Source: Paenibacillus sp. Root52 (GTDB lineage: Bacteria; Bacillota; Bacilli; Paenibacillales; Paenibacillaceae). Taken from it: DNA of 64,000 bases. Below, one piece after another: positions 1 to 64,000 of this stretch. The notes beneath the pieces are model-generated. The model did no database searches and was not told the DNA's origin. It saw nothing but the letters and a program-made list of their open reading frames with translations. Made by a program: the position numbers and the translations under genes. The stretch is taken from contig NZ_LMFO01000001.1 of NCBI RefSeq assembly GCF_001426865.1, positions 372,001-436,000 on the forward strand, given 5' to 3'. How positions within the stretch are numbered: the stretch's first letter is position 1; each line of letters starts with the position of its first letter.

Positions 1-2
1 TC

Positions 3-1856
3 CTTACGCGATCCTATCCCTTGGAAGAAGGGAAGCAACCTGCAAGTTGGACAGATACGGAGTCTCATTGGGCAGCTGCACCAATTCTCATGTTAAGCTC
101 CAATGGTTTGGTTGGCGGATACGCAGACGGAACCTATCGGCCGAATCGCTCCGTCACACGCGCTGAATATGCCGTATTTATGTCGCGTGTTATCCGCTTT
201 GAGCGTGAACAAGCTATACAGGCTCAAGACTGGGATAAATTGATCTCGTATATGACGTTAAGTGAACAAGTTGGTCAAATGCTGATGCCAGACATTAGGC
301 AATGGAATGGTAAAGTCACGACGACGGTACATGAAGGTCTGAAGCGGGATATCCATGATCAGGATCTAGGTGGACTTATTCTTTTTGACAAAAATATCGT
401 GGATGCAAGGCAAGTAGCTACGTTTACACATGATCTGCAGGCAGAAGCAGGTGACATTCCGCTATTCCTTGGTATTGATCAAGAAGGCGGCGTCATTAAA
501 AGAATTCCAGGAGGTACGAATCTGCCGGGACAGATGGCACTCGGTGCAACTGGAAGTACAGCGCTAGCTGAATCTGCAGCTCAATTGACTGGAGAGGAAC
601 TGAAGGCCCTAGGGATTCAGGTTAATTTTGCACCTGTTCTCGACATTAACAGCAATCCAGACAATCCGATTATCGGGATAAGATCCTTTGGCTCGAATGC
701 TGAATTGGTGTCACGGTTTGGTCTTGCCATGATTAAGGGCTTAAGGGAATCAGGCGTCATTGCCGCAGTGAAGCATTTTCCAGGTCACGGGGATACAGCG
801 ATAGATTCTCATCTGGGTATGCCGGTGTTGACACATCCGCGAGAACGACTGGATGCCGTCGAACTGAAGCCGTTCAGAGATGCCATTAACAATGGGGTCG
901 ATATGATCATGACTGCACACATTGCGTTCCCTGCGATCGATAATGAGCAAATGACTTCTCTAAAAGATGGCCAAAAAGTACCGGTACCCGCTACATTATC
1001 CAAGAAGGTTCTTACGGGTCTACTTCGCGATGAACTTGGATATGATGGACTGATCATCTCAGATGCTTTTACGATGAAGGCGATTGCGGAGCATTTTGGA
1101 GAGAATAAGGCGGTAGAACGTGCAGTTTCCGCTGGGGTAGACATCATCCTGATGCCAAAAGATTCAGCAGCAGCACATCAAACATTGGTAAACGCAGTGA
1201 TGAAGGGTACAATCCCGAAAGAAACCATCCAAGCGTCTGTCACGCGAATCTTGGAAGCTAAATTCCAATATGGATTATTTGAACGCAGTCCGTCACTCTC
1301 GGTTAAGCTAGCAGAACTGAACCGGGTTATCGGATCGAGTCAGCATCGCACCGTGGAACGGGAAATTGCCGAGCAAGCAGTTACTGTCTTGGCTAGTCGA
1401 GAAGGGAAGCGCGTTGATTCAATAAACAAAGGTGATCAGGTTGCGATAGTTGCAGCCGATGAACAGCAGGCGCAGCAGCTGGAGAGACAACTCCAACAAT
1501 CGGCCAGCAACCTGTCGCTCCAAACGAGCATATTCGTTATGCGTCAAGGCAATTCAAAGGAAACACTACAAGCGATTGCCAAGGCAGATTACGTGATTCT
1601 TGCTTCTTATCAGTTCCGTAATGTGGCTAGTGAGTTCGGCTGGAACGATTACCAGGTCTTGATTGATGAGATGAACAGGCGTAGTCAGCGATATACGTTG
1701 TTATCTCTTGGAAACCCATATGAGACGATCTATCTGCAGAACGCGCGCTCAGCCTTGGCTGTGTACGGGAAGCAGGAGCCTAATACGTTAGCAGGCATTA
1801 AGGTGTTGCTTGGTCAGCTTGAGGCTGGTGGTAAGTTACCGGTGAAGATTGATTAA
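3..1856 (+). CDS. nagZ: SLH-domain beta-N-acetylglucosaminidase, GH3 NagZ type (5' partial)
   Basis: Exo-beta-N-acetylglucosaminidase of peptidoglycan turnover, releasing GlcNAc from muropeptides outside the cell. The reading frame is open to the window edge, so the gene starts upstream. The first ~60 residues carry an S-layer homology repeat (VGGYADGTYRPNRSVTRAE), preceded by the tail of another, which implies anchoring to cell-wall pyruvylated polymer. The GH3 domain follows, with the NagZ signature KHFPGHGDTAIDSH around residue 255; known family chemistry uses its Asp-X-His as acid/base dyad. The nucleophile Asp lies in IISDAFTMKA. A C-terminal domain of about 180 residues follows, as in Bacillus NagZ. 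The nearest terminator is just downstream, so it ends its transcript. The enzyme class is firm; the number of SLH repeats cannot be seen. Confidence 0.93.
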   Translation, partial: LTRSYPLEEGKQPASWTDTESHWAAAPILMLSSNGLVGGYADGTYRPNRSVTRAEYAVFMSRVIRFEREQAIQAQDWDKLISYMTLSEQVGQMLMPDIRQWNGKVTTTVHEGLKRDIHDQDLGGLILFDKNIVDARQVATFTHDLQAEAGDIPLFLGIDQEGGVIKRIPGGTNLPGQMALGATGSTALAESAAQLTGEELKALGIQVNFAPVLDINSNPDNPIIGIRSFGSNAELVSRFGLAMIKGLRESGVIAAVKHFPGHGDTAIDSHLGMPVLTHPRERLDAVELKPFRDAINNGVDMIMTAHIAFPAIDNEQMTSLKDGQKVPVPATLSKKVLTGLLRDELGYDGLIISDAFTMKAIAEHFGENKAVERAVSAGVDIILMPKDSAAAHQTLVNAVMKGTIPKETIQASVTRILEAKFQYGLFERSPSLSVKLAELNRVIGSSQHRTVEREIAEQAVTVLASREGKRVDSINKGDQVAIVAADEQQAQQLERQLQQSASNLSLQTSIFVMRQGNSKETLQAIAKADYVILASYQFRNVASEFGWNDYQVLIDEMNRRSQRYTLLSLGNPYETIYLQNARSALAVYGKQEPNTLAGIKVLLGQLEAGGKLPVKID

Positions 1857-1880
1857 GCAGGAAAACAGTTTAAAGATGAA

Positions 1881-1916
1881 CAAATAAACCGCGCCAAGCG
1901 CGGTTTATTTGTTTTT
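1881..1916 (+). terminator. Rho-independent terminator of nagZ
   Basis: A perfect 14-bp stem (CAAATAAACCGCGC) with a CAA loop is followed by five T residues, 24 nt after the nagZ stop codon. Confidence 0.93.
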
Positions 1917-2002
1917 ATGTTAGACTACTTACAAACAATATTGAAAATTTTAGCTGAAAATTACATTTTATTAAAAAATTCATACTAATTAGATAAGATT
2001 TG

Positions 2003-2031
2003 TTGAAATATGTAAAAGATGACGTTATAAT
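2003..2031 (+). promoter_or_regulatory. Sigma-A promoter for the FCD regulator/hyu cluster
   Basis: TTGAAA and TATAAT are separated by 17 bp, about 58 bp before the regulator start. The stretch between the nagZ terminator and this promoter is AT-rich, with nothing else recognised. Confidence 0.7.
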
Positions 2032-2088
2032 TTTGTTAATCATCAGTGAGTAACAGCAATATAGAGAGAATATAAGGGAGGGGATCAA

Positions 2089-2838
2089 ATGTCTCCTGAG
2101 TTATTGGAATTAGAGCTAGAATATGAATTGCTGAAGCAGCTTCATGAGGCCAGCGCTCCTATTGGTGCAAGCACGCTCGTACATACGCTTGGCAAAAGCC
2201 ATAATTTGAGTCAGGCGACGATTGGTCGAAGATTGATGGAGTTGGATGTTGACGGGTATACGGTACTTCAAGGACGTAAGGGAAGAGTACTGACAGAAGA
2301 AGGACAAGAACGGATGAAGACAATTGAGCGTGAATTGCAGCAAAAAAGTGTAAACATGCGCTTTATCCAGATGTTAAACCACTCAGGTGAGAAAGCACTG
2401 CTGGACGTTCTTGTAGCAAGAAGAGCACTCGAGAGGGAGATTGCTTCATTAGCTGCTCAGCGAGCTACGAAGGAATATATTGAGTTGCTGAAAGAGTCGA
2501 TTGCGGTACAGAACCGCAGGCTGGCAGATAATATGATTCCGTATGAAGAAGATCGGGAGTTTCATAGACTTCTGGCTTATGCAGCTCAGAACCAGATCTT
2601 GCTGCATGCCGTCGAACTGGTATGGGAGACTAGTCGTGATTTCTTGGAGACGGCGTACATTCGGCGAACCGTTGGAAGCGAACTCGTTGTAGATCACCAG
2701 GAAATATTGGAGGCAGTGGCTTCTGGTTCACCGGAACGAGCTGAGGCAGCCATGGTCAACCACATTAACCAGATGATCGAAGATGTCAAACGATACTTTG
2801 CGATGAAAAACAAAATAAAACCTATGGATACGGTTTAA
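2089..2838 (+). CDS. FCD-domain transcriptional regulator (GntR-like)
   Basis: Probable metabolite-responsive repressor or activator of the hyu/ABC cluster that follows 14 nt downstream. Residues 1-75 form a winged helix-turn-helix (QATIGRRLMELDVDGY, then KGRVLTEEG in the wing). This resembles the NrpR/RNase R-type winged helix more than the canonical GntR one. Residues ~95-235 are an FCD ligand domain: EDREFHRLLAYAAQN and DHQEILEAV...MVNHI supply the Asp and His residues that usually bind a metal and a carboxylate ligand. The start is ATG with AGGGAGGGG placed correctly. The effector is unknown; a hydantoin, oxoproline or amino-acid derivative is an inference from the neighbours. Confidence 0.85.
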   Translation: MSPELLELELEYELLKQLHEASAPIGASTLVHTLGKSHNLSQATIGRRLMELDVDGYTVLQGRKGRVLTEEGQERMKTIERELQQKSVNMRFIQMLNHSGEKALLDVLVARRALEREIASLAAQRATKEYIELLKESIAVQNRRLADNMIPYEEDREFHRLLAYAAQNQILLHAVELVWETSRDFLETAYIRRTVGSELVVDHQEILEAVASGSPERAEAAMVNHINQMIEDVKRYFAMKNKIKPMDTV

Positions 2839-2852
2839 AAGGAGCTGAGCTT

Positions 2853-4904
2853 TTGGACACCATGTACCGTTTAGGCGTTGATATTGGAGGCACATTTACG
2901 GATGCTCTGGTCACTAACGACCAGGGAAGAATCGTCACCGCCCTCAAGACACCATCCATTGCAGCAGCGCCTGAACAGGCTATTTTTAATGCACTTGATC
3001 AGCTTAAAGAACGCGGTGTGGATATTCAAGACATCGATCTGTTTGTCCATGGGACAACGCTTGGGGTCAACACGCTAATTGAGCGAAATGGTGCAGAAAC
3101 GGGACTTCTGGTAACGAAGGGGTTTCGTGACATTCTAGAGATTCGTAGGTTGCGATTAGAAGATACAACCAATCTGTACGGTGACAAAACGGAGGCACTT
3201 GTCCCAAGGCATCTCGTTAAGGAAATCGATGAACGTGTCCTGGCAAATGGTCGAGTGCTGCACTCACTGTCTATAGAACAGCTCCTACAGGCTGTAGATG
3301 AATTAGTAGAAGAAGGGATTACGGCTCTAGCGATCAGCTTCTTGCATGCCTACGTGAATCCTGCTCATGAGAAACAAGCAGAAGAACGGATTAAGCAGCG
3401 ACATCCCCATCTTTTTGTATGCACCAGCAGCACGATATGGCCGCAGCAGCGAGAGTTTGAGCGTACACTTGCTACCACGATGAACGCTTATGTCGGGGAA
3501 CGAATGGGATCGTACTTTCAAAGGTTACAAGAAGGTATACAAGCATATGGGTTAAAGGCCAATCTGCTATCAACGATGTCTAATGGCGGCATGATGACAG
3601 CCTCAAGTGCAGCAAGTGAACCTGTCCGTACGCTGTTGTCTGGTCCTGCTTCAGGTGTCATCGCAGCAACGCATATCGCACATACGGCAGGCATTGAACA
3701 AGTTATCACGTTTGATATGGGCGGTACAAGTGTCGATGTGGCTCTCATTGATGTACATCCCGCTTATTCGACTGACAACAAGGTAGGGGATTTCCCAGTG
3801 ATCATTCCGGCAATCGATGTAACGGCGATCGGTGCGGGTGGGGGCTCTATTGCCTGGCTCGATTCAGTAGGTGTCCTTAAGGTAGGACCTCGAAGTGCAG
3901 GAGCAAGTCCAGGTCCAGCTTGTTACGACAGGGGAGGACTTGACCCAACCACAACAGATGCCTATCTTCAGCTAGGCATTCTGCAAGCGGATCGCTTCTT
4001 AGGTGGACAAATGCAACTTCATCCAGAGCTTGCAACAAGTGCTCTTCATCGACTAGGTAACACCCTGGGGCTGGATGCAACACAAACGGCTCAAGCAATT
4101 CTAGATGTAGCGACGGCTAATATGTATGCCCAATTCTCACCTTTAATGGCACGAAAGGGTGTTGACCCACGTGATTTTACACTACTTGCTTACGGCGGTG
4201 CTGGTCCGATGCATGCCTTTTTGATGGCTCGCGAGGTAGGAATAAGCAGAGTGCTCATTCCGCCTTCACCGGGAACGCTTTGCGCCATGGGATGTACGGT
4301 AGCCAACTTGCGCAATGATTTCGTTTTTTCGTTACACCAGAACAGTCAGGCTCTGGCTCCAGGAGAATTGGCTAACCATTTCGAGACACTAGAACATAAG
4401 GGACGGAACTGGGTTCAAGAAGAAGCCCAAGGAAGCTTGAAGCTGGAGACCGTGTACTGCTTATTCAGTGCTGATATGCGTTATGAGGGACAGGCTTTCG
4501 ATCTGGAAATTGCACTTACACCTGAAGAGATTAATAACCCAGAGCTCGCCAAAGCCAAATTCCACTCACATTATGAACATGTATTCGGTATTAGTCAGGC
4601 CGAGGCTGAGGTTATGTTTATCAGTCTTCGAGTAAGTGTTGTAGGCGTTGTGCCATCGAACAACAGCATAGATCATGAAGTGGAAGCTCACCAATCGTTG
4701 GATGAGAATGAACCAGAAGAACGCATGATTGTTTTTGACAACATTCCCAGAACAGCTAAGGTGTGTACCCGGACTCAGATTCCTCTCGATGATGTTATAC
4801 AGGGACCCGTCATTATTGAGGAATATGATACGACCATTTTCATTCCCGCAGGCTTTACGGTGTCCAGAGATATTCACGGGAATTTGATTGGAGTGATGCA
4901 ATGA
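2853..4904 (+). CDS. hyuA: Hydantoinase/oxoprolinase A subunit
   Basis: ATP-dependent ring-opening amidohydrolase subunit of the N-methylhydantoinase/5-oxoprolinase family, acting in the cytoplasm together with HyuB. Two ASKHA phosphate-binding motifs are visible: LGVDIGGTFTDALV at the N terminus and TFDMGGTSVDVALI near residue 288. Glycine-rich segments GAGGGSIAW and AYGGAGPMHAF follow. The length of 683 residues is normal for the family. I chose the TTG at 2853 because AAGGAG sits 8 nt upstream; the ATG at 2862 would be 17 nt away. It overlaps hyuB by 4 nt. Acetone carboxylase is a related possibility, but its small third subunit is absent. The exact substrate cannot be read from sequence. 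Confidence 0.88.
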   Translation: MDTMYRLGVDIGGTFTDALVTNDQGRIVTALKTPSIAAAPEQAIFNALDQLKERGVDIQDIDLFVHGTTLGVNTLIERNGAETGLLVTKGFRDILEIRRLRLEDTTNLYGDKTEALVPRHLVKEIDERVLANGRVLHSLSIEQLLQAVDELVEEGITALAISFLHAYVNPAHEKQAEERIKQRHPHLFVCTSSTIWPQQREFERTLATTMNAYVGERMGSYFQRLQEGIQAYGLKANLLSTMSNGGMMTASSAASEPVRTLLSGPASGVIAATHIAHTAGIEQVITFDMGGTSVDVALIDVHPAYSTDNKVGDFPVIIPAIDVTAIGAGGGSIAWLDSVGVLKVGPRSAGASPGPACYDRGGLDPTTTDAYLQLGILQADRFLGGQMQLHPELATSALHRLGNTLGLDATQTAQAILDVATANMYAQFSPLMARKGVDPRDFTLLAYGGAGPMHAFLMAREVGISRVLIPPSPGTLCAMGCTVANLRNDFVFSLHQNSQALAPGELANHFETLEHKGRNWVQEEAQGSLKLETVYCLFSADMRYEGQAFDLEIALTPEEINNPELAKAKFHSHYEHVFGISQAEAEVMFISLRVSVVGVVPSNNSIDHEVEAHQSLDENEPEERMIVFDNIPRTAKVCTRTQIPLDDVIQGPVIIEEYDTTIFIPAGFTVSRDIHGNLIGVMQ

Positions 4905-6880
4905 TGATCGTGGATAAAGTTTTTCTCGAGATCTTCAATAATCGGATTCAAGCAACCGTTGAAGAGATGGCGAATGTTGTGTTACGCACGGGCTTTACTG
5001 CATTTGTCAAAGAAACCGGTGACTTTGGAACATACTTACTGTCCCCAACAGGTGAGACATTTGGCTCTCCACTTGAAACGGGATACAATCTGTCTCTTGG
5101 AATCCCCGCTGCTGCAACGATACAGAGCGTGAAAGATTGGCAAGAGGGCGATATCGTCATTTGCAATGATCCCTATGCCACGCAAGGCATGGTAACTCAT
5201 CTTCCAGATATGCACCTTATCAAACCTTTCTTCTATGAAGGACGCATTATTGCATATGGAATGTGCTTTGTGCATTCATCAGATGTTGGCGGCAAGGTGC
5301 CTGGAAGTGTATCTCCCAGCGCTTATGATATTCATATGGAAGGCATTCGGATTGCGCCTATTAAATTATATGAGGCTGGCGTTCTTAATGAAACTGTACA
5401 GCGTATGTTTCTGGACAACAGCCGCATTCCTGAACAGAATTTGGGTGATCTCCGAGCGCTCATGGCGGCATTGAATCGGGGAGAACAGCGGATTGGCGAA
5501 CTGATTACGCGATATGGCGTAGAGCGAGTGGAACAGGGCATTGAACAATTACTGGAATACGCGGAGCTGAAAGCGCGTGCTATTGTCAGTGACATTCAAG
5601 ATGGAACATATGAATTCTGGGATTACCTTGAAAAGGGACCAGGCGGGTATCCGATACGTCTACGATGCAGCATGACAATCAGCAAGAGCGATATCTATCT
5701 CGATTTCAATGGTTCCGATCCACAGGTCAGGGCATCGTTTAACATTCCAACGCATAACCAACAAGGACACTACATGCTGGTACCTGCTTTAATCCGTTAT
5801 TTTCGTACAATTGATCCAACTATTCCGTGGAACTCTGGCATGATTCGACTGGTACGCAATTATGCGCCGCCAGCCTCCATTCTTAATCCAGAGCCGATGG
5901 CAGCGGTCGGCGCTCGGGCGGCAACCTTTATTCGCCTGATGGATGTAATCACCGGAGCATTGAGTAAAGCACAGGCGAGCAAAGTACCTGCGGCAGGAGC
6001 AGGACAAGCTTGCATCGTCATGATGGCGATGACCGATGCAAACGACGGGAAGAAAAAAGTCGGTGTCATACAGCCGATCTGTGGTGGATCAGGTGCCAGA
6101 CCGATGAAGGATGGGATTGATGGTATGGATTTTGCGGTAGGTCATCTGCGTAATATTCCAGCCGAGACCGTGGAGGCTGAGATGCCGGTCATGATTGAAC
6201 ATTACGGTCTTCGTCCAGATTCGGCAGGAGCAGGAACCTTCCGAGGTGGAAGTGGGATTGAGCTTCGTGTTCGGATTCGTACACCGGATACGGTGATGAC
6301 AGCAAGAAATATGGAACGCATGGAGTTCCAACCATGGGGTAGGCTTGGAGGCGGTGTGGGTACACACGGTGAGGCTATTCTGAATGTTGGTCTTGATACC
6401 GAAGAGCAGTTAGGTAGAATCGATGAACTGCTTTTGCAACCGGGAGATACGGTTACCTTTCTATCCCAAGGTGGCGGCGGATATGGTGATCCTATGGAAC
6501 GAGATGTTCAACTCGTGCTGAAGGATGTAAGAAGTGGGCTAGTATCGAATCATCAGGCATTCGAACGGTACGGCGTTGTGATTCGAGATTCAGAATTGGA
6601 TGAGGAGCAGACTCGGGTTGAGCGTGTCAATAAACGTCAGCAGGAGACGAAGGACTTCAACTACGGCCATACGAGAGAGAAGTATGAAACGTTGTGGAGT
6701 GATGAGATGCAGCTGGCTTTGGTCAATGCTTTGAACAACTATCCGCTTGCACTCCGTGATTACTTGAAACGTCGGACGATGAATGCTGTTGAACATAGAT
6801 TTGCAGGCAATGCTTCCTTAACGCCTCACGATATACCTGAAATGATGGAAGATTTGCGACAGCAGATTGGGCTTCAATGA
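4901..6880 (+). CDS. hyuB: Hydantoinase/oxoprolinase B subunit
   Basis: Partner of HyuA in ATP-dependent opening of a five-membered cyclic amide. Family hallmarks include CNDPYATQGMVTHLPDM near residue 87, FVHSSDVGGKVPGS near residue 125, and the C-terminal block GLRPDSAGAGTFRGGSGIE. The gene starts within the hyuA stop (ATGA overlap), so the two are translationally coupled. At 659 residues it is longer than many HyuB proteins because of a charged C-terminal tail of about 100 residues. A 109-nt gap precedes the ABC transporter genes, with no obvious terminator, so read-through is possible. Confidence 0.88.
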   Translation: MMIVDKVFLEIFNNRIQATVEEMANVVLRTGFTAFVKETGDFGTYLLSPTGETFGSPLETGYNLSLGIPAAATIQSVKDWQEGDIVICNDPYATQGMVTHLPDMHLIKPFFYEGRIIAYGMCFVHSSDVGGKVPGSVSPSAYDIHMEGIRIAPIKLYEAGVLNETVQRMFLDNSRIPEQNLGDLRALMAALNRGEQRIGELITRYGVERVEQGIEQLLEYAELKARAIVSDIQDGTYEFWDYLEKGPGGYPIRLRCSMTISKSDIYLDFNGSDPQVRASFNIPTHNQQGHYMLVPALIRYFRTIDPTIPWNSGMIRLVRNYAPPASILNPEPMAAVGARAATFIRLMDVITGALSKAQASKVPAAGAGQACIVMMAMTDANDGKKKVGVIQPICGGSGARPMKDGIDGMDFAVGHLRNIPAETVEAEMPVMIEHYGLRPDSAGAGTFRGGSGIELRVRIRTPDTVMTARNMERMEFQPWGRLGGGVGTHGEAILNVGLDTEEQLGRIDELLLQPGDTVTFLSQGGGGYGDPMERDVQLVLKDVRSGLVSNHQAFERYGVVIRDSELDEEQTRVERVNKRQQETKDFNYGHTREKYETLWSDEMQLALVNALNNYPLALRDYLKRRTMNAVEHRFAGNASLTPHDIPEMMEDLRQQIGLQ

Positions 6881-6989
6881 GAAAGAAAACGAAGAAAAAG
6901 TTAACGTTTTATTGAAACACATCAACTAAATAGGTTTAATCAGATGATTTTGTTGGCCTATATCACTTATTCGATGGGGGAAATTCAAT

Positions 6990-8126
6990 ATGTTTAAATC
7001 AAAGAAAAATCGTTTTCTCAGTTTAGCTTCTCTCACACTGGCTGCTTCACTCGTACTCTCAGCTTGCGGGGGAGCGAGTACTACGAGCAATTCTTCCGAA
7101 GGAACGGATGCTTCAGGATCTGGTGGGGAAAAGGTGAAGCTCACGATGTTCATTTGGGCTGGTTCCAATCAGGATGTTGTACCAAAAGAAGTTGTTGCTG
7201 AATACGTAAAAGAACATCCAAACGTAGAAGTAACGTTTGAAGAATCCACTAACTCTGTAATGTATCCGAAGATGGTTGCCGGCAAACAAGCGAATCCTGA
7301 CGATCCAATCGTTAACTTTGGTTACTTCAATGCCGACGCTACGGCGAAAGGTCTGAACGATGATATGTGGGAACCACTTGATACAAGCATTGTGACGAAT
7401 ATAAAGGATATTCCTGAACAATTTCATCAGCCGGATAATAAAGGGATCGTCTGGGGTGTATCCAGCTTTGCATTAGTGTACAACAAAGATCTTGTTCAAA
7501 CGCCGCCAACGAGTTGGAATGACCTGTGGGAGAACGAGCAATTCAAAGGAAAAACTGCTCTGTGGGACTACATGTTCTATTCTTACATCTCACCATTAAT
7601 TGCGGTTAAAGGCCAAGAGATTGGTGCTTCATATGATAATCCAGAGCCTGCATTCCAGTACGTGGCGGATCATAGTGATCAGGTGGGTACACTCGTCACT
7701 TCCAATGATCAATTAAAAGCACTTCTTGAATCAGGCGATGCTCTTATTGCACCGTTCAGTGCTCAAGTTGCTCAGACATGGATTGACGCTGGTTCACCAC
7801 TAGCTGTTGCTTATCCTGAAGAAGGAGCGATTTCCTTTCCGTATTCACTGCAAGTCGTCAAAGGATCGACACCTGAACAGACTCGGGTGGCTAACGAGAT
7901 CATTAACGAGTTGTTGAATGCTGAGTCGCTAACAAGTTATGCAGATGCTACCGGAACGCCTGTAACTAGCACTACTGCAACAGTACCAGATAAGTATAAG
8001 GATGATCCTTCCTTCTCCGTTGAAACACAAAGTAACGGCATTAATCCGGATTGGGACAAGCTGGCACAGAACAGCTCTGCTTGGAAAGAACTGTGGGATC
8101 GTCTGGTAAAAACGAAGCTGCAATAA
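6990..8126 (+). CDS. Extracellular solute-binding lipoprotein of a polyamine-type ABC transporter
   Basis: Captures the transported solute outside the membrane and delivers it to the permease pair encoded downstream. A lipoprotein signal peptide is clear: basic start (MFKSKKNRF), hydrophobic stretch, then lipobox LSAC with Cys at about residue 26 and a Ser/Gly-rich linker. The mature part is a type-2 periplasmic-binding fold resembling PotD/iron(III)-binding proteins (VWGVSSFALVYNKDL, PPTSWNDLWE). The 378-residue length fits. The start has GGGG upstream (GATGGGGGAAATTCAATATG). Its place after hyuAB suggests the ligand is a hydantoin-like, polyamine-like or peptide-derived compound, which is an inference. 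Confidence 0.88.
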   Translation: MFKSKKNRFLSLASLTLAASLVLSACGGASTTSNSSEGTDASGSGGEKVKLTMFIWAGSNQDVVPKEVVAEYVKEHPNVEVTFEESTNSVMYPKMVAGKQANPDDPIVNFGYFNADATAKGLNDDMWEPLDTSIVTNIKDIPEQFHQPDNKGIVWGVSSFALVYNKDLVQTPPTSWNDLWENEQFKGKTALWDYMFYSYISPLIAVKGQEIGASYDNPEPAFQYVADHSDQVGTLVTSNDQLKALLESGDALIAPFSAQVAQTWIDAGSPLAVAYPEEGAISFPYSLQVVKGSTPEQTRVANEIINELLNAESLTSYADATGTPVTSTTATVPDKYKDDPSFSVETQSNGINPDWDKLAQNSSAWKELWDRLVKTKLQ

Positions 8127-8171
8127 CAAAACTCTGTTCGCCATACGAGCTGGATGCATTGGAGGAATAAA

Positions 8172-9302
8172 ATGAACAGCGGACAAGATACCGTTTCCAT
8201 TGAAACGAAAGGTGTCAGGAAGACATATGGAGAGCGAGCCGCCGTTGATCAGGTTAACCTTCAGGTTCAAAAGGGAGAGTTCGTCTCCCTTCTGGGGCCA
8301 AGTGGCTGTGGCAAAACAACGCTGCTACGCATGTTGGGGGGACTTGAACAGCCAGATGAAGGGGTCATTTTACTGGGAGGACGCGATGTCACGGGAGTTC
8401 CTGCTTATGGTCGCAACAGTAACATGATATTCCAGCAGCTTGCACTGTTTCCTCATATGGATGTATTCCACAATATTGCATATGGTCTTAAGGTGAAAAA
8501 AACACCGAAGGCGGAGATTAAACGGCAAGTCTATGAAATGCTTGAATTAGTACAGCTTGGAGATTACAGCAACCGAGCTATCTCGCAACTGTCGGGAGGA
8601 CAGGCTCAGCGTGTGGCTATAGCCCGTGCGCTAGTTAACCGGCCAGAGGTGTTGTTACTTGATGAACCGCTCTCTGCGCTTGATATGCAGTTGCGCCTGG
8701 ATATGCAGCATGAGCTGAAACGTATTCAGCGGGAGTTCGGAGGAACATTCATTTTTGTCACACATGACCAGAGCGAAGCGATGAATATGTCTGATCGAAT
8801 TGGTGTCATGCGAGGTGGAAAGCTGCTGCAATATGGGACGCCCGATGAGATTTATGAGAATCCTGCGGATCATTTTGTAGCGAAATTCATCGGGGATACG
8901 AACCTTATCAACGTAACCGTATTAGGATCAGATCGAGAGGTTGTTCGCGTTGATTGTTTCGGTCATACACTTATCGTGAAAGAAAACAGGGGAGGAAGCG
9001 CCCAACCAACGGGTACACCGTCCGTATTGTCGTTACGTTATGAGTATATTCGTCTTGGTGCCGAAGCCGAGGGCAGCGTGAATTCCTTCGAAGGCAGGGT
9101 GATTGAGAGCGTGTATGGGGGCGCAAGTATACGCTACACCTTGGAAATAACGTCCGAATTACGTATTCAGGCGACCGTTCTGCATCAGCGAGGTGCATCT
9201 CGATATGCGTCAGGTGATATCGTACGGATTGGAGTTGACCCGGATGATGCACTGCTGTTATCTGAACCTGAGCCTGAATCGAATCAGGAGAATAAACCAT
9301 GA
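8172..9302 (+). CDS. ABC transporter ATP-binding protein, PotA-like
   Basis: Cytoplasmic ATPase powering import by the two permeases that follow. Walker A is GPSGCGKTT, the signature is LSGGQAQRVAIARAL, Walker B is VLLLDEPLSALD, and the switch His lies in FVTHDQSEAM. A C-terminal TOBE-like domain of about 130 residues (from ~240) marks the spermidine/putrescine-iron subfamily. I start at the ATG 7 nt after GGAGG (8161-8165). An in-frame ATG at 8154 lies upstream of that ribosome site and is unlikely. It overlaps the next gene by 4 nt. Confidence 0.93.
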   Translation: MNSGQDTVSIETKGVRKTYGERAAVDQVNLQVQKGEFVSLLGPSGCGKTTLLRMLGGLEQPDEGVILLGGRDVTGVPAYGRNSNMIFQQLALFPHMDVFHNIAYGLKVKKTPKAEIKRQVYEMLELVQLGDYSNRAISQLSGGQAQRVAIARALVNRPEVLLLDEPLSALDMQLRLDMQHELKRIQREFGGTFIFVTHDQSEAMNMSDRIGVMRGGKLLQYGTPDEIYENPADHFVAKFIGDTNLINVTVLGSDREVVRVDCFGHTLIVKENRGGSAQPTGTPSVLSLRYEYIRLGAEAEGSVNSFEGRVIESVYGGASIRYTLEITSELRIQATVLHQRGASRYASGDIVRIGVDPDDALLLSEPEPESNQENKP

Positions 9303-10216
9303 AACGGGTAACTGAACGCGCTGTCAATTTGTATTCTTCTCAGCATCGTCACTGGATGACCCAGTTTCTTCTGCTCGTGCCTGCTTTAGCGTTGATGGGA
9401 GTCGTCTATCTCGGCAGCTTGCTGATCTTTGGCAGATACAGCTTCGACATTTATGAGAACGGCAAATTAATCCGGGGATGGGACTGGGCTTCATACCGTG
9501 CTTTTCTAACGGACCCGTACTACTGGAAACTGATTGGGACGACGTTTCGGATTGCATTCAAGGTTACATTGTGGAGTGTGCTGCTAGCGTATCCATTGGC
9601 GTACACCATCGCGGGCTTGAAGAAACCAGGCTTGAAGCAGTGGTTGCTCCTATTAACGTTTCTACCCTTGCTGGTTAGCGCCGTTGTGAGATCCTATGGA
9701 TGGCAGTTGCTTTTATCAAGACAAGGCATGATGAACGGGTTGTTCACTCATCTGGGGATTACCGAAGAAGGCTTCAACATGATGTATAACGAGACGGGTG
9801 TTGTGGTTGCACTAGTTCATATTTTTCTACCATTTATGGTTTTTCCTATCCTGAATGTGTTATCGCAAAGTGATGCTTCCCTCAAAGCAGCTGCTCAGGA
9901 TCTAGGTGCGGGCAGCTGGCGTACCTTTTTTACCATAACGCTGCCCTTATCGGCAAGAGGCATTGCAAGCGGTATCCAGATTGTATTTACGCTGTGCCTA
10001 ACCGCATTCACCACACCTCAGCTTATTGGGGGAGGTCGGGTAATGACATTGCCCGTTTTCATATATCAGCGAACACTGGATACGAATTGGCCTATGGCAG
10101 CCGTTGCTAGCTTGTTTCTGCTGGTATCCTCCATCGTTGTCTCACTTATTGTCAACAAAGGCGCGGACATGCTGATGTTTAGACGTTCCCGCAAAGGAGG
10201 GCAGGCACATGGTTAG
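9299..10216 (+). CDS. ABC transporter permease, PotB-like
   Basis: First of two inner-membrane subunits of the polyamine-type importer. About six hydrophobic segments are visible. The EAA coupling loop reads AAAQDLGAGSWRTFFTITLPLS near residue 200, the site where the ATPase docks. Start and stop overlap the flanking genes (ATGA with the ATPase, 8 nt with the next permease), typical of a tightly coupled operon. The length of 305 residues is normal. Confidence 0.92.
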   Translation: MKRVTERAVNLYSSQHRHWMTQFLLLVPALALMGVVYLGSLLIFGRYSFDIYENGKLIRGWDWASYRAFLTDPYYWKLIGTTFRIAFKVTLWSVLLAYPLAYTIAGLKKPGLKQWLLLLTFLPLLVSAVVRSYGWQLLLSRQGMMNGLFTHLGITEEGFNMMYNETGVVVALVHIFLPFMVFPILNVLSQSDASLKAAAQDLGAGSWRTFFTITLPLSARGIASGIQIVFTLCLTAFTTPQLIGGGRVMTLPVFIYQRTLDTNWPMAAVASLFLLVSSIVVSLIVNKGADMLMFRRSRKGGQAHG

Positions 10217-11042
10217 CTCTAACAGGCTTACGAAGCTGCTACTCTATGTTTTTACAGGCATGGTAGCCGTATATCTGCTGTTACCATTGCTTATGATCGT
10301 GATGACGTCAGTAGGCTCGGGATCAGCAAGCAAATTCCCACCAGAAGGGTTCACACTGAAGTGGTACGCTAATCTAGCGGAGCAGACCCAGTTTTTGCAC
10401 GCGTTCAAGAACAGTCTTATTGCTTCTACAGGTGCCGTACTACTGGCTCTTGTAACTGGAACGCTAGCTTCGCTTGCCATCGTACAATATCCGTTTCGTG
10501 GATCAGGGTTATTGCGGGCTTTCTTCGTCTCCCCAATGGTCATGCCCAAAATCACGCTGGGTATTGCTTACCTGATTCTCTTTTCCAAAATGAATATTGC
10601 AGGCGGCTTATTTGCCCTGATTTTGGGTGAAGCAGTCATTGTTCTACCTTTCGTTCTGACGATCGTGGGGAGTGCACTCGCCAACCTACAGCCTGTATAT
10701 CGGGAGGCTGCTGCGGATATGGGCGCAAGCCCGATACGGATATTTTTTACTATAACGCTGCCACAGCTTAAATTGTCCTTGCTTCTTTCAGGCTCTATTG
10801 CATTTGTATTTACATTTGATCAGGTCGAAGCTGCATTATTACTCTTGCGGCAGGACAGTTACACGTTGCCTATTCAGTTATTTTTGTATATGGAAAAATG
10901 GCAAGACCCTACGATAGCGGTGGTATCCGTTGTTTTAATTGCATTTGCGCTGGTGCTGTTTCTTCTGATTAGGCTGGTTCTGCGTTCGCTTACAGGAATG
11001 GAAGGCATGCTGGGCGGAAGAAAAAAACAAAGGAGGTCTTGA
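10209..11042 (+). CDS. ABC transporter permease, PotC-like
   Basis: Second membrane subunit of the importer. Six membrane segments are visible, and the EAA loop reads EAAADMGASPIRIFFTITLPQL near residue 175. The start codon lies inside the end of the preceding permease gene, 8 nt after AAAGGAGGG. The gene ends 4 nt before the M24 peptidase start, so peptidase and transporter are co-transcribed. Confidence 0.92.
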   Translation: MVSSNRLTKLLLYVFTGMVAVYLLLPLLMIVMTSVGSGSASKFPPEGFTLKWYANLAEQTQFLHAFKNSLIASTGAVLLALVTGTLASLAIVQYPFRGSGLLRAFFVSPMVMPKITLGIAYLILFSKMNIAGGLFALILGEAVIVLPFVLTIVGSALANLQPVYREAAADMGASPIRIFFTITLPQLKLSLLLSGSIAFVFTFDQVEAALLLLRQDSYTLPIQLFLYMEKWQDPTIAVVSVVLIAFALVLFLLIRLVLRSLTGMEGMLGGRKKQRRS

Positions 11043-11046
11043 TTAC

Positions 11047-12270
11047 ATGGAAGAAGTAGGCTCACAACAGAGTTCTCGTAGTGCTGGCTTGAACTGGGAG
11101 CGGGCAGAAGAAGTGATGAAGGCAAAAGGGATTGCAGCTCTAATTGCGACTACACCGGAGAATATCCAATATGTCATTGGCTCACAGCTGCGTGCGAGTA
11201 ACTGGACGATGCAAATTTATGCGGTACTTCCTGCGGATCGATCGACAAGACCTTGTATCATCATCCCAACCAATCGTCTGGGAGTAGTCGCACAATTTGG
11301 CATAACGAACGTTGATATTTTTGCATACAGCGATTTCTTCGTGGAAGGCACGATTGAAGGCAAGCCTTCAACCCCGGATATTGATCTGTTCTATTCCTTG
11401 CTACAATCCACAGTTATTCACAAAAGTCCGTTAGATGCGCTTCAAGCGGCACTGAAACAGTTGGGTATTGAGCATCAGCCTATCGGAATTGATGAAATGC
11501 GGATAGCTCCACAGATCTTGGAGGGTATCAAGAAAACGGTGCCGAATGAAGCCGTTATACCTTCCTATGCCCTGTTTCGACATATCCGGTTGATCAAAAC
11601 ATCCTATGAAGTGAGTCGGCTACAAGAAGCAGCCGTTCTGAATGAACAGATTGAGAAGGAATTAATTGATCTGATCGAAGCAGGAGTTCATGAGAAACAG
11701 ATTGCAGACCACTATCGACTAGCCGTGATGAAAGGCGGCGGGATTCCGGCGATGACTGCAGTAGGCGCAGGGCCACGAAGTGCGCTGCCTCTGATCGAGA
11801 ATTATTTCCACACGATAGAATCAGGTGACCAGGTTCGCTTCGATCTATGTTTGCAACTGGAAGGGTATTGGGCAGATACCGGTCGCACAGTGGTTGCGGG
11901 TGAGCCTACACCTTGGATGAAAAAGCATTTTGATGCGGTAAAAAGTGGATGGGAGACGGCACTTGAACATGTGCGCCCAGGGGTCAAAGCGTCGGACGTA
12001 TTTCATGCAGCGGTATCACGCGTACAATGCGAAGGTATCCCTCATTATCGACGTCAGCATGTAGGACATGCTATTGGTCTGGAGCTGTATGATGATCTAA
12101 CCCTCTCCCCGGGTGACCAGCACATTCTGGAGCCCGGTATGGTACTTTGTGTTGAGGTGCCTTACTATGAGCTTGGTGCTGGTGGCTTCCAAATCGAGGA
12201 TACGGTGATCGTGACTCCAGATGGTTTCGAGTTTCTGACCCATATGGAGCGTAAACTGTTCACGAAATAA
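11047..12270 (+). CDS. M24 family metallopeptidase (Xaa-Pro dipeptidase-like)
   Basis: Probable cytoplasmic di-metal aminopeptidase or dipeptidase of the pita-bread fold. The N-terminal creatinase-like domain spans residues ~15-165. The catalytic domain follows with all five expected metal ligands: Asp pair in RFDLCLQLEGYWADTGRT, His in HVGHAIGLE, Glu in GMVLCVEVPYYE, and Glu in FQIEDTVIVT. Because the ligands are intact, a metal-free creatinase is less likely despite the similar length (407 residues). AAAGGAGG sits upstream of the ATG. The position right after transporter and hydantoinase genes suggests it processes the opened product or imported peptide derivatives; that is inference. Confidence 0.88.
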   Translation: MEEVGSQQSSRSAGLNWERAEEVMKAKGIAALIATTPENIQYVIGSQLRASNWTMQIYAVLPADRSTRPCIIIPTNRLGVVAQFGITNVDIFAYSDFFVEGTIEGKPSTPDIDLFYSLLQSTVIHKSPLDALQAALKQLGIEHQPIGIDEMRIAPQILEGIKKTVPNEAVIPSYALFRHIRLIKTSYEVSRLQEAAVLNEQIEKELIDLIEAGVHEKQIADHYRLAVMKGGGIPAMTAVGAGPRSALPLIENYFHTIESGDQVRFDLCLQLEGYWADTGRTVVAGEPTPWMKKHFDAVKSGWETALEHVRPGVKASDVFHAAVSRVQCEGIPHYRRQHVGHAIGLELYDDLTLSPGDQHILEPGMVLCVEVPYYELGAGGFQIEDTVIVTPDGFEFLTHMERKLFTK

Positions 12271-12349
12271 CGATTGATGGAAGGCTTCACGCAAGCGATC
12301 TGGCAACAGCCGATCAGGGAGCATTCCTGCCAGAAAGTTGGAAAATGCA

Positions 12350-13549
12350 ATGATTCAGCAGGGAACGACGACATTTCGAAACATCAGTCTTGCACTGTTT
12401 GCCGGAGGATTTATCACGTTTGCATTATTATATAGTTTGCAGCCTTTGATGCCTGAAATCAGTACAGCTTTTGCAATTACGCCTGCCCAGTCTAGCTTAA
12501 CCCTCTCGGTAACGACCGTTGCTATGGCACTTACGATGCTATTTGTGGGCTCTTTGTCTGACTTGGTCGGGCGTCGTTATATCATGACCGCTGCGTTAGT
12601 GATCTCATCTCTTATCGCTATAATGAGCGCGTTTAGTTCAGGATTTACAGAGCTGTTGTTACTCCGTATCCTTCAAGGTGTCGCACTGGCGGGGCTTCCA
12701 GCTACAGCTATGACCTATTTGGCTGAGGAGATCGACACCTCCAGTCTGGGCTATGCTATGGGTCTATACATCAGCGGCAATTCCATTGGAGGCATGGCAG
12801 GGCGTTTTATTAGCGGTGTGATTACAGACTGGTTCAGTTGGCGGACAGCTATTGGTTTTATAGGTGTTCTGGGCTTATGCGCCGCTCTGATATTCTGGCT
12901 TGTTATTCCACCTTCACGTAATTACGTCAAGAGTGCTGTAAGCTTCTCGCGTATTATGCCGCTTTTATGGTCCCAATGTCGTAACCCACGTCTGCTCTGT
13001 CTGTACGGACTCGGTTTTCTGTTGATGGGTGGCTTCGTAACGGTATTTAACTATATTGGCTTTGAATTAACTGGAGAGCCGTACAGCCTTAGTCAATCTG
13101 TTGTTGGAAGTCTGTTTGTTGTATATATTATGGGCACCTTAAGCAGCACTTGGATGGGGAGAATGGCAGATCGATATGGCAGGGCACATGTCCTAATTTT
13201 GACGCTTGTCATCATTCTTGCTGGGGCACTATGTACACTGTATGCTGACTTGTGGGTGAAAATTGTTGGACTTGCGCTGTTTGCCTTTGGTTTCTTCGGC
13301 GGACATTCCATCGCAAGCAGTTGGGTAGGCCTTGTGGCGAAGCAACATGTATCCCAGGCGAATGCACTGTACTTATTTTTCTACTATGTTGGTTCAAGTG
13401 TTAGTGGAACAGGTGGAGGGGTGCTATACAGTGTGCAGGATTGGCAGGGTATCGTAGGTATGATCGTTGTCTATGTTATCTTAGCAATTATCCTGTGCCG
13501 TATCCTTGCCCATCTGGATGAACGACCATCGGAGGCAACCTTGAAATAG
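12350..13549 (+). CDS. MFS transporter (YnfM/arabinose-efflux type)
   Basis: Proton-coupled antiporter of the major facilitator superfamily with about 12 membrane segments. The motif between helices 2 and 3 reads GSLSDLVGRRYIM, and a second-half copy reads GRMADRYGRAHVL. It is the last gene of the hyu/ABC run, 79 nt after the peptidase and followed by a terminator, so it may export an end product or a toxic analogue. Start choice is uncertain: ATG at 12350 has a weak GGAA upstream, and an in-frame TTG lies at 12338. Confidence 0.85.
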   Translation: MIQQGTTTFRNISLALFAGGFITFALLYSLQPLMPEISTAFAITPAQSSLTLSVTTVAMALTMLFVGSLSDLVGRRYIMTAALVISSLIAIMSAFSSGFTELLLLRILQGVALAGLPATAMTYLAEEIDTSSLGYAMGLYISGNSIGGMAGRFISGVITDWFSWRTAIGFIGVLGLCAALIFWLVIPPSRNYVKSAVSFSRIMPLLWSQCRNPRLLCLYGLGFLLMGGFVTVFNYIGFELTGEPYSLSQSVVGSLFVVYIMGTLSSTWMGRMADRYGRAHVLILTLVIILAGALCTLYADLWVKIVGLALFAFGFFGGHSIASSWVGLVAKQHVSQANALYLFFYYVGSSVSGTGGGVLYSVQDWQGIVGMIVVYVILAIILCRILAHLDERPSEATLK

Positions 13550-13642
13550 CTAAAAATGATCATGGATGCTCGTTCGTTACGAACAAGTAAAAGCCACACT
13601 ATCATTTAAACAAACATTTGATCAATAATAATATGTGAGCAA

Positions 13643-13690
13643 AAGGCTATTTCGGGACTGGTATCCTACGAAGTAGCCTTCTTTGTTTTG
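13643..13690 (+). terminator. Terminator of the hyu/ABC/MFS run
   Basis: A 12-bp stem, AAGGCTATTTCG against CGAAGTAGCCTT with one G-U pair and a 14-nt loop, is followed by CTTTGTTTTG. Confidence 0.8.
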
Positions 13691-13826
13691 ATAAATGGGG
13701 ACTGTAAACTCCAGTTTGGTTACGGATTTTACGTACAGGCCAAGGCCATCTCGAAAATATTAAAAACAAAATGTGACCAAATGCCGTCCGTAAGAGTGTT
13801 TAACATATAAAGGAGGGCAAGACACC

Positions 13827-14321
13827 ATGCAGCGATCAGTGCCCGAGCCGGGCGATCAAGTGATGAGTATCTATGAGGCATATGCGGATACGTTGTTCCG
13901 GATTGCCATGGTACACCTTGGCAGACGAGAGGACGCAGAGGAAGCTACTCACGATACCTTCATCAAATTCATAGAAAAAGCCCCCACCTTCAACGACGCA
14001 GAGCATCAGAAGGCATGGTTAATTCGGGTCATCACCAATCACTGCAAGTCTTTATTAGGCAGAGATTGGCGCAAACGGGAGGTTAAGCTGGAGGGCGCAG
14101 ATCCCCTTACAACGGAAAACGCTGAAGATCAGGCGTTGATTGAACTTGTGCTGTCCTTGCCTGTCAAGTATAGATCGGTGGTTCACCTATATTATTACGA
14201 AGATTATCCGATCCGAGAAATCGGAGCCATACTACAAATTAGTGAGTCAGCAGTGAAGATGCGATTACAGCGGGGAAGACAGTTGTTGAAACTGGAGCTG
14301 GAAGGGGAAGAACAGCTATGA
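13827..14321 (+). CDS. ECF-type RNA polymerase sigma factor
   Basis: Extracytoplasmic-function sigma-70 family factor, expected to redirect RNA polymerase on an envelope signal. Sigma region 2 covers about residues 15-80 (LFRIAMVHLGRREDAEEATHDTF), and region 4 covers 100-155 (LPVKYRSVVHLYYYEDYPIREIG, then SESAVKMRLQRGR as recognition helix). AAAGGAGGG lies 10 nt before the ATG. It overlaps the anti-sigma gene by 4 nt, which is the usual arrangement for stoichiometric control. I could not identify an ECF-type promoter upstream with confidence. Confidence 0.93.
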   Translation: MQRSVPEPGDQVMSIYEAYADTLFRIAMVHLGRREDAEEATHDTFIKFIEKAPTFNDAEHQKAWLIRVITNHCKSLLGRDWRKREVKLEGADPLTTENAEDQALIELVLSLPVKYRSVVHLYYYEDYPIREIGAILQISESAVKMRLQRGRQLLKLELEGEEQL

Positions 14322-15316
14322 ACGAGGAACAATTCAGACGAAATTATAAGAAAGCGGTGGATTCGATGAAAACAGACGATCAAATGAAAAAACGGATAGA
14401 GCAAAGTGTGAATGCAGAGCGCCAGCAACCAAAGCGTCAACGTAAACCTCTATACATCGCAGCCAGCGTTGCAATTGTTGCGAGTATTGGGATAGCTGCA
14501 CCTAGTGTATGGCAGCAATGGAACGCACCGAGTGCGCCGGTGACGAATGTGGTATCGAGTGGAATTAATCCAACGAATGAAACCAATACACCAAATTCAT
14601 CGGATAATTCAGTTGTTATTCCAAAAACGGAATTACCAAGTGCGGATGGAAAAGGGGCTAAGGCAAGCATGCTGCAATTGGTTGTCTATCAGGGCAATGT
14701 CTATACCCAATCAGCGACATCACTTGACGGTGCAGATGCCCTTGCCTTGCGAGGTGAAAAGCTTGGCACGACAACAGGTGGCATCAATGAGCTAAGCGGC
14801 CAAGATCAGTATACGGAGCTTGCTTCCAACATCGGTGAAGCAGACATATACGCAGTAAACGGGTACGATCAAGACTTCCGAATCATGTCATACACTGAAA
14901 TTGATGGACAGGTGTACGCACAATTATTTGACAAGAATAATGATATCACTATTAATACTGGTGCCGATCTCATCGGTAAGCTGCATATTGAAGGTAATAT
15001 TACAGAGGTGCAGTGGGAAACCTTTGCTAGCTGGAACAATGGATTGCAGGAGCTGCAACAACTACCAGCAGACGAATCATTGGATGCCTTTGTCTCGGCG
15101 CTAAATGCTGCCAAGCCGATTGCAACCAGTCCAGAGCTGGAAGAGAAACTGTACGGACAGGAAGATCGCAAAATGATCTATCTTACGCTACAAGACAAAA
15201 CGCAAGTTTCCTTGGTTCTGTTCGGTGAAGGTCTAGTGCGTTACGGCAATGTACCGGTATTCCTTGAAGTTGAGCAAGGTGCATTCCAAGCGTTCTGGGA
15301 TAGCCTGAGTGAATAA
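14318..15316 (+). CDS. Membrane-anchored anti-sigma factor (putative)
   Basis: Probable regulator that sequesters the ECF sigma factor encoded just upstream. Residues 1-42 are charged and cytoplasmic, a single membrane segment lies at about 44-64 (YIAASVAIVASIGIAAPSVW), and the remaining ~265 residues are extracytoplasmic. No zinc-binding HxxxCxxC anti-sigma motif is visible, so the inhibitory domain belongs to another class. The external domain may sense an envelope signal, but I do not recognise its fold. The assignment rests mainly on topology and the 4-nt overlap with the sigma gene. Confidence 0.78.
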   Translation: MNEEQFRRNYKKAVDSMKTDDQMKKRIEQSVNAERQQPKRQRKPLYIAASVAIVASIGIAAPSVWQQWNAPSAPVTNVVSSGINPTNETNTPNSSDNSVVIPKTELPSADGKGAKASMLQLVVYQGNVYTQSATSLDGADALALRGEKLGTTTGGINELSGQDQYTELASNIGEADIYAVNGYDQDFRIMSYTEIDGQVYAQLFDKNNDITINTGADLIGKLHIEGNITEVQWETFASWNNGLQELQQLPADESLDAFVSALNAAKPIATSPELEEKLYGQEDRKMIYLTLQDKTQVSLVLFGEGLVRYGNVPVFLEVEQGAFQAFWDSLSE

Positions 15317-15350
15317 AAATATTGGGCAGCGCGAATGAATGCGCGACGAA

Positions 15351-15388
15351 GAGCGAGCAAGGCATATCAGTGCCTCGCTCGTTTTTTT
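15351..15388 (+). terminator. Terminator of the sigma/anti-sigma operon
   Basis: Stem GCGAGCAAGGCA against TGCCTCGCTCG with one mismatch and a TATCAG loop, followed by seven T residues. Confidence 0.85.
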
Positions 15389-15518
15389 GTATTAACATAC
15401 CATTGGTCTCATACCTGATTTAAATAATTGTTTATAAATGGTCAAAAAGCTAGAACTAGGATATCTATCAGAACGAGCCTGCCCTTGCTAAGATGAAGTT
15501 AAAAAGGAGTTTGTGCTC

Positions 15519-16022
15519 ATGAGCGAAACGAGCCCAAAAGAACAGTTATTATTCAATAGTGACAACCATTTCAGAACATTACTTCATATCGTTGAATCTG
15601 TGCCTAGAGGCAAAAGAAGTCGTTCAATTGAAACAGAGGAAAGAGACAAAAATTTTCGCGATGTGCTGATGCATTTATATGAATGGCATGCCATGTTGGA
15701 GAGATGGTACCGAGAAGGCATGGATGGGGATGTCCCTACGATGCCTGCACCTGGCTTTAAGTGGAGTACAATCAAGCAGCTCAATATGCAGATTTGGGAA
15801 AACTATCAGGATGTGACTTTGAATCATGCGATCAAAAAATTAAAGTTGAGCCACGAACGAGTGATGAAGCTTATTCATAGCCATACCAACGAAGAAATCA
15901 TGACCAAGAAACATTATAAATGGGTGAAAACAAGCAATTTGTACAGTTATTTTGCAGCTAACACTTCCAATCATTACGTGTGGGCAATTCAAAAATGTGA
16001 GCGGATCGCAAAGGAGTTATGA
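15519..16022 (+). CDS. ClbS/DfsB family four-helix bundle protein
   Basis: Small cytoplasmic protein of the DUF1706 family that includes ClbS, which protects against colibactin, and DfsB; members resemble DinB four-helix bundles. The family core is clear: RDKNFRDVLMHLYEWHAMLERW, then MPAPGFKWSTIKQLNMQIWENYQ. Function here is unknown; small-molecule hydrolysis or thiol transfer is suggested by the family only. The start is the ATG 9 nt after AAAGGAG (15503-15509). An upstream in-frame GTG at 15513 is too close to that site. Confidence 0.85.
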   Translation: MSETSPKEQLLFNSDNHFRTLLHIVESVPRGKRSRSIETEERDKNFRDVLMHLYEWHAMLERWYREGMDGDVPTMPAPGFKWSTIKQLNMQIWENYQDVTLNHAIKKLKLSHERVMKLIHSHTNEEIMTKKHYKWVKTSNLYSYFAANTSNHYVWAIQKCERIAKEL

Positions 16023-16237
16023 CATAATTGTTCAGAATTTGTTGAGTATTATGTGTTAAAATCTTCTTCATAAAATCGTGAAGTTAAGCGGAATGGATCT
16101 GAAGCTCAATAATGCAATCGACAACAGTAGTCAGGCATCGTCAATAATATCGTTTATTGAGAAAAGGACTACTCTTAAGCGAGCAGACAAAACCCTCAAC
16201 AACTCGATTCAGTACAATGATAAAAGAGGGATTGAAC

Positions 16238-16693
16238 GTGGAAAAAAAGATTAGGAATTCTGCGAAAGCATTGATTATCCAGGATGGAAGAATGCTTGCC
16301 TTGAAACACAAAAATGAGCAAGATGTGTATTATACGCTGCCTGGCGGAACCCAAAATGCAGGTGAGGCATTGACTGATACTGTTAAACGTGAAGTGGCAG
16401 AAGAAATAGGAGTTCATGTCGAACCGTTATCCTTGGAGTTTATTAATGAAGGTGTATATGGCGAAGCGCTACATCGGGTAGATTTCTTTTTTCTATGCGA
16501 GTATAAAGGCATGGTGCAACATTCTAGTCTTCATATTGAAAAATTTCATGAGACTTATGAATGGTTGGAGATCCAAGATATTATGGGGCAACCGCTCAAC
16601 CCATCTAAATTAAGAAAACAAATTCTTCGATTGGTTGCTGGTGAGAAAACGGTTATGTACTTAGGAAATGAGGAACATGAAGACTCAGAATGA
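16238..16693 (+). CDS. NUDIX hydrolase
   Basis: Hydrolyses a nucleoside-diphosphate-linked compound; the substrate is not predictable. The NUDIX box is complete: a Gly, five residues, Glu, seven residues, then REVAEEIGV (residues ~37-59). The GTG at 16238 is chosen because AAGAGGG lies 7 nt upstream and the protein then begins just before the first beta strand (MEKKIRNSAKALII). ATG at 16217 and TTG at 16157 are in frame but lack ribosome sites. It stands alone, ending at a bidirectional terminator shared with abfA. Confidence 0.88.
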   Translation: MEKKIRNSAKALIIQDGRMLALKHKNEQDVYYTLPGGTQNAGEALTDTVKREVAEEIGVHVEPLSLEFINEGVYGEALHRVDFFFLCEYKGMVQHSSLHIEKFHETYEWLEIQDIMGQPLNPSKLRKQILRLVAGEKTVMYLGNEEHEDSE

Positions 16694-16750
16694 TTCATTT
16701 AAAGAGTCGGCCTGAATATCAGAGTTCATTTGCATGTTTGAGATTCAAAA

Positions 16751-16790
16751 AAAGACCTCCAGCTTCGTAAGAAGACTAGAGGTCTTTGTC
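16751..16790. terminator. Bidirectional terminator between NUDIX gene and abfA
   Basis: AAAGACCTC and GAGGTCTTT flank a 19-nt loop, with T-rich sequence following on one strand and A-rich sequence preceding, so it can act for both convergent genes. Confidence 0.75.
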
Positions 16791-16867
16791 ATATCATTAG
16801 ATCAATGTTAAAGGCAACATTGCTTTCAAAGGTATTGCACGTTGATTCATTGAACTCGACCAGTGAA

Positions 16868-18400
<1,533 letters not shown>

Positions 18401-18432
18401 TTAGTAGTTGTTTCATTCATTGTTCATGTGTT

Positions 18433-18539
18433 GAATTCGCAAAAAAGCAAAATCAAAATATTGATTTGTTATCTAATATGTATCATAATGCTTTTTTAGG
18501 AGCAAGATTATTTTACAGGGTTCGCAAAATAACGAATTC
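18433..18539. promoter_or_regulatory. Candidate operator region between abfA and the ArsR-type gene
   Basis: The 9-mer TTCGCAAAA occurs at 18436-18444 and again at 18521-18529. The first copy extends upstream as GAATTCGCAAAA. The second forms part of an imperfect dyad (TTCG-N8-CGAATTC, 18521-18539). Their position between divergent genes suits a dimeric winged-helix repressor. Role is inferred. Confidence 0.4.
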
Positions 18540-18562
18540 ATAACGAGAGGGAAGTGGAGTTC

Positions 18563-19483
18563 ATGATGCTGGGTACGGATGCTAATTCGCTAATCGTTTA
18601 CGAGGCGCTTGCAAGCGAGGCTCGTTTAAATATTGTTCGATTATTACTGCAGAAGAGAGAGATGCACATCAATGCGCTGGCCGAGGAGCTATATTTGAGC
18701 AAAGCCATCGTTAGTACCCATGTGAGCAAGTTACAGAAAGCTGGCATTGTTGGTAGCCGAATGAGAAGAGAAAACGGTGGAACCTATAAATTTTGTTATA
18801 TCCAGCAAGAGTTTATGACGATTAATCTATCCCCAGAGCCAATGGCTGCACCTTACCATGAAGTCTCCATTCCAGTAGGGCAATATACGGATTATGAGGC
18901 ATGGCCAACATGCGGGATTGCGACGACGACCCAAATCATTGGACAATACGATACACCAGCGTGCTTCATGGATCCGGATCGGGTGAATGCAGGCATACTC
19001 TGGTTAGCACGCGGGTTTCTCGAATATAAGATTCCTAATTATCTATATAAAGATCAGGCAATCAAGGAGATCGAAGTTTCACTGGAGCTTGGCTCGGAAG
19101 CCCCTCAAGTGAATGAGAACTGGCCGTCGGATATTCGTTTTACGCTGAATGGTCATTCTCTTGGAACGTGGACGAGTCCTGGTGATTTTGGGGATCGCAA
19201 GGGCAAACTTACTCCACAGTGGTGGCATTCCGATGTGAACCAGTATGGTGTACTGAAAGTGCTACGAATCAATGCTGATGGCACGTTTATCGACGGGCAG
19301 CGCATTTCGGATGTCAAAATAAATGACTTGAATCTCAATACCGCTACATATTGGACGATTCGCTTAAGCCCAGAAGAAGGTGTACCTGGCCGAGGTGGAC
19401 TTACGTTATTTGGAAAGGGTTTTGGGAACTATAACCAGGACATCTTGATCAGGTACTATTATGAAGCAGTAGGTGCTATATAA
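18563..19483 (+). CDS. ArsR-type regulator fused to an unrecognised C-terminal sensor domain
   Basis: Probable carbohydrate-responsive regulator of the divergent abfA. Residues 1-85 are an ArsR winged helix (ALASEARLNIVRLLLQ, INALAEELYLSKAIVSTHVSKL), without the cysteines of metal sensors. Residues 90-306 are unusual for this family: a large, Trp/Tyr- and Gly-rich region predicted mainly beta (LTPQWWHSDVNQYG, GRGGLTLFGKGFGNYNQD), reminiscent of a carbohydrate-binding jelly roll. Most ArsR proteins are ~100 residues. Start: ATG at 18563 or 18566 after GGAG; a GTG at 18554 is also in frame. Direct binding of arabinose-containing sugars is an inference. Confidence 0.75.
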   Translation: MMLGTDANSLIVYEALASEARLNIVRLLLQKREMHINALAEELYLSKAIVSTHVSKLQKAGIVGSRMRRENGGTYKFCYIQQEFMTINLSPEPMAAPYHEVSIPVGQYTDYEAWPTCGIATTTQIIGQYDTPACFMDPDRVNAGILWLARGFLEYKIPNYLYKDQAIKEIEVSLELGSEAPQVNENWPSDIRFTLNGHSLGTWTSPGDFGDRKGKLTPQWWHSDVNQYGVLKVLRINADGTFIDGQRISDVKINDLNLNTATYWTIRLSPEEGVPGRGGLTLFGKGFGNYNQDILIRYYYEAVGAI

Positions 19484-19498
19484 GTGGATGTATTAATC

Positions 19499-19978
19499 TT
19501 ATAAATAAGAATGCATTGGCTTTAACTCTCTACCGATAAAATTAGCGGATACAGGCGTTAATTCTATTTCTCTCGCCCATACAGAAAGTTGCCCGATATG
19601 ATGAATCTCGTGGGCAATTAAATGATGTAATATCTCATCTTTTGTGTATTTATCTTCATCCCAGGGAACTTTTACCAATTGATTGCTTCTTTCTTCTGAA
19701 TTGGTCTTTAAGAACTCAACGATTTCAGGTCGTAATGAATTTGAAAGAGCTCTTATTTTCTCAAGAGTTTTATAATTTTCAAAATCAAATATCACATCTT
19801 CCTTATCCTGGATACCACGAATCCAACTATATTCAACGTCAATAATGTGAAAAAGAGTGTACAGAATATTCTCTACTCCACCTATGCGGTTTTTTAATAG
19901 CTCTGCTGTTGTTAGTTGATTGCACCAGTTAAACCATTCGTCTCTTACTTGCCAGTTGTATTCAAAAAACGTATTCAC
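19499..19978 (-). CDS. DinB family protein
   Basis: Four-helix-bundle protein of the DinB/YfiT superfamily, often metal-dependent thiol transferases or hydrolases; the substrate is unknown. The three-His pattern is visible: LFHIIDVEYSWIRG near residue 43, and HHLIAHEIHHIGQLSVWARE near residue 125. The longest frame starts at 20029, but GGAGTG lies 6 nt before the GTG at 19978. That gives MNTFFEYNWQVRDEWF, a typical DinB N terminus. It is a single convergent gene with only a 15-nt gap to the ArsR-type gene, and no terminator was recognised between them. Confidence 0.85.
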   Translation of the reverse strand: MNTFFEYNWQVRDEWFNWCNQLTTAELLKNRIGGVENILYTLFHIIDVEYSWIRGIQDKEDVIFDFENYKTLEKIRALSNSLRPEIVEFLKTNSEERSNQLVKVPWDEDKYTKDEILHHLIAHEIHHIGQLSVWAREIELTPVSANFIGRELKPMHSYL

Positions 19979-20192
19979 AATAATCACTCCGATCATAAAT
20001 TTATCTAAATTGAATGTAGACAGAACCATAATTATCCAAACATTTGTTCTTATTGAGATTATATCAAGAATTTATATAACTATCAAAGATCAACACTCCC
20101 CTTTAACACAGCCAAAAAATAAATAAACAACTAGAATAATATGGAATTATAGGATATATTGGTTACATTCAAATATAAAGGAGCGAATTTTA

Positions 20193-20269
20193 ATGTCTAA
20201 CAAGGTGATTGTGCTTTAGGTCCACGAAAGGATGATCGGTTCAAGAAATTCCTTTTGTGGACATTGTAA
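20193..20269 (+). other. Possible small leader ORF, frame-interrupted, coupled to the kinase gene
   Basis: An ATG at 20193 follows AAAGGAG at good spacing but reaches a TAG after eight codons. From 20216 a second frame (-1) stays open for 17 codons (TTA GGT CCA onwards, ending FKKFLLWTL) and stops with TAA at 20267-20269, overlapping the kinase ATG as TAATG. A -1 shift at the CTTTAG sequence would join them into a basic peptide of about 25 residues. It may be a decayed small gene, a leader peptide or chance. Confidence 0.3.
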
Positions 20270-21384
20270 TGCGGGAGACCGCCCATCAATGTTTACTGGA
20301 GGAGATTATTATTCATTTTAACAAAGCTACTCACATTACCAACATGCATGTACTGCCATTTGCATCCCAGATGTTCGACCTGGAAGGTTACACGATTCAG
20401 CTTATCCCACCTCATGAGGGAGGTCGGAATATCGTGTACTCTTGTGATAAAGAGGGGTATGAATCACTCATTCTCCGAATTTCTTTTTTGCCTGATCGAA
20501 GCAGGAAGGATTATATGGCAGAGCTCGAATACGTCCGTTATCTGCATGATCATGGCGCAAGTGTATCTAATGTTGTAGATTCCAACAAAGGTCATCTACT
20601 CGAAGAAATCGTTTATGAAGGACATACATTCTATATCAGCTTGTTTGTAAAAGCCAAAGGTAAGCTGCTTGTAGACAATCATTATCAGTACCGGGAAGGC
20701 GTTCCGATTACCGAGTATTATTATAATTGCGGCAAAGTTCTGGGCAAGATGCATCAGCTATCCAAAAGTTACACACCCGTTTATCGCAGATATCCATTTC
20801 TGGAGAGATATAATACAGAAAAAATCGCGAGCTTAATTCCTGAAGCGTTCCCTCTGCTCAAAGAGAAGATGGTTGAACTGCTGCAAACCGTTAAGCAGTT
20901 GGAGTTAAGTCAAGAGACCTTTGGCATGATTCATTTCGATTTTAATGACGGGAACTACGCCATTGATTATGATACGGGTCAGATCACGGTGTTTGATTTT
21001 GATAATTCTTGTTTTGGCTGGTACATGTTAGACCTTGCATCTATTTGGTCAAACGGCGCTGGCTGGATTCAATTCGAACCAGATGCAGACAAACGTAGGC
21101 AGTTCATGGACGATTATTTCCAAACGGTACTTGCTGGATATACTTCGGAAACGCACGTTTCGGAAGCGATGCTGGAGAACCTGCCGTTATTCATTCAACT
21201 CAACTTGCTGGAGAACATTCTGGATATATTTCAGGTGATGCAGTATAACGAGCAGGAAGAGGAAGAAGATAGTGATGAGCATCTGGCATATCTCATTAAA
21301 TGTATGGAAGAGGACATACCGTTTAAAGGTTTTTTCCATGAGATGTATTCACCAGGGTCCCCTTTTGAATATGAGGAAAACTGA
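20269..21384 (+). CDS. Aminoglycoside-phosphotransferase-like kinase
   Basis: Protein kinase-like fold enzyme of the APH/SrkA/homoserine kinase II group, transferring phosphate from ATP to an unknown small molecule or protein. The catalytic loop is MIHFDFNDGNYAID (Asp, Asn) and the metal-binding motif is VFDFDNS, near residues 225-250. The N lobe carries YESLILRISF. A long acidic stretch (EEEEDSDE) lies near residue 330. ATG at 20269 is used because the upstream short frame ends as TAATG there. GTG at 20257 is also in frame, and neither has its own clear ribosome site. No resistance role can be assigned. Confidence 0.8.
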   Translation: MRETAHQCLLEEIIIHFNKATHITNMHVLPFASQMFDLEGYTIQLIPPHEGGRNIVYSCDKEGYESLILRISFLPDRSRKDYMAELEYVRYLHDHGASVSNVVDSNKGHLLEEIVYEGHTFYISLFVKAKGKLLVDNHYQYREGVPITEYYYNCGKVLGKMHQLSKSYTPVYRRYPFLERYNTEKIASLIPEAFPLLKEKMVELLQTVKQLELSQETFGMIHFDFNDGNYAIDYDTGQITVFDFDNSCFGWYMLDLASIWSNGAGWIQFEPDADKRRQFMDDYFQTVLAGYTSETHVSEAMLENLPLFIQLNLLENILDIFQVMQYNEQEEEEDSDEHLAYLIKCMEEDIPFKGFFHEMYSPGSPFEYEEN

Positions 21385-21437
21385 ATACTGATGGATTACT
21401 TGTAATTCATGATCATGAATGAGTTCATTCAATAGGA

Positions 21438-21472
21438 AGAGGCAGCCGGTGTAGATCGGTTGCCTCTTTTTT
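21438..21472 (+). terminator. Terminator of the kinase gene
   Basis: AGAGGCAGCCG pairs with CGGTTGCCTCT (one G-U) around an 8-nt loop, followed by six T residues. Confidence 0.88.
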
Positions 21473-21516
21473 GTAGCTTGCTTTGATATAGATATGAATG
21501 ATGGAGCTAAGGTGCG

Positions 21517-22368
21517 CTATTCGAATTTGGAAGGGGGGACGTTATACATCTTTTTGAACGCTTTGGAGAAGGTGAAGGGATCAGGGTATCCTAAAAATTC
21601 AGCGATTTGTTGGATTGTATATTTTTTCTCGTACAGATAGTCTCTGGCTCGATTCATTTTAATTTGATTGATGTACTGCCCTGGCGTGATCCCCAAAATT
21701 TTCTTAAAAAGCGAGATAAAATACTTCTCGGAGACACCCGCAACAGCCGCAAGCTCATTAATCCGGATGGCTCGGTGCAGGTTCGCATCAACGTACTGGA
21801 ATACGCTCTGAAGAACATCCAGACTTCCTTCGCTTTTTTGAGACTTCCGATTCTGCAGAAATGTACCTGTATACAAGCCTTGCCCATGAAGCTCTAATAT
21901 TTTTGCGATGACGAGAAGCAGAGTCGCTTTTAGATAGAGTGGATTACCAGAAGTGCCCTTGCTCTGCTTAAACCGTCGATAGGAAGATGCAAATAATGAG
22001 GTTTCTTCTTGAATCAAGTTACCAGGTACGATGCCTGGGAGTTGGAATTCACCTAGAATTCGTTTTTGCTCAGCAATACTAAAATCAAAGTGCATATACA
22101 CAAATCGACACAGTCCTTCAGTTGTTGTTGCCATATAGGGCATATCTGGATAAAAAAATATGACGTCGCCCGTACTGGCGGTATGTTCAATGCCTTCGAC
22201 GGTGATTTGAACCGAGCCCGCTGTAATTAACCACAGATCATAGTCAGAGTGCGACTTGTGCTCAATCCACTTTCGATTGTGAGTCTGTTCGAGATAAGAA
22301 CTCATCCGGAGTGTGATATGGTCAGACAGTTCATCAATTACACTCATATTAACTTGATTGGTACGCAT
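21517..22368 (-). CDS. AraC family transcriptional regulator
   Basis: Sugar-responsive activator type. The N-terminal half is a cupin-like sensing domain (SDYDLWLITAGSVQITVEG, GDVIFFYPDMPYMA). The last ~100 residues are the double helix-turn-helix: INELAAVAGVSEKYFISLFKKILGITPGQY and YTIQQIAEFLGYPDPFTFSKAFKK. The longest frame starts at 22482, but GAGGGG lies 7 nt before the ATG at 22368, giving the normal 283-residue length. It is divergent from a GH4 glycosidase gene, the likely target. Confidence 0.92.
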   Translation of the reverse strand: MRTNQVNMSVIDELSDHITLRMSSYLEQTHNRKWIEHKSHSDYDLWLITAGSVQITVEGIEHTASTGDVIFFYPDMPYMATTTEGLCRFVYMHFDFSIAEQKRILGEFQLPGIVPGNLIQEETSLFASSYRRFKQSKGTSGNPLYLKATLLLVIAKILELHGQGLYTGTFLQNRKSQKSEGSLDVLQSVFQYVDANLHRAIRINELAAVAGVSEKYFISLFKKILGITPGQYINQIKMNRARDYLYEKKYTIQQIAEFLGYPDPFTFSKAFKKMYNVPPSKFE

Positions 22369-22393
22369 CGGATCACCCCTCGTTTTTTTTACT

Positions 22394-22465
22394 TTATGAC
22401 ATCCTGTGATTAGTTCTAATAGATTAAAGGGTTTGGAGTATCTACATAATCGTACCTTATGACAT
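22394..22465. promoter_or_regulatory. Direct repeats TTATGACAT, candidate AraC-type operator
   Basis: TTATGACAT occurs at 22394-22402 and 22457-22465, same orientation, 63 bp apart (about six helical turns), in the divergent AraC/GH4 gap. A TATAAT at 22508-22513 lacks a recognisable -35, as expected for an activator-dependent promoter. Confidence 0.45.
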
Positions 22466-22544
22466 GTATAGAAAACTATCACACATTCCGATTTTGTGCC
22501 ACTTTCTTATAATGAACTTATAACGTTACGAGGAGGGTTAATAC

Positions 22545-23942
22545 ATGAATGACACAATGATGCAGCAACATCCCAAAGTGGTCGTGATCGGCGCTGGTAG
22601 CCTGTTTTTTGGTCGTCAGTCCATCTGGCAGATGGTTCATTCCCCATACTTGAATCAGGGAACACTAGCACTTGTGGATACGGATGAGGAACGTCTCTCG
22701 AAAATGGTAACATTGGCTGAAAAGGTAGCGCGGGAGAATAATGTATCTCTCAAGGTAGAGGGATCTGTGGATCGAAGACAAGTGTTACCGGGGGCAGACT
22801 TCGTAGTACTCAGCTTTGCGGAGCAATCGGTGAAGTATCGTGGTATCGATTGTGAGGTTTCGCTGAAATACGGTATTCGAATGTGCTCCGGTGATACGAT
22901 TGGACCAGGTGGGATCTTTCGAGCTATGCGGGAGCTACCGGTTATTATGGAGTGTGCAAAAGACATTGAAGCCCTATGCCCTGATGCCTGGGTCATTAAC
23001 TATATTAATCCATCAACGGTTCATGGAATTGCGCTACATCGTTATGCACCACAGCTCAAATCGTTTGCACTCTGCGATAGCCACCATATGCCACATAAGA
23101 AGGCCTACTATGCTGTGCGAGCCGGAATCATCGGAGACCATAGCGAGTTTACCCAAGAGATCGATCAGAAATTCGATTTCCGTATCGCTGGTGTGAACCA
23201 CTTTACTTGGCTGCTCAAAGCCGAGTTTGAAGGGGAAAATGTAATGCCGAAAATTGCCGAAGCGATGCGCAAGCTGGCGGGGGATGAGAATAACGGCGGC
23301 GATCGTGGTGCTAAAGCTCTTTTTAACGATGCAATTACGTACGAGTTGTATGATATCTTCGGTATTATTCCTACATGCACAGCACACACGAAGGAATATG
23401 TTCGATACTGGCAGGGTCACGGTAAGACTGCAGATTCAATTCCGCCTTTATCCATCTGGGAGACAGAGGATCGATATCAGCGGCATGACGAAATGTGGCA
23501 ACAGGTAGATGATTTTCTTGCAGGAGATATCCCGATTGCTGATTACATGGGCACATTCGGCCCGGATCATGCAACAGATATTATTGAGAATATGGTGGGT
23601 AATCTGGGCAAAAAGTTCTTCATCAATACTAATAATCAAGATGCGGTAACCAATATGAATGAAGATTCATTCTTGGAGCTGTTATGTGACGTGAGTATGG
23701 ATGGGGTTAAGCCAGTCCATGTCGGCGAGATGCCACGTGGAATCAGAGGTATGCAGGAACTTGTACTGGATACACATGAGCTTACAGTCGAAGCTGTTCT
23801 GAATCAGAGCTACGAGAAGCTGAGAAGGGCGATGCTGACCGATCCGCTGGTGAATTCCATCAGTGATGCGGATCAGATCATACACGAATTGTTAGAACTA
23901 GAGCGTGAGATGATTCCGGACGGTTGGTACAATAAAAAGTAA
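22545..23942 (+). CDS. GH4 family glycosidase (alpha-galactosidase/alpha-galacturonidase type)
   Basis: NAD- and divalent-metal-dependent glycosidase using the redox-elimination mechanism of family GH4; it acts in the cytoplasm. The Rossmann start is VVVIGAGSLFFG. GDTIGPGGIFRAMRELPVI, VINYINPSTV and the metal-ligand Cys and His in CDSHH and GVNHFTW follow the family layout. The length of 465 residues is normal. Substrate cannot be decided: MelA-like alpha-galactosidase and LplD-like alpha-galacturonidase are both possible, and the latter would fit a pectin-degrading host. The ribosome site is GAGGAGGG. Probably activated by the divergent AraC protein. Confidence 0.87.
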   Translation: MNDTMMQQHPKVVVIGAGSLFFGRQSIWQMVHSPYLNQGTLALVDTDEERLSKMVTLAEKVARENNVSLKVEGSVDRRQVLPGADFVVLSFAEQSVKYRGIDCEVSLKYGIRMCSGDTIGPGGIFRAMRELPVIMECAKDIEALCPDAWVINYINPSTVHGIALHRYAPQLKSFALCDSHHMPHKKAYYAVRAGIIGDHSEFTQEIDQKFDFRIAGVNHFTWLLKAEFEGENVMPKIAEAMRKLAGDENNGGDRGAKALFNDAITYELYDIFGIIPTCTAHTKEYVRYWQGHGKTADSIPPLSIWETEDRYQRHDEMWQQVDDFLAGDIPIADYMGTFGPDHATDIIENMVGNLGKKFFINTNNQDAVTNMNEDSFLELLCDVSMDGVKPVHVGEMPRGIRGMQELVLDTHELTVEAVLNQSYEKLRRAMLTDPLVNSISDADQIIHELLELEREMIPDGWYNKK

Positions 23943-23947
23943 TGAAG

Positions 23948-23988
23948 AGACCACGTGAGTTCCTGGAGAGGGAACTACGTGGTCTTTG
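23948..23988 (+). terminator. Terminator of the GH4 gene
   Basis: AGACCACGT-AGTTCC pairs with GGAACT-ACGTGGTCT with a one-base bulge, ending in TTT. The T tract is short. Confidence 0.7.
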
Positions 23989-24046
23989 GTTATGAATCGT
24001 TATATTTACGTAGTCATAGATATGCCTAGTCCAGTTTTAAGTCACC

Positions 24047-24931
24047 TCAAATTTTAAACATGCCAGCATTCTCGTTGTAATATGAGATAATAAATTCACG
24101 AAAGTCCTTAACTGAGGGAGAGAGCCATTTCCGCTTAACCCAAGACAAACTGATCGGATATACGGAAGCTTCATCTGCAATTTGAATATAGTTCAAGCCC
24201 AGATTTCTACATACTGACACGGGAAGCAAGGCCACACCTTGATCAAGTCGGATAATTTCCAGCAACGTATGTGAATCAACCTCAAATGCAAGATTGGGCA
24301 GGAAGCCGGCTTTTTCGCACAGCATCGTTGTAAACCGACTGTACTCCTTATTGTCAGCCAGTGAGATAAAGGGCTCCTTCGCAATAACATCTAATGATAT
24401 GGTCGTCTCGCCACGATAAGCATGACTCTTAGGTACAACTAGCACAATGTCTTCTTCAACAAGAACAATACTCTCAATCTCCTCGTCATCAATCGGATGC
24501 CCCGTTATCCCCAGATCCATATCCCCTTTTTTCAAACTTGTAATAATCTCATTCCGGCTCCCAATGCCTTGCTGAAGCTTAGATTCAGGGGAAGCATTAA
24601 TGTAGTCTCCAATGAGACCTGTCAGAAATCGAGGATTCGTAATAGAGATTCGGATGGTGTTGGAGATTTGATGCTCCTCTGCTTTGATTTCCATCTCTGC
24701 ATTCTCAATTTCTAAGAAAATTCGATTCACATGCTTCAGCAGAATTCTCCCCGACGCATTCAATTCAATCGTTCTTCCTTTTCTGTGAAACAGAGGTGTT
24801 CCTAGTTCGTCTTCTAACCGTTTAATGGTTAAGCTCAGCGAAGGCTGGGCTATATTTAGTTGTGCAGCAGCTTTAGATATATGTTCCGTATAAGCCACTG
24901 TCTGAAAATATTTGAGTTGAAGTAGCTCCAT
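24047..24931 (-). CDS. LysR family transcriptional regulator
   Basis: Probable regulator of the divergent acetoacetate decarboxylase/reductase pair. The winged helix-turn-helix at residues 1-60 is typical (MELLQLKYFQTVAYTEHISKAAAQLNIAQPSLS), followed by a linker helix and a two-lobed inducer-binding domain to residue 294. GGAGTG precedes the ATG. LysR proteins usually bind between divergent genes and respond to a pathway intermediate. The ligand is unknown, with a small carboxylate plausible. Confidence 0.92.
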   Translation of the reverse strand: MELLQLKYFQTVAYTEHISKAAAQLNIAQPSLSLTIKRLEDELGTPLFHRKGRTIELNASGRILLKHVNRIFLEIENAEMEIKAEEHQISNTIRISITNPRFLTGLIGDYINASPESKLQQGIGSRNEIITSLKKGDMDLGITGHPIDDEEIESIVLVEEDIVLVVPKSHAYRGETTISLDVIAKEPFISLADNKEYSRFTTMLCEKAGFLPNLAFEVDSHTLLEIIRLDQGVALLPVSVCRNLGLNYIQIADEASVYPISLSWVKRKWLSPSVKDFREFIISYYNENAGMFKI

Positions 24932-24946
24932 TCGTGTACACTCCTT

Positions 24947-24962
24947 ATTTATTCTGATAAAT
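24947..24962. promoter_or_regulatory. ATTTAT-TCTG-ATAAAT dyad, candidate LysR box
   Basis: A perfect 6-4-6 inverted repeat close to the LysR start codon within the divergent gap. A looser AATTTAT...ATAAATT dyad lies nearer the decarboxylase gene (about 25013-25036). Binding is inferred from position only. Confidence 0.4.
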
Positions 24963-25059
24963 ATATATAGTCCTTGTTATGTATTATATTAAATTTAAAC
25001 TTTGATGTAGAATTTATTTATGAGATAGAGATAAATTTGGATAAGGCAGGTGTCCTTTG

Positions 25060-25806
25060 ATGAAAATCGATGTAAATAACATAGCTAACAATTTGAATAC
25101 ACCCTTAACGGCTCCGGCTTATCCGATGCCACCGTACAAATTTAAGAATCGGGAGTATCTAAATATTATATACCGAACGGATGAGCAAGCTTTGCGAGCT
25201 GCAGTACCAGAGCCTTTGCAGATCACAGACCCTCTGGTCAAATTCGAAGTTATGTGGATGCCGGATGTATCTGGGCTCGGTGCTTATACGGAAGCAGGAC
25301 AAGTCATTCCCGTTCAATTCAATGGTGAGAATGGCGATTATGTGCACTCGATGTATGTAGACAATTTTCCCGCAATTGCCAGTGGTCGAGAGCTTACGGC
25401 ATATCCGAAAAAGCTGGGTGCGCCCAAGCTCTACACGGATTCAGATACACTCGTTGGTACGCTTGATTATGGAACACTTCGTGTCGCAACGGCGACCATG
25501 GGATACAAGCACGTGGAAATGGACAAAGAGGCTGCTAAAAGCGAAATATGCCGTCCGAATTATATGATCAAGATTGCGACGGACTATAACGGTAATTTGA
25601 GAATCTGTGATCTGATCCGCACTCAAATTACGGATATAGAAGTGAAGGAAGCATGGACAGGGCCTGCCCGGCTTCAACTCTTCGAACATGCATTAGCACC
25701 TCTTGCAGATCTGCCTGTATTGGAAGTAGTATCCGCATCCCATATTCTTACCAACCTAACCTTAAATGCTGCACAGCCTGTATATAACTACCTAGAAGAG
25801 AAATAA
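25060..25806 (+). CDS. Acetoacetate decarboxylase family protein
   Basis: Decarboxylase of the acetoacetate decarboxylase superfamily, using a Schiff-base lysine. The active-site segment ELTAYPKKLGAPKLY contains the conserved Lys pair and the family Glu. Length (248 residues) matches known enzymes. ATG at 25060 follows AAGGCAGG; a TTG one codon earlier is in frame. It is co-transcribed with the PanE-like reductase 15 nt downstream. Some family members act on other keto acids, so the substrate is open. Confidence 0.88.
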   Translation: MKIDVNNIANNLNTPLTAPAYPMPPYKFKNREYLNIIYRTDEQALRAAVPEPLQITDPLVKFEVMWMPDVSGLGAYTEAGQVIPVQFNGENGDYVHSMYVDNFPAIASGRELTAYPKKLGAPKLYTDSDTLVGTLDYGTLRVATATMGYKHVEMDKEAAKSEICRPNYMIKIATDYNGNLRICDLIRTQITDIEVKEAWTGPARLQLFEHALAPLADLPVLEVVSASHILTNLTLNAAQPVYNYLEEK

Positions 25807-25821
25807 GGAGGAAACACAATC

Positions 25822-26868
25822 ATGAGAATTGCAATTGTAGGAGCAGGATCTTTGGGAACGATCGTCGGAGCTTATCTAGCAGACGGTGGAATGGATGTCG
25901 AGTTAATTGATGCATATCAGGAGCATGTTGAAGCTTTAAATCAAACAGGTGCTAAAGTGACTGGTACCACAGAGTTTCAGGCTAAAGTAAAAGCAATAAC
26001 TCCTGAGCAGAAGTCAGGACAATACGATCTCATCCTACTTCTGACGAAACAGCTATATAACGATGCGATTCTACAGGAATTACTTCCGTTCTTGAAAGAA
26101 GACAGTATCGTATGCTCCCTGCAGAACGGGATTCCTGAAGATAAAGTCGCTTCGATTGTGGGGGCACAGCGCGTTATAGCAGGCTCCGTAGAATTTGGCG
26201 CTACCTTCATTGAACCTGGCGTGTCGAGCCTGACGACGGAATACACACAGTTCAAGCAGTATGCTTTTCAGATTGGAGAGCTTAATGGTGAAGTTACCGA
26301 GAGAATTGAGCGAGTAAAATCCGTTCTAGACCTGGTCGGAGGGACACATATATCGGACAATCTGGTTGGAACTAAGTGGTCGAAGTTGTTAATTAATAAT
26401 GCGTTTAGCGGATTATCAGCAGCATTAAACGGAGAATATGGAGATATTATCGACCACGAGGCTGGTATTGTGAGCGCAGTTCACATTGCGGATGAGACAA
26501 TTAAGGTGGGACATGCAAGTGGAGTTCAATTTGTGAAAATGAATGGCTTCGATATTGCTTCGCTTGAACTGAACAGTGAGGCAGATATTGCTGCCCGAGT
26601 TCAAACATTACGTACTGTGATGGAACCTTCAAGACTCCTTAAAGCAAGTATGCTACAGGATCTGGAGAAGAAACGTAAAACGGAGATTGATTATATCAAT
26701 GGAGTCGTATCCAGTAGAGCGGCAGGCACTGGGGTGGCAACGCCATACAATGACCTAGTTGTTGAACTGGTCAAACAGGCTGAAGAGACCCAGACGGTTC
26801 CTCAGTTTGGTACAAATATCAAAGCTTTTGAAGCATTATTAAATGAGCAAGATGCCAAAACGATATAA
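25822..26868 (+). CDS. Ketopantoate reductase (PanE/ApbA) family protein
   Basis: NAD(P)H-dependent 2-keto-acid reductase family protein. The nucleotide-binding motif is RIAIVGAGSLGTIVGAYLADGGMDVELID at the N terminus. The substrate-domain helix carries the conserved Lys and Asn (GTKWSKLLINNAFSGLSA) and a C-terminal Glu/Asp block (RKTEIDYINGVVSSRA). At 348 residues it is a little longer than housekeeping PanE. The operon with an acetoacetate decarboxylase suggests reduction of another keto acid rather than pantothenate synthesis; that is inferred. The start has AAGGAGGAAA. Confidence 0.88.
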   Translation: MRIAIVGAGSLGTIVGAYLADGGMDVELIDAYQEHVEALNQTGAKVTGTTEFQAKVKAITPEQKSGQYDLILLLTKQLYNDAILQELLPFLKEDSIVCSLQNGIPEDKVASIVGAQRVIAGSVEFGATFIEPGVSSLTTEYTQFKQYAFQIGELNGEVTERIERVKSVLDLVGGTHISDNLVGTKWSKLLINNAFSGLSAALNGEYGDIIDHEAGIVSAVHIADETIKVGHASGVQFVKMNGFDIASLELNSEADIAARVQTLRTVMEPSRLLKASMLQDLEKKRKTEIDYINGVVSSRAAGTGVATPYNDLVVELVKQAEETQTVPQFGTNIKAFEALLNEQDAKTI

Positions 26869-26911
26869 CATAAATAGCTTGAATGAGCGCATCACCTTTA
26901 TTGAAACTCTG

Positions 26912-26950
26912 AAAGACCTTACCAATCAGCATCTGGTGAGGTCTTTTTTT
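26912..26950 (+). terminator. Terminator of the decarboxylase/reductase operon
   Basis: AAAGACCTTACCA pairs with TGGTGAGGTCTTT (one G-U) across a 9-nt loop, within a run of seven T residues. Confidence 0.9.
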
Positions 26951-27085
26951 GCTCTAACGCAGCTTTTGGTTACAATTACATAATAAAAACCACATATATC
27001 AAAACGAAGCTAAAATCATGTAGAATAAACAAATGCAAAATCAGATAGATTAAAAATCAAGTTTGTATATCAATTGAGGTGCACA

Positions 27086-27781
27086 ATGAATCGAATATTA
27101 TTAGTTGAAGATGATGAAAATTTAGTGTTTGGAATGGAGTATACATTATCGAGCGAGGGGTATGCCGTAACGGTTGCGGGCAGCCTAGAAGAAGCGAGAA
27201 ATGCTTTAGAGGCTGTGAATATAGATATGATTTTATTGGATGTGAATTTGCCAGACGGATCAGGGTACACCTTATGTAAGGAGATTCGGGCAACATCCCC
27301 CGTTCCCATTATTTTTCTAACCGCTCTGGATGAAGAAGCCAATATCGTTGCCGGACTTGATCTGGGTGCAGACGACTATATGACGAAGCCGATTCGAACG
27401 AAAGAACTCCTATCACGTATGAAGGCTGTGCTACGACGGAATACCAAGGCTAAAGAAGAAGTGAGTGTATGGCTCTCCGAACATATGGAAGTGCGCGTTC
27501 TTGAAGGCAATGTGTTTAAGCACAATCAAGAAATTCTGCTAACGGCTATGGAATATCGATTGTTATTAATGCTGATGTCCCATGCCAGACAAATCTGTAG
27601 TCGCACAACGATTCTCAGTCATCTATGGGATTCTTCGGGTGACTTCATTGATGATAATACGCTTTCGGTGCATATCCGAAGACTTAGAGAAAAGATAGAG
27701 GATGTGCCTGCGGCGCCGCAATATATTCTAACGGTTCGAGGAGTCGGTTACAAATGGAATGCAGATGTGGTAGGGCGATAG
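27086..27781 (+). CDS. OmpR-family response regulator
   Basis: DNA-binding output of a two-component system. The receiver domain has the acidic pair (LLVEDDEN), phospho-acceptor Asp in MILLDVNLPDGSGY and Lys in DDYMTKPI; the winged-helix effector covers residues ~130-231 (LSVHIRRLREKIED). The ATG at 27086 follows GAGGTG; a TTG at 27074 lies inside that ribosome site. It is 3 nt from the kinase gene. Likely target is the ABC exporter promoter at about 29030-29090. Confidence 0.93.
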   Translation: MNRILLVEDDENLVFGMEYTLSSEGYAVTVAGSLEEARNALEAVNIDMILLDVNLPDGSGYTLCKEIRATSPVPIIFLTALDEEANIVAGLDLGADDYMTKPIRTKELLSRMKAVLRRNTKAKEEVSVWLSEHMEVRVLEGNVFKHNQEILLTAMEYRLLLMLMSHARQICSRTTILSHLWDSSGDFIDDNTLSVHIRRLREKIEDVPAAPQYILTVRGVGYKWNADVVGR

Positions 27782-27784
27782 ATC

Positions 27785-29029
27785 ATGCTTGATGTTCTAC
27801 GTAATCCAGAGTGGAAGTCTGTTGTTGTTAAAGTCATAGCATTACAAGTGATATGTATTGTAACGATGTTCTTTTTTATGAGCTATCAAATGGGTCAGAT
27901 CAACGAGGCGATCATAGATCAGAATGCTGCTCTGATTGGATACGTATTGAAGCAGGAGCCTCACTTGGAGAATGAGATTATCCATTTCATCACACAGGGA
28001 GCCCAAGCCAGCGAAATTAATGAAGGAAAACAAGTGCTCTCACAATATGCATACACAGAGAGTATGCCTGTAGAGAATCAGCCCATTCTATCGAATATTT
28101 CGTCTCCAATGCAATCCGCTGCAATTGTCCTGCTGTTTACTGTCGTTCTTATGCTCTTGATCTATTCGGAATATCGTAAGGTATTTAGCAAAATACGGAC
28201 AATCTCCCAAGCAGCAGAGCAGGTGGTGGAGCAGCAATTCGACAGACCTCTCCCAGACCATGATGAGGGGGATTTCGGTGCTCTAGGGCGTAGCTTCAAT
28301 GCCATGGCGGACAGACTCCGTCATAGCTTGGACATGCTCCAACAAGAAAAGATTTTCCTACGTAATCTATTGTCTGATATATCCCATCAACTGAAGACGC
28401 CATTGGCATCACTAATCGTATTTAATGAGAATTTGCTGAAGGATGATACGATGAAACCGGAGATGCGGGTGAAGTTTCTGGAAAGAAGTCAACGGCAATT
28501 AGAACGAATGGAATGGTTGATTATTAGTTTGTTGAAGCTGGCGCGTGTTGAGGCGGGGGCGATTGTTTTTCGGAAGGAGAACGTTCGCATCAGAGAGGTC
28601 ATTGATCACGTGTTACAGTCACTGCGTAGTATATCTGAGCAAAGAGCACAGACAATCTCTATTGATGACCATGTAGACTTGTACGTGCAAGCGGATGAGG
28701 CATGGTTGACCGAAGCATTCATTAATATTATTAAAAACGCATTGGAACATACACCACCTGAAGGTTGCATTTATATTGAATTTGAGGAGAATACGTTGTT
28801 TCAAACGATTAACATCAGAGATGAAGGTGAAGGCATCTCTTCTGAAGATCTGCCGCACATTTTCGAACGGTTCTATCGAGGTTCCGGAACGTCAAAGTCA
28901 CAGAGTATTGGAATTGGTCTATCCTTATCTAAGTCCATCATCGAAGAACAGGGCGGATTCATTAGTGTTGATAGCACGCCAGGACAAGGAACCGAATTTA
29001 GAATCTCATTCAATAAAGGAGATCGATGA
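27785..29029 (+). CDS. Sensor histidine kinase
   Basis: Membrane kinase partner of the preceding regulator. Two membrane segments (about 14-34 and 98-118) enclose an extracellular loop of ~65 residues. HAMP-type linker follows, then the phospho-acceptor His in LLSDISHQLKTPLASL, and the ATPase domain with N box FINIIKNALEHTPPEG, DEGEGIS and GIGLSLSKSIIEEQGG. The loop is larger than in the loop-less Bce-type kinases, so it may bind a ligand directly. The stop is followed by a palindromic operator and the exporter genes it probably controls. Confidence 0.93.
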   Translation: MLDVLRNPEWKSVVVKVIALQVICIVTMFFFMSYQMGQINEAIIDQNAALIGYVLKQEPHLENEIIHFITQGAQASEINEGKQVLSQYAYTESMPVENQPILSNISSPMQSAAIVLLFTVVLMLLIYSEYRKVFSKIRTISQAAEQVVEQQFDRPLPDHDEGDFGALGRSFNAMADRLRHSLDMLQQEKIFLRNLLSDISHQLKTPLASLIVFNENLLKDDTMKPEMRVKFLERSQRQLERMEWLIISLLKLARVEAGAIVFRKENVRIREVIDHVLQSLRSISEQRAQTISIDDHVDLYVQADEAWLTEAFINIIKNALEHTPPEGCIYIEFEENTLFQTINIRDEGEGISSEDLPHIFERFYRGSGTSKSQSIGIGLSLSKSIIEEQGGFISVDSTPGQGTEFRISFNKGDR

Positions 29030-29030
29030 G

Positions 29031-29089
29031 GAAGCTTACGATATCGTAAGCTTCTTCTTCACTTGAATGTAAGCTTCCGTCCGTATAAT
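29031..29089 (+). promoter_or_regulatory. Exporter promoter with palindrome and GTAAGCTTC direct repeats
   Basis: A perfect 24-nt palindrome with no loop (29031-29054; half GAAGCTTACGAT) contains GTAAGCTTC at 29046-29054. The same 9-mer recurs at 29069-29077, 23 bp on. TTGAAT (29063-29068) and TATAAT (29084-29089) are 15 bp apart, and the second repeat sits in the spacer. This layout fits an OmpR-type activator. The palindrome could also act as the terminator of the kinase transcript, though no long T tract follows. Confidence 0.6.
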
Positions 29090-29128
29090 TACAGACATGG
29101 AACGGAACTTAACTCAGGAGGTACTCAG

Positions 29129-29815
29129 GTGGAAATATTAAAAACCGTAGATTTAACCAAAACGTATGGAAGTGCAGAGACCAAAGTTGAAGCTTTGAAG
29201 CATGTCAATTTTTCGGTACAGCAAGGAGAATTTGTTGCAATTGTAGGAGCAAGTGGCTCGGGTAAAAGCTCTCTTCTACATCTTCTCGGAGGGGTCGATC
29301 AGCCGACAAGTGGACAGGTTATCATCGATGGAACGGACATCTATAGCAAGAACGAAGCGGAGCTTGCGTTATTCAGAAGACGAAAGATAGGATTTATTTT
29401 TCAATCGTACAATCTGATCCCAGTATTGACCGCAGAGGAAAATATCCATTTACCGATGTTGTTGGAGAACAAAAAGGTGGATAAAACATACGCATCGGAG
29501 CTGATGGACATTCTAGGGTTGACGGGGCGTAAACATCATCTCCCTTCTGAAATGTCTGGCGGTCAGCAGCAGAGAACAGCGATTGGACGAGCACTGATTA
29601 ATAATCCTTCCATTATTTTGGCAGACGAGCCAAGCGGTAATCTAGATAGTAGGAGCAGCAAGGAGATTATGGAGCTATTAACGTTCTCCGTTAAAAAGTA
29701 TCATCAGACGTTGATTATGATCACACATGATCTCAATATAGCCAAAACGGCAGATCGCGTTGTAACGATTAAAGATGGCGTCCTTTATCAACCTGGTGAG
29801 GTGAGTAAGCATTGA
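29129..29815 (+). CDS. ABC transporter ATP-binding protein, MacB/LolD type
   Basis: ATPase of an exporter for antimicrobial peptide or lipid-type substrates. Walker A is GASGSGKSS, the signature is MSGGQQQRTAIGRAL, Walker B is IILADEPSGNLD, and the His switch is MITHDLNIA. The longest frame begins at 29063, but AGGAGG precedes the GTG at 29129 (MEILKTVDLTKTYGS), which matches the family N terminus and lies downstream of the TATAAT. It overlaps the permease by 4 nt (TTGA). The permease is frameshifted, so the exporter may be non-functional. Confidence 0.93.
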   Translation: MEILKTVDLTKTYGSAETKVEALKHVNFSVQQGEFVAIVGASGSGKSSLLHLLGGVDQPTSGQVIIDGTDIYSKNEAELALFRRRKIGFIFQSYNLIPVLTAEENIHLPMLLENKKVDKTYASELMDILGLTGRKHHLPSEMSGGQQQRTAIGRALINNPSIILADEPSGNLDSRSSKEIMELLTFSVKKYHQTLIMITHDLNIAKTADRVVTIKDGVLYQPGEVSKH

Positions 29816-32456
29816 AAAGGTATACAGGCCTCACTGGAAAGTATGTAAAAGGTCAGAAAAAGAGATCTTTGTTAACGATTTTCGGTATTATTCTGTCCGT
29901 TACGTTACTAATCTCCATTGGTACGATGGGGATGAGTTACTGGGATAAGACCGTCAGACAGACGATCCGTGACTTCGGGAGTTACCACGTTTCCATGAAC
30001 AATATCCCGGGAGAAGCGGTCAACAAGATAGAGAACAATACAACCGTGAGAAGTGCAGGGGTCGCAAGTAGAGAAGGATATGCCATCATTCGTGAGTCTA
30101 AGGAAAAAGAGAAGAAAGAGGACCCCAACGCAGCGCCATATCGCTACTTGAATGTCAAAGGATATGATGCAAATGCGCTAGACATGCTTCAAGTGAAGCT
30201 GGATTCAGGGCGTTTGCCTACGAAGCAGCATGAAATTATCCTTTCGGCCTCCAGCTTGAGTTATTTTCCAGTCAAGCCGAAGCTGGGCGAGAGTATTAAC
30301 CTTAACCTTGGGATTCGTAAAGAGGCTTCTACAGGTAAAGAACTTCAAATAAGCGGATTAGGCGATTTTGGCTGGGGGCTTGACGAAGCGTTTGATGCAC
30401 AATCGGAACAACAATACACGGTCGTCGGCTTTATGAAGCGCCCAAGTACGGGTGATTGGTCTTCCCGATACATCTTTCCTGCTATCACGTATGATGATCA
30501 CCAGAATATTGACCAGAACAAGAAGTATTTCGTTTATATGCAGATGAAATCGTTGGATCTTATCGAAGAGAAGATGGGTAATATGATTGCTGCCTTGCAG
30601 CTCGGACATGCCGAACAAGGTACTGCTATGCAACTGGACAAAGAAAATGATCTGAAGGATATCCGAATTGAATACAATAATGAGCTGCTTAAATTGTACG
30701 GCAAAAGTACCTATGAAGGGGTCAATCTTAGCTTAAGCCTGGCAATTGCTGCCGTTATCGCCATCGTGATGATATCCACTATTGCTGTGATCTATAATAC
30801 ATTTCATATCTCCGTTCTCGAACGAATATCGCAGTTTGGTATGCTGAGATGTATAGGAGCTACGCCAGCTCAAATTCGCAAAATCGTATTGCAGGAGGCA
30901 GCGTTACTCAGCTTTATTGGCATACCGATTGGACTTGTGATGGGTACGTTATTTATGAAGGTACTCTTTTATAATATCAGCTTGATCACACTCGGCTTCT
31001 TGAATGATATGAGAATGGTGATCTCTGTCCCGATCTTAATCGTAGCGGCTTTGCTCGGTTTGCTCAGTGTATACTTCTCAGCCATAGGTCCAGCCAAATT
31101 AGCTGCCCGTGTATCCCCACTCGAAGCACTTAAGAGCACAGGGAAGGTTGAACAAGTCGCCAAGGTTAAGACATCGCATGTTGCCCAGAAGCTATTTGGT
31201 ATCATCGGACAATTTGCCGGTCGTAATCTAAAGCGGAATAAGAAGAGGTTCCGAATTACAGCTTTATCAATGATTATTAGCATCGTATTGTTCATCATAT
31301 TTAGTGGATTGGTCGATTTTATGCGTCAGAACACACAAGTCTCTGGTGCACAATATTCGTACTCCCTTTCCTACGATAATCCCTCTGGTCAAATCGATGA
31401 TTCCGTATATGATCATATTGCTGAGCTTGATGCGGTAGAGCATGCCTATAAGTTTTACAACAGTCAGGTGGCTGCGATCATCCCTGAAGATAAGATTAAT
31501 CCTGAATTTAATAGGTTAAGTGAAGGTCATTAACTGTACAAGAGGAGGGAGGCTATCGAGCTTCAAATAACTTTCTGACCTCTTATGGAGACAACGGTCT
31601 GGATGCGCTAGAAGCTAAACTTGTAGCTGGCAAAATCGACAAAGATACGATGAACCAGGAAAATGGGGTCATTGTACTACAAAGAATAAGTCTGTTCACA
31701 GACGATGGCAAAGAAAAGATTCTGGATCAAACGAAGTTCAAGGTAAGCGATCACATTCGGATCAGAGATATGAATTCTCACGGATATCAGACTGTAACTG
31801 TAGTCGGAATTGTTAATCAGGATCTGCTTTCAATGAAGTATAATAGCAGCCAAGTTGTTGCCTTCATTACGACTCCAAAAGTATACAAGCAGATCATTGG
31901 CAACGATGCCTATTCTAGAATCTTCATCCTGGCGAATCCTGAACTTTCGAATAAACCGATAACCGATTATCTTCAATCCTTAAATGAGAAGGATGCGGGG
32001 TTCAACTACAATAATCGGGTCTCAGAGATTGCTCAAACTCAAAACGATGCGATGACGTTCAGTATCATTTTATACGGATTTATCGGTGTTATTGTAGTTA
32101 TTGCTTTATTAAATATTGTGAACACGGTAAGTACGAATCTAGTCCTACGTACCAAAGAATTTGCTGTACTCAAGGCTATTGGCATGACTCAGCGAGAGTT
32201 GAAGAAAATGATTATCCTTGAGGGGGTGTTCTATGGTTTGTTTGCGGCTACGATAGGGACGATTCTGGGCACTGTTCTGCATTACGGAATACACGCGCTT
32301 TTCTCAGGTGCAGTTGATACAGCGTGGAGCATGCCATGGTTAAGTATAGGCATTGCTTTTGTTGGAGCAGTGGTTGCGACGTTGCTTGCAACGATCTGGC
32401 CATTGCACCGATTGAGCAGAGTGAATATTGTGGAAGCTCTCCGTACTGAGAATTAG
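29812..32456 (+). pseudogene. FtsX/MacB-type ABC permease interrupted by a frameshift
   Basis: Membrane subunit of the exporter, split into two frames. Part one (TTG at 29812 to stop at 31533, 573 residues) has an N-terminal membrane helix, an extracellular domain, an FtsX segment of three helices (around 300-420) and the beginning of a second repeat (KKRFRITALSMIISIVLF). Part two (first ATG 31650, but its frame is open from 31524) supplies the second extracellular domain and last FtsX segment (NTVSTNLVLRTKEFAVLKAIGMTQREL). A one-base shift between about 31521 and 31545, near the purine-rich AAGAGGAGGGAGG, would restore about 880 residues. Sequencing error or genuine inactivation cannot be separated here. 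Confidence 0.85.
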
Positions 32457-32556
32457 GAGAATACTTTTGCGCGGACCATAAAGATACTAGAAAGGTATCA
32501 GAAAGACATCGTAGAAAAAATCATAGAACCATCGATGTACTACACAAATCTCAAAA

Positions 32557-32589
32557 AGTCGGATCACCGTTGATCCGGCTCTTTTGTTT
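32557..32589 (+). terminator. Terminator after the ABC permease
   Basis: AGTCGGATCA pairs with TGATCCGGCT (one G-U), loop CCGT, followed by CTTTTGTTTG. Confidence 0.82.
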
Positions 32590-32742
32590 GTTAAACGATA
32601 GGAAGAGTAAAGGCTCACCATCCCAGCTTCGTAAGTAAAGTTATGCAATGATTCCCTAACATTTTACAAATAAAAGATTGCTAATTTGATATAATGGTTA
32701 CTTGAATCAATCTCATAACTCATTAAAACGTGTTTTATGTAA

Positions 32743-32782
32743 CTAGATATAGACGGATTAAACCGTTTTGAACTATATCTAG
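32743..32782. repeat. Inverted repeat CTAGATATAG...CTATATCTAG
   Basis: A perfect 10-bp inverted repeat with an inner ACGG/CCGT pairing, in the gap before the membrane-protein gene. It may form a leader-RNA hairpin or an operator. The 349-nt gap between the permease and the next gene otherwise holds only the terminator. Confidence 0.5.
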
Positions 32783-32868
32783 CCTTGATTTAAGTAGCTA
32801 AAGGTATGATGATTGATTCACTTGTTCTTACTTTTTTTGTTATTTACATCATTCGGGGGAGATTGGTT

Positions 32869-33519
32869 ATGCGGAAGCTACGTTGGGAAGTTGTTATGGG
32901 AATCATCGTTTTTTTCTTTGTCTTTTTCATGGCATGGAATGATTATTCCACAGTATTAACGATAATTGTTGTCTTCACAGCCACACTTATTGCGTTTCTA
33001 AGTTTCACAATATATCCGTCAGTGTTCGATAAGAACATAGATCGGATTGACTCTTTTTTACGTAAGCAGAAAAAGACACCTGGGCTGTACATCAATTATG
33101 TTCTAGCGAATAAGCTGGATGACGAAGCAGAGGTTGTTATGGAGCAAGTATTGCTCAAATACAAACAGAAAGCAGCACAGTCATCCTTCAAGGCAGCGTA
33201 TGGAATCTATAACAAGGACATGAATGCTATTCGGGAATCTATCCCACATATTCGTGAATCAGATTACCAGGCATATTATGAAACGTATCTTCTGATGGAG
33301 GAGGGCAATAGCGAGCAAGCACGAGAACGACTGAAGTCTATTAAGAAACATTGGATGAGGTCTGCGCTGCTAGGAGGAATAGAACTCAAAGCGGGTCGAC
33401 GAGATCTTGCCATACAGCTTGCGAAGGAAGCCCTTGATGTCTCTAAAGGAGTTCATCATTATGTGCTCTATAAAGAATACGAAAGGTTATATCCAGAAGT
33501 TGTTAAGACTGTATCATAG
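32869..33519 (+). CDS. Hypothetical membrane protein with TPR-like cytoplasmic part
   Basis: Unrecognised protein. Two hydrophobic helices at about residues 10-28 and 33-51 are followed by a ~165-residue helical region. That region's rhythm (AEVVMEQVLLKYKQKAAQSS, NSEQARERLKSI, RRDLAIQLAKEALD) resembles tetratricopeptide-like repeats, which mediate protein contacts. The chosen ATG at 32869 has GGGGGAG 8 nt upstream. An ATG at 32806 is also in frame and would add a third hydrophobic segment. It stands alone behind a hairpin-rich leader. Confidence 0.7.
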   Translation: MRKLRWEVVMGIIVFFFVFFMAWNDYSTVLTIIVVFTATLIAFLSFTIYPSVFDKNIDRIDSFLRKQKKTPGLYINYVLANKLDDEAEVVMEQVLLKYKQKAAQSSFKAAYGIYNKDMNAIRESIPHIRESDYQAYYETYLLMEEGNSEQARERLKSIKKHWMRSALLGGIELKAGRRDLAIQLAKEALDVSKGVHHYVLYKEYERLYPEVVKTVS

Positions 33520-33556
33520 GCACGACATTTAAGTACTGAAAGTAGCGTGATCCCTT

Positions 33557-34426
33557 ATGAATATAGAGCAGATTATGCAAGAATTAGTAGATCATAAAGT
33601 GTTAAACTCTATCGCTATTCCAGCCAAACCATTGAGTGGAGGCACAGTGAGTAAGCTATATCTTATAGAACGCACAGATGGTAATCCATATGTCGTGAAA
33701 ATAAATGAGCCTCAAGTGGTTAAGTCTGAATCGATCTACCTAAAACATTATCAAACATCAAACTTACTCCCGAAGCTTATATTTTTAGAACCCTCAAATA
33801 CGTATCTCGTGTACTCTTTTATCACCGGTTCAACGGATTATCCTGATGGGAATAAAAGAGAAATATTGCATATGCTTATTCATGGACTAATTAATAATTA
33901 TAAGCAGGTAAGCGCTCAACAAGGTTGGGGATGGGTGGATCAACCGAGTAAATCATGGCGTGATTTCCTGGAAGATGAACGCTCTGCGAAATCTATAATG
34001 ATCGGTGTGCACTTAGCTGATGAAGATCATGAACTTGTATGTAATCTGGTACAAAACATGGAGGAAGAGCAGGAAGCATTTTTATTACATGGGGATTGTG
34101 GCGTACATAATTTTATATTTGAGGACGGACAATTAAAGGGTGTGATTGACCCTACACCTGTCATTGGAGATCCCTTGTATGATGTAATTTATGCATTTTG
34201 TTCATCTCCAGATGATCTAACGATAGAAACATTCCATTTAATCTTAGATCAGGTTGGCTTCAAGGGGGAGGCATCCGTATCGACGATCTACGAGAAAGTT
34301 CTCATCGGCTTATACCTGAGAATTGGAACTGCCATCAAGCATCATCCGAGCGATCTGGATTCATATCTGCTATCTTGGCAGTATTGGAGGGCAATTGTAA
34401 TCCAGTGTAAGAATAAGGGGGCTTAG
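33557..34426 (+). CDS. APH-type phosphotransferase (second copy)
   Basis: Small-molecule kinase of the aminoglycoside phosphotransferase superfamily. The catalytic loop reads LLHGDCGVHNFIFEDG (Asp, Asn) and the metal-binding site is GVIDPTPVIGDPLYD. The substrate is unknown. It is not close to the other kinase in this window beyond the family motifs. No strong ribosome site is visible before the ATG. The next gene starts 4 nt after its stop, so the two are co-transcribed. Confidence 0.82.
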   Translation: MNIEQIMQELVDHKVLNSIAIPAKPLSGGTVSKLYLIERTDGNPYVVKINEPQVVKSESIYLKHYQTSNLLPKLIFLEPSNTYLVYSFITGSTDYPDGNKREILHMLIHGLINNYKQVSAQQGWGWVDQPSKSWRDFLEDERSAKSIMIGVHLADEDHELVCNLVQNMEEEQEAFLLHGDCGVHNFIFEDGQLKGVIDPTPVIGDPLYDVIYAFCSSPDDLTIETFHLILDQVGFKGEASVSTIYEKVLIGLYLRIGTAIKHHPSDLDSYLLSWQYWRAIVIQCKNKGA

Positions 34427-34430
34427 AGTC

Positions 34431-34799
34431 ATGATCAAGTTGACTAGAGATGGGAAATACGGCTTGACGATTCGATTCGATCTACATGGTGTTAATGATC
34501 TTATTGAAGCGTTTCAGAATGCACTAAATGGCGCTCAGGGCAACATTGAACTAGACGAACCAGCCATGGTTGGAAATAAGAAAATTAAGAAGCTGGCCTT
34601 CTCCTGTAACAATGAACTGGATCAACTAAGCTATGATGTATCTAGCCTTATTTTTGAATTGGAAGATGAAGTTTTAGAATATAATTTGGGCAGATTAGGA
34701 GAGTGTATTGAAAGTCTACAATTTGCTCCTGCTGAACTCTGTGAAGTGCGCTTTGGCAAGATCAATATGACGATTTACGGTATTTTGGAAAACTCTTAA
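34431..34799 (+). CDS. Hypothetical protein, 122 residues
   Basis: I do not recognise this family. It is a compact soluble protein without membrane segments or cysteine motifs. It has an N-terminal predicted beta strand (YGLTIRFDLHG), a helix (VNDLIEAFQNALNG), then alternating strands, and an acidic middle (SSLIFELEDEVLEYNLGRLG). AAGGGGG lies before the ATG, inside the end of the kinase gene. The tight 4-nt spacing suggests a partner or modulator of that kinase; this is inferred from context only. Confidence 0.65.
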   Translation: MIKLTRDGKYGLTIRFDLHGVNDLIEAFQNALNGAQGNIELDEPAMVGNKKIKKLAFSCNNELDQLSYDVSSLIFELEDEVLEYNLGRLGECIESLQFAPAELCEVRFGKINMTIYGILENS

Positions 34800-34932
34800 T
34801 TTGACATATAGTCAAATTTCAAAAAACACCCGCCATGCCGGTTAAAGATAAATGACTTATATTTAATTTATATATTTGTTGCGTATCTCTAATTTGTTAT
34901 GAACAAAAAATTCAATAAAGGAGTACTTTTAT

Positions 34933-36120
34933 ATGACAATACCAGATTTCACGAATAGGGGCAATCTACCAGAAGGGGTGCACAAATGTAATGGAGTAGA
35001 ATTCATTGATAAGTTTTGTAATAGTAAAGAGAGAGAGTCTTATAAAAAAGCGATTACAGATTTATTTGATTTTGCGGCACAGACAAATGCAGTTTATGTT
35101 TTTGTAGGAGGATCTTTTGTCGCGTCAACAGATATGCCTCATGATATCGATTGTCTAATGGTATATGAAGAAGACGCATATGTACCAAAGAATATTGAAA
35201 AGATTAAATTGGGAAATATTAGACTAGATGTGATGTTTGCTTCATTAGATCACATGCATATAGTACATGCGTTTATACACTTACTAAGTAGAAATAAAGT
35301 TGGTGCAAAAGTTGGATTAATTGAAGTTGATCTTTTCGATGAAAATGAAGAGTGGCAAATCGTCCAACCAGGTATTGAGGAGTATGAGATCGTGAAAAGA
35401 GCATACATAAATAGAGAAGTTGTAGACATTTCGCCTATCAAAGGAATAATAGTTACTATACATGGCTTATACTCACACGCTGTGTGGAATCAACAGATTG
35501 CTCCAATTGTAAGTAGTAGAGGCTGGATTTTTGCTCCTTATTTATATGATTATCAAAATTTTGTTTTGTTATTTAAGCAAGGAAAACGTAAAAAGATCGT
35601 AGAGGACTTTAGAGAGTGGATATACAATTTGTGGAGTAAGTATGATAATCAGCAAATATCAGTCATTGCACATTCTTTTGGGACGTATATTTTAGCAGCA
35701 TATCTGGATGGTTTTGACAGACCACCAGTAGGGTTCAATTCGATAGTTCTTACTGGAAGTATCATTAATACAAATTTTGATTGGCAGAAAAATATCATTA
35801 AGAAAGGTGCCGTGGCACGAATTCATAATGAAATTGCCACAAATGATGAATTTGTAAGATATATGCCTGACAAAGATTTCAAAAAGTTTTTTGGAATAGA
35901 TCCCTTGATGGGAGATTCAGGTGTGAAAGGATTTAGTACTAAACTTGATGGATTACTTACTCAATCTAACAGCAGTATCTTTGATCACAATAACGTAATA
36001 AAAACTGATGTAATTGAACAGAAGTGGATGCCTTTTTTTGAAGCGAACAAGAATGCTGCGAACGAGTTGTTAGCAGAATTAATAAATTATTCATTGAAAG
36101 CAAGAAAAAATGATTCTTGA
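34933..36120 (+). CDS. Nucleotidyltransferase-fold / alpha-beta serine hydrolase fusion
   Basis: Two-domain protein with no obvious housekeeping role. Residues 1-160 look like a minimal DNA-polymerase-beta-type nucleotidyltransferase: GGSFVAS at 59-65, Asp71 and Asp73 in PHDIDC, and Asp99 in IRLDVMF form the expected triad. The opening (GNLPEGVHKCNGVEF) resembles the family I recall as DUF6932. Residues 170-390 form an alpha/beta hydrolase: oxyanion segment TIHGLYSH, nucleophile Ser248 in AHSFG, and candidate acid and base Asp305 and His352. The gene is visibly more AT-rich than its neighbours, suggesting transfer. GGAG precedes the ATG. Function is unknown; a defence or toxin role is speculative. 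Confidence 0.75.
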   Translation: MTIPDFTNRGNLPEGVHKCNGVEFIDKFCNSKERESYKKAITDLFDFAAQTNAVYVFVGGSFVASTDMPHDIDCLMVYEEDAYVPKNIEKIKLGNIRLDVMFASLDHMHIVHAFIHLLSRNKVGAKVGLIEVDLFDENEEWQIVQPGIEEYEIVKRAYINREVVDISPIKGIIVTIHGLYSHAVWNQQIAPIVSSRGWIFAPYLYDYQNFVLLFKQGKRKKIVEDFREWIYNLWSKYDNQQISVIAHSFGTYILAAYLDGFDRPPVGFNSIVLTGSIINTNFDWQKNIIKKGAVARIHNEIATNDEFVRYMPDKDFKKFFGIDPLMGDSGVKGFSTKLDGLLTQSNSSIFDHNNVIKTDVIEQKWMPFFEANKNAANELLAELINYSLKARKNDS

Positions 36121-36279
36121 ATATTCCATTATACAATAATGTTTTCTCTTCGAAACATGCCATTAATACAGCTAATTAAGTCTTAGTATAGAAAGGCGAT
36201 GAGATCTTATTTATTCACTTTTTTAGAGTACTCTATTTTCAAAAAAAGTGAGTGAATTAATTAATGGATAATAATGACA

Positions 36280-36308
36280 TTGACATCTTCGACGTTTTCC
36301 AAAATAAT
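36280..36308 (+). promoter_or_regulatory. Sigma-A promoter of the codBA leader
   Basis: TTGACA and AATAAT are separated by exactly 17 bp. Transcription would start near 36315, leaving a leader of about 215 nt before codB. Confidence 0.8.
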
Positions 36309-36332
36309 AGAGTTTAATTGAATACTGGTACC

Positions 36333-36488
36333 TTTAATTCAGTCCAGAGAGGCTGGCAAGGGCAGCGGATTTTATAATCACGCAGGAATCGGGGCATATC
36401 CATCAGGGATGCTCTGCGTCTTCGCGCGGATTGTAATGCAAGAAGAGGCTACTTGTCAGTGTATAACTTGACGAGTAGCCTCTTTTTT
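36333..36488 (+). promoter_or_regulatory. PyrR-binding pyrimidine attenuator leader
   Basis: The segment 36338-36362 carries the PyrR anti-antiterminator core (AGTCCAGAGAGGCTGGCAAG), as known from Bacillus pyr leaders. It ends in a strong terminator at 36445-36488: a 14-bp stem (GAGGCTACTTGTCA against TGACGAGTAGCCTC) and six T residues. By established pyr biology, UMP-loaded PyrR bound to this RNA would favour termination, so codBA should be off when uridine nucleotides are plentiful. This covers the non-coding stretch 36121-36532 together with the promoter. Confidence 0.9.
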
Positions 36489-36532
36489 CTGCTTTTTTAT
36501 GGTATCAGAACACTTTATTTGGAGGTATTCTG

Positions 36533-37810
36533 ATGAGCAAACAAGATCAAGAATTTTCATGGCAAGAGGTACCAAAGGCACAACGAAACCATTTTTGGAA
36601 GACGTTATCCGTTATGCTTGGGTTCACATTTTTCTCAGCAAGTATGTTGGCAGGGGGAACACTGGGCGTCAGTCTGACATTCATGGAATTCATCGGCATT
36701 GTACTCGCGGGTAACCTAGTGCTCGGTATCTACACAGGAGCGTTGGCACATATCGCTGCCAAGACAGGATTGTCCACGCACTTACTTGCAAAATATGCGT
36801 TTGGTGCGAAAGGGTCGTATCTTCCATCATTCTTGCTAGGCTTTACACAGGTTGGATGGTTCGGTGTCGGCGTAGCGATGTTTGCCATCCCGGTCGCTAA
36901 AGCGATGGACTGGAACGTATATCTGTTGATCATTGTGTTTGGTCTTGCGATGACCGCATCCGCTATTTACGGTATGAAGTCATTGATCATTCTTGGTTAT
37001 ATTGCAGTTCCCGCAATTGCTATTCTGGGTAGCTACTCCATGTTTGAAGGAGCTAACACGCTAGGCGGTTTGCAGGGATTACTTGACTACACACCAACAC
37101 AGACGCTTACTGCGGCGGCAGCATTGACGATCTGCATTGGCTCATTTATTAGCGGTGGAACACTAACGCCCGATTTTGCTCGATTCTCCCGTACTTCCAA
37201 ACAAGCGGTTACGGCGACAGTTATTGCATTCTTCTTGGGGAATTCACTCATGTTTCTATTTGGTGCTGTAGGAGCGATGGCTTATAATCTAGCAGATATC
37301 TCAGAAGTTATGTTCCTGCAAGGACTGATCATCCCAGCAATTATCGTTCTGGGGCTGAATATCTGGACGACTAATGATAATGCGCTATATGCTTCTGGGC
37401 TCGGGTTTGCCAACATCACCAAAATATCGAAGAAATTCTTCGTGATCGTAAATGGTATCGTAGGTACAGTGTTTGCCATGTGGATGTATAACAACTTCGT
37501 TGGTTTCCTGAATGTGCTGGGTGCAGCTGTTCCATCGATTGGAGCCATTATTATTGCAGATTACTTTATTGTGAAACGCAGATCGTATAAGCCTTTTGCT
37601 GAAATGAACTTCAAAAATGTAAACTGGATAGCGATGATTGCTTGGGCCATCGGCGTTGCATTTGCTCAGCTTGCACCAGGGGTAACACCACTTAACGCAT
37701 TACTCGGAACAGCGGTAGCTTATGTCTTGCTCATGATGATTGTTCCAGCAAAAGAAAATAAAGAAAAGAGGAATTTACATGATTATACAGAACGCAAAAT
37801 TGCGGGGTAA
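36533..37810 (+). CDS. codB: Cytosine permease
   Basis: NCS1-family proton symporter that imports cytosine for salvage. About 12 membrane segments are visible in 425 residues. Family features include [15 protein letters not shown] at the N terminus, [14 protein letters not shown], and [23 protein letters not shown] precedes the ATG. It overlaps codA by 32 nt in another frame, so the two are translated from one message, under the PyrR leader upstream. Confidence 0.95.
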
Positions 37811-39047
37811 AGAAGGCTTTTGGAATATTGTAGTAAAAGACGGAAAGTTTGTGCAGATCACAGAAACGCTGGAGACGACAGCTAATGACGAAGTCATTAA
37901 TGTCAACGGCTCACTTGTACTGCCACCATTTATTGAACCACATATCCATCTGGATACAACACTTACGGCAGGGGAGCCAGAGTGGAATCTAAGCGGGACG
38001 CTGTTCGAAGGGATTCAACGTTGGTCTGAGCGCAAGGCGTTCTTAACTCATGAGGATGTCAAAACCCGTTCCAAAACAGCATTGAAATGGCAACTGGCTC
38101 AAGGCATCCAGCATGTGCGGACACATGTCGATGTGACTGATCCAAGCTTGATTGCAGTAAAAGCGATGCTCGAAGTAAAAGAAGAAATGGCTCCATATAT
38201 GGACATCCAGCTTGTTGCTTTCCCGCAGGAAGGTATTCACTCGTATCCAAACGGCGTGGAATTGCTGGAAGAGTCACTCAAAATGGGCGTTGATGTGGTT
38301 GGTGGTATTCCGCACTTTGAATTCACACGTGAATATGGCGTTGATTCCATGAAAGTTGCGTTTGATCTTGCTGAGAAATATGACCGACTGATCGATATTC
38401 ACTGTGATGAGATCGATGATGAGCAATCTCGATTCATAGAGGTTGTTGCGAAGGAAGCTTACGAACGAGGACTAGGCTCCCGAACTACGGCTAGCCACAC
38501 AACCGCGATGGGGTCATATAATGATGCTTATACGTATAAATTGTTCCGCCTATTGAAGATGGCTGATCTGAACTTTGTGTCTAACCCACTCGTTAACATT
38601 CACTTGCAAGGACGCTTTGACACGTATCCGAAGAGAAGAGGACTGACTCGGGTGAAGGAGCTTCAGGAAGCGGGCTTGAATGTATGTTTCGGTCATGATG
38701 ATATCTTCGACCCGTGGTACCCGCTTGGTACAGGCAACATGCTTCAGGTGCTGCATATGGGTATTCATGCTTCACAATTGCTCGGTTATGACCAGATCGT
38801 GAATTCAATCGATCTTATTACTAGCAATAGTGCAAGAACGCTGCACATTGAGGATGTATACGGTATTGAGGAAGGTAAACCTGCCAACTTCATCGTGCTT
38901 GAAGCAGAGAATGAATATGAAGCCATTCGCAAACAAGCTGGTGTGCTGTATTCCTTCAGAAATGGTCGTAAAATCGCAGAGACGAAGCCGCGGGAAACGT
39001 CCATTCTATTGGATGGTGGTTCGGAAAAGGTTACGTTCAACAAATAA
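37779..39047 (+). CDS. codA: Cytosine deaminase
   Basis: Zinc or iron amidohydrolase converting cytosine to uracil plus ammonia in the cytoplasm. Metal ligands are visible: [30 protein letters not shown] and the Asp in [19 protein letters not shown]. Length (422 residues) matches the E. coli enzyme. The start is the ATG after AGAGGAATTTAC, within the 3' end of codB; the open frame begins earlier at 37740. With CodB it forms a complete cytosine-to-uracil salvage route. Confidence 0.95.
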
Positions 39048-39114
39048 TAAACATGGCATGATTATGGTTGAAATAGAGTCAGCACTATTTTAAATAATCA
39101 ATTTCTAATTATTT

Positions 39115-39186
39115 TCCCCTTTAGTAGACAAGAGAAAAGTCAATGTTAAGACGGACTTAATCTTGCTACGATAAGGGGATTTTTTT
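39115..39186 (+). terminator. Terminator of codBA
   Basis: A long nested hairpin: TCCCCTT/AAGGGGA, GTAG/CTAC, CAAGA/TCTTG and AGTC/GACT, followed by seven T residues. Confidence 0.75.
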
Positions 39187-39280
39187 ATGAAGCGAACCAT
39201 GGATTGAGCCTAAAACTGATCTGCTATACTTAGGAATTAGAATGGGTTATATTGGAACAATAGTCGAATGAGGTGATTAA

Positions 39281-39721
39281 ATGACAAACAAGAACCTAAT
39301 ATTGCTGGTGACAATCTGCATGATTATGGTTGTTGGAATTACTATTGTAGTTTTAAGCTTAGTAAAAAGTAATGCTTCTTCATTCTTAAATCAGTTCCGT
39401 AGCTTTACGGTGACTATTGATAACCAATCTGATTTTAATCTATCATCTGTAGAGACGGGTGTATTAGTAACTGGAGCTCAAGGAGTGATAGTTGAAAGTG
39501 GATCTAAAGATGTGTATGGTGCAGAAATAAAAAGTGGAGAAATAATCAAAATTCGTCCTAACCTAAGTTTGTCTGGAGAAGGTGGGATTTATCTAAAGAT
39601 CACTGATTCAAATGGTGAGACTACCAATAAAATGATATGTTCTTACACCGAATCATTGTCAGGTTACTCCAATGTCATTGTTACGAATAACAATGTTAGT
39701 GTCAAAGAGCAATGTAACTAA
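39281..39721 (+). CDS. Hypothetical membrane-anchored secreted protein
   Basis: Unrecognised. One N-terminal membrane segment (about residues 5-28, ILLVTICMIMVVGITIVVLS) is followed by a ~115-residue extracytoplasmic part rich in Ser, Thr, Asn and Gly, with predicted beta strands (FTVTIDNQSDFNLSSVETGV). Two cysteines near the C terminus could form a disulfide. No lipobox is present. The gene is AT-rich and solitary, with AGGTG upstream of the ATG. Confidence 0.7.
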   Translation: MTNKNLILLVTICMIMVVGITIVVLSLVKSNASSFLNQFRSFTVTIDNQSDFNLSSVETGVLVTGAQGVIVESGSKDVYGAEIKSGEIIKIRPNLSLSGEGGIYLKITDSNGETTNKMICSYTESLSGYSNVIVTNNNVSVKEQCN

Positions 39722-39765
39722 ATGAATCAAAGTATGTTTCTTACATGGTTAATGGGGGAAGAACA

Positions 39766-40725
39766 GTGAACAAAACGGAACGGCAGCTCGCAATAACGCT
39801 CGAACTTCAGCGCAATAATAAGATGTTGAGGGCGGAGGATTTGGCTGCTCAATTCGAGACTAGTGTAAGAACGATATATCGAGATATGCAGGCTTTGAGT
39901 GAAGTGGGAGTGCCTATTTTTGGAGCCCCCGGACAAGGTTATGCCTTGATGGATGGGTATTTTCTCCCGCCAGTTACCTTGACTGCAGAAGAGGCTGTAA
40001 CACTACTGTTGGGTACGGATTTTATCTCACAGAGGCTTGATAACAAATACAGTGATGTGGTTGAACAAGTACAGCGAAAGATTGAAGCCGTTTTGCCAGA
40101 AGGGGTACGTGAGGAGTCGACTCGTATACGCGAAACGATGAGAGTGATTCATGCGGGTGAACCGCAGATCGACAATAAGGTCAAGAGCTACTTAAGTCAG
40201 GTGCGCCAAGCTATTTTGGAAAGACGAAAAATACGTATAACCTATCTGAAAAAAATTGCTGATTCTGATGGAACTCGTAAGAGCATGCGAGAGGTTGATC
40301 CTTACGGTTTGACACTCGTTCAAGGAAACTGGACATTGATCGGTCGTTGTGACACTCGTAAGGATATTCGACACTTTCGCTTGTCACGAATGACAGACCT
40401 GGTTGTGTTGGAATCACATTATGTTATGCCGCAGGAATTTCATCTTAGTAACTATCGTCCACAAGATAAGAGAAATCAACAAGTAATGGTTAGAGCGAAT
40501 GTTAAAATAGCTGACAAAATTGCAGAGACGGGTCACTTTTATATCGAGGCTACTGAGGAACAGAACGATAGTCTTCTGGTAACTTATCGTGTCCATGATC
40601 CAGAAGAGTTGGTACCCTATATCTTAGGCTGGGGAGGGGATGTTGAGGTGATTGAACCGCAGTCTTTGTGTGAACGAATACAAGAAGAGGCCAACCGAAT
40701 TCTAAATCGCTACCGAACCATTTGA
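39766..40725 (+). CDS. WYL-domain transcriptional regulator (YafY family)
   Basis: The N-terminal DeoR-like helix-turn-helix spans residues 1-60 (LAAQFETSVRTIYRDMQALSEVGVPI). The WYL sensing domain spans ~140-215, with ILERRKIRITYLKK and WTLIGRCDTRKDIRHFRLSRM, and is followed by the C-terminal WCX extension. GTG at 39766 is chosen because GGGGGAA lies 5 nt upstream; an earlier in-frame ATG at 39745 lacks a site. WYL proteins often sense nucleic acids or cyclic nucleotides and regulate stress or defence genes. No target is evident beside it. Confidence 0.88.
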   Translation: MNKTERQLAITLELQRNNKMLRAEDLAAQFETSVRTIYRDMQALSEVGVPIFGAPGQGYALMDGYFLPPVTLTAEEAVTLLLGTDFISQRLDNKYSDVVEQVQRKIEAVLPEGVREESTRIRETMRVIHAGEPQIDNKVKSYLSQVRQAILERRKIRITYLKKIADSDGTRKSMREVDPYGLTLVQGNWTLIGRCDTRKDIRHFRLSRMTDLVVLESHYVMPQEFHLSNYRPQDKRNQQVMVRANVKIADKIAETGHFYIEATEEQNDSLLVTYRVHDPEELVPYILGWGGDVEVIEPQSLCERIQEEANRILNRYRTI

Positions 40726-40798
40726 TCGAAGCTGCTTGTTCCAGTAAGATGTAAATGAAGGATAACTTGACAATATATTCGTTATTAATTTATAGTCT

Positions 40799-40818
40799 TT
40801 GTAAAGCTTGCTTTACAA
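40799..40818. repeat. TTGTAAAGC...GCTTTACAA inverted repeat
   Basis: A perfect 9-bp dyad with a two-base centre, in the gap after the WYL regulator. It has no T tract, so it reads as an operator or small RNA hairpin. Function unknown. Confidence 0.4.
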
Positions 40819-40877
40819 TTTGTGCCAAGGAGAGCTTGCGTTTAATCAATTACGTTGAACGTTTACGGCTCGTGTAT

Positions 40878-40906
40878 TTGACACAAGTATTGAGCAGGTT
40901 TTTATT
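40878..40906 (+). promoter_or_regulatory. Probable promoter of the zinc-ribbon gene
   Basis: TTGACA is followed 17 bp later by TTTATT, about 40 bp before the ATG. The -10 match is only moderate. Confidence 0.5.
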
Positions 40907-40943
40907 TTAGAGGATGAGTGATGACAGAAAGGGGAATAATTCA

Positions 40944-41132
40944 ATGCAAGCATCGGAGAGAACATGTAAAGATTGTGGAGGAACTTCGTTCGTTGAAGCG
41001 ATGGATTTCATTAATCTGCGCCCAGTGAATCAAAAGATGTCGCTTGGTTCTGAACGAGTGTACACCATCTGTCTTGATTGCGGTGAGGTTGTATCCATTA
41101 AAGTGAAGAACCCGGAAAAGTTGAAAAAATAA
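40944..41132 (+). CDS. Small zinc-ribbon protein
   Basis: A 62-residue protein with two CxxC knuckles, CKDCGG near residue 8 and CLDCGE near residue 46, typical of a zinc ribbon. The C terminus is Lys-rich (IKVKNPEKLKK). Function is unknown; such ribbons bind nucleic acid or protein. ATG at 40944 follows AAAGGGGAAT. An in-frame ATG at 40914 sits too close to AGAGG. It is monocistronic, with its own terminator. Confidence 0.75.
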   Translation: MQASERTCKDCGGTSFVEAMDFINLRPVNQKMSLGSERVYTICLDCGEVVSIKVKNPEKLKK

Positions 41133-41193
41133 GATTATACACTCGCTTAACCACAGATAGTCATATTCAGATTGAAATCATAGATTCATTCGA

Positions 41194-41218
41194 AGTCGCT
41201 CACGGAGCGGCTTTTTTG
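41194..41218 (+). terminator. Terminator of the zinc-ribbon gene
   Basis: AGTCGCTC pairs with GAGCGGCT (one G-U), loop ACG, followed by six T residues. Confidence 0.85.
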
Positions 41219-41417
41219 CTGCGCATTTACAATTTACACAAGAACCACACACTATAGCATTTATGAAAAGCGGAACGACGAGAAACTCCGTTCCAAGAAC
41301 GAAAGCTCCCGTCGATCAACAAGCTAGCTATTGTGCTTAAGACCCTGCTTACGTAAAATCCTATCCTATCGATCTGCCAATTGTACGACATCGTATAACA
41401 TTCATTCATTTATACCT

Positions 41418-42035
41418 TCAAGTTGCCTTTGCGCCCTGCAGGAAGAGGGATACCACCTTTTGGGCGAGGGCAAGGTGTGATTCATACTTTTGTGGATTGT
41501 TCTCACGATTACCCATTAACATTAGCGTCGAGAAGGTCTCTGCCAAGAACATGGGATCTTCTTCACGAAGGATCTGCTGATCCATAGCGAGCCTGAAATG
41601 TTCAGCCAGCAATTCATGGATCTTCTGCTCAGCTTCACGGATTTCACGAACTTGCTTTTCATCAAGAAAAGACTCAGCTTCTCTCATCATCGTTTCGATC
41701 TCTGCATGAGGATTCGCTAATCTCGCCTCAGCCAATCGCACTAAACCGTGCTCCAGATGGTCGACTTCGTTCAACAAATGTGAAGTGACCTTCCGAACGT
41801 TGTTAAGCATCGTTGTCATTGCTACCTTGAATAGTTCGGGTTTACTCGCGAAATGATAATAAATAGTTGGTTTGGATACCCCGCATTGTTTCCCAATTTG
41901 TTGAAGCGAGACTGCTTCGTAGCCGTATTCTTTGAACAGTGCGGACGCTGTATAAATAATGGTCTGCTGTATGGATATATCATTGTCGGCCTGTTTGGGT
42001 CTTCCCCGTAACCGTTTTGCTGGTTTCTCTGGCAT
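41418..42035 (-). CDS. TetR family repressor
   Basis: Residues ~20-70 form the TetR helix-turn-helix (IIYTASALFKEYGYEAVSLQQIGKQCGVSKPTIYYHFASKPELF), preceded by an arginine-rich, AT-hook-like tail (KRLRGRPKQ). The rest is an all-helical ligand domain. It is divergent from a membrane alpha/beta hydrolase gene, and a palindrome lies in the spacer of that gene's promoter, so repression of the hydrolase, and probably itself, is likely. The ATG is preceded by GGAGCG. Confidence 0.92.
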   Translation of the reverse strand: MPEKPAKRLRGRPKQADNDISIQQTIIYTASALFKEYGYEAVSLQQIGKQCGVSKPTIYYHFASKPELFKVAMTTMLNNVRKVTSHLLNEVDHLEHGLVRLAEARLANPHAEIETMMREAESFLDEKQVREIREAEQKIHELLAEHFRLAMDQQILREEDPMFLAETFSTLMLMGNRENNPQKYESHLALAQKVVSLFLQGAKAT

Positions 42036-42094
42036 TGCATTCGCTCCTTCACATGAATATTTTATGACAAATTTCGATCATTAGCAAAATCCTC

Positions 42095-42123
42095 TTGTAA
42101 TTTTACTTACCGGTAAATATAAT
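42095..42123 (+). promoter_or_regulatory. Hydrolase promoter with TetR-type operator in the spacer
   Basis: TTGTAA and TATAAT lie 17 bp apart. The perfect palindrome TTACCGGTAA (42107-42116) fills the spacer, where a bound repressor would block RNA polymerase. The binding protein is inferred to be the divergent TetR. Confidence 0.7.
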
Positions 42124-42165
42124 TTAAATGTAATCAAATTCGTAACAAGTAAAGGTGGTATTATA

Positions 42166-42930
42166 TTGAAAACGGCGCAACGCATGAGCAGATGGAAAAA
42201 AATACTGATATGGATAAGCGTGGTCGTTGTTGCCCTTGTGGTTGGATTGTTTGTATACCTCTCATCGGTTACATACAGCCCATCCGAACAAGCTGAAGCA
42301 GCTATGCAAAGTGACGGACAGGTATTGGTTACCGAGGTGAAGCAAGGATACCGCTTCGAACCCCAGGGAACCGAGGCCGTGGAGCCCAATATCGTTTTTT
42401 ATCCCGGAGGTCTGGTGGAGCCATCCAGTTACTCCCCATTAGCCAGAACAATGGCTGAACATGGCCACAGGGTATACATTGCCAAGATGCCTTTGAATCT
42501 AGCCATTTTTGGACTGAACAAAGCAGATTCATTTATCGCTGAACATCCAGATGAAGCTTATGTAATCGGTGGTCATTCACTTGGTGGCGCATTTGCTTCA
42601 CGGTATGCTGCGGAGCATGCTGATCAACTTGAGGGGATTTTCTACTTGGCATCTTACGCTGATGACGGTGGGAGCTTGAAGGATACCAACTTATCTGCAC
42701 TGCAAATTACAGGATCCAATGATGGCGTATTGAACTGGGAAGAATGGGAGAAAACAAAAACTAATCTTCCGAAGGATACGACATTTGTCAGTATAGATGG
42801 AGGCAACCACGGACAGTTTGGATCGTACGGCATGCAAAAGGGAGACCGTACACCTGAAATTACCGAGGATGAGCAGCTCAAGCAAGTCATTCAAGCACTG
42901 GATAACTGGTTTAACTCGTTGAACAAGTAA
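42166..42930 (+). CDS. Membrane-anchored alpha/beta hydrolase
   Basis: Serine hydrolase with one N-terminal membrane helix (ILIWISVVVVALVVGLFVYLSS) and an extracytoplasmic catalytic domain. The triad is visible: Ser in IGGHSLGGAFAS, Asp in TGSNDGVL and His in DGGNHGQFG. It belongs to the PF12695-like hydrolases. The TTG at 42166 follows AAAGGTGG at 7 nt; the first ATG (42184) lacks a site. It is probably induced when the divergent TetR binds its ligand. Substrate unknown. Confidence 0.87.
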   Translation: MKTAQRMSRWKKILIWISVVVVALVVGLFVYLSSVTYSPSEQAEAAMQSDGQVLVTEVKQGYRFEPQGTEAVEPNIVFYPGGLVEPSSYSPLARTMAEHGHRVYIAKMPLNLAIFGLNKADSFIAEHPDEAYVIGGHSLGGAFASRYAAEHADQLEGIFYLASYADDGGSLKDTNLSALQITGSNDGVLNWEEWEKTKTNLPKDTTFVSIDGGNHGQFGSYGMQKGDRTPEITEDEQLKQVIQALDNWFNSLNK

Positions 42931-42935
42931 AGCAA

Positions 42936-42982
42936 AGAGGCTCGAATCATTAACCATTACGGTTAATCGATCGAGCCTTTTA
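42936..42982. terminator. Bidirectional terminator between hydrolase and FAD oxidoreductase
   Basis: GGCTCGA/TCGAGCC and ATTAACC/GGTTAAT form a two-step stem with an internal loop, flanked by A-rich and T-rich sequence, between convergent genes. Confidence 0.75.
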
Positions 42983-42998
42983 TATTAATTAATCTGGT

Positions 42999-44216
42999 TT
43001 AGTGAGTGATAAGTGGTCTGCTTTGCAAATAGATATCCCAATCAGGGCTTGATCCAGTAACGATTTTATCCGCAATGATTTTGGCTAATACACCATTATA
43101 CACCGTCCCATTGTCTCCGTAAGCCATAATGACATAACAATGAGGATAGGTATCATATTGGCCGATTACAGGTAACCCGTCATGGGTTCCCCCGTAGAAA
43201 GCTCCCAAATAAAACTCGGGTTCTGCCGGGATGTCAGGGAACAATTTGTTAAACTCCTGAATGAGTTTGTCTTTACTCGCTAAGAGCTTAGAATCTCGTG
43301 TAGTGGCGTACTCCGTATCCTTGTCCATACCTCCGATAATGATTCGGTTGTCTGGAGTGGTACGCATGTAGACATAGGGACGGGCGGTTTCCCATATTAA
43401 TGTTCGTTTATACCAGCTCGACCAATCGTCAATAGGTTTCGTAATGACAGCGTAAGAGCTCGCTAGCGTAGCATTTTTCTCGACTTTAAACTCACGATCT
43501 TCATAACCGGCAGCGATGATGACATGTTTGGCCCGAATTTCATGACGCTCCTTGGTGTAGAAAACAGCGTAGTCCTGTTCGAATCGTTTTCCCGTTATTT
43601 CTGTGTTTTCATACATTAAGCCTCCATGAGATCTTACTTTCTCTAGAAGTCCATATACGAATTTTAGCGGATTCATCTCAGCATCATCATAATAGTACAG
43701 AGCGCCTGCTTTTTGAAAAGGGTACGATTGCTTGATGTGTTGTTCATCCCACAGATCTACCTTGAATCCGTATTTTTGAAGTAGAGCATACTCTTCGGTT
43801 AGAGTAGAGACATCTTCCTTGTAACTTGCATAATACAAGCTGTCACGTCTTATAAAATCCGGATGAATAGGTAGCTCGCTACTGACTCGCTCAATGTCAT
43901 TAATCGCTTGCTCACATAACTTAAGGTGACGAGCAGCCACTTCTTCGCCAAAGGAATTGCTGAGCGATACAAAGCTCTTCTCACCGGCATATTGAATCAG
44001 AGCTGTATTGGTGCTGGTACTACCTTCTCCGGCTTTTCTTTTGTCTACGATGACTACTTTCAAGCCTTGTTCACTAAGGATGTTGGCACACTGAGCACCT
44101 GAACTGCCGGCACCGATAATGAGTACATCACAGGATATATCTTCTTGCAGCTTAGGATAAGAGGGTGGGTTAACAACCGTTGTCGGCCAGTACAATTTTC
44201 CGCTTTGCAGATCCAT
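42999..44216 (-). CDS. FAD-dependent oxidoreductase (DAO family)
   Basis: Flavoprotein of the D-amino-acid oxidase/glycine oxidase superfamily. The FAD motif is DVLIIGAGSSGAQCANILSEQG near residue 30, and the second FAD-contact region is RAKHVIIAAGYE. The C-terminal block HDGLPVIGQYDTYPHCYVIMAYGDNG is typical of the group. The 405-residue length fits. Substrate is unknown. The ATG has AGGGAGA upstream. It follows the GerAB gene on the same strand with a 91-nt gap; no functional link to germination is known. Confidence 0.85.
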   Translation of the reverse strand: MDLQSGKLYWPTTVVNPPSYPKLQEDISCDVLIIGAGSSGAQCANILSEQGLKVVIVDKRKAGEGSTSTNTALIQYAGEKSFVSLSNSFGEEVAARHLKLCEQAINDIERVSSELPIHPDFIRRDSLYYASYKEDVSTLTEEYALLQKYGFKVDLWDEQHIKQSYPFQKAGALYYYDDAEMNPLKFVYGLLEKVRSHGGLMYENTEITGKRFEQDYAVFYTKERHEIRAKHVIIAAGYEDREFKVEKNATLASSYAVITKPIDDWSSWYKRTLIWETARPYVYMRTTPDNRIIIGGMDKDTEYATTRDSKLLASKDKLIQEFNKLFPDIPAEPEFYLGAFYGGTHDGLPVIGQYDTYPHCYVIMAYGDNGTVYNGVLAKIIADKIVTGSSPDWDIYLQSRPLITH

Positions 44217-44307
44217 ACCAAGTCTCCCTTATATATATTCGGTGTGTAGTATGAGCATTATGCTCTCACTCGATACAACAATGTAAAGACCACAGACACG
44301 TAGACGT

Positions 44308-45447
44308 TTATTGACTCTGAGCGGATTGTAATTCTGAGCCTTCGTTAGAAGCGTGCTTACCGCCTTTTTTACGAATCATGCTGATAATCAACAATAGGAG
44401 TGGCAATAAACCGAACAAAAAAACGGATATATTTCCTAGAAAATCTCCCAAGGCTAACGTTTCTTCCAGATTTTTTGGCAAATAAGCAATGAGATAGAGT
44501 ACAGGCAGCAATGCATATTCTATACCTGTGATTTTTTGAAGACTAAACAAATCTCGGATACCTAGGGCAGCAAAATAGTGCTTAAACGCATAGGTCGCAA
44601 AAATTTGCATGAGCCAAAAAACGATAAAGAGCGATTCGTAGCGTTCAAAGAATACTCCTTCAATTTCGAAGCTTCGCACCATATCTAATGTAGGCCAGGT
44701 CCGTGATTCAATACCGGGCAATGATAAATTCCCTACAACCATGACGATGGTAACCAGATATATGATCGTGCAGGTGAGTATGCTATAGATCGCGGCTTTA
44801 TTACTTGTTTTGACATCCGTCATCATGGCTGTAATGATTAATAACACTTCATATCCGGAGTAGGAGAGAAATGAAGGTTTAATGCCTTTCAATACAGGGA
44901 GAAGACCCTCACCCAGAAGAGGTCTAAGATTACTTAATTCAAACATCCTGCTACTTAAAAGGAACACCACGGCTAACAATAAGAGAGTGACAGGTAATAC
45001 GATCTCAAAAACGCGAATGATTACTTTAAGACCACCACTAATCATATAGATGCCAACCCATAAGCTGACCATGATGGTAACCCAACTCGGTGTACGCTCA
45101 AGTATGTACATGCTTGTAATCTCGGCCATGACTCTGACCTCGAATGAACACAGAATGACAAAATAGATAATGATCAGAAGTCCCACAAAATATGAAATCC
45201 ATTTGCCTGTAATTTCAGGAACAAATTCAAATACCGTTTTGCCAGGGAATCTGCGACACAAGGTAACGAGTAGGATACTAATCAGCGCAACCAATACACC
45301 TGACACGATGACGGAGATCCACACATCAGGTGTTTCCACTGCTTTACTAATCGTTCGAGGTAGTGTTAGAATTCCGGCTCCAAGGATCGAATTAATAACG
45401 ACAATGACTACTTCGGATGTGCTGATCTTCGATCCGGATTGTTTCAT
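44308..45447 (-). CDS. GerAB-type spore germination permease (orphan)
   Basis: Amino acid/polyamine permease of the GerAB/ArcD group, in the spore inner membrane in known cases, where it recognises germinants. About ten membrane segments are visible in 379 residues. Family-like segments include VINSILGAGILTLPRTI and KPSFLSYSGYEVLLIITAMM. Neither GerAA nor GerAC genes lie beside it, so it is either an orphan or a plain transporter. ATG at 45447 has GGAG 8 nt upstream; the in-frame GTG at 45456 lies in that site. Confidence 0.82.
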   Translation of the reverse strand: MKQSGSKISTSEVVIVVINSILGAGILTLPRTISKAVETPDVWISVIVSGVLVALISILLVTLCRRFPGKTVFEFVPEITGKWISYFVGLLIIIYFVILCSFEVRVMAEITSMYILERTPSWVTIMVSLWVGIYMISGGLKVIIRVFEIVLPVTLLLLAVVFLLSSRMFELSNLRPLLGEGLLPVLKGIKPSFLSYSGYEVLLIITAMMTDVKTSNKAAIYSILTCTIIYLVTIVMVVGNLSLPGIESRTWPTLDMVRSFEIEGVFFERYESLFIVFWLMQIFATYAFKHYFAALGIRDLFSLQKITGIEYALLPVLYLIAYLPKNLEETLALGDFLGNISVFLFGLLPLLLLIISMIRKKGGKHASNEGSELQSAQSQ

Positions 45448-45604
45448 CGATTTCACTCCAAACTGGAGAATTTTTTTGTAGTATTCCCCAGTCGAGTTGT
45501 TTTATGTAAATATAAGTTTAGTGATATGATGGGTCATTTACCCTATATTTAGATGCTTGATTTTTGACTGAGATTCGGATAATATGTATTTTAATTTAGA
45601 ATAG

Positions 45605-45876
45605 TTAGCAATGAATGGAAAGAGTAGTTGTATTGAATCGTCCAAGCGAGCCGGCGAATGGTGAGAGGTCCGGTACGAGAAGTGCAACGAATGGGTCCAT
45701 TCGCTTCAATCCGAACTTCGCATAGCGAATAGTAGGCGTTGACGGCATCCCTCCGTTATCCATGGGAACCCTGTTAGTCGTTTTGACAGGTGTGAGTGCA
45801 GCCATAGGCTGAATTCGGGTGGTATCGCGGAGTCTAACACTTCGTCCCTTTTAAGGGATGGAGTGTTTTTTGTTTT
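45605..45876 (+). promoter_or_regulatory. T-box leader of trpS
   Basis: Uncharged-tRNA-sensing leader. The T-box core reads GGGTGGTATCGCGG at 45817-45830, just before a terminator at 45836-45876 (AACACT and GTCCCTT pairing with AAGGGAT and AGTGTT, then six T). Upstream, GGTGAGAGGTC and GTAGGCGTTGACGG match stem I landmarks. A TGG at 45692-45694, in CGAATGGGTCC, is a candidate tryptophan specifier, though its placement is my judgement. Uncharged tRNA-Trp would pair and allow read-through into trpS. Confidence 0.92.
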
Positions 45877-45931
45877 TCATTCGTCTAATAATTTTGGTTA
45901 GATGAATTCAAATGAATTAGGAGGAATGGGA

Positions 45932-46918
45932 ATGAAACAGAGAATTTTATCAGGCATTAAGCCAAGTGGAGATCTGAACATTGGAGGATATGGTGGAGCA
46001 TTAAGTCAATTTGTTAAGTATCAGCATGAGTTTGAATGTTTTTTCTTTATCCCTGACTTACATGCGATCACAGTGTATCAAGATCCAGAAGAATTAAGGC
46101 GTCGCTCACGAGAAATTGCAGCATTTTATATTGCGGCAGGTGTAGACCCTGCTAAAGCATGCATATTTCTTCAATCCCAAGTTGCTGCACACCCTGAACT
46201 TTCGTGGTTGCTCGAAACGCAAGCTAGCTTTGGAGAGTTGAGTCGCATGACACAATTCAAGGATAAATCAGAGGGTAAGGATGTTGTCAGCTCAGCGTTG
46301 TTCACCTATCCCGTCTTAATGGCAGCAGACATTCTACTCTACCAAGCGACACATGTACCCGTGGGGGAAGATCAAAAGCAGCATTTGGAGCTAACACGAA
46401 ATGTAGCCGAACGGTTCAATCATCGCTTTGGGCAAACATTCACCCTACCAGAGCCTATCATTCAAGAGATTGGCAGTCGAATTATGGGACTGGATAATCC
46501 AGCGAAGAAAATGAGTAAAAGCAATCCAAATCTCAGCAGTTATGTACTTCTCTTAGACTCCCCTGAGATGATCCAAAAGAAATTGGCTCGTGCTGTTACC
46601 GACTCTGAGGGGAGTGTCTATTACAACTGGGAGACCAAACCTGCCATTAGTAATTTAATTGAAATCTATTCTGTATTCTCAGACGAATCCATAGACAACG
46701 TGGTGAAAAAGTTCAATGGACAGGGTTATGGTACGTTCAAAAAGGAGCTGGCTGAATTGGTAGTCGAGAAATTAGTTCCTATCCAGAATCAATTCAAGGA
46801 TATTGTGAATTCGGTACAATTGGATGAGATTCTGAAGAATGGCGCTGAACAAGCATCCATTCAGGCTAATGTTACACTTACTAAAGTGAAACAGGCGATG
46901 GGCATAGTTACGTTTTAA
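45932..46918 (+). CDS. trpS: Tryptophanyl-tRNA synthetase
   Basis: Class I synthetase that charges tRNA-Trp. The N terminus ILSGIKPSGDLNIGGYGGAL is the HIGH-region equivalent, with GGYGGA in place of the usual GNYxGA. KMSKS is present in NPAKKMSKSNPN, near residue 196. Length (328 residues) is normal. ATG at 45932 follows AGGAGG at 7 nt. An ATG at 45902 is in frame but lies before that site. Its stop overlaps the convergent protease gene. T-box control suggests tryptophan-starvation induction; whether a second trpS exists cannot be seen here. Confidence 0.95.
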   Translation: MKQRILSGIKPSGDLNIGGYGGALSQFVKYQHEFECFFFIPDLHAITVYQDPEELRRRSREIAAFYIAAGVDPAKACIFLQSQVAAHPELSWLLETQASFGELSRMTQFKDKSEGKDVVSSALFTYPVLMAADILLYQATHVPVGEDQKQHLELTRNVAERFNHRFGQTFTLPEPIIQEIGSRIMGLDNPAKKMSKSNPNLSSYVLLLDSPEMIQKKLARAVTDSEGSVYYNWETKPAISNLIEIYSVFSDESIDNVVKKFNGQGYGTFKKELAELVVEKLVPIQNQFKDIVNSVQLDEILKNGAEQASIQANVTLTKVKQAMGIVTF

Positions 46919-47523
46919 CGTTTGAGACGGATGATATTATATTTAAATAACAGCGTTATACCTACATTCATAAGGAAATGGACAAGAACTGGAACGGCGA
47001 GATTGTTCGTTTCTGTATAAATCCATCCAAAAACTAAACTTGGAATAGTAATATTGATAAGCATGATCGGTTTCTTGAAATATTGAATATGAAAGCCGAT
47101 GAACAACAATGTGGTTGTCAGGATTGCAACCCAGTTACTTTCAATGAATAGGTATAGTACATTTTGCACAATTCCTCTAAATAACATTTCCTCAAACAAT
47201 GCGCCTACAAACATAAATAGCAAGAGGGTAGGGATTGAGGAATCCGGATAGCTTTTATTCGTGTCATCGATATATTTCGCGGGGATATATGAACTCAAAA
47301 TGACGCCGAACAACAGTAGACCAATCGTAGAAAAGACGATAATCCCAATCATTTCCAAGGGCGAATCCATGGATAAGAAATGTTGAAGTGTCAGTACATC
47401 ATTAATGATAAGGGCAAAGATAATTGCTGCACAAATGAAAGAAAATGAAAGAAACACTAACCCAGCGTCTCTTGGACTGAAATTTTTTGTTGTGTTAGTT
47501 GGCTTTTCCTTATGCGGTTCCAT
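46915..47523 (-). CDS. CPBP family intramembrane metalloprotease
   Basis: Membrane protease of the CAAX/Abi (CPBP) family. Motifs in order: EEMLFRG (glutamate pair and Arg) near residue 113, FIGFHIQYF (His) near 144, and VHFLMN (His) near 184. About six or seven membrane helices are visible in 202 residues. Relatives process prenyl proteins or confer bacteriocin self-immunity. It converges with trpS with a 4-nt overlap. The ATG follows AAGGAGGGAG. Confidence 0.9.
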   Translation of the reverse strand: MEPHKEKPTNTTKNFSPRDAGLVFLSFSFICAAIIFALIINDVLTLQHFLSMDSPLEMIGIIVFSTIGLLLFGVILSSYIPAKYIDDTNKSYPDSSIPTLLLFMFVGALFEEMLFRGIVQNVLYLFIESNWVAILTTTLLFIGFHIQYFKKPIMLINITIPSLVFGWIYTETNNLAVPVLVHFLMNVGITLLFKYNIIRLKR

Positions 47524-47617
47524 AGTTCTCCCTCCTTAGATCACATATTACCCAATTATCATGCACCAATATGGTGTTTTGCCTATATATTGTTGAAAAA
47601 GAGGAGTTGACGGATAG

Positions 47618-48223
47618 ATGTACACGTATTATCCCGTTTATTATTATCCTGTATTTCGACAAGAGCACTCTGTGCACTGGACACCAACCAGTGTAGAGCT
47701 AAACAGGAAATTGCGGACACTTTGGGAACAACATGTTTTCTGGACAAGATTAACTGTGAACAGTATCGTAGATGAGCTTGGAGATGTAGACCAGACAGCG
47801 GCAAGACTTCTTCGTAATCCACAAGACTTTGCAGAGGTGCTAGCACCGATCTATGGCTCAGGCATTGCTAATGAGTTTGAGAAGCTGCTCAGTGAGCATC
47901 TAACCATTGCGGCAGAGCTTGTTACCGCACTAAAAGCAGGGAATACTTCAGCAGCGGAGGACGCCCAGAAGCGTTGGTATGCAAATGCAGATGACATTGC
48001 TCAGTTTTTTGCCAGAATCAATCCATATTGGTCTAAAGAGGAATGGCAGCGGATGATGTACGAACATTTAAGATTGTTAAGTGAAGAAGTAGCTACACGT
48101 CTTGCGAAGGATTACACCACGAATGTAGCACTCAGTGATTCAATTGAACAACAAGCACTAGAGATGGCAGACATGATGACAACCGGAATCGTTCAGCAAT
48201 TTCCGATGGTTTTTCAAGCTTAA
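47618..48223 (+). CDS. Hypothetical helical protein, 201 residues
   Basis: Function not recognised. The Tyr/Pro-rich start (MYTYYPVYYYPVF) is followed by a mostly helical soluble protein with LRTLWEQHVFWTRLTVNSIVDELGDVDQTAARLLRN and a Trp/Phe-rich second half. Proteins of this type occur in bacilli, sometimes under misleading enzyme names. There is no kinase or other catalytic motif that I can see. GAGGAG precedes the ATG, and a terminator follows closely. Confidence 0.75.
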   Translation: MYTYYPVYYYPVFRQEHSVHWTPTSVELNRKLRTLWEQHVFWTRLTVNSIVDELGDVDQTAARLLRNPQDFAEVLAPIYGSGIANEFEKLLSEHLTIAAELVTALKAGNTSAAEDAQKRWYANADDIAQFFARINPYWSKEEWQRMMYEHLRLLSEEVATRLAKDYTTNVALSDSIEQQALEMADMMTTGIVQQFPMVFQA

Positions 48224-48259
48224 TATACTATAATGAGTTCTTTAAAGTAAAACGTTTTG

Positions 48260-48292
48260 AAAAGTTGGTGTCCATCTGGGCGTCAACTTTTT
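48260..48292 (+). terminator. Terminator of the hypothetical helical protein gene
   Basis: AAAAGTTGGTGTCC pairs with GGGCGTCAACTTTT with several G-U pairs, loop ATCT, and a T run. Confidence 0.75.
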
Positions 48293-48368
48293 GTGATGTG
48301 ATTTGATAGGCAACAAAACTAAAGGCTATAATGGGTCTATATTATTTTGGTGAGATGGAGGGGATATC

Positions 48369-48818
48369 GTGGATTTTAGAGAAGCTACATTGGGAGATTT
48401 GAGTAAAATTGTACAAATGCTCGCGGATGATGAGTTAGGTAAGATCAGGGAACGTTACGAAACACCGCTTCCTGATCGCTACGTGAAGGCGTTCGAAGCT
48501 ATCGACTCCGACCCTAATAATGAACTGATTGTTGCATGTCTTGGTGAAGAGATTGTGGGTGTGCTTCAAATAACATTTACGCCGTATATCACCCATCAAG
48601 GAGGTTGGAGAGCGACTGTCGAGGGGGTTCGAACGGTCTCGTCGGAAAGAGGAAAAGGTCTCGGAAGTAAGTTGATTCTACGGGCAGTAGAACGTGCCAA
48701 AGCACGGAATTGCCATCTGATTCAGTTAACTACCGATAAGAAACGGGAAGATGCATTGCGCTTTTACGAGCGGTTAGGATTTGTAGCGACGCATGAAGGC
48801 ATGAAGATGAAGCTTTAA
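48369..48818 (+). CDS. GNAT family N-acetyltransferase
   Basis: Acetyl-CoA-dependent acyltransferase. The acetyl-CoA-binding segment is EGVRTVSSERGKGLGSKLILRAVERAKARN at residues ~92-120, and LTTDKKREDALRFYERLGF closes the fold. The 149-residue length is usual. The start is GTG with GGAGGGG about 6 nt upstream. The acceptor is unknown. It is a single-gene unit with its own terminator. Confidence 0.9.
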   Translation: MDFREATLGDLSKIVQMLADDELGKIRERYETPLPDRYVKAFEAIDSDPNNELIVACLGEEIVGVLQITFTPYITHQGGWRATVEGVRTVSSERGKGLGSKLILRAVERAKARNCHLIQLTTDKKREDALRFYERLGFVATHEGMKMKL

Positions 48819-48885
48819 CATGCACTGTTCGCTAGAATTGACTTATGCTTGCATTCATTTACCTATTTATTATGAATATGAAGAG

Positions 48886-48948
48886 AAACACCTTTAAGCG
48901 AAAGATCCCCGTCTAACGACGTTGGTGATCACCTGGAAGGTGTTTTTC
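48886..48948 (+). terminator. Terminator after the GNAT gene
   Basis: AAACACCTT and AAGGTGTTT close a long loop containing a further GATC-based pairing, followed by T residues. Confidence 0.65.
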
Positions 48949-48969
48949 TTCTTTTGTATATATCAACCC

Positions 48970-49000
48970 TTGACCTTAGGTCAGACCTAAGGTATATGCT
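48970..49000 (+). promoter_or_regulatory. MerR-type promoter with 19-bp spacer and dyad
   Basis: TTGACC (48970-48975) and TATGCT (48995-49000) are 19 bp apart. The spacer region holds a perfect 9-1-9 dyad, CCTTAGGTC-A-GACCTAAGG (48974-48992). Long spacers with a central dyad are the hallmark of MerR-activated promoters. Confidence 0.82.
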
Positions 49001-49030
49001 TAGTCTGTGTGAGAGACTGGAGGGACGACG

Positions 49031-49831
49031 ATGAAGAAGGAAATTACGATAGGCGAGTTCGCCAAACTAATGAACGTATCCGTTCATCAGATTCGATATT
49101 TTGAAGAAAAAGGTGTATTGTTTCCAGCTTATATAGATGACAATCAATATCGTATGTATGGTATAGACGAGATTTACCGGCTAGCTCATATTTTGCTGTT
49201 GCGCAAGGCAGGGTTATCGGTACAAGCGATCCGGGACTGGAGTGATGAAGGCACACCGGATGATATAAAGCGGATGTTAACACAGTCTGTTTCTACGCTC
49301 GAAGCTGAGATAGAGCGCCTACGAGCGTTAAGTGGATTTATTGAGAAAATTTTAGATGAGAATGAACTCTTTACCCGGAATAATACTTCATTTCAGCTTA
49401 TTAAACGTGATCGGCTTGTGTTGTCCTCTTGGTTCGAAACGCACGTTGACACTGAACTTGACGCTCGATTGTTGGCTCGACAAGGTCGTGCATTACCGGA
49501 TTTATTTGAAGCAGATATTCATTACATATATGAGGGGGATCAACGACTATTGCTGTGCACGGAAGCGCATGGTCGAGAAGGAGATGTAATATTGCCGGCT
49601 GGAGAGTATCTTGCTTATCAATTTACCATCAGTAGTGAAGGAGAGCTGGAACAACACTTCAATACATTCCAGAAGTGCGCTGATGATAGGCTCTTACATT
49701 TAACTGGGACAAGAATTTTGGTGGAGAAATCTTATCTGTCTCTGTTTACCCAAGAGAGCTTACATTACGAATTACTTGCACATGTTGATCGTGAGGGTAG
49801 TGGTCATGGACGACGGAAGGAGATCCGATGA
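49031..49831 (+). CDS. MerR family transcriptional regulator
   Basis: Probably an autoregulated activator responding to a drug-like ligand. Residues 1-75 form the MerR winged helix (ITIGEFAKLMNVSVHQIRYFEEKGVLFP), followed by the coiled-coil dimer helix (~80-120). A C-terminal ~140-residue domain has the look of a GyrI-like effector-binding fold (LPAGEYLAYQFT). No metal-binding cysteine cluster is present. GGAGGG precedes the ATG. It overlaps the GNAT gene by 4 nt and stands at the head of a three-gene operon. Confidence 0.9.
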   Translation: MKKEITIGEFAKLMNVSVHQIRYFEEKGVLFPAYIDDNQYRMYGIDEIYRLAHILLLRKAGLSVQAIRDWSDEGTPDDIKRMLTQSVSTLEAEIERLRALSGFIEKILDENELFTRNNTSFQLIKRDRLVLSSWFETHVDTELDARLLARQGRALPDLFEADIHYIYEGDQRLLLCTEAHGREGDVILPAGEYLAYQFTISSEGELEQHFNTFQKCADDRLLHLTGTRILVEKSYLSLFTQESLHYELLAHVDREGSGHGRRKEIR

Positions 49832-50490
49832 ACATGTCCTCCAATATACACATTGAACGAATGAGCGCAGATCAGAACCTGTCCGTTAGTGAGCTGCTGT
49901 TAGATGGATTTCGGGAGAAGTTCCAGCTTAAAGCAGGAGTTTACAACACACAGTATCCGTTTTTATTGAGTCAGATTATTGCATTAGATGAACAAAGCGG
50001 AACAAGCGAACGTATTGTTGCCCTCCAGGGAAATACCGTAATTGGCAGTTTGTCCTGGCTGCTCCCAAGGCATTCAGGAAATGGGCAACGAGATCACTTA
50101 GCACGTGAGCTGCTACCTATTTGGAAAGGAATTCGTCAGATTGGTTGGTTTAAAGGATTGCAGTTTGCTCTACGAATCGCTTGTCTGAGTCATCGCCCGA
50201 CAAAAGGAGAAATGTATATTGCTGATGTAGCAGTACACGAAAACTTACGGGGAGCAGGTGTGGGTAGAATGATGCTTGAATGGGTTATGCGCGAAGCCGC
50301 ATCCAAGCCAGGAATTGAGTACATGAGCCTACACGTCTCTAGTAGCAATATTCGAGCTAAGCATTTGTATGAAAGGCTCGGCTTCCGCACTTTAGAGACT
50401 CAGCGCAGCACATTCATGGGCTGGTTGCTCGGTCAACAGGAATGGAATTATATGATACGCGAAGTTCGTGATAAGAAGAAAGGAATGTAA
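49828..50490 (+). CDS. GNAT family N-acetyltransferase
   Basis: Acetyltransferase second in the MerR operon. The acetyl-CoA motif is IADVAVHENLRGAGVGRMMLEWVMREA near residues 130-157, followed by VSSSNIRAKHLYERLGF. The 220-residue length reflects an extended N-terminal half. It overlaps merR by 4 nt. Modification of the compound sensed by the MerR protein would fit but is inferred. Confidence 0.9.
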   Translation: MNMSSNIHIERMSADQNLSVSELLLDGFREKFQLKAGVYNTQYPFLLSQIIALDEQSGTSERIVALQGNTVIGSLSWLLPRHSGNGQRDHLARELLPIWKGIRQIGWFKGLQFALRIACLSHRPTKGEMYIADVAVHENLRGAGVGRMMLEWVMREAASKPGIEYMSLHVSSSNIRAKHLYERLGFRTLETQRSTFMGWLLGQQEWNYMIREVRDKKKGM

Positions 50491-50494
50491 AGGG

Positions 50495-51523
50495 ATGTGG
50501 AAAAGGAAATGGGGAATTGTGCTATTGATCTTCCTGCTTATTATTGGAGGAGCGACAGCTTATGTTATAGAGCAGAATAACTTTGCCATGATTCAGCAGG
50601 ATGTCGAGATTAACACACCTCAAGGAAAATTAACCGGGGTTCTCACCTTACCCCAGCAATCCAATGGCAAGGTAGGTTTAGTGCTATTCATACATGGGGA
50701 TGGACCGATTAATGCGACCCACGATGATGGGTACAAACCGCTCTGGGAACGCCTTGCTACATTAGGATATGCTTCACTGTCGTTGGACAAGAGAGGTATT
50801 GGTGGTTCGGAAGGTAATTGGTTAGATCAAAGTATAGATGACCGAGTGGAGGAAGCACAGCAAGCACTGGCCTGGGCTAGACAACAGCCGATGATTGATT
50901 CGAAACGAATGGGCGTGTGGGGAGCAAGTCAGGCGGGGTGGGTTATTCCCAAATTGGCAGGCAAAGAGCCTCTCGCGTTCAGCATTCTTGTCTCTCCCGC
51001 GATCAACTGGCTGGCACAGGGCGAATACAATACGCGAAGTCAATTGCAGAAAGAAGGCAAAAGTCCGAATGAAATTGAAGAACAGGTAAATGCCGATAAC
51101 CGTGTCAAAGACTTGTTGAAGGCGGGCGGGTCTTACGAAGATTATGTTAATATGACTAATCCAAAAGAAGCGATGTCTAGAGATCGCTGGATATTTGTTA
51201 GTAAGAACTACACCGCAGATGCAACAGAAGATATCGCTCATTTTAACTCGCCGATTCTGCTTATGCTAGGTGACCATGATATTAACGTTGATGTGAACGA
51301 AACGGAGAAGGTGTACAGGGAACAGGTTTCGCCTCCGGAACTATTGCACGTCAAACTGTTGCCAGATACCGAGCACTCTATGCTGTCTACTGCAACAGCA
51401 GACTCGACGATTCGGGCGCTACTGATCAGCTTGTTTGCACCAAGAAACATCACCGTTCAGGAATACATGGATGGCATTACAGAATTTTTAATCGATATAA
51501 ATCAGACTCCAAAAAGCGAATAA
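50495..51523 (+). CDS. Membrane-anchored or secreted alpha/beta hydrolase
   Basis: Serine hydrolase with an N-terminal hydrophobic segment (IVLLIFLLIIGGATAYVI) and extracytoplasmic domain. Triad: Ser in GVWGASQAGWV, Asp in LGDHDINVDV, His in DTEHSM. It resembles the dienelactone hydrolase/prolyl oligopeptidase-like group. ATG at 50495 gives a normal signal-anchor start; the open frame begins at 50468 inside the GNAT gene. It closes the MerR operon, so it is likely induced together with the acetyltransferase. Confidence 0.87.
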   Translation: MWKRKWGIVLLIFLLIIGGATAYVIEQNNFAMIQQDVEINTPQGKLTGVLTLPQQSNGKVGLVLFIHGDGPINATHDDGYKPLWERLATLGYASLSLDKRGIGGSEGNWLDQSIDDRVEEAQQALAWARQQPMIDSKRMGVWGASQAGWVIPKLAGKEPLAFSILVSPAINWLAQGEYNTRSQLQKEGKSPNEIEEQVNADNRVKDLLKAGGSYEDYVNMTNPKEAMSRDRWIFVSKNYTADATEDIAHFNSPILLMLGDHDINVDVNETEKVYREQVSPPELLHVKLLPDTEHSMLSTATADSTIRALLISLFAPRNITVQEYMDGITEFLIDINQTPKSE

Positions 51524-51580
51524 TTTATTAAAAAATATATGTAATAGTTCGTAAATGCTGTGAACAAATCGAATAATTCA

Positions 51581-51609
51581 TTGACAATGCCTGCTAAATT
51601 TATTAATAT
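51581..51609 (+). promoter_or_regulatory. Promoter of the purine permease leader
   Basis: TTGACA and TAATAT lie 17 bp apart. Transcription should begin near 51616, giving a leader of about 170 nt. Confidence 0.7.
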
Positions 51610-51615
51610 TCGAAA

Positions 51616-51736
51616 TGGACATCGGGTTAACACAGAGATGAGTTTGATTATTTTGGTGAAAAGCTTAGCTGTTAAATCCTAATGACGAATATAGGAGCGA
51701 ATAGTTAACAATCCTATACGAAGATTAGGATTTTTT
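51616..51736 (+). promoter_or_regulatory. Unidentified transcription attenuator upstream of the purine permease
   Basis: A long terminator hairpin (51674-51736; AAATCCTAAT against ATTAGGATTT, inner ATAGGA/TCCTAT, then six T) lies between promoter and start codon. The upstream segment GGTTAACA (about 51625-51632) can pair with TGTTAA (51670-51675), next to and competing with the terminator's 5' arm. I see no canonical purine-riboswitch core sequence. The ligand or factor is unknown. Confidence 0.6.
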
Positions 51737-51784
51737 GATGTGTGGCTTAGGTTAATACTATGAAGGTTGGAGGCTGGCTTTACC

Positions 51785-53083
51785 ATGGACAACTGGTTCA
51801 AACTGAAAGAAAGAGGCACGACTGTTTCAACAGAAATTATTGCAGGGATTACCACATTTTTCACGATGGTATACATAGTGATTGTAAACCCAGGAATTCT
51901 CAGCAGTACAGGCATGGACTTTAACGGCGTATTTATTGCTACCGTGCTCGCAAGTATTGTTGCGACTCTGATTATGGGAATCTGGTCTAACTATCCGATT
52001 GTCTTGGCACCAGGAATGGGTCTTAATGCATTCTTTGCCTACAGCGTTGTTTCTGGATATGGCGTTTCTTGGCAGGTTGCACTTGGAGCGGTATTCATTG
52101 CAGGGATTTTGTTCATTATTTTATCAATCACTTCGTTCCGTTACATGTTGCTGGATGCTATTCCAGCGAGCTTAAAACATGCGATTACAGCAGGGATTGG
52201 TTTGTTTATTACAACAGTCGGTTTGCAAAATTCGGGCATCATTACCGATTCAGAATCGAATCTGATTACGATCGGGAACTTAGCAGAGCCAATGACGTAC
52301 CTGACAATCATCGGATTAATTATCACGGTTGTTCTGATGGCTTACAATGTAAAAGGCTATCTATTCATCGGAATGGTGGTTACCGCGATACTAGCCTGGG
52401 TCTTAGGACTATTCCAAATGCCAGAATCGATCGTATCTATGCCGCAAGGGCTTGGAACGACAGCGTTCCAACTGGATCTGGCAGGGGTCTTCTCCAATGG
52501 TTTGTACACGATTATATTCACATTCCTATTAATCACGTTGTTTGATACAACGGGTACAATGCTTGGTGTGGCTGAACAAGCAGGGTTGCTCAAGGATGGC
52601 AAATTCCCACGTTCACGCGGAGCGTTACTGGCAGATGCGGTAGGTACGACAACGGGTTCATTGCTCGGAACAAGTCCGACATCCGCATATATTGAGTCCA
52701 GCACAGGAGTAGCGGCAGGAGGAAGAACAGGACTGACTGCAATTACAGTGAGTGTGTTGCTTGCCGTGACGTTGTTCTTTGCGCCAATCGTAAGTGTGAT
52801 CTCCGGCATTCCGGCGATTACATCGCCAGCGCTCATTATTGTCGGGTACTTTATGATTAATGTGATCAGTAAAATTGATTGGAAGGATCTAGAAGAAGCA
52901 TTCCCTGCCTTCCTGATTATCATATTGACTCCGCTAACGCATAGTATTGCGACAGGTATTGGTATCGGTTTTATCTTCTATCCAGTGCTCAAGCTGCTTC
53001 GCGGCAAAGGCAAAGACGTACACCCGATATTCTACATTTTTGCAGTATTGTTCTTCATCCAGCTCGTGTTCCTCGATCACTAA
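51785..53083 (+). CDS. AzgA-family hypoxanthine/guanine permease
   Basis: NCS2/AzgA-type nucleobase importer, equivalent to the B. subtilis PbuG/PbuO group. About 12-13 membrane segments in 432 residues. Family signatures: KERGTTVSTEIIAGITTFFTMVYIVIVNP at the N terminus, APGMGLNAFFAYSV, and GTSPTSAYIESSTGVAAGGRTG. ATG at 51785 has GGAGG 11 nt upstream; the open frame begins with a TTG at 51767 that overlaps that site. Expression is probably set by the attenuator just upstream. Confidence 0.92.
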   Translation: MDNWFKLKERGTTVSTEIIAGITTFFTMVYIVIVNPGILSSTGMDFNGVFIATVLASIVATLIMGIWSNYPIVLAPGMGLNAFFAYSVVSGYGVSWQVALGAVFIAGILFIILSITSFRYMLLDAIPASLKHAITAGIGLFITTVGLQNSGIITDSESNLITIGNLAEPMTYLTIIGLIITVVLMAYNVKGYLFIGMVVTAILAWVLGLFQMPESIVSMPQGLGTTAFQLDLAGVFSNGLYTIIFTFLLITLFDTTGTMLGVAEQAGLLKDGKFPRSRGALLADAVGTTTGSLLGTSPTSAYIESSTGVAAGGRTGLTAITVSVLLAVTLFFAPIVSVISGIPAITSPALIIVGYFMINVISKIDWKDLEEAFPAFLIIILTPLTHSIATGIGIGFIFYPVLKLLRGKGKDVHPIFYIFAVLFFIQLVFLDH

Positions 53084-53170
53084 GACTCATGACCCAAGAA
53101 TAACGAAGGCTGATTCTAGATCAAGAAGCATGATGATCATAACTCAACAAGAAACGATGTAATGCATAAG

Positions 53171-53204
53171 GAGAATTGCTTATATACAGCAGTTCTCTTT
53201 TTTT
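53171..53204 (+). terminator. Terminator of the purine permease gene
   Basis: GAGAATTGCT pairs with AGCAGTTCTC (one G-U), 7-nt loop, then seven T residues. Confidence 0.9.
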
Positions 53205-53225
53205 ATATTCATCCATTATTCGCTT

Positions 53226-53280
53226 GTTCATATTCAGTTCATATTCCCGTCATGAAGGGGACATCTTGTTTACTTATACT
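53226..53280 (+). promoter_or_regulatory. Three 11-bp-period repeats and -10 box, first hydrolase gene
   Basis: GTTCATATT at 53226 and again at 53237, plus a weaker copy at 53248 (CGTCATGAA), give an 11-bp period. TATACT at 53275 lies 27 bp after the start of the third repeat. The same geometry precedes the paralogous gene downstream. This is typical of tandem sites for PhoP/PhoB-class response regulators. Confidence 0.6.
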
Positions 53281-53366
53281 TGGAATGTCGATTCAAAATG
53301 AATTTTTGAATCCATTGTTTACATAATGTTGCCATGGCGGCATGACAGATATAAGGACAGGAGAAG

Positions 53367-54350
53367 ATGAACGTGGCAGAAACGGTAGAGAGTAAAGTTG
53401 GAACAAAGGGACGTAAGAAACGGAAATTATGGTTGAAAATCATTGGAGGAATCGTCGGAGCGTTTGTACTATTCTTAGGCATTACGTTTATCGTAAATGT
53501 GATTAGCACCAATATGGAGAAAAATAAAATTGAATCCTATGGTCAATATGTTGAAGTGGACGGGAAGAAAATGAATGTTTCTATTCAAGGCAGCGGCGAA
53601 CAAACGATTGTACTCTTGCCCGGTCAAGGAACTCCATCCCCTGTGCTAGATTTCAAATTGTTGATTGATGAATTAACACCGAGTTACAAAGTGGTGGCGA
53701 TTGAGCCCTTTGGTTATGGATTGAGTGATGAAACCAAGAAGGAGCGGACGACAGCGAATATCGTCAGTGAAATTCACGAGGCTGTGCAACAGCTTGGTAT
53801 TGACCGTTATGTGTTGATGGGGCATTCGATCACAGGACTCTATGGGGTTACTTATGTGAACAATTATCCGGATGAGGTTCTTGCTTTTATTGGTATCGAT
53901 AGCAGTGTACCGAATCAACCCGGTATGGATGTCAAATTACCATTGAAATCGATGCAGTTCCTTCAAACATCAGGGATAATGAGATTAATCAAAAAAGTAA
54001 GTGGAGATTCCTATAAATCGCTTGCATTTGATGAACATACTAAGGATCAGATGAATCTGATCTCAAATAAAGTCTCGAGTAACGATACAATGATAGACGA
54101 GCTCAAGCATCTAGGTTCTAATTTCAAAAATAGCGAAAAACTCACCTATCCGCGTAATCTGCCCGTGCTACTCTTCGTGCAATCCAATAACGAGCACAAT
54201 CCACAGTGGATTCCGCTACATGAGGAGCAGGTGAAACAATCTGCACAGGGCAAAATGATTCCGATGGAAGGTTCTCATTACCTCCATCATACGAAATTCC
54301 AAGAGATCGCCGCGGAATTCAAAGCGTATATGAAAGAGATTCAACTATAA
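53367..54350 (+). CDS. Membrane-anchored alpha/beta hydrolase (paralog 1)
   Basis: Serine hydrolase with a basic N terminus, one membrane helix (about 25-47) and an extracytoplasmic alpha/beta domain. The nucleophile Ser is in VLMGHSITGLYG and the His in EGSHYLHHT near the C terminus; the acid is probably in the IGIDSSVPNQP region or the NNEHNPQW loop. ATG follows GGACAGGAG. The next gene is a clear paralog, sharing ESYGQYVEVDGKKMNV and VVAIEPFGYGLSDETKKER almost exactly. Each copy has its own promoter box and this one its own terminator. Substrate unknown. Confidence 0.88.
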   Translation: MNVAETVESKVGTKGRKKRKLWLKIIGGIVGAFVLFLGITFIVNVISTNMEKNKIESYGQYVEVDGKKMNVSIQGSGEQTIVLLPGQGTPSPVLDFKLLIDELTPSYKVVAIEPFGYGLSDETKKERTTANIVSEIHEAVQQLGIDRYVLMGHSITGLYGVTYVNNYPDEVLAFIGIDSSVPNQPGMDVKLPLKSMQFLQTSGIMRLIKKVSGDSYKSLAFDEHTKDQMNLISNKVSSNDTMIDELKHLGSNFKNSEKLTYPRNLPVLLFVQSNNEHNPQWIPLHEEQVKQSAQGKMIPMEGSHYLHHTKFQEIAAEFKAYMKEIQL

Positions 54351-54383
54351 TTAATGTGGGAGCTGAACGTATAGAACCCCTGA

Positions 54384-54416
54384 CCGTTAATCGTAGGTAT
54401 GCGATTAGCGGTTTCT
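54384..54416 (+). terminator. Terminator of the first hydrolase gene
   Basis: CCGTTAATCG pairs with CGATTAGCGG (one G-U), 8-nt loop, followed by TTTCTTTTT. Confidence 0.85.
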
Positions 54417-54457
54417 TTTTCATCAGATATCTCAGCAGCTTAACATTTAACAACTTA

Positions 54458-54512
54458 GTTCATATTGCGTTCATATTGTATTCATAGAGAAGACAACTTC
54501 GTTCGGTAGACT
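54458..54512 (+). promoter_or_regulatory. Three 11-bp-period repeats and -10 box, second hydrolase gene
   Basis: GTTCATATT at 54458 and 54469, with a partial third copy ATTCATAGA at 54480, keep the 11-bp period. TAGACT at 54507 lies 27 bp after the third repeat, exactly as in the first copy. Confidence 0.6.
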
Positions 54513-54565
54513 AGTATAGAGAAATGCAAGACAAGTTGCACAGATATATAGAGGAGTTGATATGT

Positions 54566-55555
54566 TTGAAACCATCCGTAGTGAAGGAAGGAAGAAAGAG
54601 CAGTAAAACCAAGAGATTGTTACATATTTTACTCAAAATATTTGCTGCGATCCTTATAGCCATATTACTGTTTATCGCTGGCGTGTATACGTATAATCAA
54701 ATCGCTAGTCATTCAGAACAAAAAAGAATTGAGCCTTATGGTCAATATGTGTCTGTAGATGGAAAACAGATGAATGTGCTCATTCAGGGGGAAGGTGAGG
54801 AGACTGTAGTCATTCTGCCTGGTTACGGCAATGCGGCACCTGGACTTGATTTTGAGCCATTGCTATCAGAATTAACCCCTTATTATAAAGTGGTTGTGGT
54901 GGAGCCTTTTGGTTACGGATTGAGCGATCAAACCGATAAAGAACGTTCCACGGAACAGATTGTAAGTGAAATTCATCAAGCCTTACAGCGTCTTCAGATT
55001 GATCGTTATATCCTGATGGCTCACTCCATTTCAGGATTATACAGTTTGGATTATGTGAACCAATATCCTGACGAAGTGAGCGCATATATCGGGCTTGATA
55101 GCAGCGTTCCAACACTGAGCGAACAGAAGATTGATTCGTCAGTGACCAATCAGATCAAGTGGTTCCGTAATTTGGGCTTCCCCCGCATTCAATTGATGCT
55201 CAGTGATGATCCGTATGATGAACTGCCTTATGATGAAGTGACGAAAGAACAATTGCAAATATTAAGACAAAAAAATATGTATAACACGACGCAATTAAAT
55301 GAAGCTGTGAGTATGTATTCGAATTTCCAATCAGCAGCGCAATTATCTTTTCCACCCAATCTCCCTGTCCAGTTCTTTGTTCAGGCCAAGCATCCGGTAA
55401 CGCCTGAATGGGCACCCGAACACGAGAAGCAACTAGCGAATTCTGTTCATGCAGAGATGGTTTTACTGGAGGCAAATCATTATTTATATCGAACCCATGC
55501 CAAAGAAATTGCTGCAAAAGTAAGAGAGTTTACTGGAGCATTAACTACGCAATGA
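54566..55555 (+). CDS. Membrane-anchored alpha/beta hydrolase (paralog 2)
   Basis: Tandem duplicate of the preceding hydrolase. One membrane helix (ILLKIFAAILIAILLFIAGVY) follows a Lys/Arg-rich start. The nucleophile Ser is in ILMAHSISGLYS and the His in LEANHYLYRT. TTG at 54566 is preferred because AGAGGAG lies 9 nt upstream and the product (329 residues) then matches its paralog in length. The longer frame from 54524 has no ribosome site. Sequence divergence from copy 1 is moderate, so the duplication is not recent. Confidence 0.87.
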   Translation: MKPSVVKEGRKSSKTKRLLHILLKIFAAILIAILLFIAGVYTYNQIASHSEQKRIEPYGQYVSVDGKQMNVLIQGEGEETVVILPGYGNAAPGLDFEPLLSELTPYYKVVVVEPFGYGLSDQTDKERSTEQIVSEIHQALQRLQIDRYILMAHSISGLYSLDYVNQYPDEVSAYIGLDSSVPTLSEQKIDSSVTNQIKWFRNLGFPRIQLMLSDDPYDELPYDEVTKEQLQILRQKNMYNTTQLNEAVSMYSNFQSAAQLSFPPNLPVQFFVQAKHPVTPEWAPEHEKQLANSVHAEMVLLEANHYLYRTHAKEIAAKVREFTGALTTQ

Positions 55556-55753
55556 ATCTAGTGAATGTGGAATATGTTGACCCAGTTGAATAGGAACCAA
55601 ACAGGAACGGACGGCTCGCATATCTTCACTTGCGGCTCGTTCGTTCTTTACATTTAAAATTAATGATTGTAATTTTCATAGGTTCAACTTTAAAATATAA
55701 CGATGTGTATCAATTTATTTAAAAATATAGATGAAGTGGAGACTTAAGGAATC

Positions 55754-56965
55754 ATGACAAAAAGAAAGCAATGGAATGTGATTGGTCTAGCTCTATTGTT
55801 GGGCGTATTTTCAACGTTAGGACCATTTACAATCGATATGTATTTACCGGCATTTCCTGAAATTGCAGCGATGTTCAACACCAATGCATCACTGGTTCAG
55901 TTCAGTCTTACAGCTTGTTTATTGGGATTAGGTATGGGCCAGCTCGTTGTGGGGCCAATCAGTGATGCTCATGGCAGACGTAAACCTTTGCTAATCTCTA
56001 TGGTTGCTTATATCATCTGCTCCTTAGCGTGTGCGTACTCGCCTAATATTGGTATGTTAATCTTGTTCCGGTTCACACAAGGATTTGCAGCTTCCGCAGG
56101 GATCGTTATTTCTCGCGCTATTGCTCGTGACTTGTATAGTGGCCATGAGCTAACTAAATTTTTCTCTCTACTGTTGCTTGTAGGAAATCTCGGTCCTTTG
56201 GCAGCTCCAATTGCAGGTAGTGGGGTGCTTACGTTCACATCGTGGCCGGGTGTGTTTATTTCCCTCGCGATCCTAGGCGTTTTCTTGTACATTATGACGC
56301 AATGGCGTCTTAAAGAAACGAATCCTCCTGAAAAGCGCGTCGCGCCGAATTTTAAACTTCAACTTCGTGGTTATGGTACAATGCTGCGTGATCGCAAGTT
56401 TGTTGGTTACATGCTGGCACAGGGTATTATGACCGCGGGTGTATTCGCTTATGTTGCAGGTACACCGTTTATTTACCAGAACATATACGGTGTAAGTCCG
56501 ACGGTATTCTCCATATTGTTTGCATCTAATGGAATTAGCTTAATCATTGGCTCGCAGATTGTGGGACGCATGTCACACCGCATTCCTGAGCAGACGCTTC
56601 TGTTATCCGGACTGTGGCTTGCGCTCATATCGAGTGTTGTCGTTGTAGTGGTAACGATTGCTCAAGGGCCACTGTTTGCTCTGGTTCTTCCATTGTTCTT
56701 CTTCGTATGTTCAATCGGTATTACGTCAACTGCCGCATTCCCACTCGCTATGGAAAGCCAATCCAAAATGGCTGGTAGTGCAGCGGCGCTTCTAGGTGTC
56801 GTACCCTTTGTATTAGGAGCTTTGGTTGCTCCAATCGTTGGTATTGCGGGAGAGGACACGGCTGTTCCGCTCGGACTTACTTTGTTAGGAACGAGTATTG
56901 TCGCGGTCGTTACTTATTTTTTACTCGTGGCTAAGAAAGATCAGAACTCCGCTCAGACGCATTAA
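55754..56965 (+). CDS. Bcr/CflA-type MFS drug exporter
   Basis: Twelve-helix proton antiporter of the DHA1 family. Signature segments: GPFTIDMYLPAFPEIAAMF at helix 1, GPISDAHGRRKPLL in the 2-3 loop, and RFTQGFAASAGIVISRAIARDL, all characteristic of Bcr/CflA. The 403-residue length is normal. TTAAGGAATC precedes the ATG. Substrate is unknown; family members export bicyclomycin, chloramphenicol or sulfonamides. Confidence 0.92.
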   Translation: MTKRKQWNVIGLALLLGVFSTLGPFTIDMYLPAFPEIAAMFNTNASLVQFSLTACLLGLGMGQLVVGPISDAHGRRKPLLISMVAYIICSLACAYSPNIGMLILFRFTQGFAASAGIVISRAIARDLYSGHELTKFFSLLLLVGNLGPLAAPIAGSGVLTFTSWPGVFISLAILGVFLYIMTQWRLKETNPPEKRVAPNFKLQLRGYGTMLRDRKFVGYMLAQGIMTAGVFAYVAGTPFIYQNIYGVSPTVFSILFASNGISLIIGSQIVGRMSHRIPEQTLLLSGLWLALISSVVVVVVTIAQGPLFALVLPLFFFVCSIGITSTAAFPLAMESQSKMAGSAAALLGVVPFVLGALVAPIVGIAGEDTAVPLGLTLLGTSIVAVVTYFLLVAKKDQNSAQTH

Positions 56966-57031
56966 GCATTGTGCGTTATATTATATGAACACTGAACGAT
57001 AAATCGATTTAGAAAATGGATATGTAATTAT

Positions 57032-57080
57032 GCGGATAAATGAATCAATGATAAGTGAAGAGTTGATTCTTTATCCGCAC
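57032..57080. repeat. Long imperfect hairpin in the gap before rarD
   Basis: TGCGGATAAA pairs with TTTATCCGCA and TGAATCAA with TTGATTC around a 14-nt loop. No T tract follows, so it is at best a weak terminator of the Bcr/CflA gene. The rest of 56966-57426 shows only a TATAAT at 57380-57385 without a clear -35, and I see no gene there. Confidence 0.5.
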
Positions 57081-57426
57081 ATATTTAATGGAAGTTAAAA
57101 ACATAGACTGATCCATAAACTCGATACACTACCTCTAACCATCTCACTACATAGGAAAGAGTATGCTCTTCATTTAAACTGATTTCCCACGAACATTCGT
57201 TTTACTAAGAGCTTAATTCGGAAGACCCTAGGCATCTATTTTACGAATACGCTCCAATCGTTTGTACAGACATTGCCCTCCTAATCGACTAGTTGTGCAG
57301 TGCAATATGTAACGCAGTTGAACCAGAGGGTCTTTTCTGCTGTCAGATTATTGTCTTTACTTACATATGGAATGAGGCGTATAATCCGTTCAGACATCAT
57401 AGAGAGAAAAGAGGAATTCATACATT

Positions 57427-58305
57427 ATGAACAACGGGTTGGTTAACGCTATAATTGCGTATATCATGTGGGGGATTCTCCCGCTTTATTGGAAGTTATT
57501 TAATCATGTGCCGGCAGGTGAGATTCTGTCTCATCGGGTAGTCTGGTCATTTGTCTTCATGGGCATTCTGGTCGCGATCCAGCGCCGCTGGGGTGAGATG
57601 AAACGAATTCTGGCTAATCGGACACAACTGCTAGCCCTCACCGCCAGTGGATTGTTGATCGCTGCCAACTGGCTAATCTTCATCTGGGCAGTCAACAACG
57701 GGCATGTTGTCGAGACAAGCCTTGGTTATTATCTGAACCCGCTACTGAATGTATTGTTAGCGGTGATGTTCCTTCGTGAGAAGCCCAATCGGGGTCAATG
57801 GCTGGCTATTGCTATTGCTGGAGCGGCTGTGCTTATCATCGCCATCGACTACGGACGGTTCCCGTGGGTCGCGATCTCACTTGCTGTATCCTTTGGTTTG
57901 TATGGTCTGGCGAAGAAGAAGATTGCTCAGGATGCTTCGGTAGGATTGCTGTCAGAGACAGCGGTAGTTCTCCCCATTGCACTTGGTTACTGGATCTATC
58001 TGGGGATTGTAGGGAAAACGACGGCTTGGACGCTGCCGACACCAATGTTCCTTGAATTACTTCTTTCTGGGGTAGTAACGGCGTTGCCGTTGTTGTTCTT
58101 TGCCCGAGCAGCCGCGCGGTTGTCACTGTCCACACTTGGATTCGTACAATACATTGGCCCGACGATTATGCTGGTACTCAGTGTATTTGTGTTCAAAGAA
58201 TCCGTATCGCCTGTTCTGCTTGTCGGTTTCGGATTCATATGGGTTGCACTCGTCGTTTATGCTACGGCATCGATTCTTGCCACGAAACTTGCTAAGGCAA
58301 GTTAA
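57427..58305 (+). CDS. rarD: RarD protein, EamA/DMT-superfamily transporter
   Basis: Ten-helix drug/metabolite transporter. Strong family blocks: YIMWGILPLYWKLF near residue 12, ILSHRVVWSFVF near 33, and NWLIFIWAVNNGHVVETSLGYYLNPLLNVLL near 80. The 292-residue length matches RarD. Physiological substrate is not established for the family. AAGAGGAATTC precedes the ATG. It is monocistronic. Confidence 0.93.
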   Translation: MNNGLVNAIIAYIMWGILPLYWKLFNHVPAGEILSHRVVWSFVFMGILVAIQRRWGEMKRILANRTQLLALTASGLLIAANWLIFIWAVNNGHVVETSLGYYLNPLLNVLLAVMFLREKPNRGQWLAIAIAGAAVLIIAIDYGRFPWVAISLAVSFGLYGLAKKKIAQDASVGLLSETAVVLPIALGYWIYLGIVGKTTAWTLPTPMFLELLLSGVVTALPLLFFARAAARLSLSTLGFVQYIGPTIMLVLSVFVFKESVSPVLLVGFGFIWVALVVYATASILATKLAKAS

Positions 58306-58328
58306 GACGAATTGCACGTTAACATCTC

Positions 58329-58368
58329 ATGGCTCACTCCGCCTAGTCAGCGAAGTGAGTCATTTTTT
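58329..58368 (+). terminator. Terminator of rarD
   Basis: TGGCTCACTCCGC against GCGAAGTGAGTCA, with one mismatch and one G-U pair, is followed by six T residues. Confidence 0.75.
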
Positions 58369-58595
58369 GTTGTTATCAACTAAATTGAGAAATAAACAGT
58401 CAACCATGTCGTTCTTTTAATCGGAGCGGCTTTTTTGAATCAAAGTCATATTTAAGATCCATCTAGAAAAACAATGATTTGGTCAATAAATGTCTGTGGT
58501 TTCGATATTATGTTGAGGGTTGAATGGTGTTATTCTATTTGCACTAAACGTTATTAGTGGAATTTTACTATTTCAAAAATACAGGGAGTGCACAG

Positions 58596-59081
58596 ATGTT
58601 AGATCATGCTCAGAATGCTCAGTTGTTATTGTGTAAGGAGCAAGAGGCTAAATATCGGTTTGAGGAACTTAGACAACAAGATATCTGTCAGATAGGCGAA
58701 TACTTGAAGGAAATAAGCATGAAACAGGAGAAGCCGGTGGCCGTGGAAGCTGCCTTAGGCAACTTTGTTGTGTTTAGGTTCTACCCGGAAGGCAGAGGGA
58801 TTTATGAAGAGACTTGGATTTCTGGGAAGCGAAATACGGTCACGGCATTCGGAATAAGCAGTAAACATGCGATGTTGAAGATGATTGATAAGGGATTGAA
58901 GCCAGGACATTCCTTTTCCGACTTAGACCCAGGTAGATTTGTTCTGAGCGGGGGTGGGTTCCCTTTGAAACTGAAGAATGGATTGTTAGTGGGCTCCCTA
59001 TGTGTATCAGGTCTTCATGATGATGTAGATCACAGCCTTTTAATAGAAGCATTAGACCGATATTTTCAACAAATGAAATAA
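58596..59081 (+). CDS. UPF0303/HbpS-GlcG-like protein
   Basis: Member of the heme-binding-protein-like family related to GlcG and HbpS; function uncertain. Recognisable blocks: GRGIYEETWISGKRNTV, MIDKGLKPGHSF, RFVLSGGGFPLKL and GLLVGSLCVSGL. The ATG at 58596 follows AGGGAG; the frame extends back to 58557 without a ribosome site. It is the first of three genes (with a Gfo/Idh oxidoreductase 18 nt downstream and a VOC protein) that look like a small sugar- or aldehyde-handling operon. Confidence 0.82.
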   Translation: MLDHAQNAQLLLCKEQEAKYRFEELRQQDICQIGEYLKEISMKQEKPVAVEAALGNFVVFRFYPEGRGIYEETWISGKRNTVTAFGISSKHAMLKMIDKGLKPGHSFSDLDPGRFVLSGGGFPLKLKNGLLVGSLCVSGLHDDVDHSLLIEALDRYFQQMK

Positions 59082-59099
59082 AAGTATAGGAGTGAGCAG

Positions 59100-60236
59100 A
59101 TGACCAACCTCCAGAAAATGAAAACAGCCGTTATAGGATATGGGCAAATAAGTGGAGTTTATTTGGAAAATATGATCAATCAATTCGAAATCTTGGATGT
59201 CGTCAGTTGTGGCGGAACCAATATTCACAAGGCTGAAGAGAAGGCAAGCTCTTATGGGATAAAAGGGATGCATATGGATGAGATTTTACAGGACCCGGAG
59301 ATTGAGATGGTTGTTAATCTAACCCCTGCAACAGCTCATTATGGGATTATTAAGCAGGCATTAGAAGCAGGTAAGCATGTCTATACAGAGAAAATTGTGA
59401 CCCCGAGTCTAGCGGAAGCGCTCGAATTAAAGACCTTTGCCGAGAGACAAAACCTGAGACTCGGATGTGCGCCAGATACCTTTCTTGGAGCTGCCATTCA
59501 AACGGCTCGTCATGTGATTGATCATGGTGGGATAGGCAAAGTGATGACATGTCATGCAGCAGTTAACCGCGATATGGGCTTCTTATATGAACCAGGAGCT
59601 TTTACAACGAAGCCTGGCGGTGGGATCGGTTTTGATGTAGGAATCTACTATACTACAGCACTCCTAAGTATTCTTGGCCCAGTTGAAAAGGTAAGCGGAT
59701 TCGCTGATAATACGCAATCAACATACGTTGTTGAGAACCCTGCATCACCTCATTTTGGTGAAACCTTGGAGACCCGGAACGAGAATATCATGATTGCAAG
59801 CATGAGATATAAGAATGGCGTATATGGAACAGTGAACTTTAATGCCAATACCATATGGCCGCAAGTCCCTGTCTTAACGATCTACGGAACAGAGGGTATA
59901 TTGTATCTGCCTGATCCAGATCGATTCGGAGGCAAAGTTCTGTTACAGAAGAAAGGAATGTCAGAACCCATCGAGATTCCACACATGTACGGATACAGTG
60001 AGAATTCCAGAGGTCTTGGTGTCGCTGAAATGGCATGGGCTATCAGGCAGGGAAGACCCCATCGGGCAAGTATGGATATGGCTTGTCACGCCGTTGAAAT
60101 TTTGAATGGTATCGTTCAATCTTCGGAGACAGGTGTGACCCAGACGATGGAAACGGAATTCGAGCGGTTGCCAGGATTGCCAGAGGGCTATCTCAATCAT
60201 TACTTGGGGAGAAGCCAAGAGGCTGCTTTAATTTGA
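59100..60236 (+). CDS. Gfo/Idh/MocA family oxidoreductase
   Basis: NAD(P)-dependent sugar or cyclitol dehydrogenase family. The Rossmann start is KTAVIGYGQISGVYLENM, and the Lys of the EKP-like motif appears as HVYTEKIVTPSLAEA near residue 98. The C-terminal alpha/beta domain carries the GGGIGFDVGIYYT segment. Length 378 residues is normal. GGAG precedes the ATG. Substrate not predictable; the context near GH43 and PTS genes suggests a sugar derivative. Confidence 0.9.
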   Translation: MTNLQKMKTAVIGYGQISGVYLENMINQFEILDVVSCGGTNIHKAEEKASSYGIKGMHMDEILQDPEIEMVVNLTPATAHYGIIKQALEAGKHVYTEKIVTPSLAEALELKTFAERQNLRLGCAPDTFLGAAIQTARHVIDHGGIGKVMTCHAAVNRDMGFLYEPGAFTTKPGGGIGFDVGIYYTTALLSILGPVEKVSGFADNTQSTYVVENPASPHFGETLETRNENIMIASMRYKNGVYGTVNFNANTIWPQVPVLTIYGTEGILYLPDPDRFGGKVLLQKKGMSEPIEIPHMYGYSENSRGLGVAEMAWAIRQGRPHRASMDMACHAVEILNGIVQSSETGVTQTMETEFERLPGLPEGYLNHYLGRSQEAALI

Positions 60237-60283
60237 TCTTCCGCTCTAATCTATCTTAATTCACCATGAAAGGAGAGAAGCAG

Positions 60284-60709
60284 ATGAACGTGTTAAGTAT
60301 TGCTCATGCTGGAATGAAGGTGAAAGATATGGAAAGATCACTGCAATTTTATTGTGATGGATTAGGGTTTAAACGTAAATTCACATTGTATCGAGATGAA
60401 GAACAATCCCAGCCATGGATTGAGTATCTTGAATTCGGAGACAAACAGTTTGTAGAACTGTTCTATAGCTATGAGGAGAGAAAAGAACGTCCTAATCTGA
60501 AAGAGTACTATGCGATGTATCATCTTGCACTAGTCGTTGACGATATTCATGAAGCTGCTCAGCAATTCAGAGCCAAAGGCATTCCTCTTAAAAGCGAGCC
60601 TATACTGGGACCTGATCACACGTGGCAGTTATGGATTGTAGATCCCGATGGAAATGAGCTTGAGATTATGCAATATACGGAGAAGTCATTTCAGTTGGTT
60701 GGTACATAA
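60284..60709 (+). CDS. VOC/glyoxalase-type protein
   Basis: Vicinal-oxygen-chelate fold protein with two beta-alpha-beta-beta-beta repeats: HAGMKVKDMERSLQFYCDGLGF near the start and HLALVVDDIHEAAQQFRAKG in the second half, then LWIVDPDGNELEIMQ. Metal-ligand His and Glu are in place. ATG at 60284 follows AAAGGAG. It is 47 nt after the Gfo/Idh gene and probably in the same message. Could be a lyase, isomerase or dioxygenase-like enzyme. Confidence 0.88.
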   Translation: MNVLSIAHAGMKVKDMERSLQFYCDGLGFKRKFTLYRDEEQSQPWIEYLEFGDKQFVELFYSYEERKERPNLKEYYAMYHLALVVDDIHEAAQQFRAKGIPLKSEPILGPDHTWQLWIVDPDGNELEIMQYTEKSFQLVGT

Positions 60710-60798
60710 GCAATGGATAAGAGCCAATCACTGTAAATTAGTTGGTGCTTCATATCATAGCTCCATCATTATGAGTCAGATTAAAGGAGAAGTTGCCT

Positions 60799-61299
60799 GT
60801 GTTTTTGGGATGGAAAAAGAAAAACAATGTAAACGAAGTGTTGGTTGGTGCACCTATTATCGGAAAGATCGTTCCGCTAGAGCAAGTAGAAGACGAAGCG
60901 TTTGCTACCAGATCGATGGGTGACGGTGTCGCAATTCTACCGAGTGAGGGGAAGGTATTCGCGCCATTTGACGGGACTGTGGCTTATATAATGGATAAGA
61001 GCAAGCATGCCATGCTGCTTGAGCACAAGTCAGGCGTCCAGATGTTGATCCATGTCGGAATGAATACGGTTTCTCTTAAGGGAAAAGGATTTACATTACA
61101 TGTGGCTACCGGAGCAAAAATTAAAAAGGGTCAGCTATTGCTTGAGTTTGATATCGAACAAATTCAGCAAGAAGGCATTTCAATAATTACTCCGATCGTA
61201 GTATCTGTCGGGCAAGATTTAGTTAAACAAGTCGATATTCTGCTAGAAAGTGATCAAGAAACACAGTTGAGTAGTGATTTGCTGCGTATCCAATTGTAA
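60799..61299 (+). CDS. PTS EIIA component, glucose family
   Basis: Soluble phosphocarrier passing phosphate from HPr-His to a membrane EIIB. The fold blocks MGDGVAILPSEGKVFAPFDGTV and the active-site His in MLIHVGMNTVSLKGKGF (near residue 90) are standard for EIIA-Glc. Most gram-positive EIIA-Glc domains are fused to EIIBC; this one is separate. GTG at 60799 follows AAAGGAG; the TTG at 60793 is too close. The EIIBC at 63053 lacks a visible EIIA so far and could be its partner. Confidence 0.9.
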   Translation: MFLGWKKKNNVNEVLVGAPIIGKIVPLEQVEDEAFATRSMGDGVAILPSEGKVFAPFDGTVAYIMDKSKHAMLLEHKSGVQMLIHVGMNTVSLKGKGFTLHVATGAKIKKGQLLLEFDIEQIQQEGISIITPIVVSVGQDLVKQVDILLESDQETQLSSDLLRIQL

Positions 61300-61304
61300 A
61301 CATA

Positions 61305-61343
61305 CGAAAAAACAACGAATGTCTGCCATTCGTTGTTTTTTCG
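61305..61343. terminator. Bidirectional terminator between EIIA and GH43 genes
   Basis: A perfect 17-bp stem (CGAAAAAACAACGAATG) with loop TCTGC; A6 and T6 tracts within the stem serve both convergent genes. Confidence 0.9.
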
Positions 61344-61355
61344 TTCAAGTTCAAT

Positions 61356-62879
61356 CTAAGCTTGATATTCAAACCAATCAAAATAGGCCGGGGATTCGGA
61401 TGTTTTGCCGTTTCCAGTTGCATAGAGACCGAAATAAACACCAGTGAAGCCGCCGGTAACCTCAGTGGATAACAAGCTGGTTTCTGCATGTCCTAGTAGT
61501 GTGGATTGCTTATCATGAGATGCGCGATACGAGAATGTATATTGTGCTTTTGTAGCCTGGATCTCTAAGACAATCTCTTTTCCAACATATTCTTGTATCG
61601 CTGCGACCATACAGATGGAACCTGCTCTTGTTCGAAGCAGGACGGAGCGCTTACCATTCACATGTGCGAGCGCCAATTCGTAATGATGCTTTTCATTCAT
61701 ATATACGGTAAGTCCAGCTTCTTCATTCTCTTTCGGGTCAAACTCAAGTAGCGTAGATACAGTGCAATCAAAATGCTTTTGGCGACAACCAATAAATGCC
61801 GGTGAATCTATATCATTCAATGTTTGCGGAGAGCCCTTCAATGTTAACCAACTTGGACGATGCGTAAGTGACCAATTTGAAGGATCGGGATTACGCAGGA
61901 AGTTCCATCGATAACTTAATTCGGGTGTAGTAAAATGATCGAGTGGTTCTAGAACCTGGAGTTGTTCTGTGCCAAAATCAGGACCCGTCATGTTGGCTTG
62001 AAGCTGCCCATCTATTCCGATTATCGGCCAACCATCCTCAGACCAGGTTACGGGAGCCAGCATAGTCTCTCTCCCCAAATGATGTCTTCTTGAAATCGGA
62101 CGAATACCCAGCAGAACAGCCCACCAGCTCCCGTCATGAGCCTGAATCAGATCGGCATGACCTGTAGCCTGAATCGGATGTCCAGTGCTGCGATGGCTTA
62201 ACACCGGATTGGTAGGGGCACTCTCGTAAGGCCCGAATGGATTATCGCTACGTGCAACGGTAACCATATGGCCATACTCTGTGCCTCCCTCGGAGATCAT
62301 CAAATAGTATTGATCATGGATATGGTAAAGGTGAGGGCCTTCCGGGGATTTCCCACCGGTTCCTCTCCATATAAGTTGACGAGCCGACAATAACTTTCCT
62401 GTCTGTAGGTTGATTTCTGCTTGGTAAATACCTGGTTCCTCATTAGTAAATGCATTGGTTCCCGTAATATACACACGTCCATCTCCATCAAACAATAGAG
62501 AGGGATCTATGCCTTGCCAATCTAACCAAACGGGTTCAGACCATGGTCCTGAAGGATCGCTTGCACGGACATAGAAATTCCGAAAGCCATCATCACCTTT
62601 ACCTGACACTAGTGTCGTAACCATATAAAAGGTTCCTTCGTGATAACGAATCGTTGGGGCAAAAATGCCCATCGAGCTTTCGAGATTCGAGAGATTCAAC
62701 TGCTCTGGACGAGTTAAGCAATAACCAATCTGTTGCCAATTTACCAAGTCTCGACTATGAAAAATAGGCACACCGGGAAAGTAATGAAACGAACTGTTCA
62801 CTAAGTAATAATCTTCGCCTACGCTACAAATGCTGGGATCAGGATAGAAACCTGAAATAACGGGATTGTTAAATTTCAT
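61356..62879 (-). CDS. GH43 beta-xylosidase/alpha-arabinofuranosidase
   Basis: Five-bladed propeller glycosidase acting in the cytoplasm on xylo- or arabino-oligosaccharides; no signal peptide. Catalytic residues: Asp base in GFYPDPSIC near residue 14, pKa-modulating Asp in GIDPSLLFD near 127, and acid Glu in GKSPEGPHLY near 180. The C-terminal ~190 residues form the beta-sandwich (GH43 C2) domain common in subfamilies such as GH43_11. GGAG precedes the ATG. It is divergent from the PTS EIIBC gene. Confidence 0.92.
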   Translation of the reverse strand: MKFNNPVISGFYPDPSICSVGEDYYLVNSSFHYFPGVPIFHSRDLVNWQQIGYCLTRPEQLNLSNLESSMGIFAPTIRYHEGTFYMVTTLVSGKGDDGFRNFYVRASDPSGPWSEPVWLDWQGIDPSLLFDGDGRVYITGTNAFTNEEPGIYQAEINLQTGKLLSARQLIWRGTGGKSPEGPHLYHIHDQYYLMISEGGTEYGHMVTVARSDNPFGPYESAPTNPVLSHRSTGHPIQATGHADLIQAHDGSWWAVLLGIRPISRRHHLGRETMLAPVTWSEDGWPIIGIDGQLQANMTGPDFGTEQLQVLEPLDHFTTPELSYRWNFLRNPDPSNWSLTHRPSWLTLKGSPQTLNDIDSPAFIGCRQKHFDCTVSTLLEFDPKENEEAGLTVYMNEKHHYELALAHVNGKRSVLLRTRAGSICMVAAIQEYVGKEIVLEIQATKAQYTFSYRASHDKQSTLLGHAETSLLSTEVTGGFTGVYFGLYATGNGKTSESPAYFDWFEYQA

Positions 62880-63034
62880 ATATGTTCTCCTAGAATTAAA
62901 TTGAATATCACCTAGAATAACTGAAATGGCTTAAATAAAATACAGTGAAATGGTCAATGAAATCATGTGATTTGGTTATTATTCCGATCGCGCTATATCG
63001 ATACAATCAAATATATTAACAGTTTTGACATTGA

Positions 63035-64000
<966 letters not shown>

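Follow-up and report, generated by a model that had tools for sequence, protein, structure and literature searches.

A predicted nucleotidyltransferase fused to a predicted serine hydrolase is the sole cargo of an insertion in Paenibacillus sp. Root52

What could be the task of a protein that joins a nucleotidyltransferase-like domain to an alpha/beta hydrolase, and which of its halves acts on the other? The gene that raises this question lies in a window of 64,000 nucleotides from Paenibacillus sp. Root52, the window being the whole stretch of DNA that was analysed. The fusion is a small, rare and mobile protein in which a putative switch by nucleotide transfer is combined with a likely effector, and its natural variants tell which half does what.

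The fusion gene and its insertion site

The gene spans positions 34933..36120 on the forward strand, as do all features of the gene described below, and encodes 395 amino acids from an ATG start (open reading frame list and Pfam). Pfam assigned residues 4-133 (34942..35331) to DUF6932 (PF22014, E = 3.5e-19, 70.1 bits against a cut-off of 27), which it holds as a family of unknown function. Residues 168-326 matched Hydrolase_4 (PF12146, E = 3e-7, 30.4 bits against a cut-off of 27), and with its conserved core the alpha/beta hydrolase domain covers approximately residues 168-375 (35434..36057). The NCBIfam search of the protein gave no match. Both Pfam scores bear out the fusion of a nucleotidyltransferase (NTase) and a hydrolase that an initial annotation had read from the letters. 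The two-domain reading frame is not a chance product, because a further 23 sequences, including a truncated one, have the same order of domains.

We aligned all 24 fusions and distinguished 18 intact sequences, three with a dead hydrolase, two with an additional TIR domain and the truncated one. A second alignment held 17 DUF6932 rows (16 distinct), with the TIR-fused copies left out. Gly60-Ser61 (35110..35115) belong to a GS-x9-DxD motif whose spacing is kept in 22 of the 24 fusions, the motif being broken in the two TIR rows. Asp71-x-Asp73 (35143..35151) are the predicted metal ligands; GS and DxD are invariant in 17/17 DUF6932 rows and the two Asp are absent from both TIR-fused copies. The third acidic residue, Asp99 (35227..35229), is kept in 23/24 fusions. 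A Klebsiella allele from outside the alignment (L011) has GDS in place of GGS, an intact hydrolase and no TIR domain. NTP_transf_2 (PF01909) matched 6 of the 17 DUF6932 members at E ≤ 1 with a best value of 2.5e-4, the window protein itself giving a weak 0.081, below the cut-off. When DUF6932 was compared by hhalign to single NTases of the same genome, together with an unrelated control, the matches were weak; a profile of four of these NTases did better (P = 3.5e-4) and had the motif in register. A PDB search with the profile of the 24 fusions gave no credible match; its best hit (E = 0.54) was an unrelated chain. By its conserved GS, DxD and third Asp the DUF6932 half is thus predicted to be a Pol-beta-type nucleotidyltransferase.

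The C-terminal half is predicted to be a serine alpha/beta hydrolase. Its alignment yields Ser248 (35674..35676, within AHSFG at residues 246-250) as predicted nucleophile, Asp305 (35845..35847) as predicted catalytic acid and His352 (35986..35988) as predicted catalytic histidine, and this triad is kept in 20 of the 23 full-length fusions. His177-Gly178 (35461..35466) are a probable oxyanion-hole HG motif, judged by conservation within the groups of rows. The linker carries a Tyr158-x-x-Arg161 motif (35404..35415), which its conservation pattern marks as a candidate modification site or as part of the NTase active site. At least 17 of the 18 intact rows share each of the NTase and hydrolase residues. 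GGS with Gly60-Ser61, Asp71, Asp73, Asp99 and AHSFG all lie where the initial annotation had placed them.

An insertion of 1,459 bp (34799..36257), delimited by blastn, junctions, empty sites and composition, carries this gene and no other. When positions 32800-38000 were searched with blastn, the segments 32800-34798 and 36258-38000 aligned to G112 (same species) and G142 (same genus), the two genomes with both flanks aligned, and each of these has 48 bp where the window has the insertion. In six more genomes of the genus (L019-L024; G126 also as L034) the alignment covers the codB side and, upstream, at most a gene further away. The insertion has a G+C content of 0.323 compared to 0.432 for the window. 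Among the 39 open reading frames of at least 250 amino acids in the window the coding sequence has the lowest G+C content and the third most distant codon usage. The AT-rich pocket and the isolated single-gene position of the earlier description are therefore real, and the site is empty in both relatives with both flanks. An imperfect inverted repeat with 19-nt arms (84% complementary) forms the 3' end of the insertion (36209..36257) and is possibly a terminator; the terminator scan made no call there.

codB and codA, recognised by eye only, follow downstream, the codB-like gene starting ~0.4 kb after the fusion gene. A functional linkage to codBA was rejected because the fusion gene was inserted at that place. 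By eye, the leader before codB (36320-36490) resembles a PyrR-type element whose terminator hairpin lies at 36440-36487; Rfam made no call on it at the gathering threshold. A T-box leader lies at 45602-45852 of the window (RF00230, 106 bits).

Distribution and neighbouring genes

The architecture is rare yet widely scattered. The 23 aligned relatives are 26-50% identical and come from six phyla, plasmids and viral contigs. In the own family 8 of 394 genomes gave a match and 6 of these have the fusion; in a sample of Bacilli the figure was 14/398, the own genome alone at full length. Seven of 72,556 plasmid records matched at a coverage of at least 80% (Aliarcobacter, Klebsiella, Pantoea), and three IMG/VR contigs carry the fusion. 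It also occurs in Hymenobacter and other Bacteroidota, Chlorobaculum, Arcobacter, Geomonas, Rahnella, Pseudogemmobacter, Evansella, Natronobacillus and others. Identities of 43-50% over the length were found in Bacteroidota, Chlorobiota, Campylobacterota, Thermodesulfobacteriota and plasmids of Pseudomonadota. Two queries of phage records returned no fusion, and nothing turned up when viral and genome contigs were scanned with the single sequence. In E. coli 54-bp pieces were found in 3 of 5,426 genomes and no fusion, and the 249, 295, 295 and 274 genomes around four other hosts held partial matches only, besides the centre genomes.

In the tree of the hydrolase domain 23 fusions stand on one side of a branch with 100/98 support and 20 hydrolase-only relatives on the other, which is consistent with a fusion that arose once and spread afterwards. 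The fusion tree departs from the host phyla: the copy on an Aliarcobacter plasmid groups with Bacteroidota, the Arcobacter copy does not. Homologs of 43-50% identity exist in distant phyla, yet only 6 of 394 genomes of the own family have the fusion, which speaks for horizontal spread. An IS21-like element, identified by eye and from its resemblance to genes annotated as IS21 in L009, interrupts the Rahnella copy (L042 9992-12795, L113).

The initial annotation had suggested a role in defence and a check for defence genes beside homologs. No defence system was recognised in the neighbourhood of the window gene itself. Several relatives do adjoin such systems according to PADLOC models: the Rahnella copy lies next to GajA (6.7e-243) and GajB (3.9e-189) of Gabija, a Klebsiella copy next to OloA and OloB of Olokun, and the proteins of the Gabija/Olokun region are shared between the two islands at ~89-93% identity. 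The Hymenobacter copy adjoins PD-Lambda-5 A and B, a Flavobacteriales copy (L038) has TIR-PNTD and pAgo ~80 bp upstream, and the Pseudogemmobacter copy has PD-T7-1 ~15 bp downstream. SoFic (4e-28) lies ~1 kb from the Geomonas copy and an E1-E2/JAB set ~8 kb from the Aliarcobacter copy. The latter set (L009 21036-24161, on a plasmid) stands beside a gene for a zinc-dependent phospholipase C and is perhaps a ubiquitin-like or CBASS-related defence operon. In total a recognised defence gene was found within ~6 kb at 6 of 24 loci, or 5 if the shared Klebsiella/Rahnella island is counted once; the scan left out L012, L036, L041, L043, L049 and L068-L070 and covered some others in part.

The matched control consisted of 22 regions, each 13 kb long and placed at a fixed offset on one of the 11 contigs that carry the fusions (208 open reading frames); we compared them at a threshold of 1e-20 to the 105 open reading frames around 11 fusions. 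The frames around the fusions matched 37 PADLOC families, of which 25 were listed, and the two halves of the control 6 and 26, with 25 of the 26 listed. The matches listed include DrmD for the former and RT_UG29, PsyrA, MzaA and SngC for the control. Many control matches resemble housekeeping relatives, and one control region holds RecQ and a DnaG-like gene together, a pair that probably explains the DpdF, PsyrT and DnaG-type matches. On these 11 contigs the control thus establishes no enrichment of defence genes near the fusions. We dropped enrichment as an argument as the control matches were numerous, and the adjacencies stand as single facts. An immune or toxin-antitoxin role is plausible by the patchy spread and by the neighbours of some relatives.

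We also searched for recurring partners among 381 mechanically called open reading frames at 25 loci. Conserved synteny with a housekeeping pathway, named earlier as an argument against a defence module, did not appear, as no housekeeping or metabolic partner stood out. What recurred was the Klebsiella/Rahnella island and a ~215-aa membrane protein of the dead-hydrolase clade; the other repeats were paralogs (transporter ATPases, kinase-like proteins and insertion-element genes).

Reciprocal loss of the two active sites

The variants of the fusion fall into two groups that have lost opposite active sites. In three rows (Fontibacillus, Saccharibacillus and D16-56) the whole hydrolase triad is gone. 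Two rows (Evansella and Natronobacillus) have an N-terminal TIR domain (TIR_2, 4e-10 and 2.8e-15). We compared both groups across 64 conserved positions, those at which 17 or all of the 18 intact rows agree. The dead-hydrolase rows lack His177, Gly178, Ser248, Asp305 and His352 and retain Ser61, Asp71, Asp73, Asp99, Tyr158 and Arg161. They have lost another 13 positions as well, and three of these, Pro13, Gly59 and Pro85, belong to the NTase domain. The TIR rows retain His177, Gly178, Ser248, Asp305 and His352, and the positions lost in both of them are Cys29, Asp71, Asp73, Tyr158 and Arg161 only. Tyr158 is present in all intact and dead-hydrolase rows and Arg161 in all but L041. Because both linker residues follow the fate of the NTase although they lie outside DUF6932, they probably belong to the NTase function, as acceptor or as part of the active site. 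In L046, one of the TIR-fused copies, their loss falls within a deletion and may reflect linker remodelling; the DUF6932 match of this copy is 19.0 bits, below the cut-off of 27.

The same pattern is visible in the sequence identities. The identity of the NTase minus that of the hydrolase ranged from -0.209 to 0.051 across the 153 intact pairs; the three dead-hydrolase pairs gave values of +0.157 to +0.260, and the TIR pair gave -0.411. Both groups thus lie beyond all 153 intact pairs, in opposite directions. Each group forms one supported clade and so represents one loss event; judged from the alignments the reciprocal loss amounts to two events in five sequences.

At all three dead-hydrolase loci a gene for a related protein of 214-216 amino acids with two N-terminal hydrophobic segments lies 10-12 bp upstream. 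Between Fontibacillus and Saccharibacillus pn/ps was 0.07 for the NTase and 0.28 for the inactive hydrolase, with synonymous sites near saturation, and the inactive domain looks still constrained. In L046 the similarity of the TIR domain to bacterial TIR NADases is confined to residues 7-63, and the catalytic glutamate of these enzymes lies beyond that region. By eye this glutamate seems to be missing from the TIR domains of both L046 and L043; the PDB search with the TIR region of L043 gave no credible match.

The initial annotation had imagined one domain making or transferring a nucleotide and the other as the effector. A nucleotide messenger between the domains found no support. The pattern of reciprocal loss is better matched by an NTase that serves as regulator or input and a hydrolase that serves as output. 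Read most simply, the variants have a regulatory or input slot, filled by NTase or TIR, and an output slot, filled by hydrolase or membrane protein.

Possible mechanisms and related systems

Our preferred reading, held tentatively and at less than even confidence, is that the gene is a mobile one-gene module of the toxin-antitoxin or abortive-infection type, likely directed against phages, in which the NTase restrains the hydrolase effector via the linker. In the uninfected cell the fused DUF6932 NTase would hold the hydrolase off, plausibly by nucleotidylation of the linker in cis at or near Tyr158/Arg161, by analogy to MntA acting on HepT. Infection would relieve this restraint, and the freed hydrolase, perhaps acting on a lipid or other acyl ester, would harm the cell before phage release. 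We infer that the hydrolase is the effector, and we infer likewise the nucleotidyl transfer, its site, the trigger and the role in defence. Several observations weigh against this reading: each reciprocal loss is a single event, the dead-hydrolase rows have also lost three conserved residues of the NTase domain, the Klebsiella allele L011 has GDS, the six hydrolase-alone relatives scanned have no PADLOC match, and loss of PDC-M63AB left phage sensitivity unchanged in one native host. If this is right, the protein offers a compact model for the post-translational control of an immune effector in cis and Tyr158 is singled out. A wider version, which we consider somewhat unlikely, makes the protein an immune module of a novel single-protein class with two exchangeable slots: an input (a self-nucleotidylating DUF6932 with its Tyr158-x-x-Arg161 linker, or a TIR domain) would control an output (the serine hydrolase or a two-segment membrane protein), and a catalytic site would be given up once a substitute is acquired. 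If true, the family documents the exchange of sensors and effectors in immune proteins.

The NTase could instead be the toxin and nucleotidylate a target of the host or the phage, for instance a tRNA or a protein, with the hydrolase as second effector or release mechanism. The NTase is indeed the more conserved half in the dead-hydrolase clade (the two pn/ps values above, from two sequences), and stand-alone DUF6932 genes sit beside a gene for a PDC-M62A-type ATPase or PDC-M63B. We nevertheless regard this as unlikely, as the TIR-fused copies have kept the hydrolase without Asp71/Asp73, so that some members can do without NTase catalysis. In a CBASS-like reading the NTase would make a diffusible nucleotide, or a modified metabolite, that switches the hydrolase on. 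An NTase-type site beside an effector-like hydrolase would suit this, but PADLOC found no CD-NTase, both parts reside in one chain, and the co-variation of Tyr158/Arg161 with the NTase points to action in cis; we judge it very unlikely.

The occurrence on plasmids (7 full-length records) and as a lone insertion, the toxin-antitoxin-like logic of the fusion and the control without established enrichment would all suit a mobile selfish toxin-antitoxin or stability gene that has no part in phage defence. As the gene adjoins dedicated defence systems in several unrelated hosts we find this distinctly unlikely. Least probable in our estimate is a metabolic or accessory enzyme of nucleotide or ester metabolism that moved with islands by chance. 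Its place next to codBA (by eye) would agree with such a role and neither activity is known, but the 25 loci showed no recurring metabolic partner and the gene is missing at this site in both relatives with both flanks.

Among described systems HepT/MntA comes close to the preferred reading of an NTase that restrains a fused effector. According to the available part of PMC7641770, MntA puts three AMPs on a tyrosine of HepT, for which it needs GSX10DXD, and this AMPylation switches the effector off. The fusion shares with HepT/MntA a Pol-beta-type GS...DxD with a third Asp tied to an effector, and differs from it in being one polypeptide, in the spacing (GS-x9-DxD in 22/24 rows versus GS-x10-DxD) and in having an alpha/beta hydrolase instead of a HEPN RNase as effector. 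The RX4HXY motif is absent from all 24 fusion sequences, and Pfam gave no HEPN match at E ≤ 1 in the window protein. MNT-HEPN fusions are on record (PMC12839542, available part).

In PADLOC the window protein matched PDC-M63A only, weakly (1.9e-5, residues 24-82 of the N-terminal domain), and no CD-NTase. A stand-alone DUF6932 protein matched PDC-M63A at 9.1e-14, and such stand-alone genes adjoin a PDC-M62A-type ATPase gene or a PDC-M63B gene. At L079 (303-1764) the stand-alone DUF6932 gene overlaps a PDC-M63B gene (2.6e-24), and the two look like a PDC-M63 pair; PDC-M63AB would then presumably be a DUF6932-type pair. Unlike it, the fusion carries a hydrolase in the same chain, and no M63B partner was seen near the window gene among the matches listed (25 of 37 families in the scan at 1e-20). 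Deletion of PDC-M63AB in E. coli NILS69 gave no phage phenotype according to the available part of PMC12409345. CBASS likewise couples an NTase to a possibly lipase-like effector, but the fusion has no CD-NTase match and no separate effector gene. The short prokaryotic Argonaute with TIR (SPARTA type) is a neighbour of L038 only and shares no domains with the fusion. In the literature searched no paper names DUF6932 and nothing was found on an NTase-hydrolase fusion, though subscription work may exist. We rate the domains as known kinds and the fusion as belonging with NTase-controlled effector modules.

The preferred reading, if right, also draws attention to a subfamily of hydrolases found again in combination with different partner domains. 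None of six hydrolase-alone relatives (0/6) matched PADLOC, and we rejected them as parts of known defence systems on this account. A recurring three-gene operon (L057 8454-10708, L060 and L072-L076; Pseudomonas and viral contigs) encodes proteins of ~342-363, 128-141 and 295 amino acids, the last being a hydrolase of the subfamily with a C-terminal hydrophobic stretch. Terminase-like genes lie near it (by eye), and the three proteins of the L057 operon had no PADLOC match. L054 (10007-11819, Bradyrhizobium) and L071 (1462-3318, a viral contig) each encode a subfamily hydrolase that has a long extension at its C-terminus. Next come a small gene and one that looks by eye like a cytidine deaminase gene; the L054 proteins gave no PADLOC match. 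L055 (6629-10768) encodes a protein of 1379 amino acids with an NTPase-like N-terminus (by eye) and the subfamily hydrolase at its C-terminus, for which Pfam reported weak HEAT and hydrolase matches only and PADLOC none.

Among the hydrolase-only relatives the one from Enterobacter alone has PDC-M60 matches. PDC-M60ABC, found on Enterobacter plasmids, fuses a receiver domain to a hydrolase akin to the C-terminal half of the window protein and has a phosphorelay-like three-gene input, in contrast to the one-chain NTase of the fusion. On the Enterobacter hormaechei plasmid (L013 5531-10705) the last gene of the three-gene PDC-M60A/B/C set encodes this receiver-hydrolase fusion without DUF6932, and we take the set to resemble Detocs, with a hydrolase as effector.
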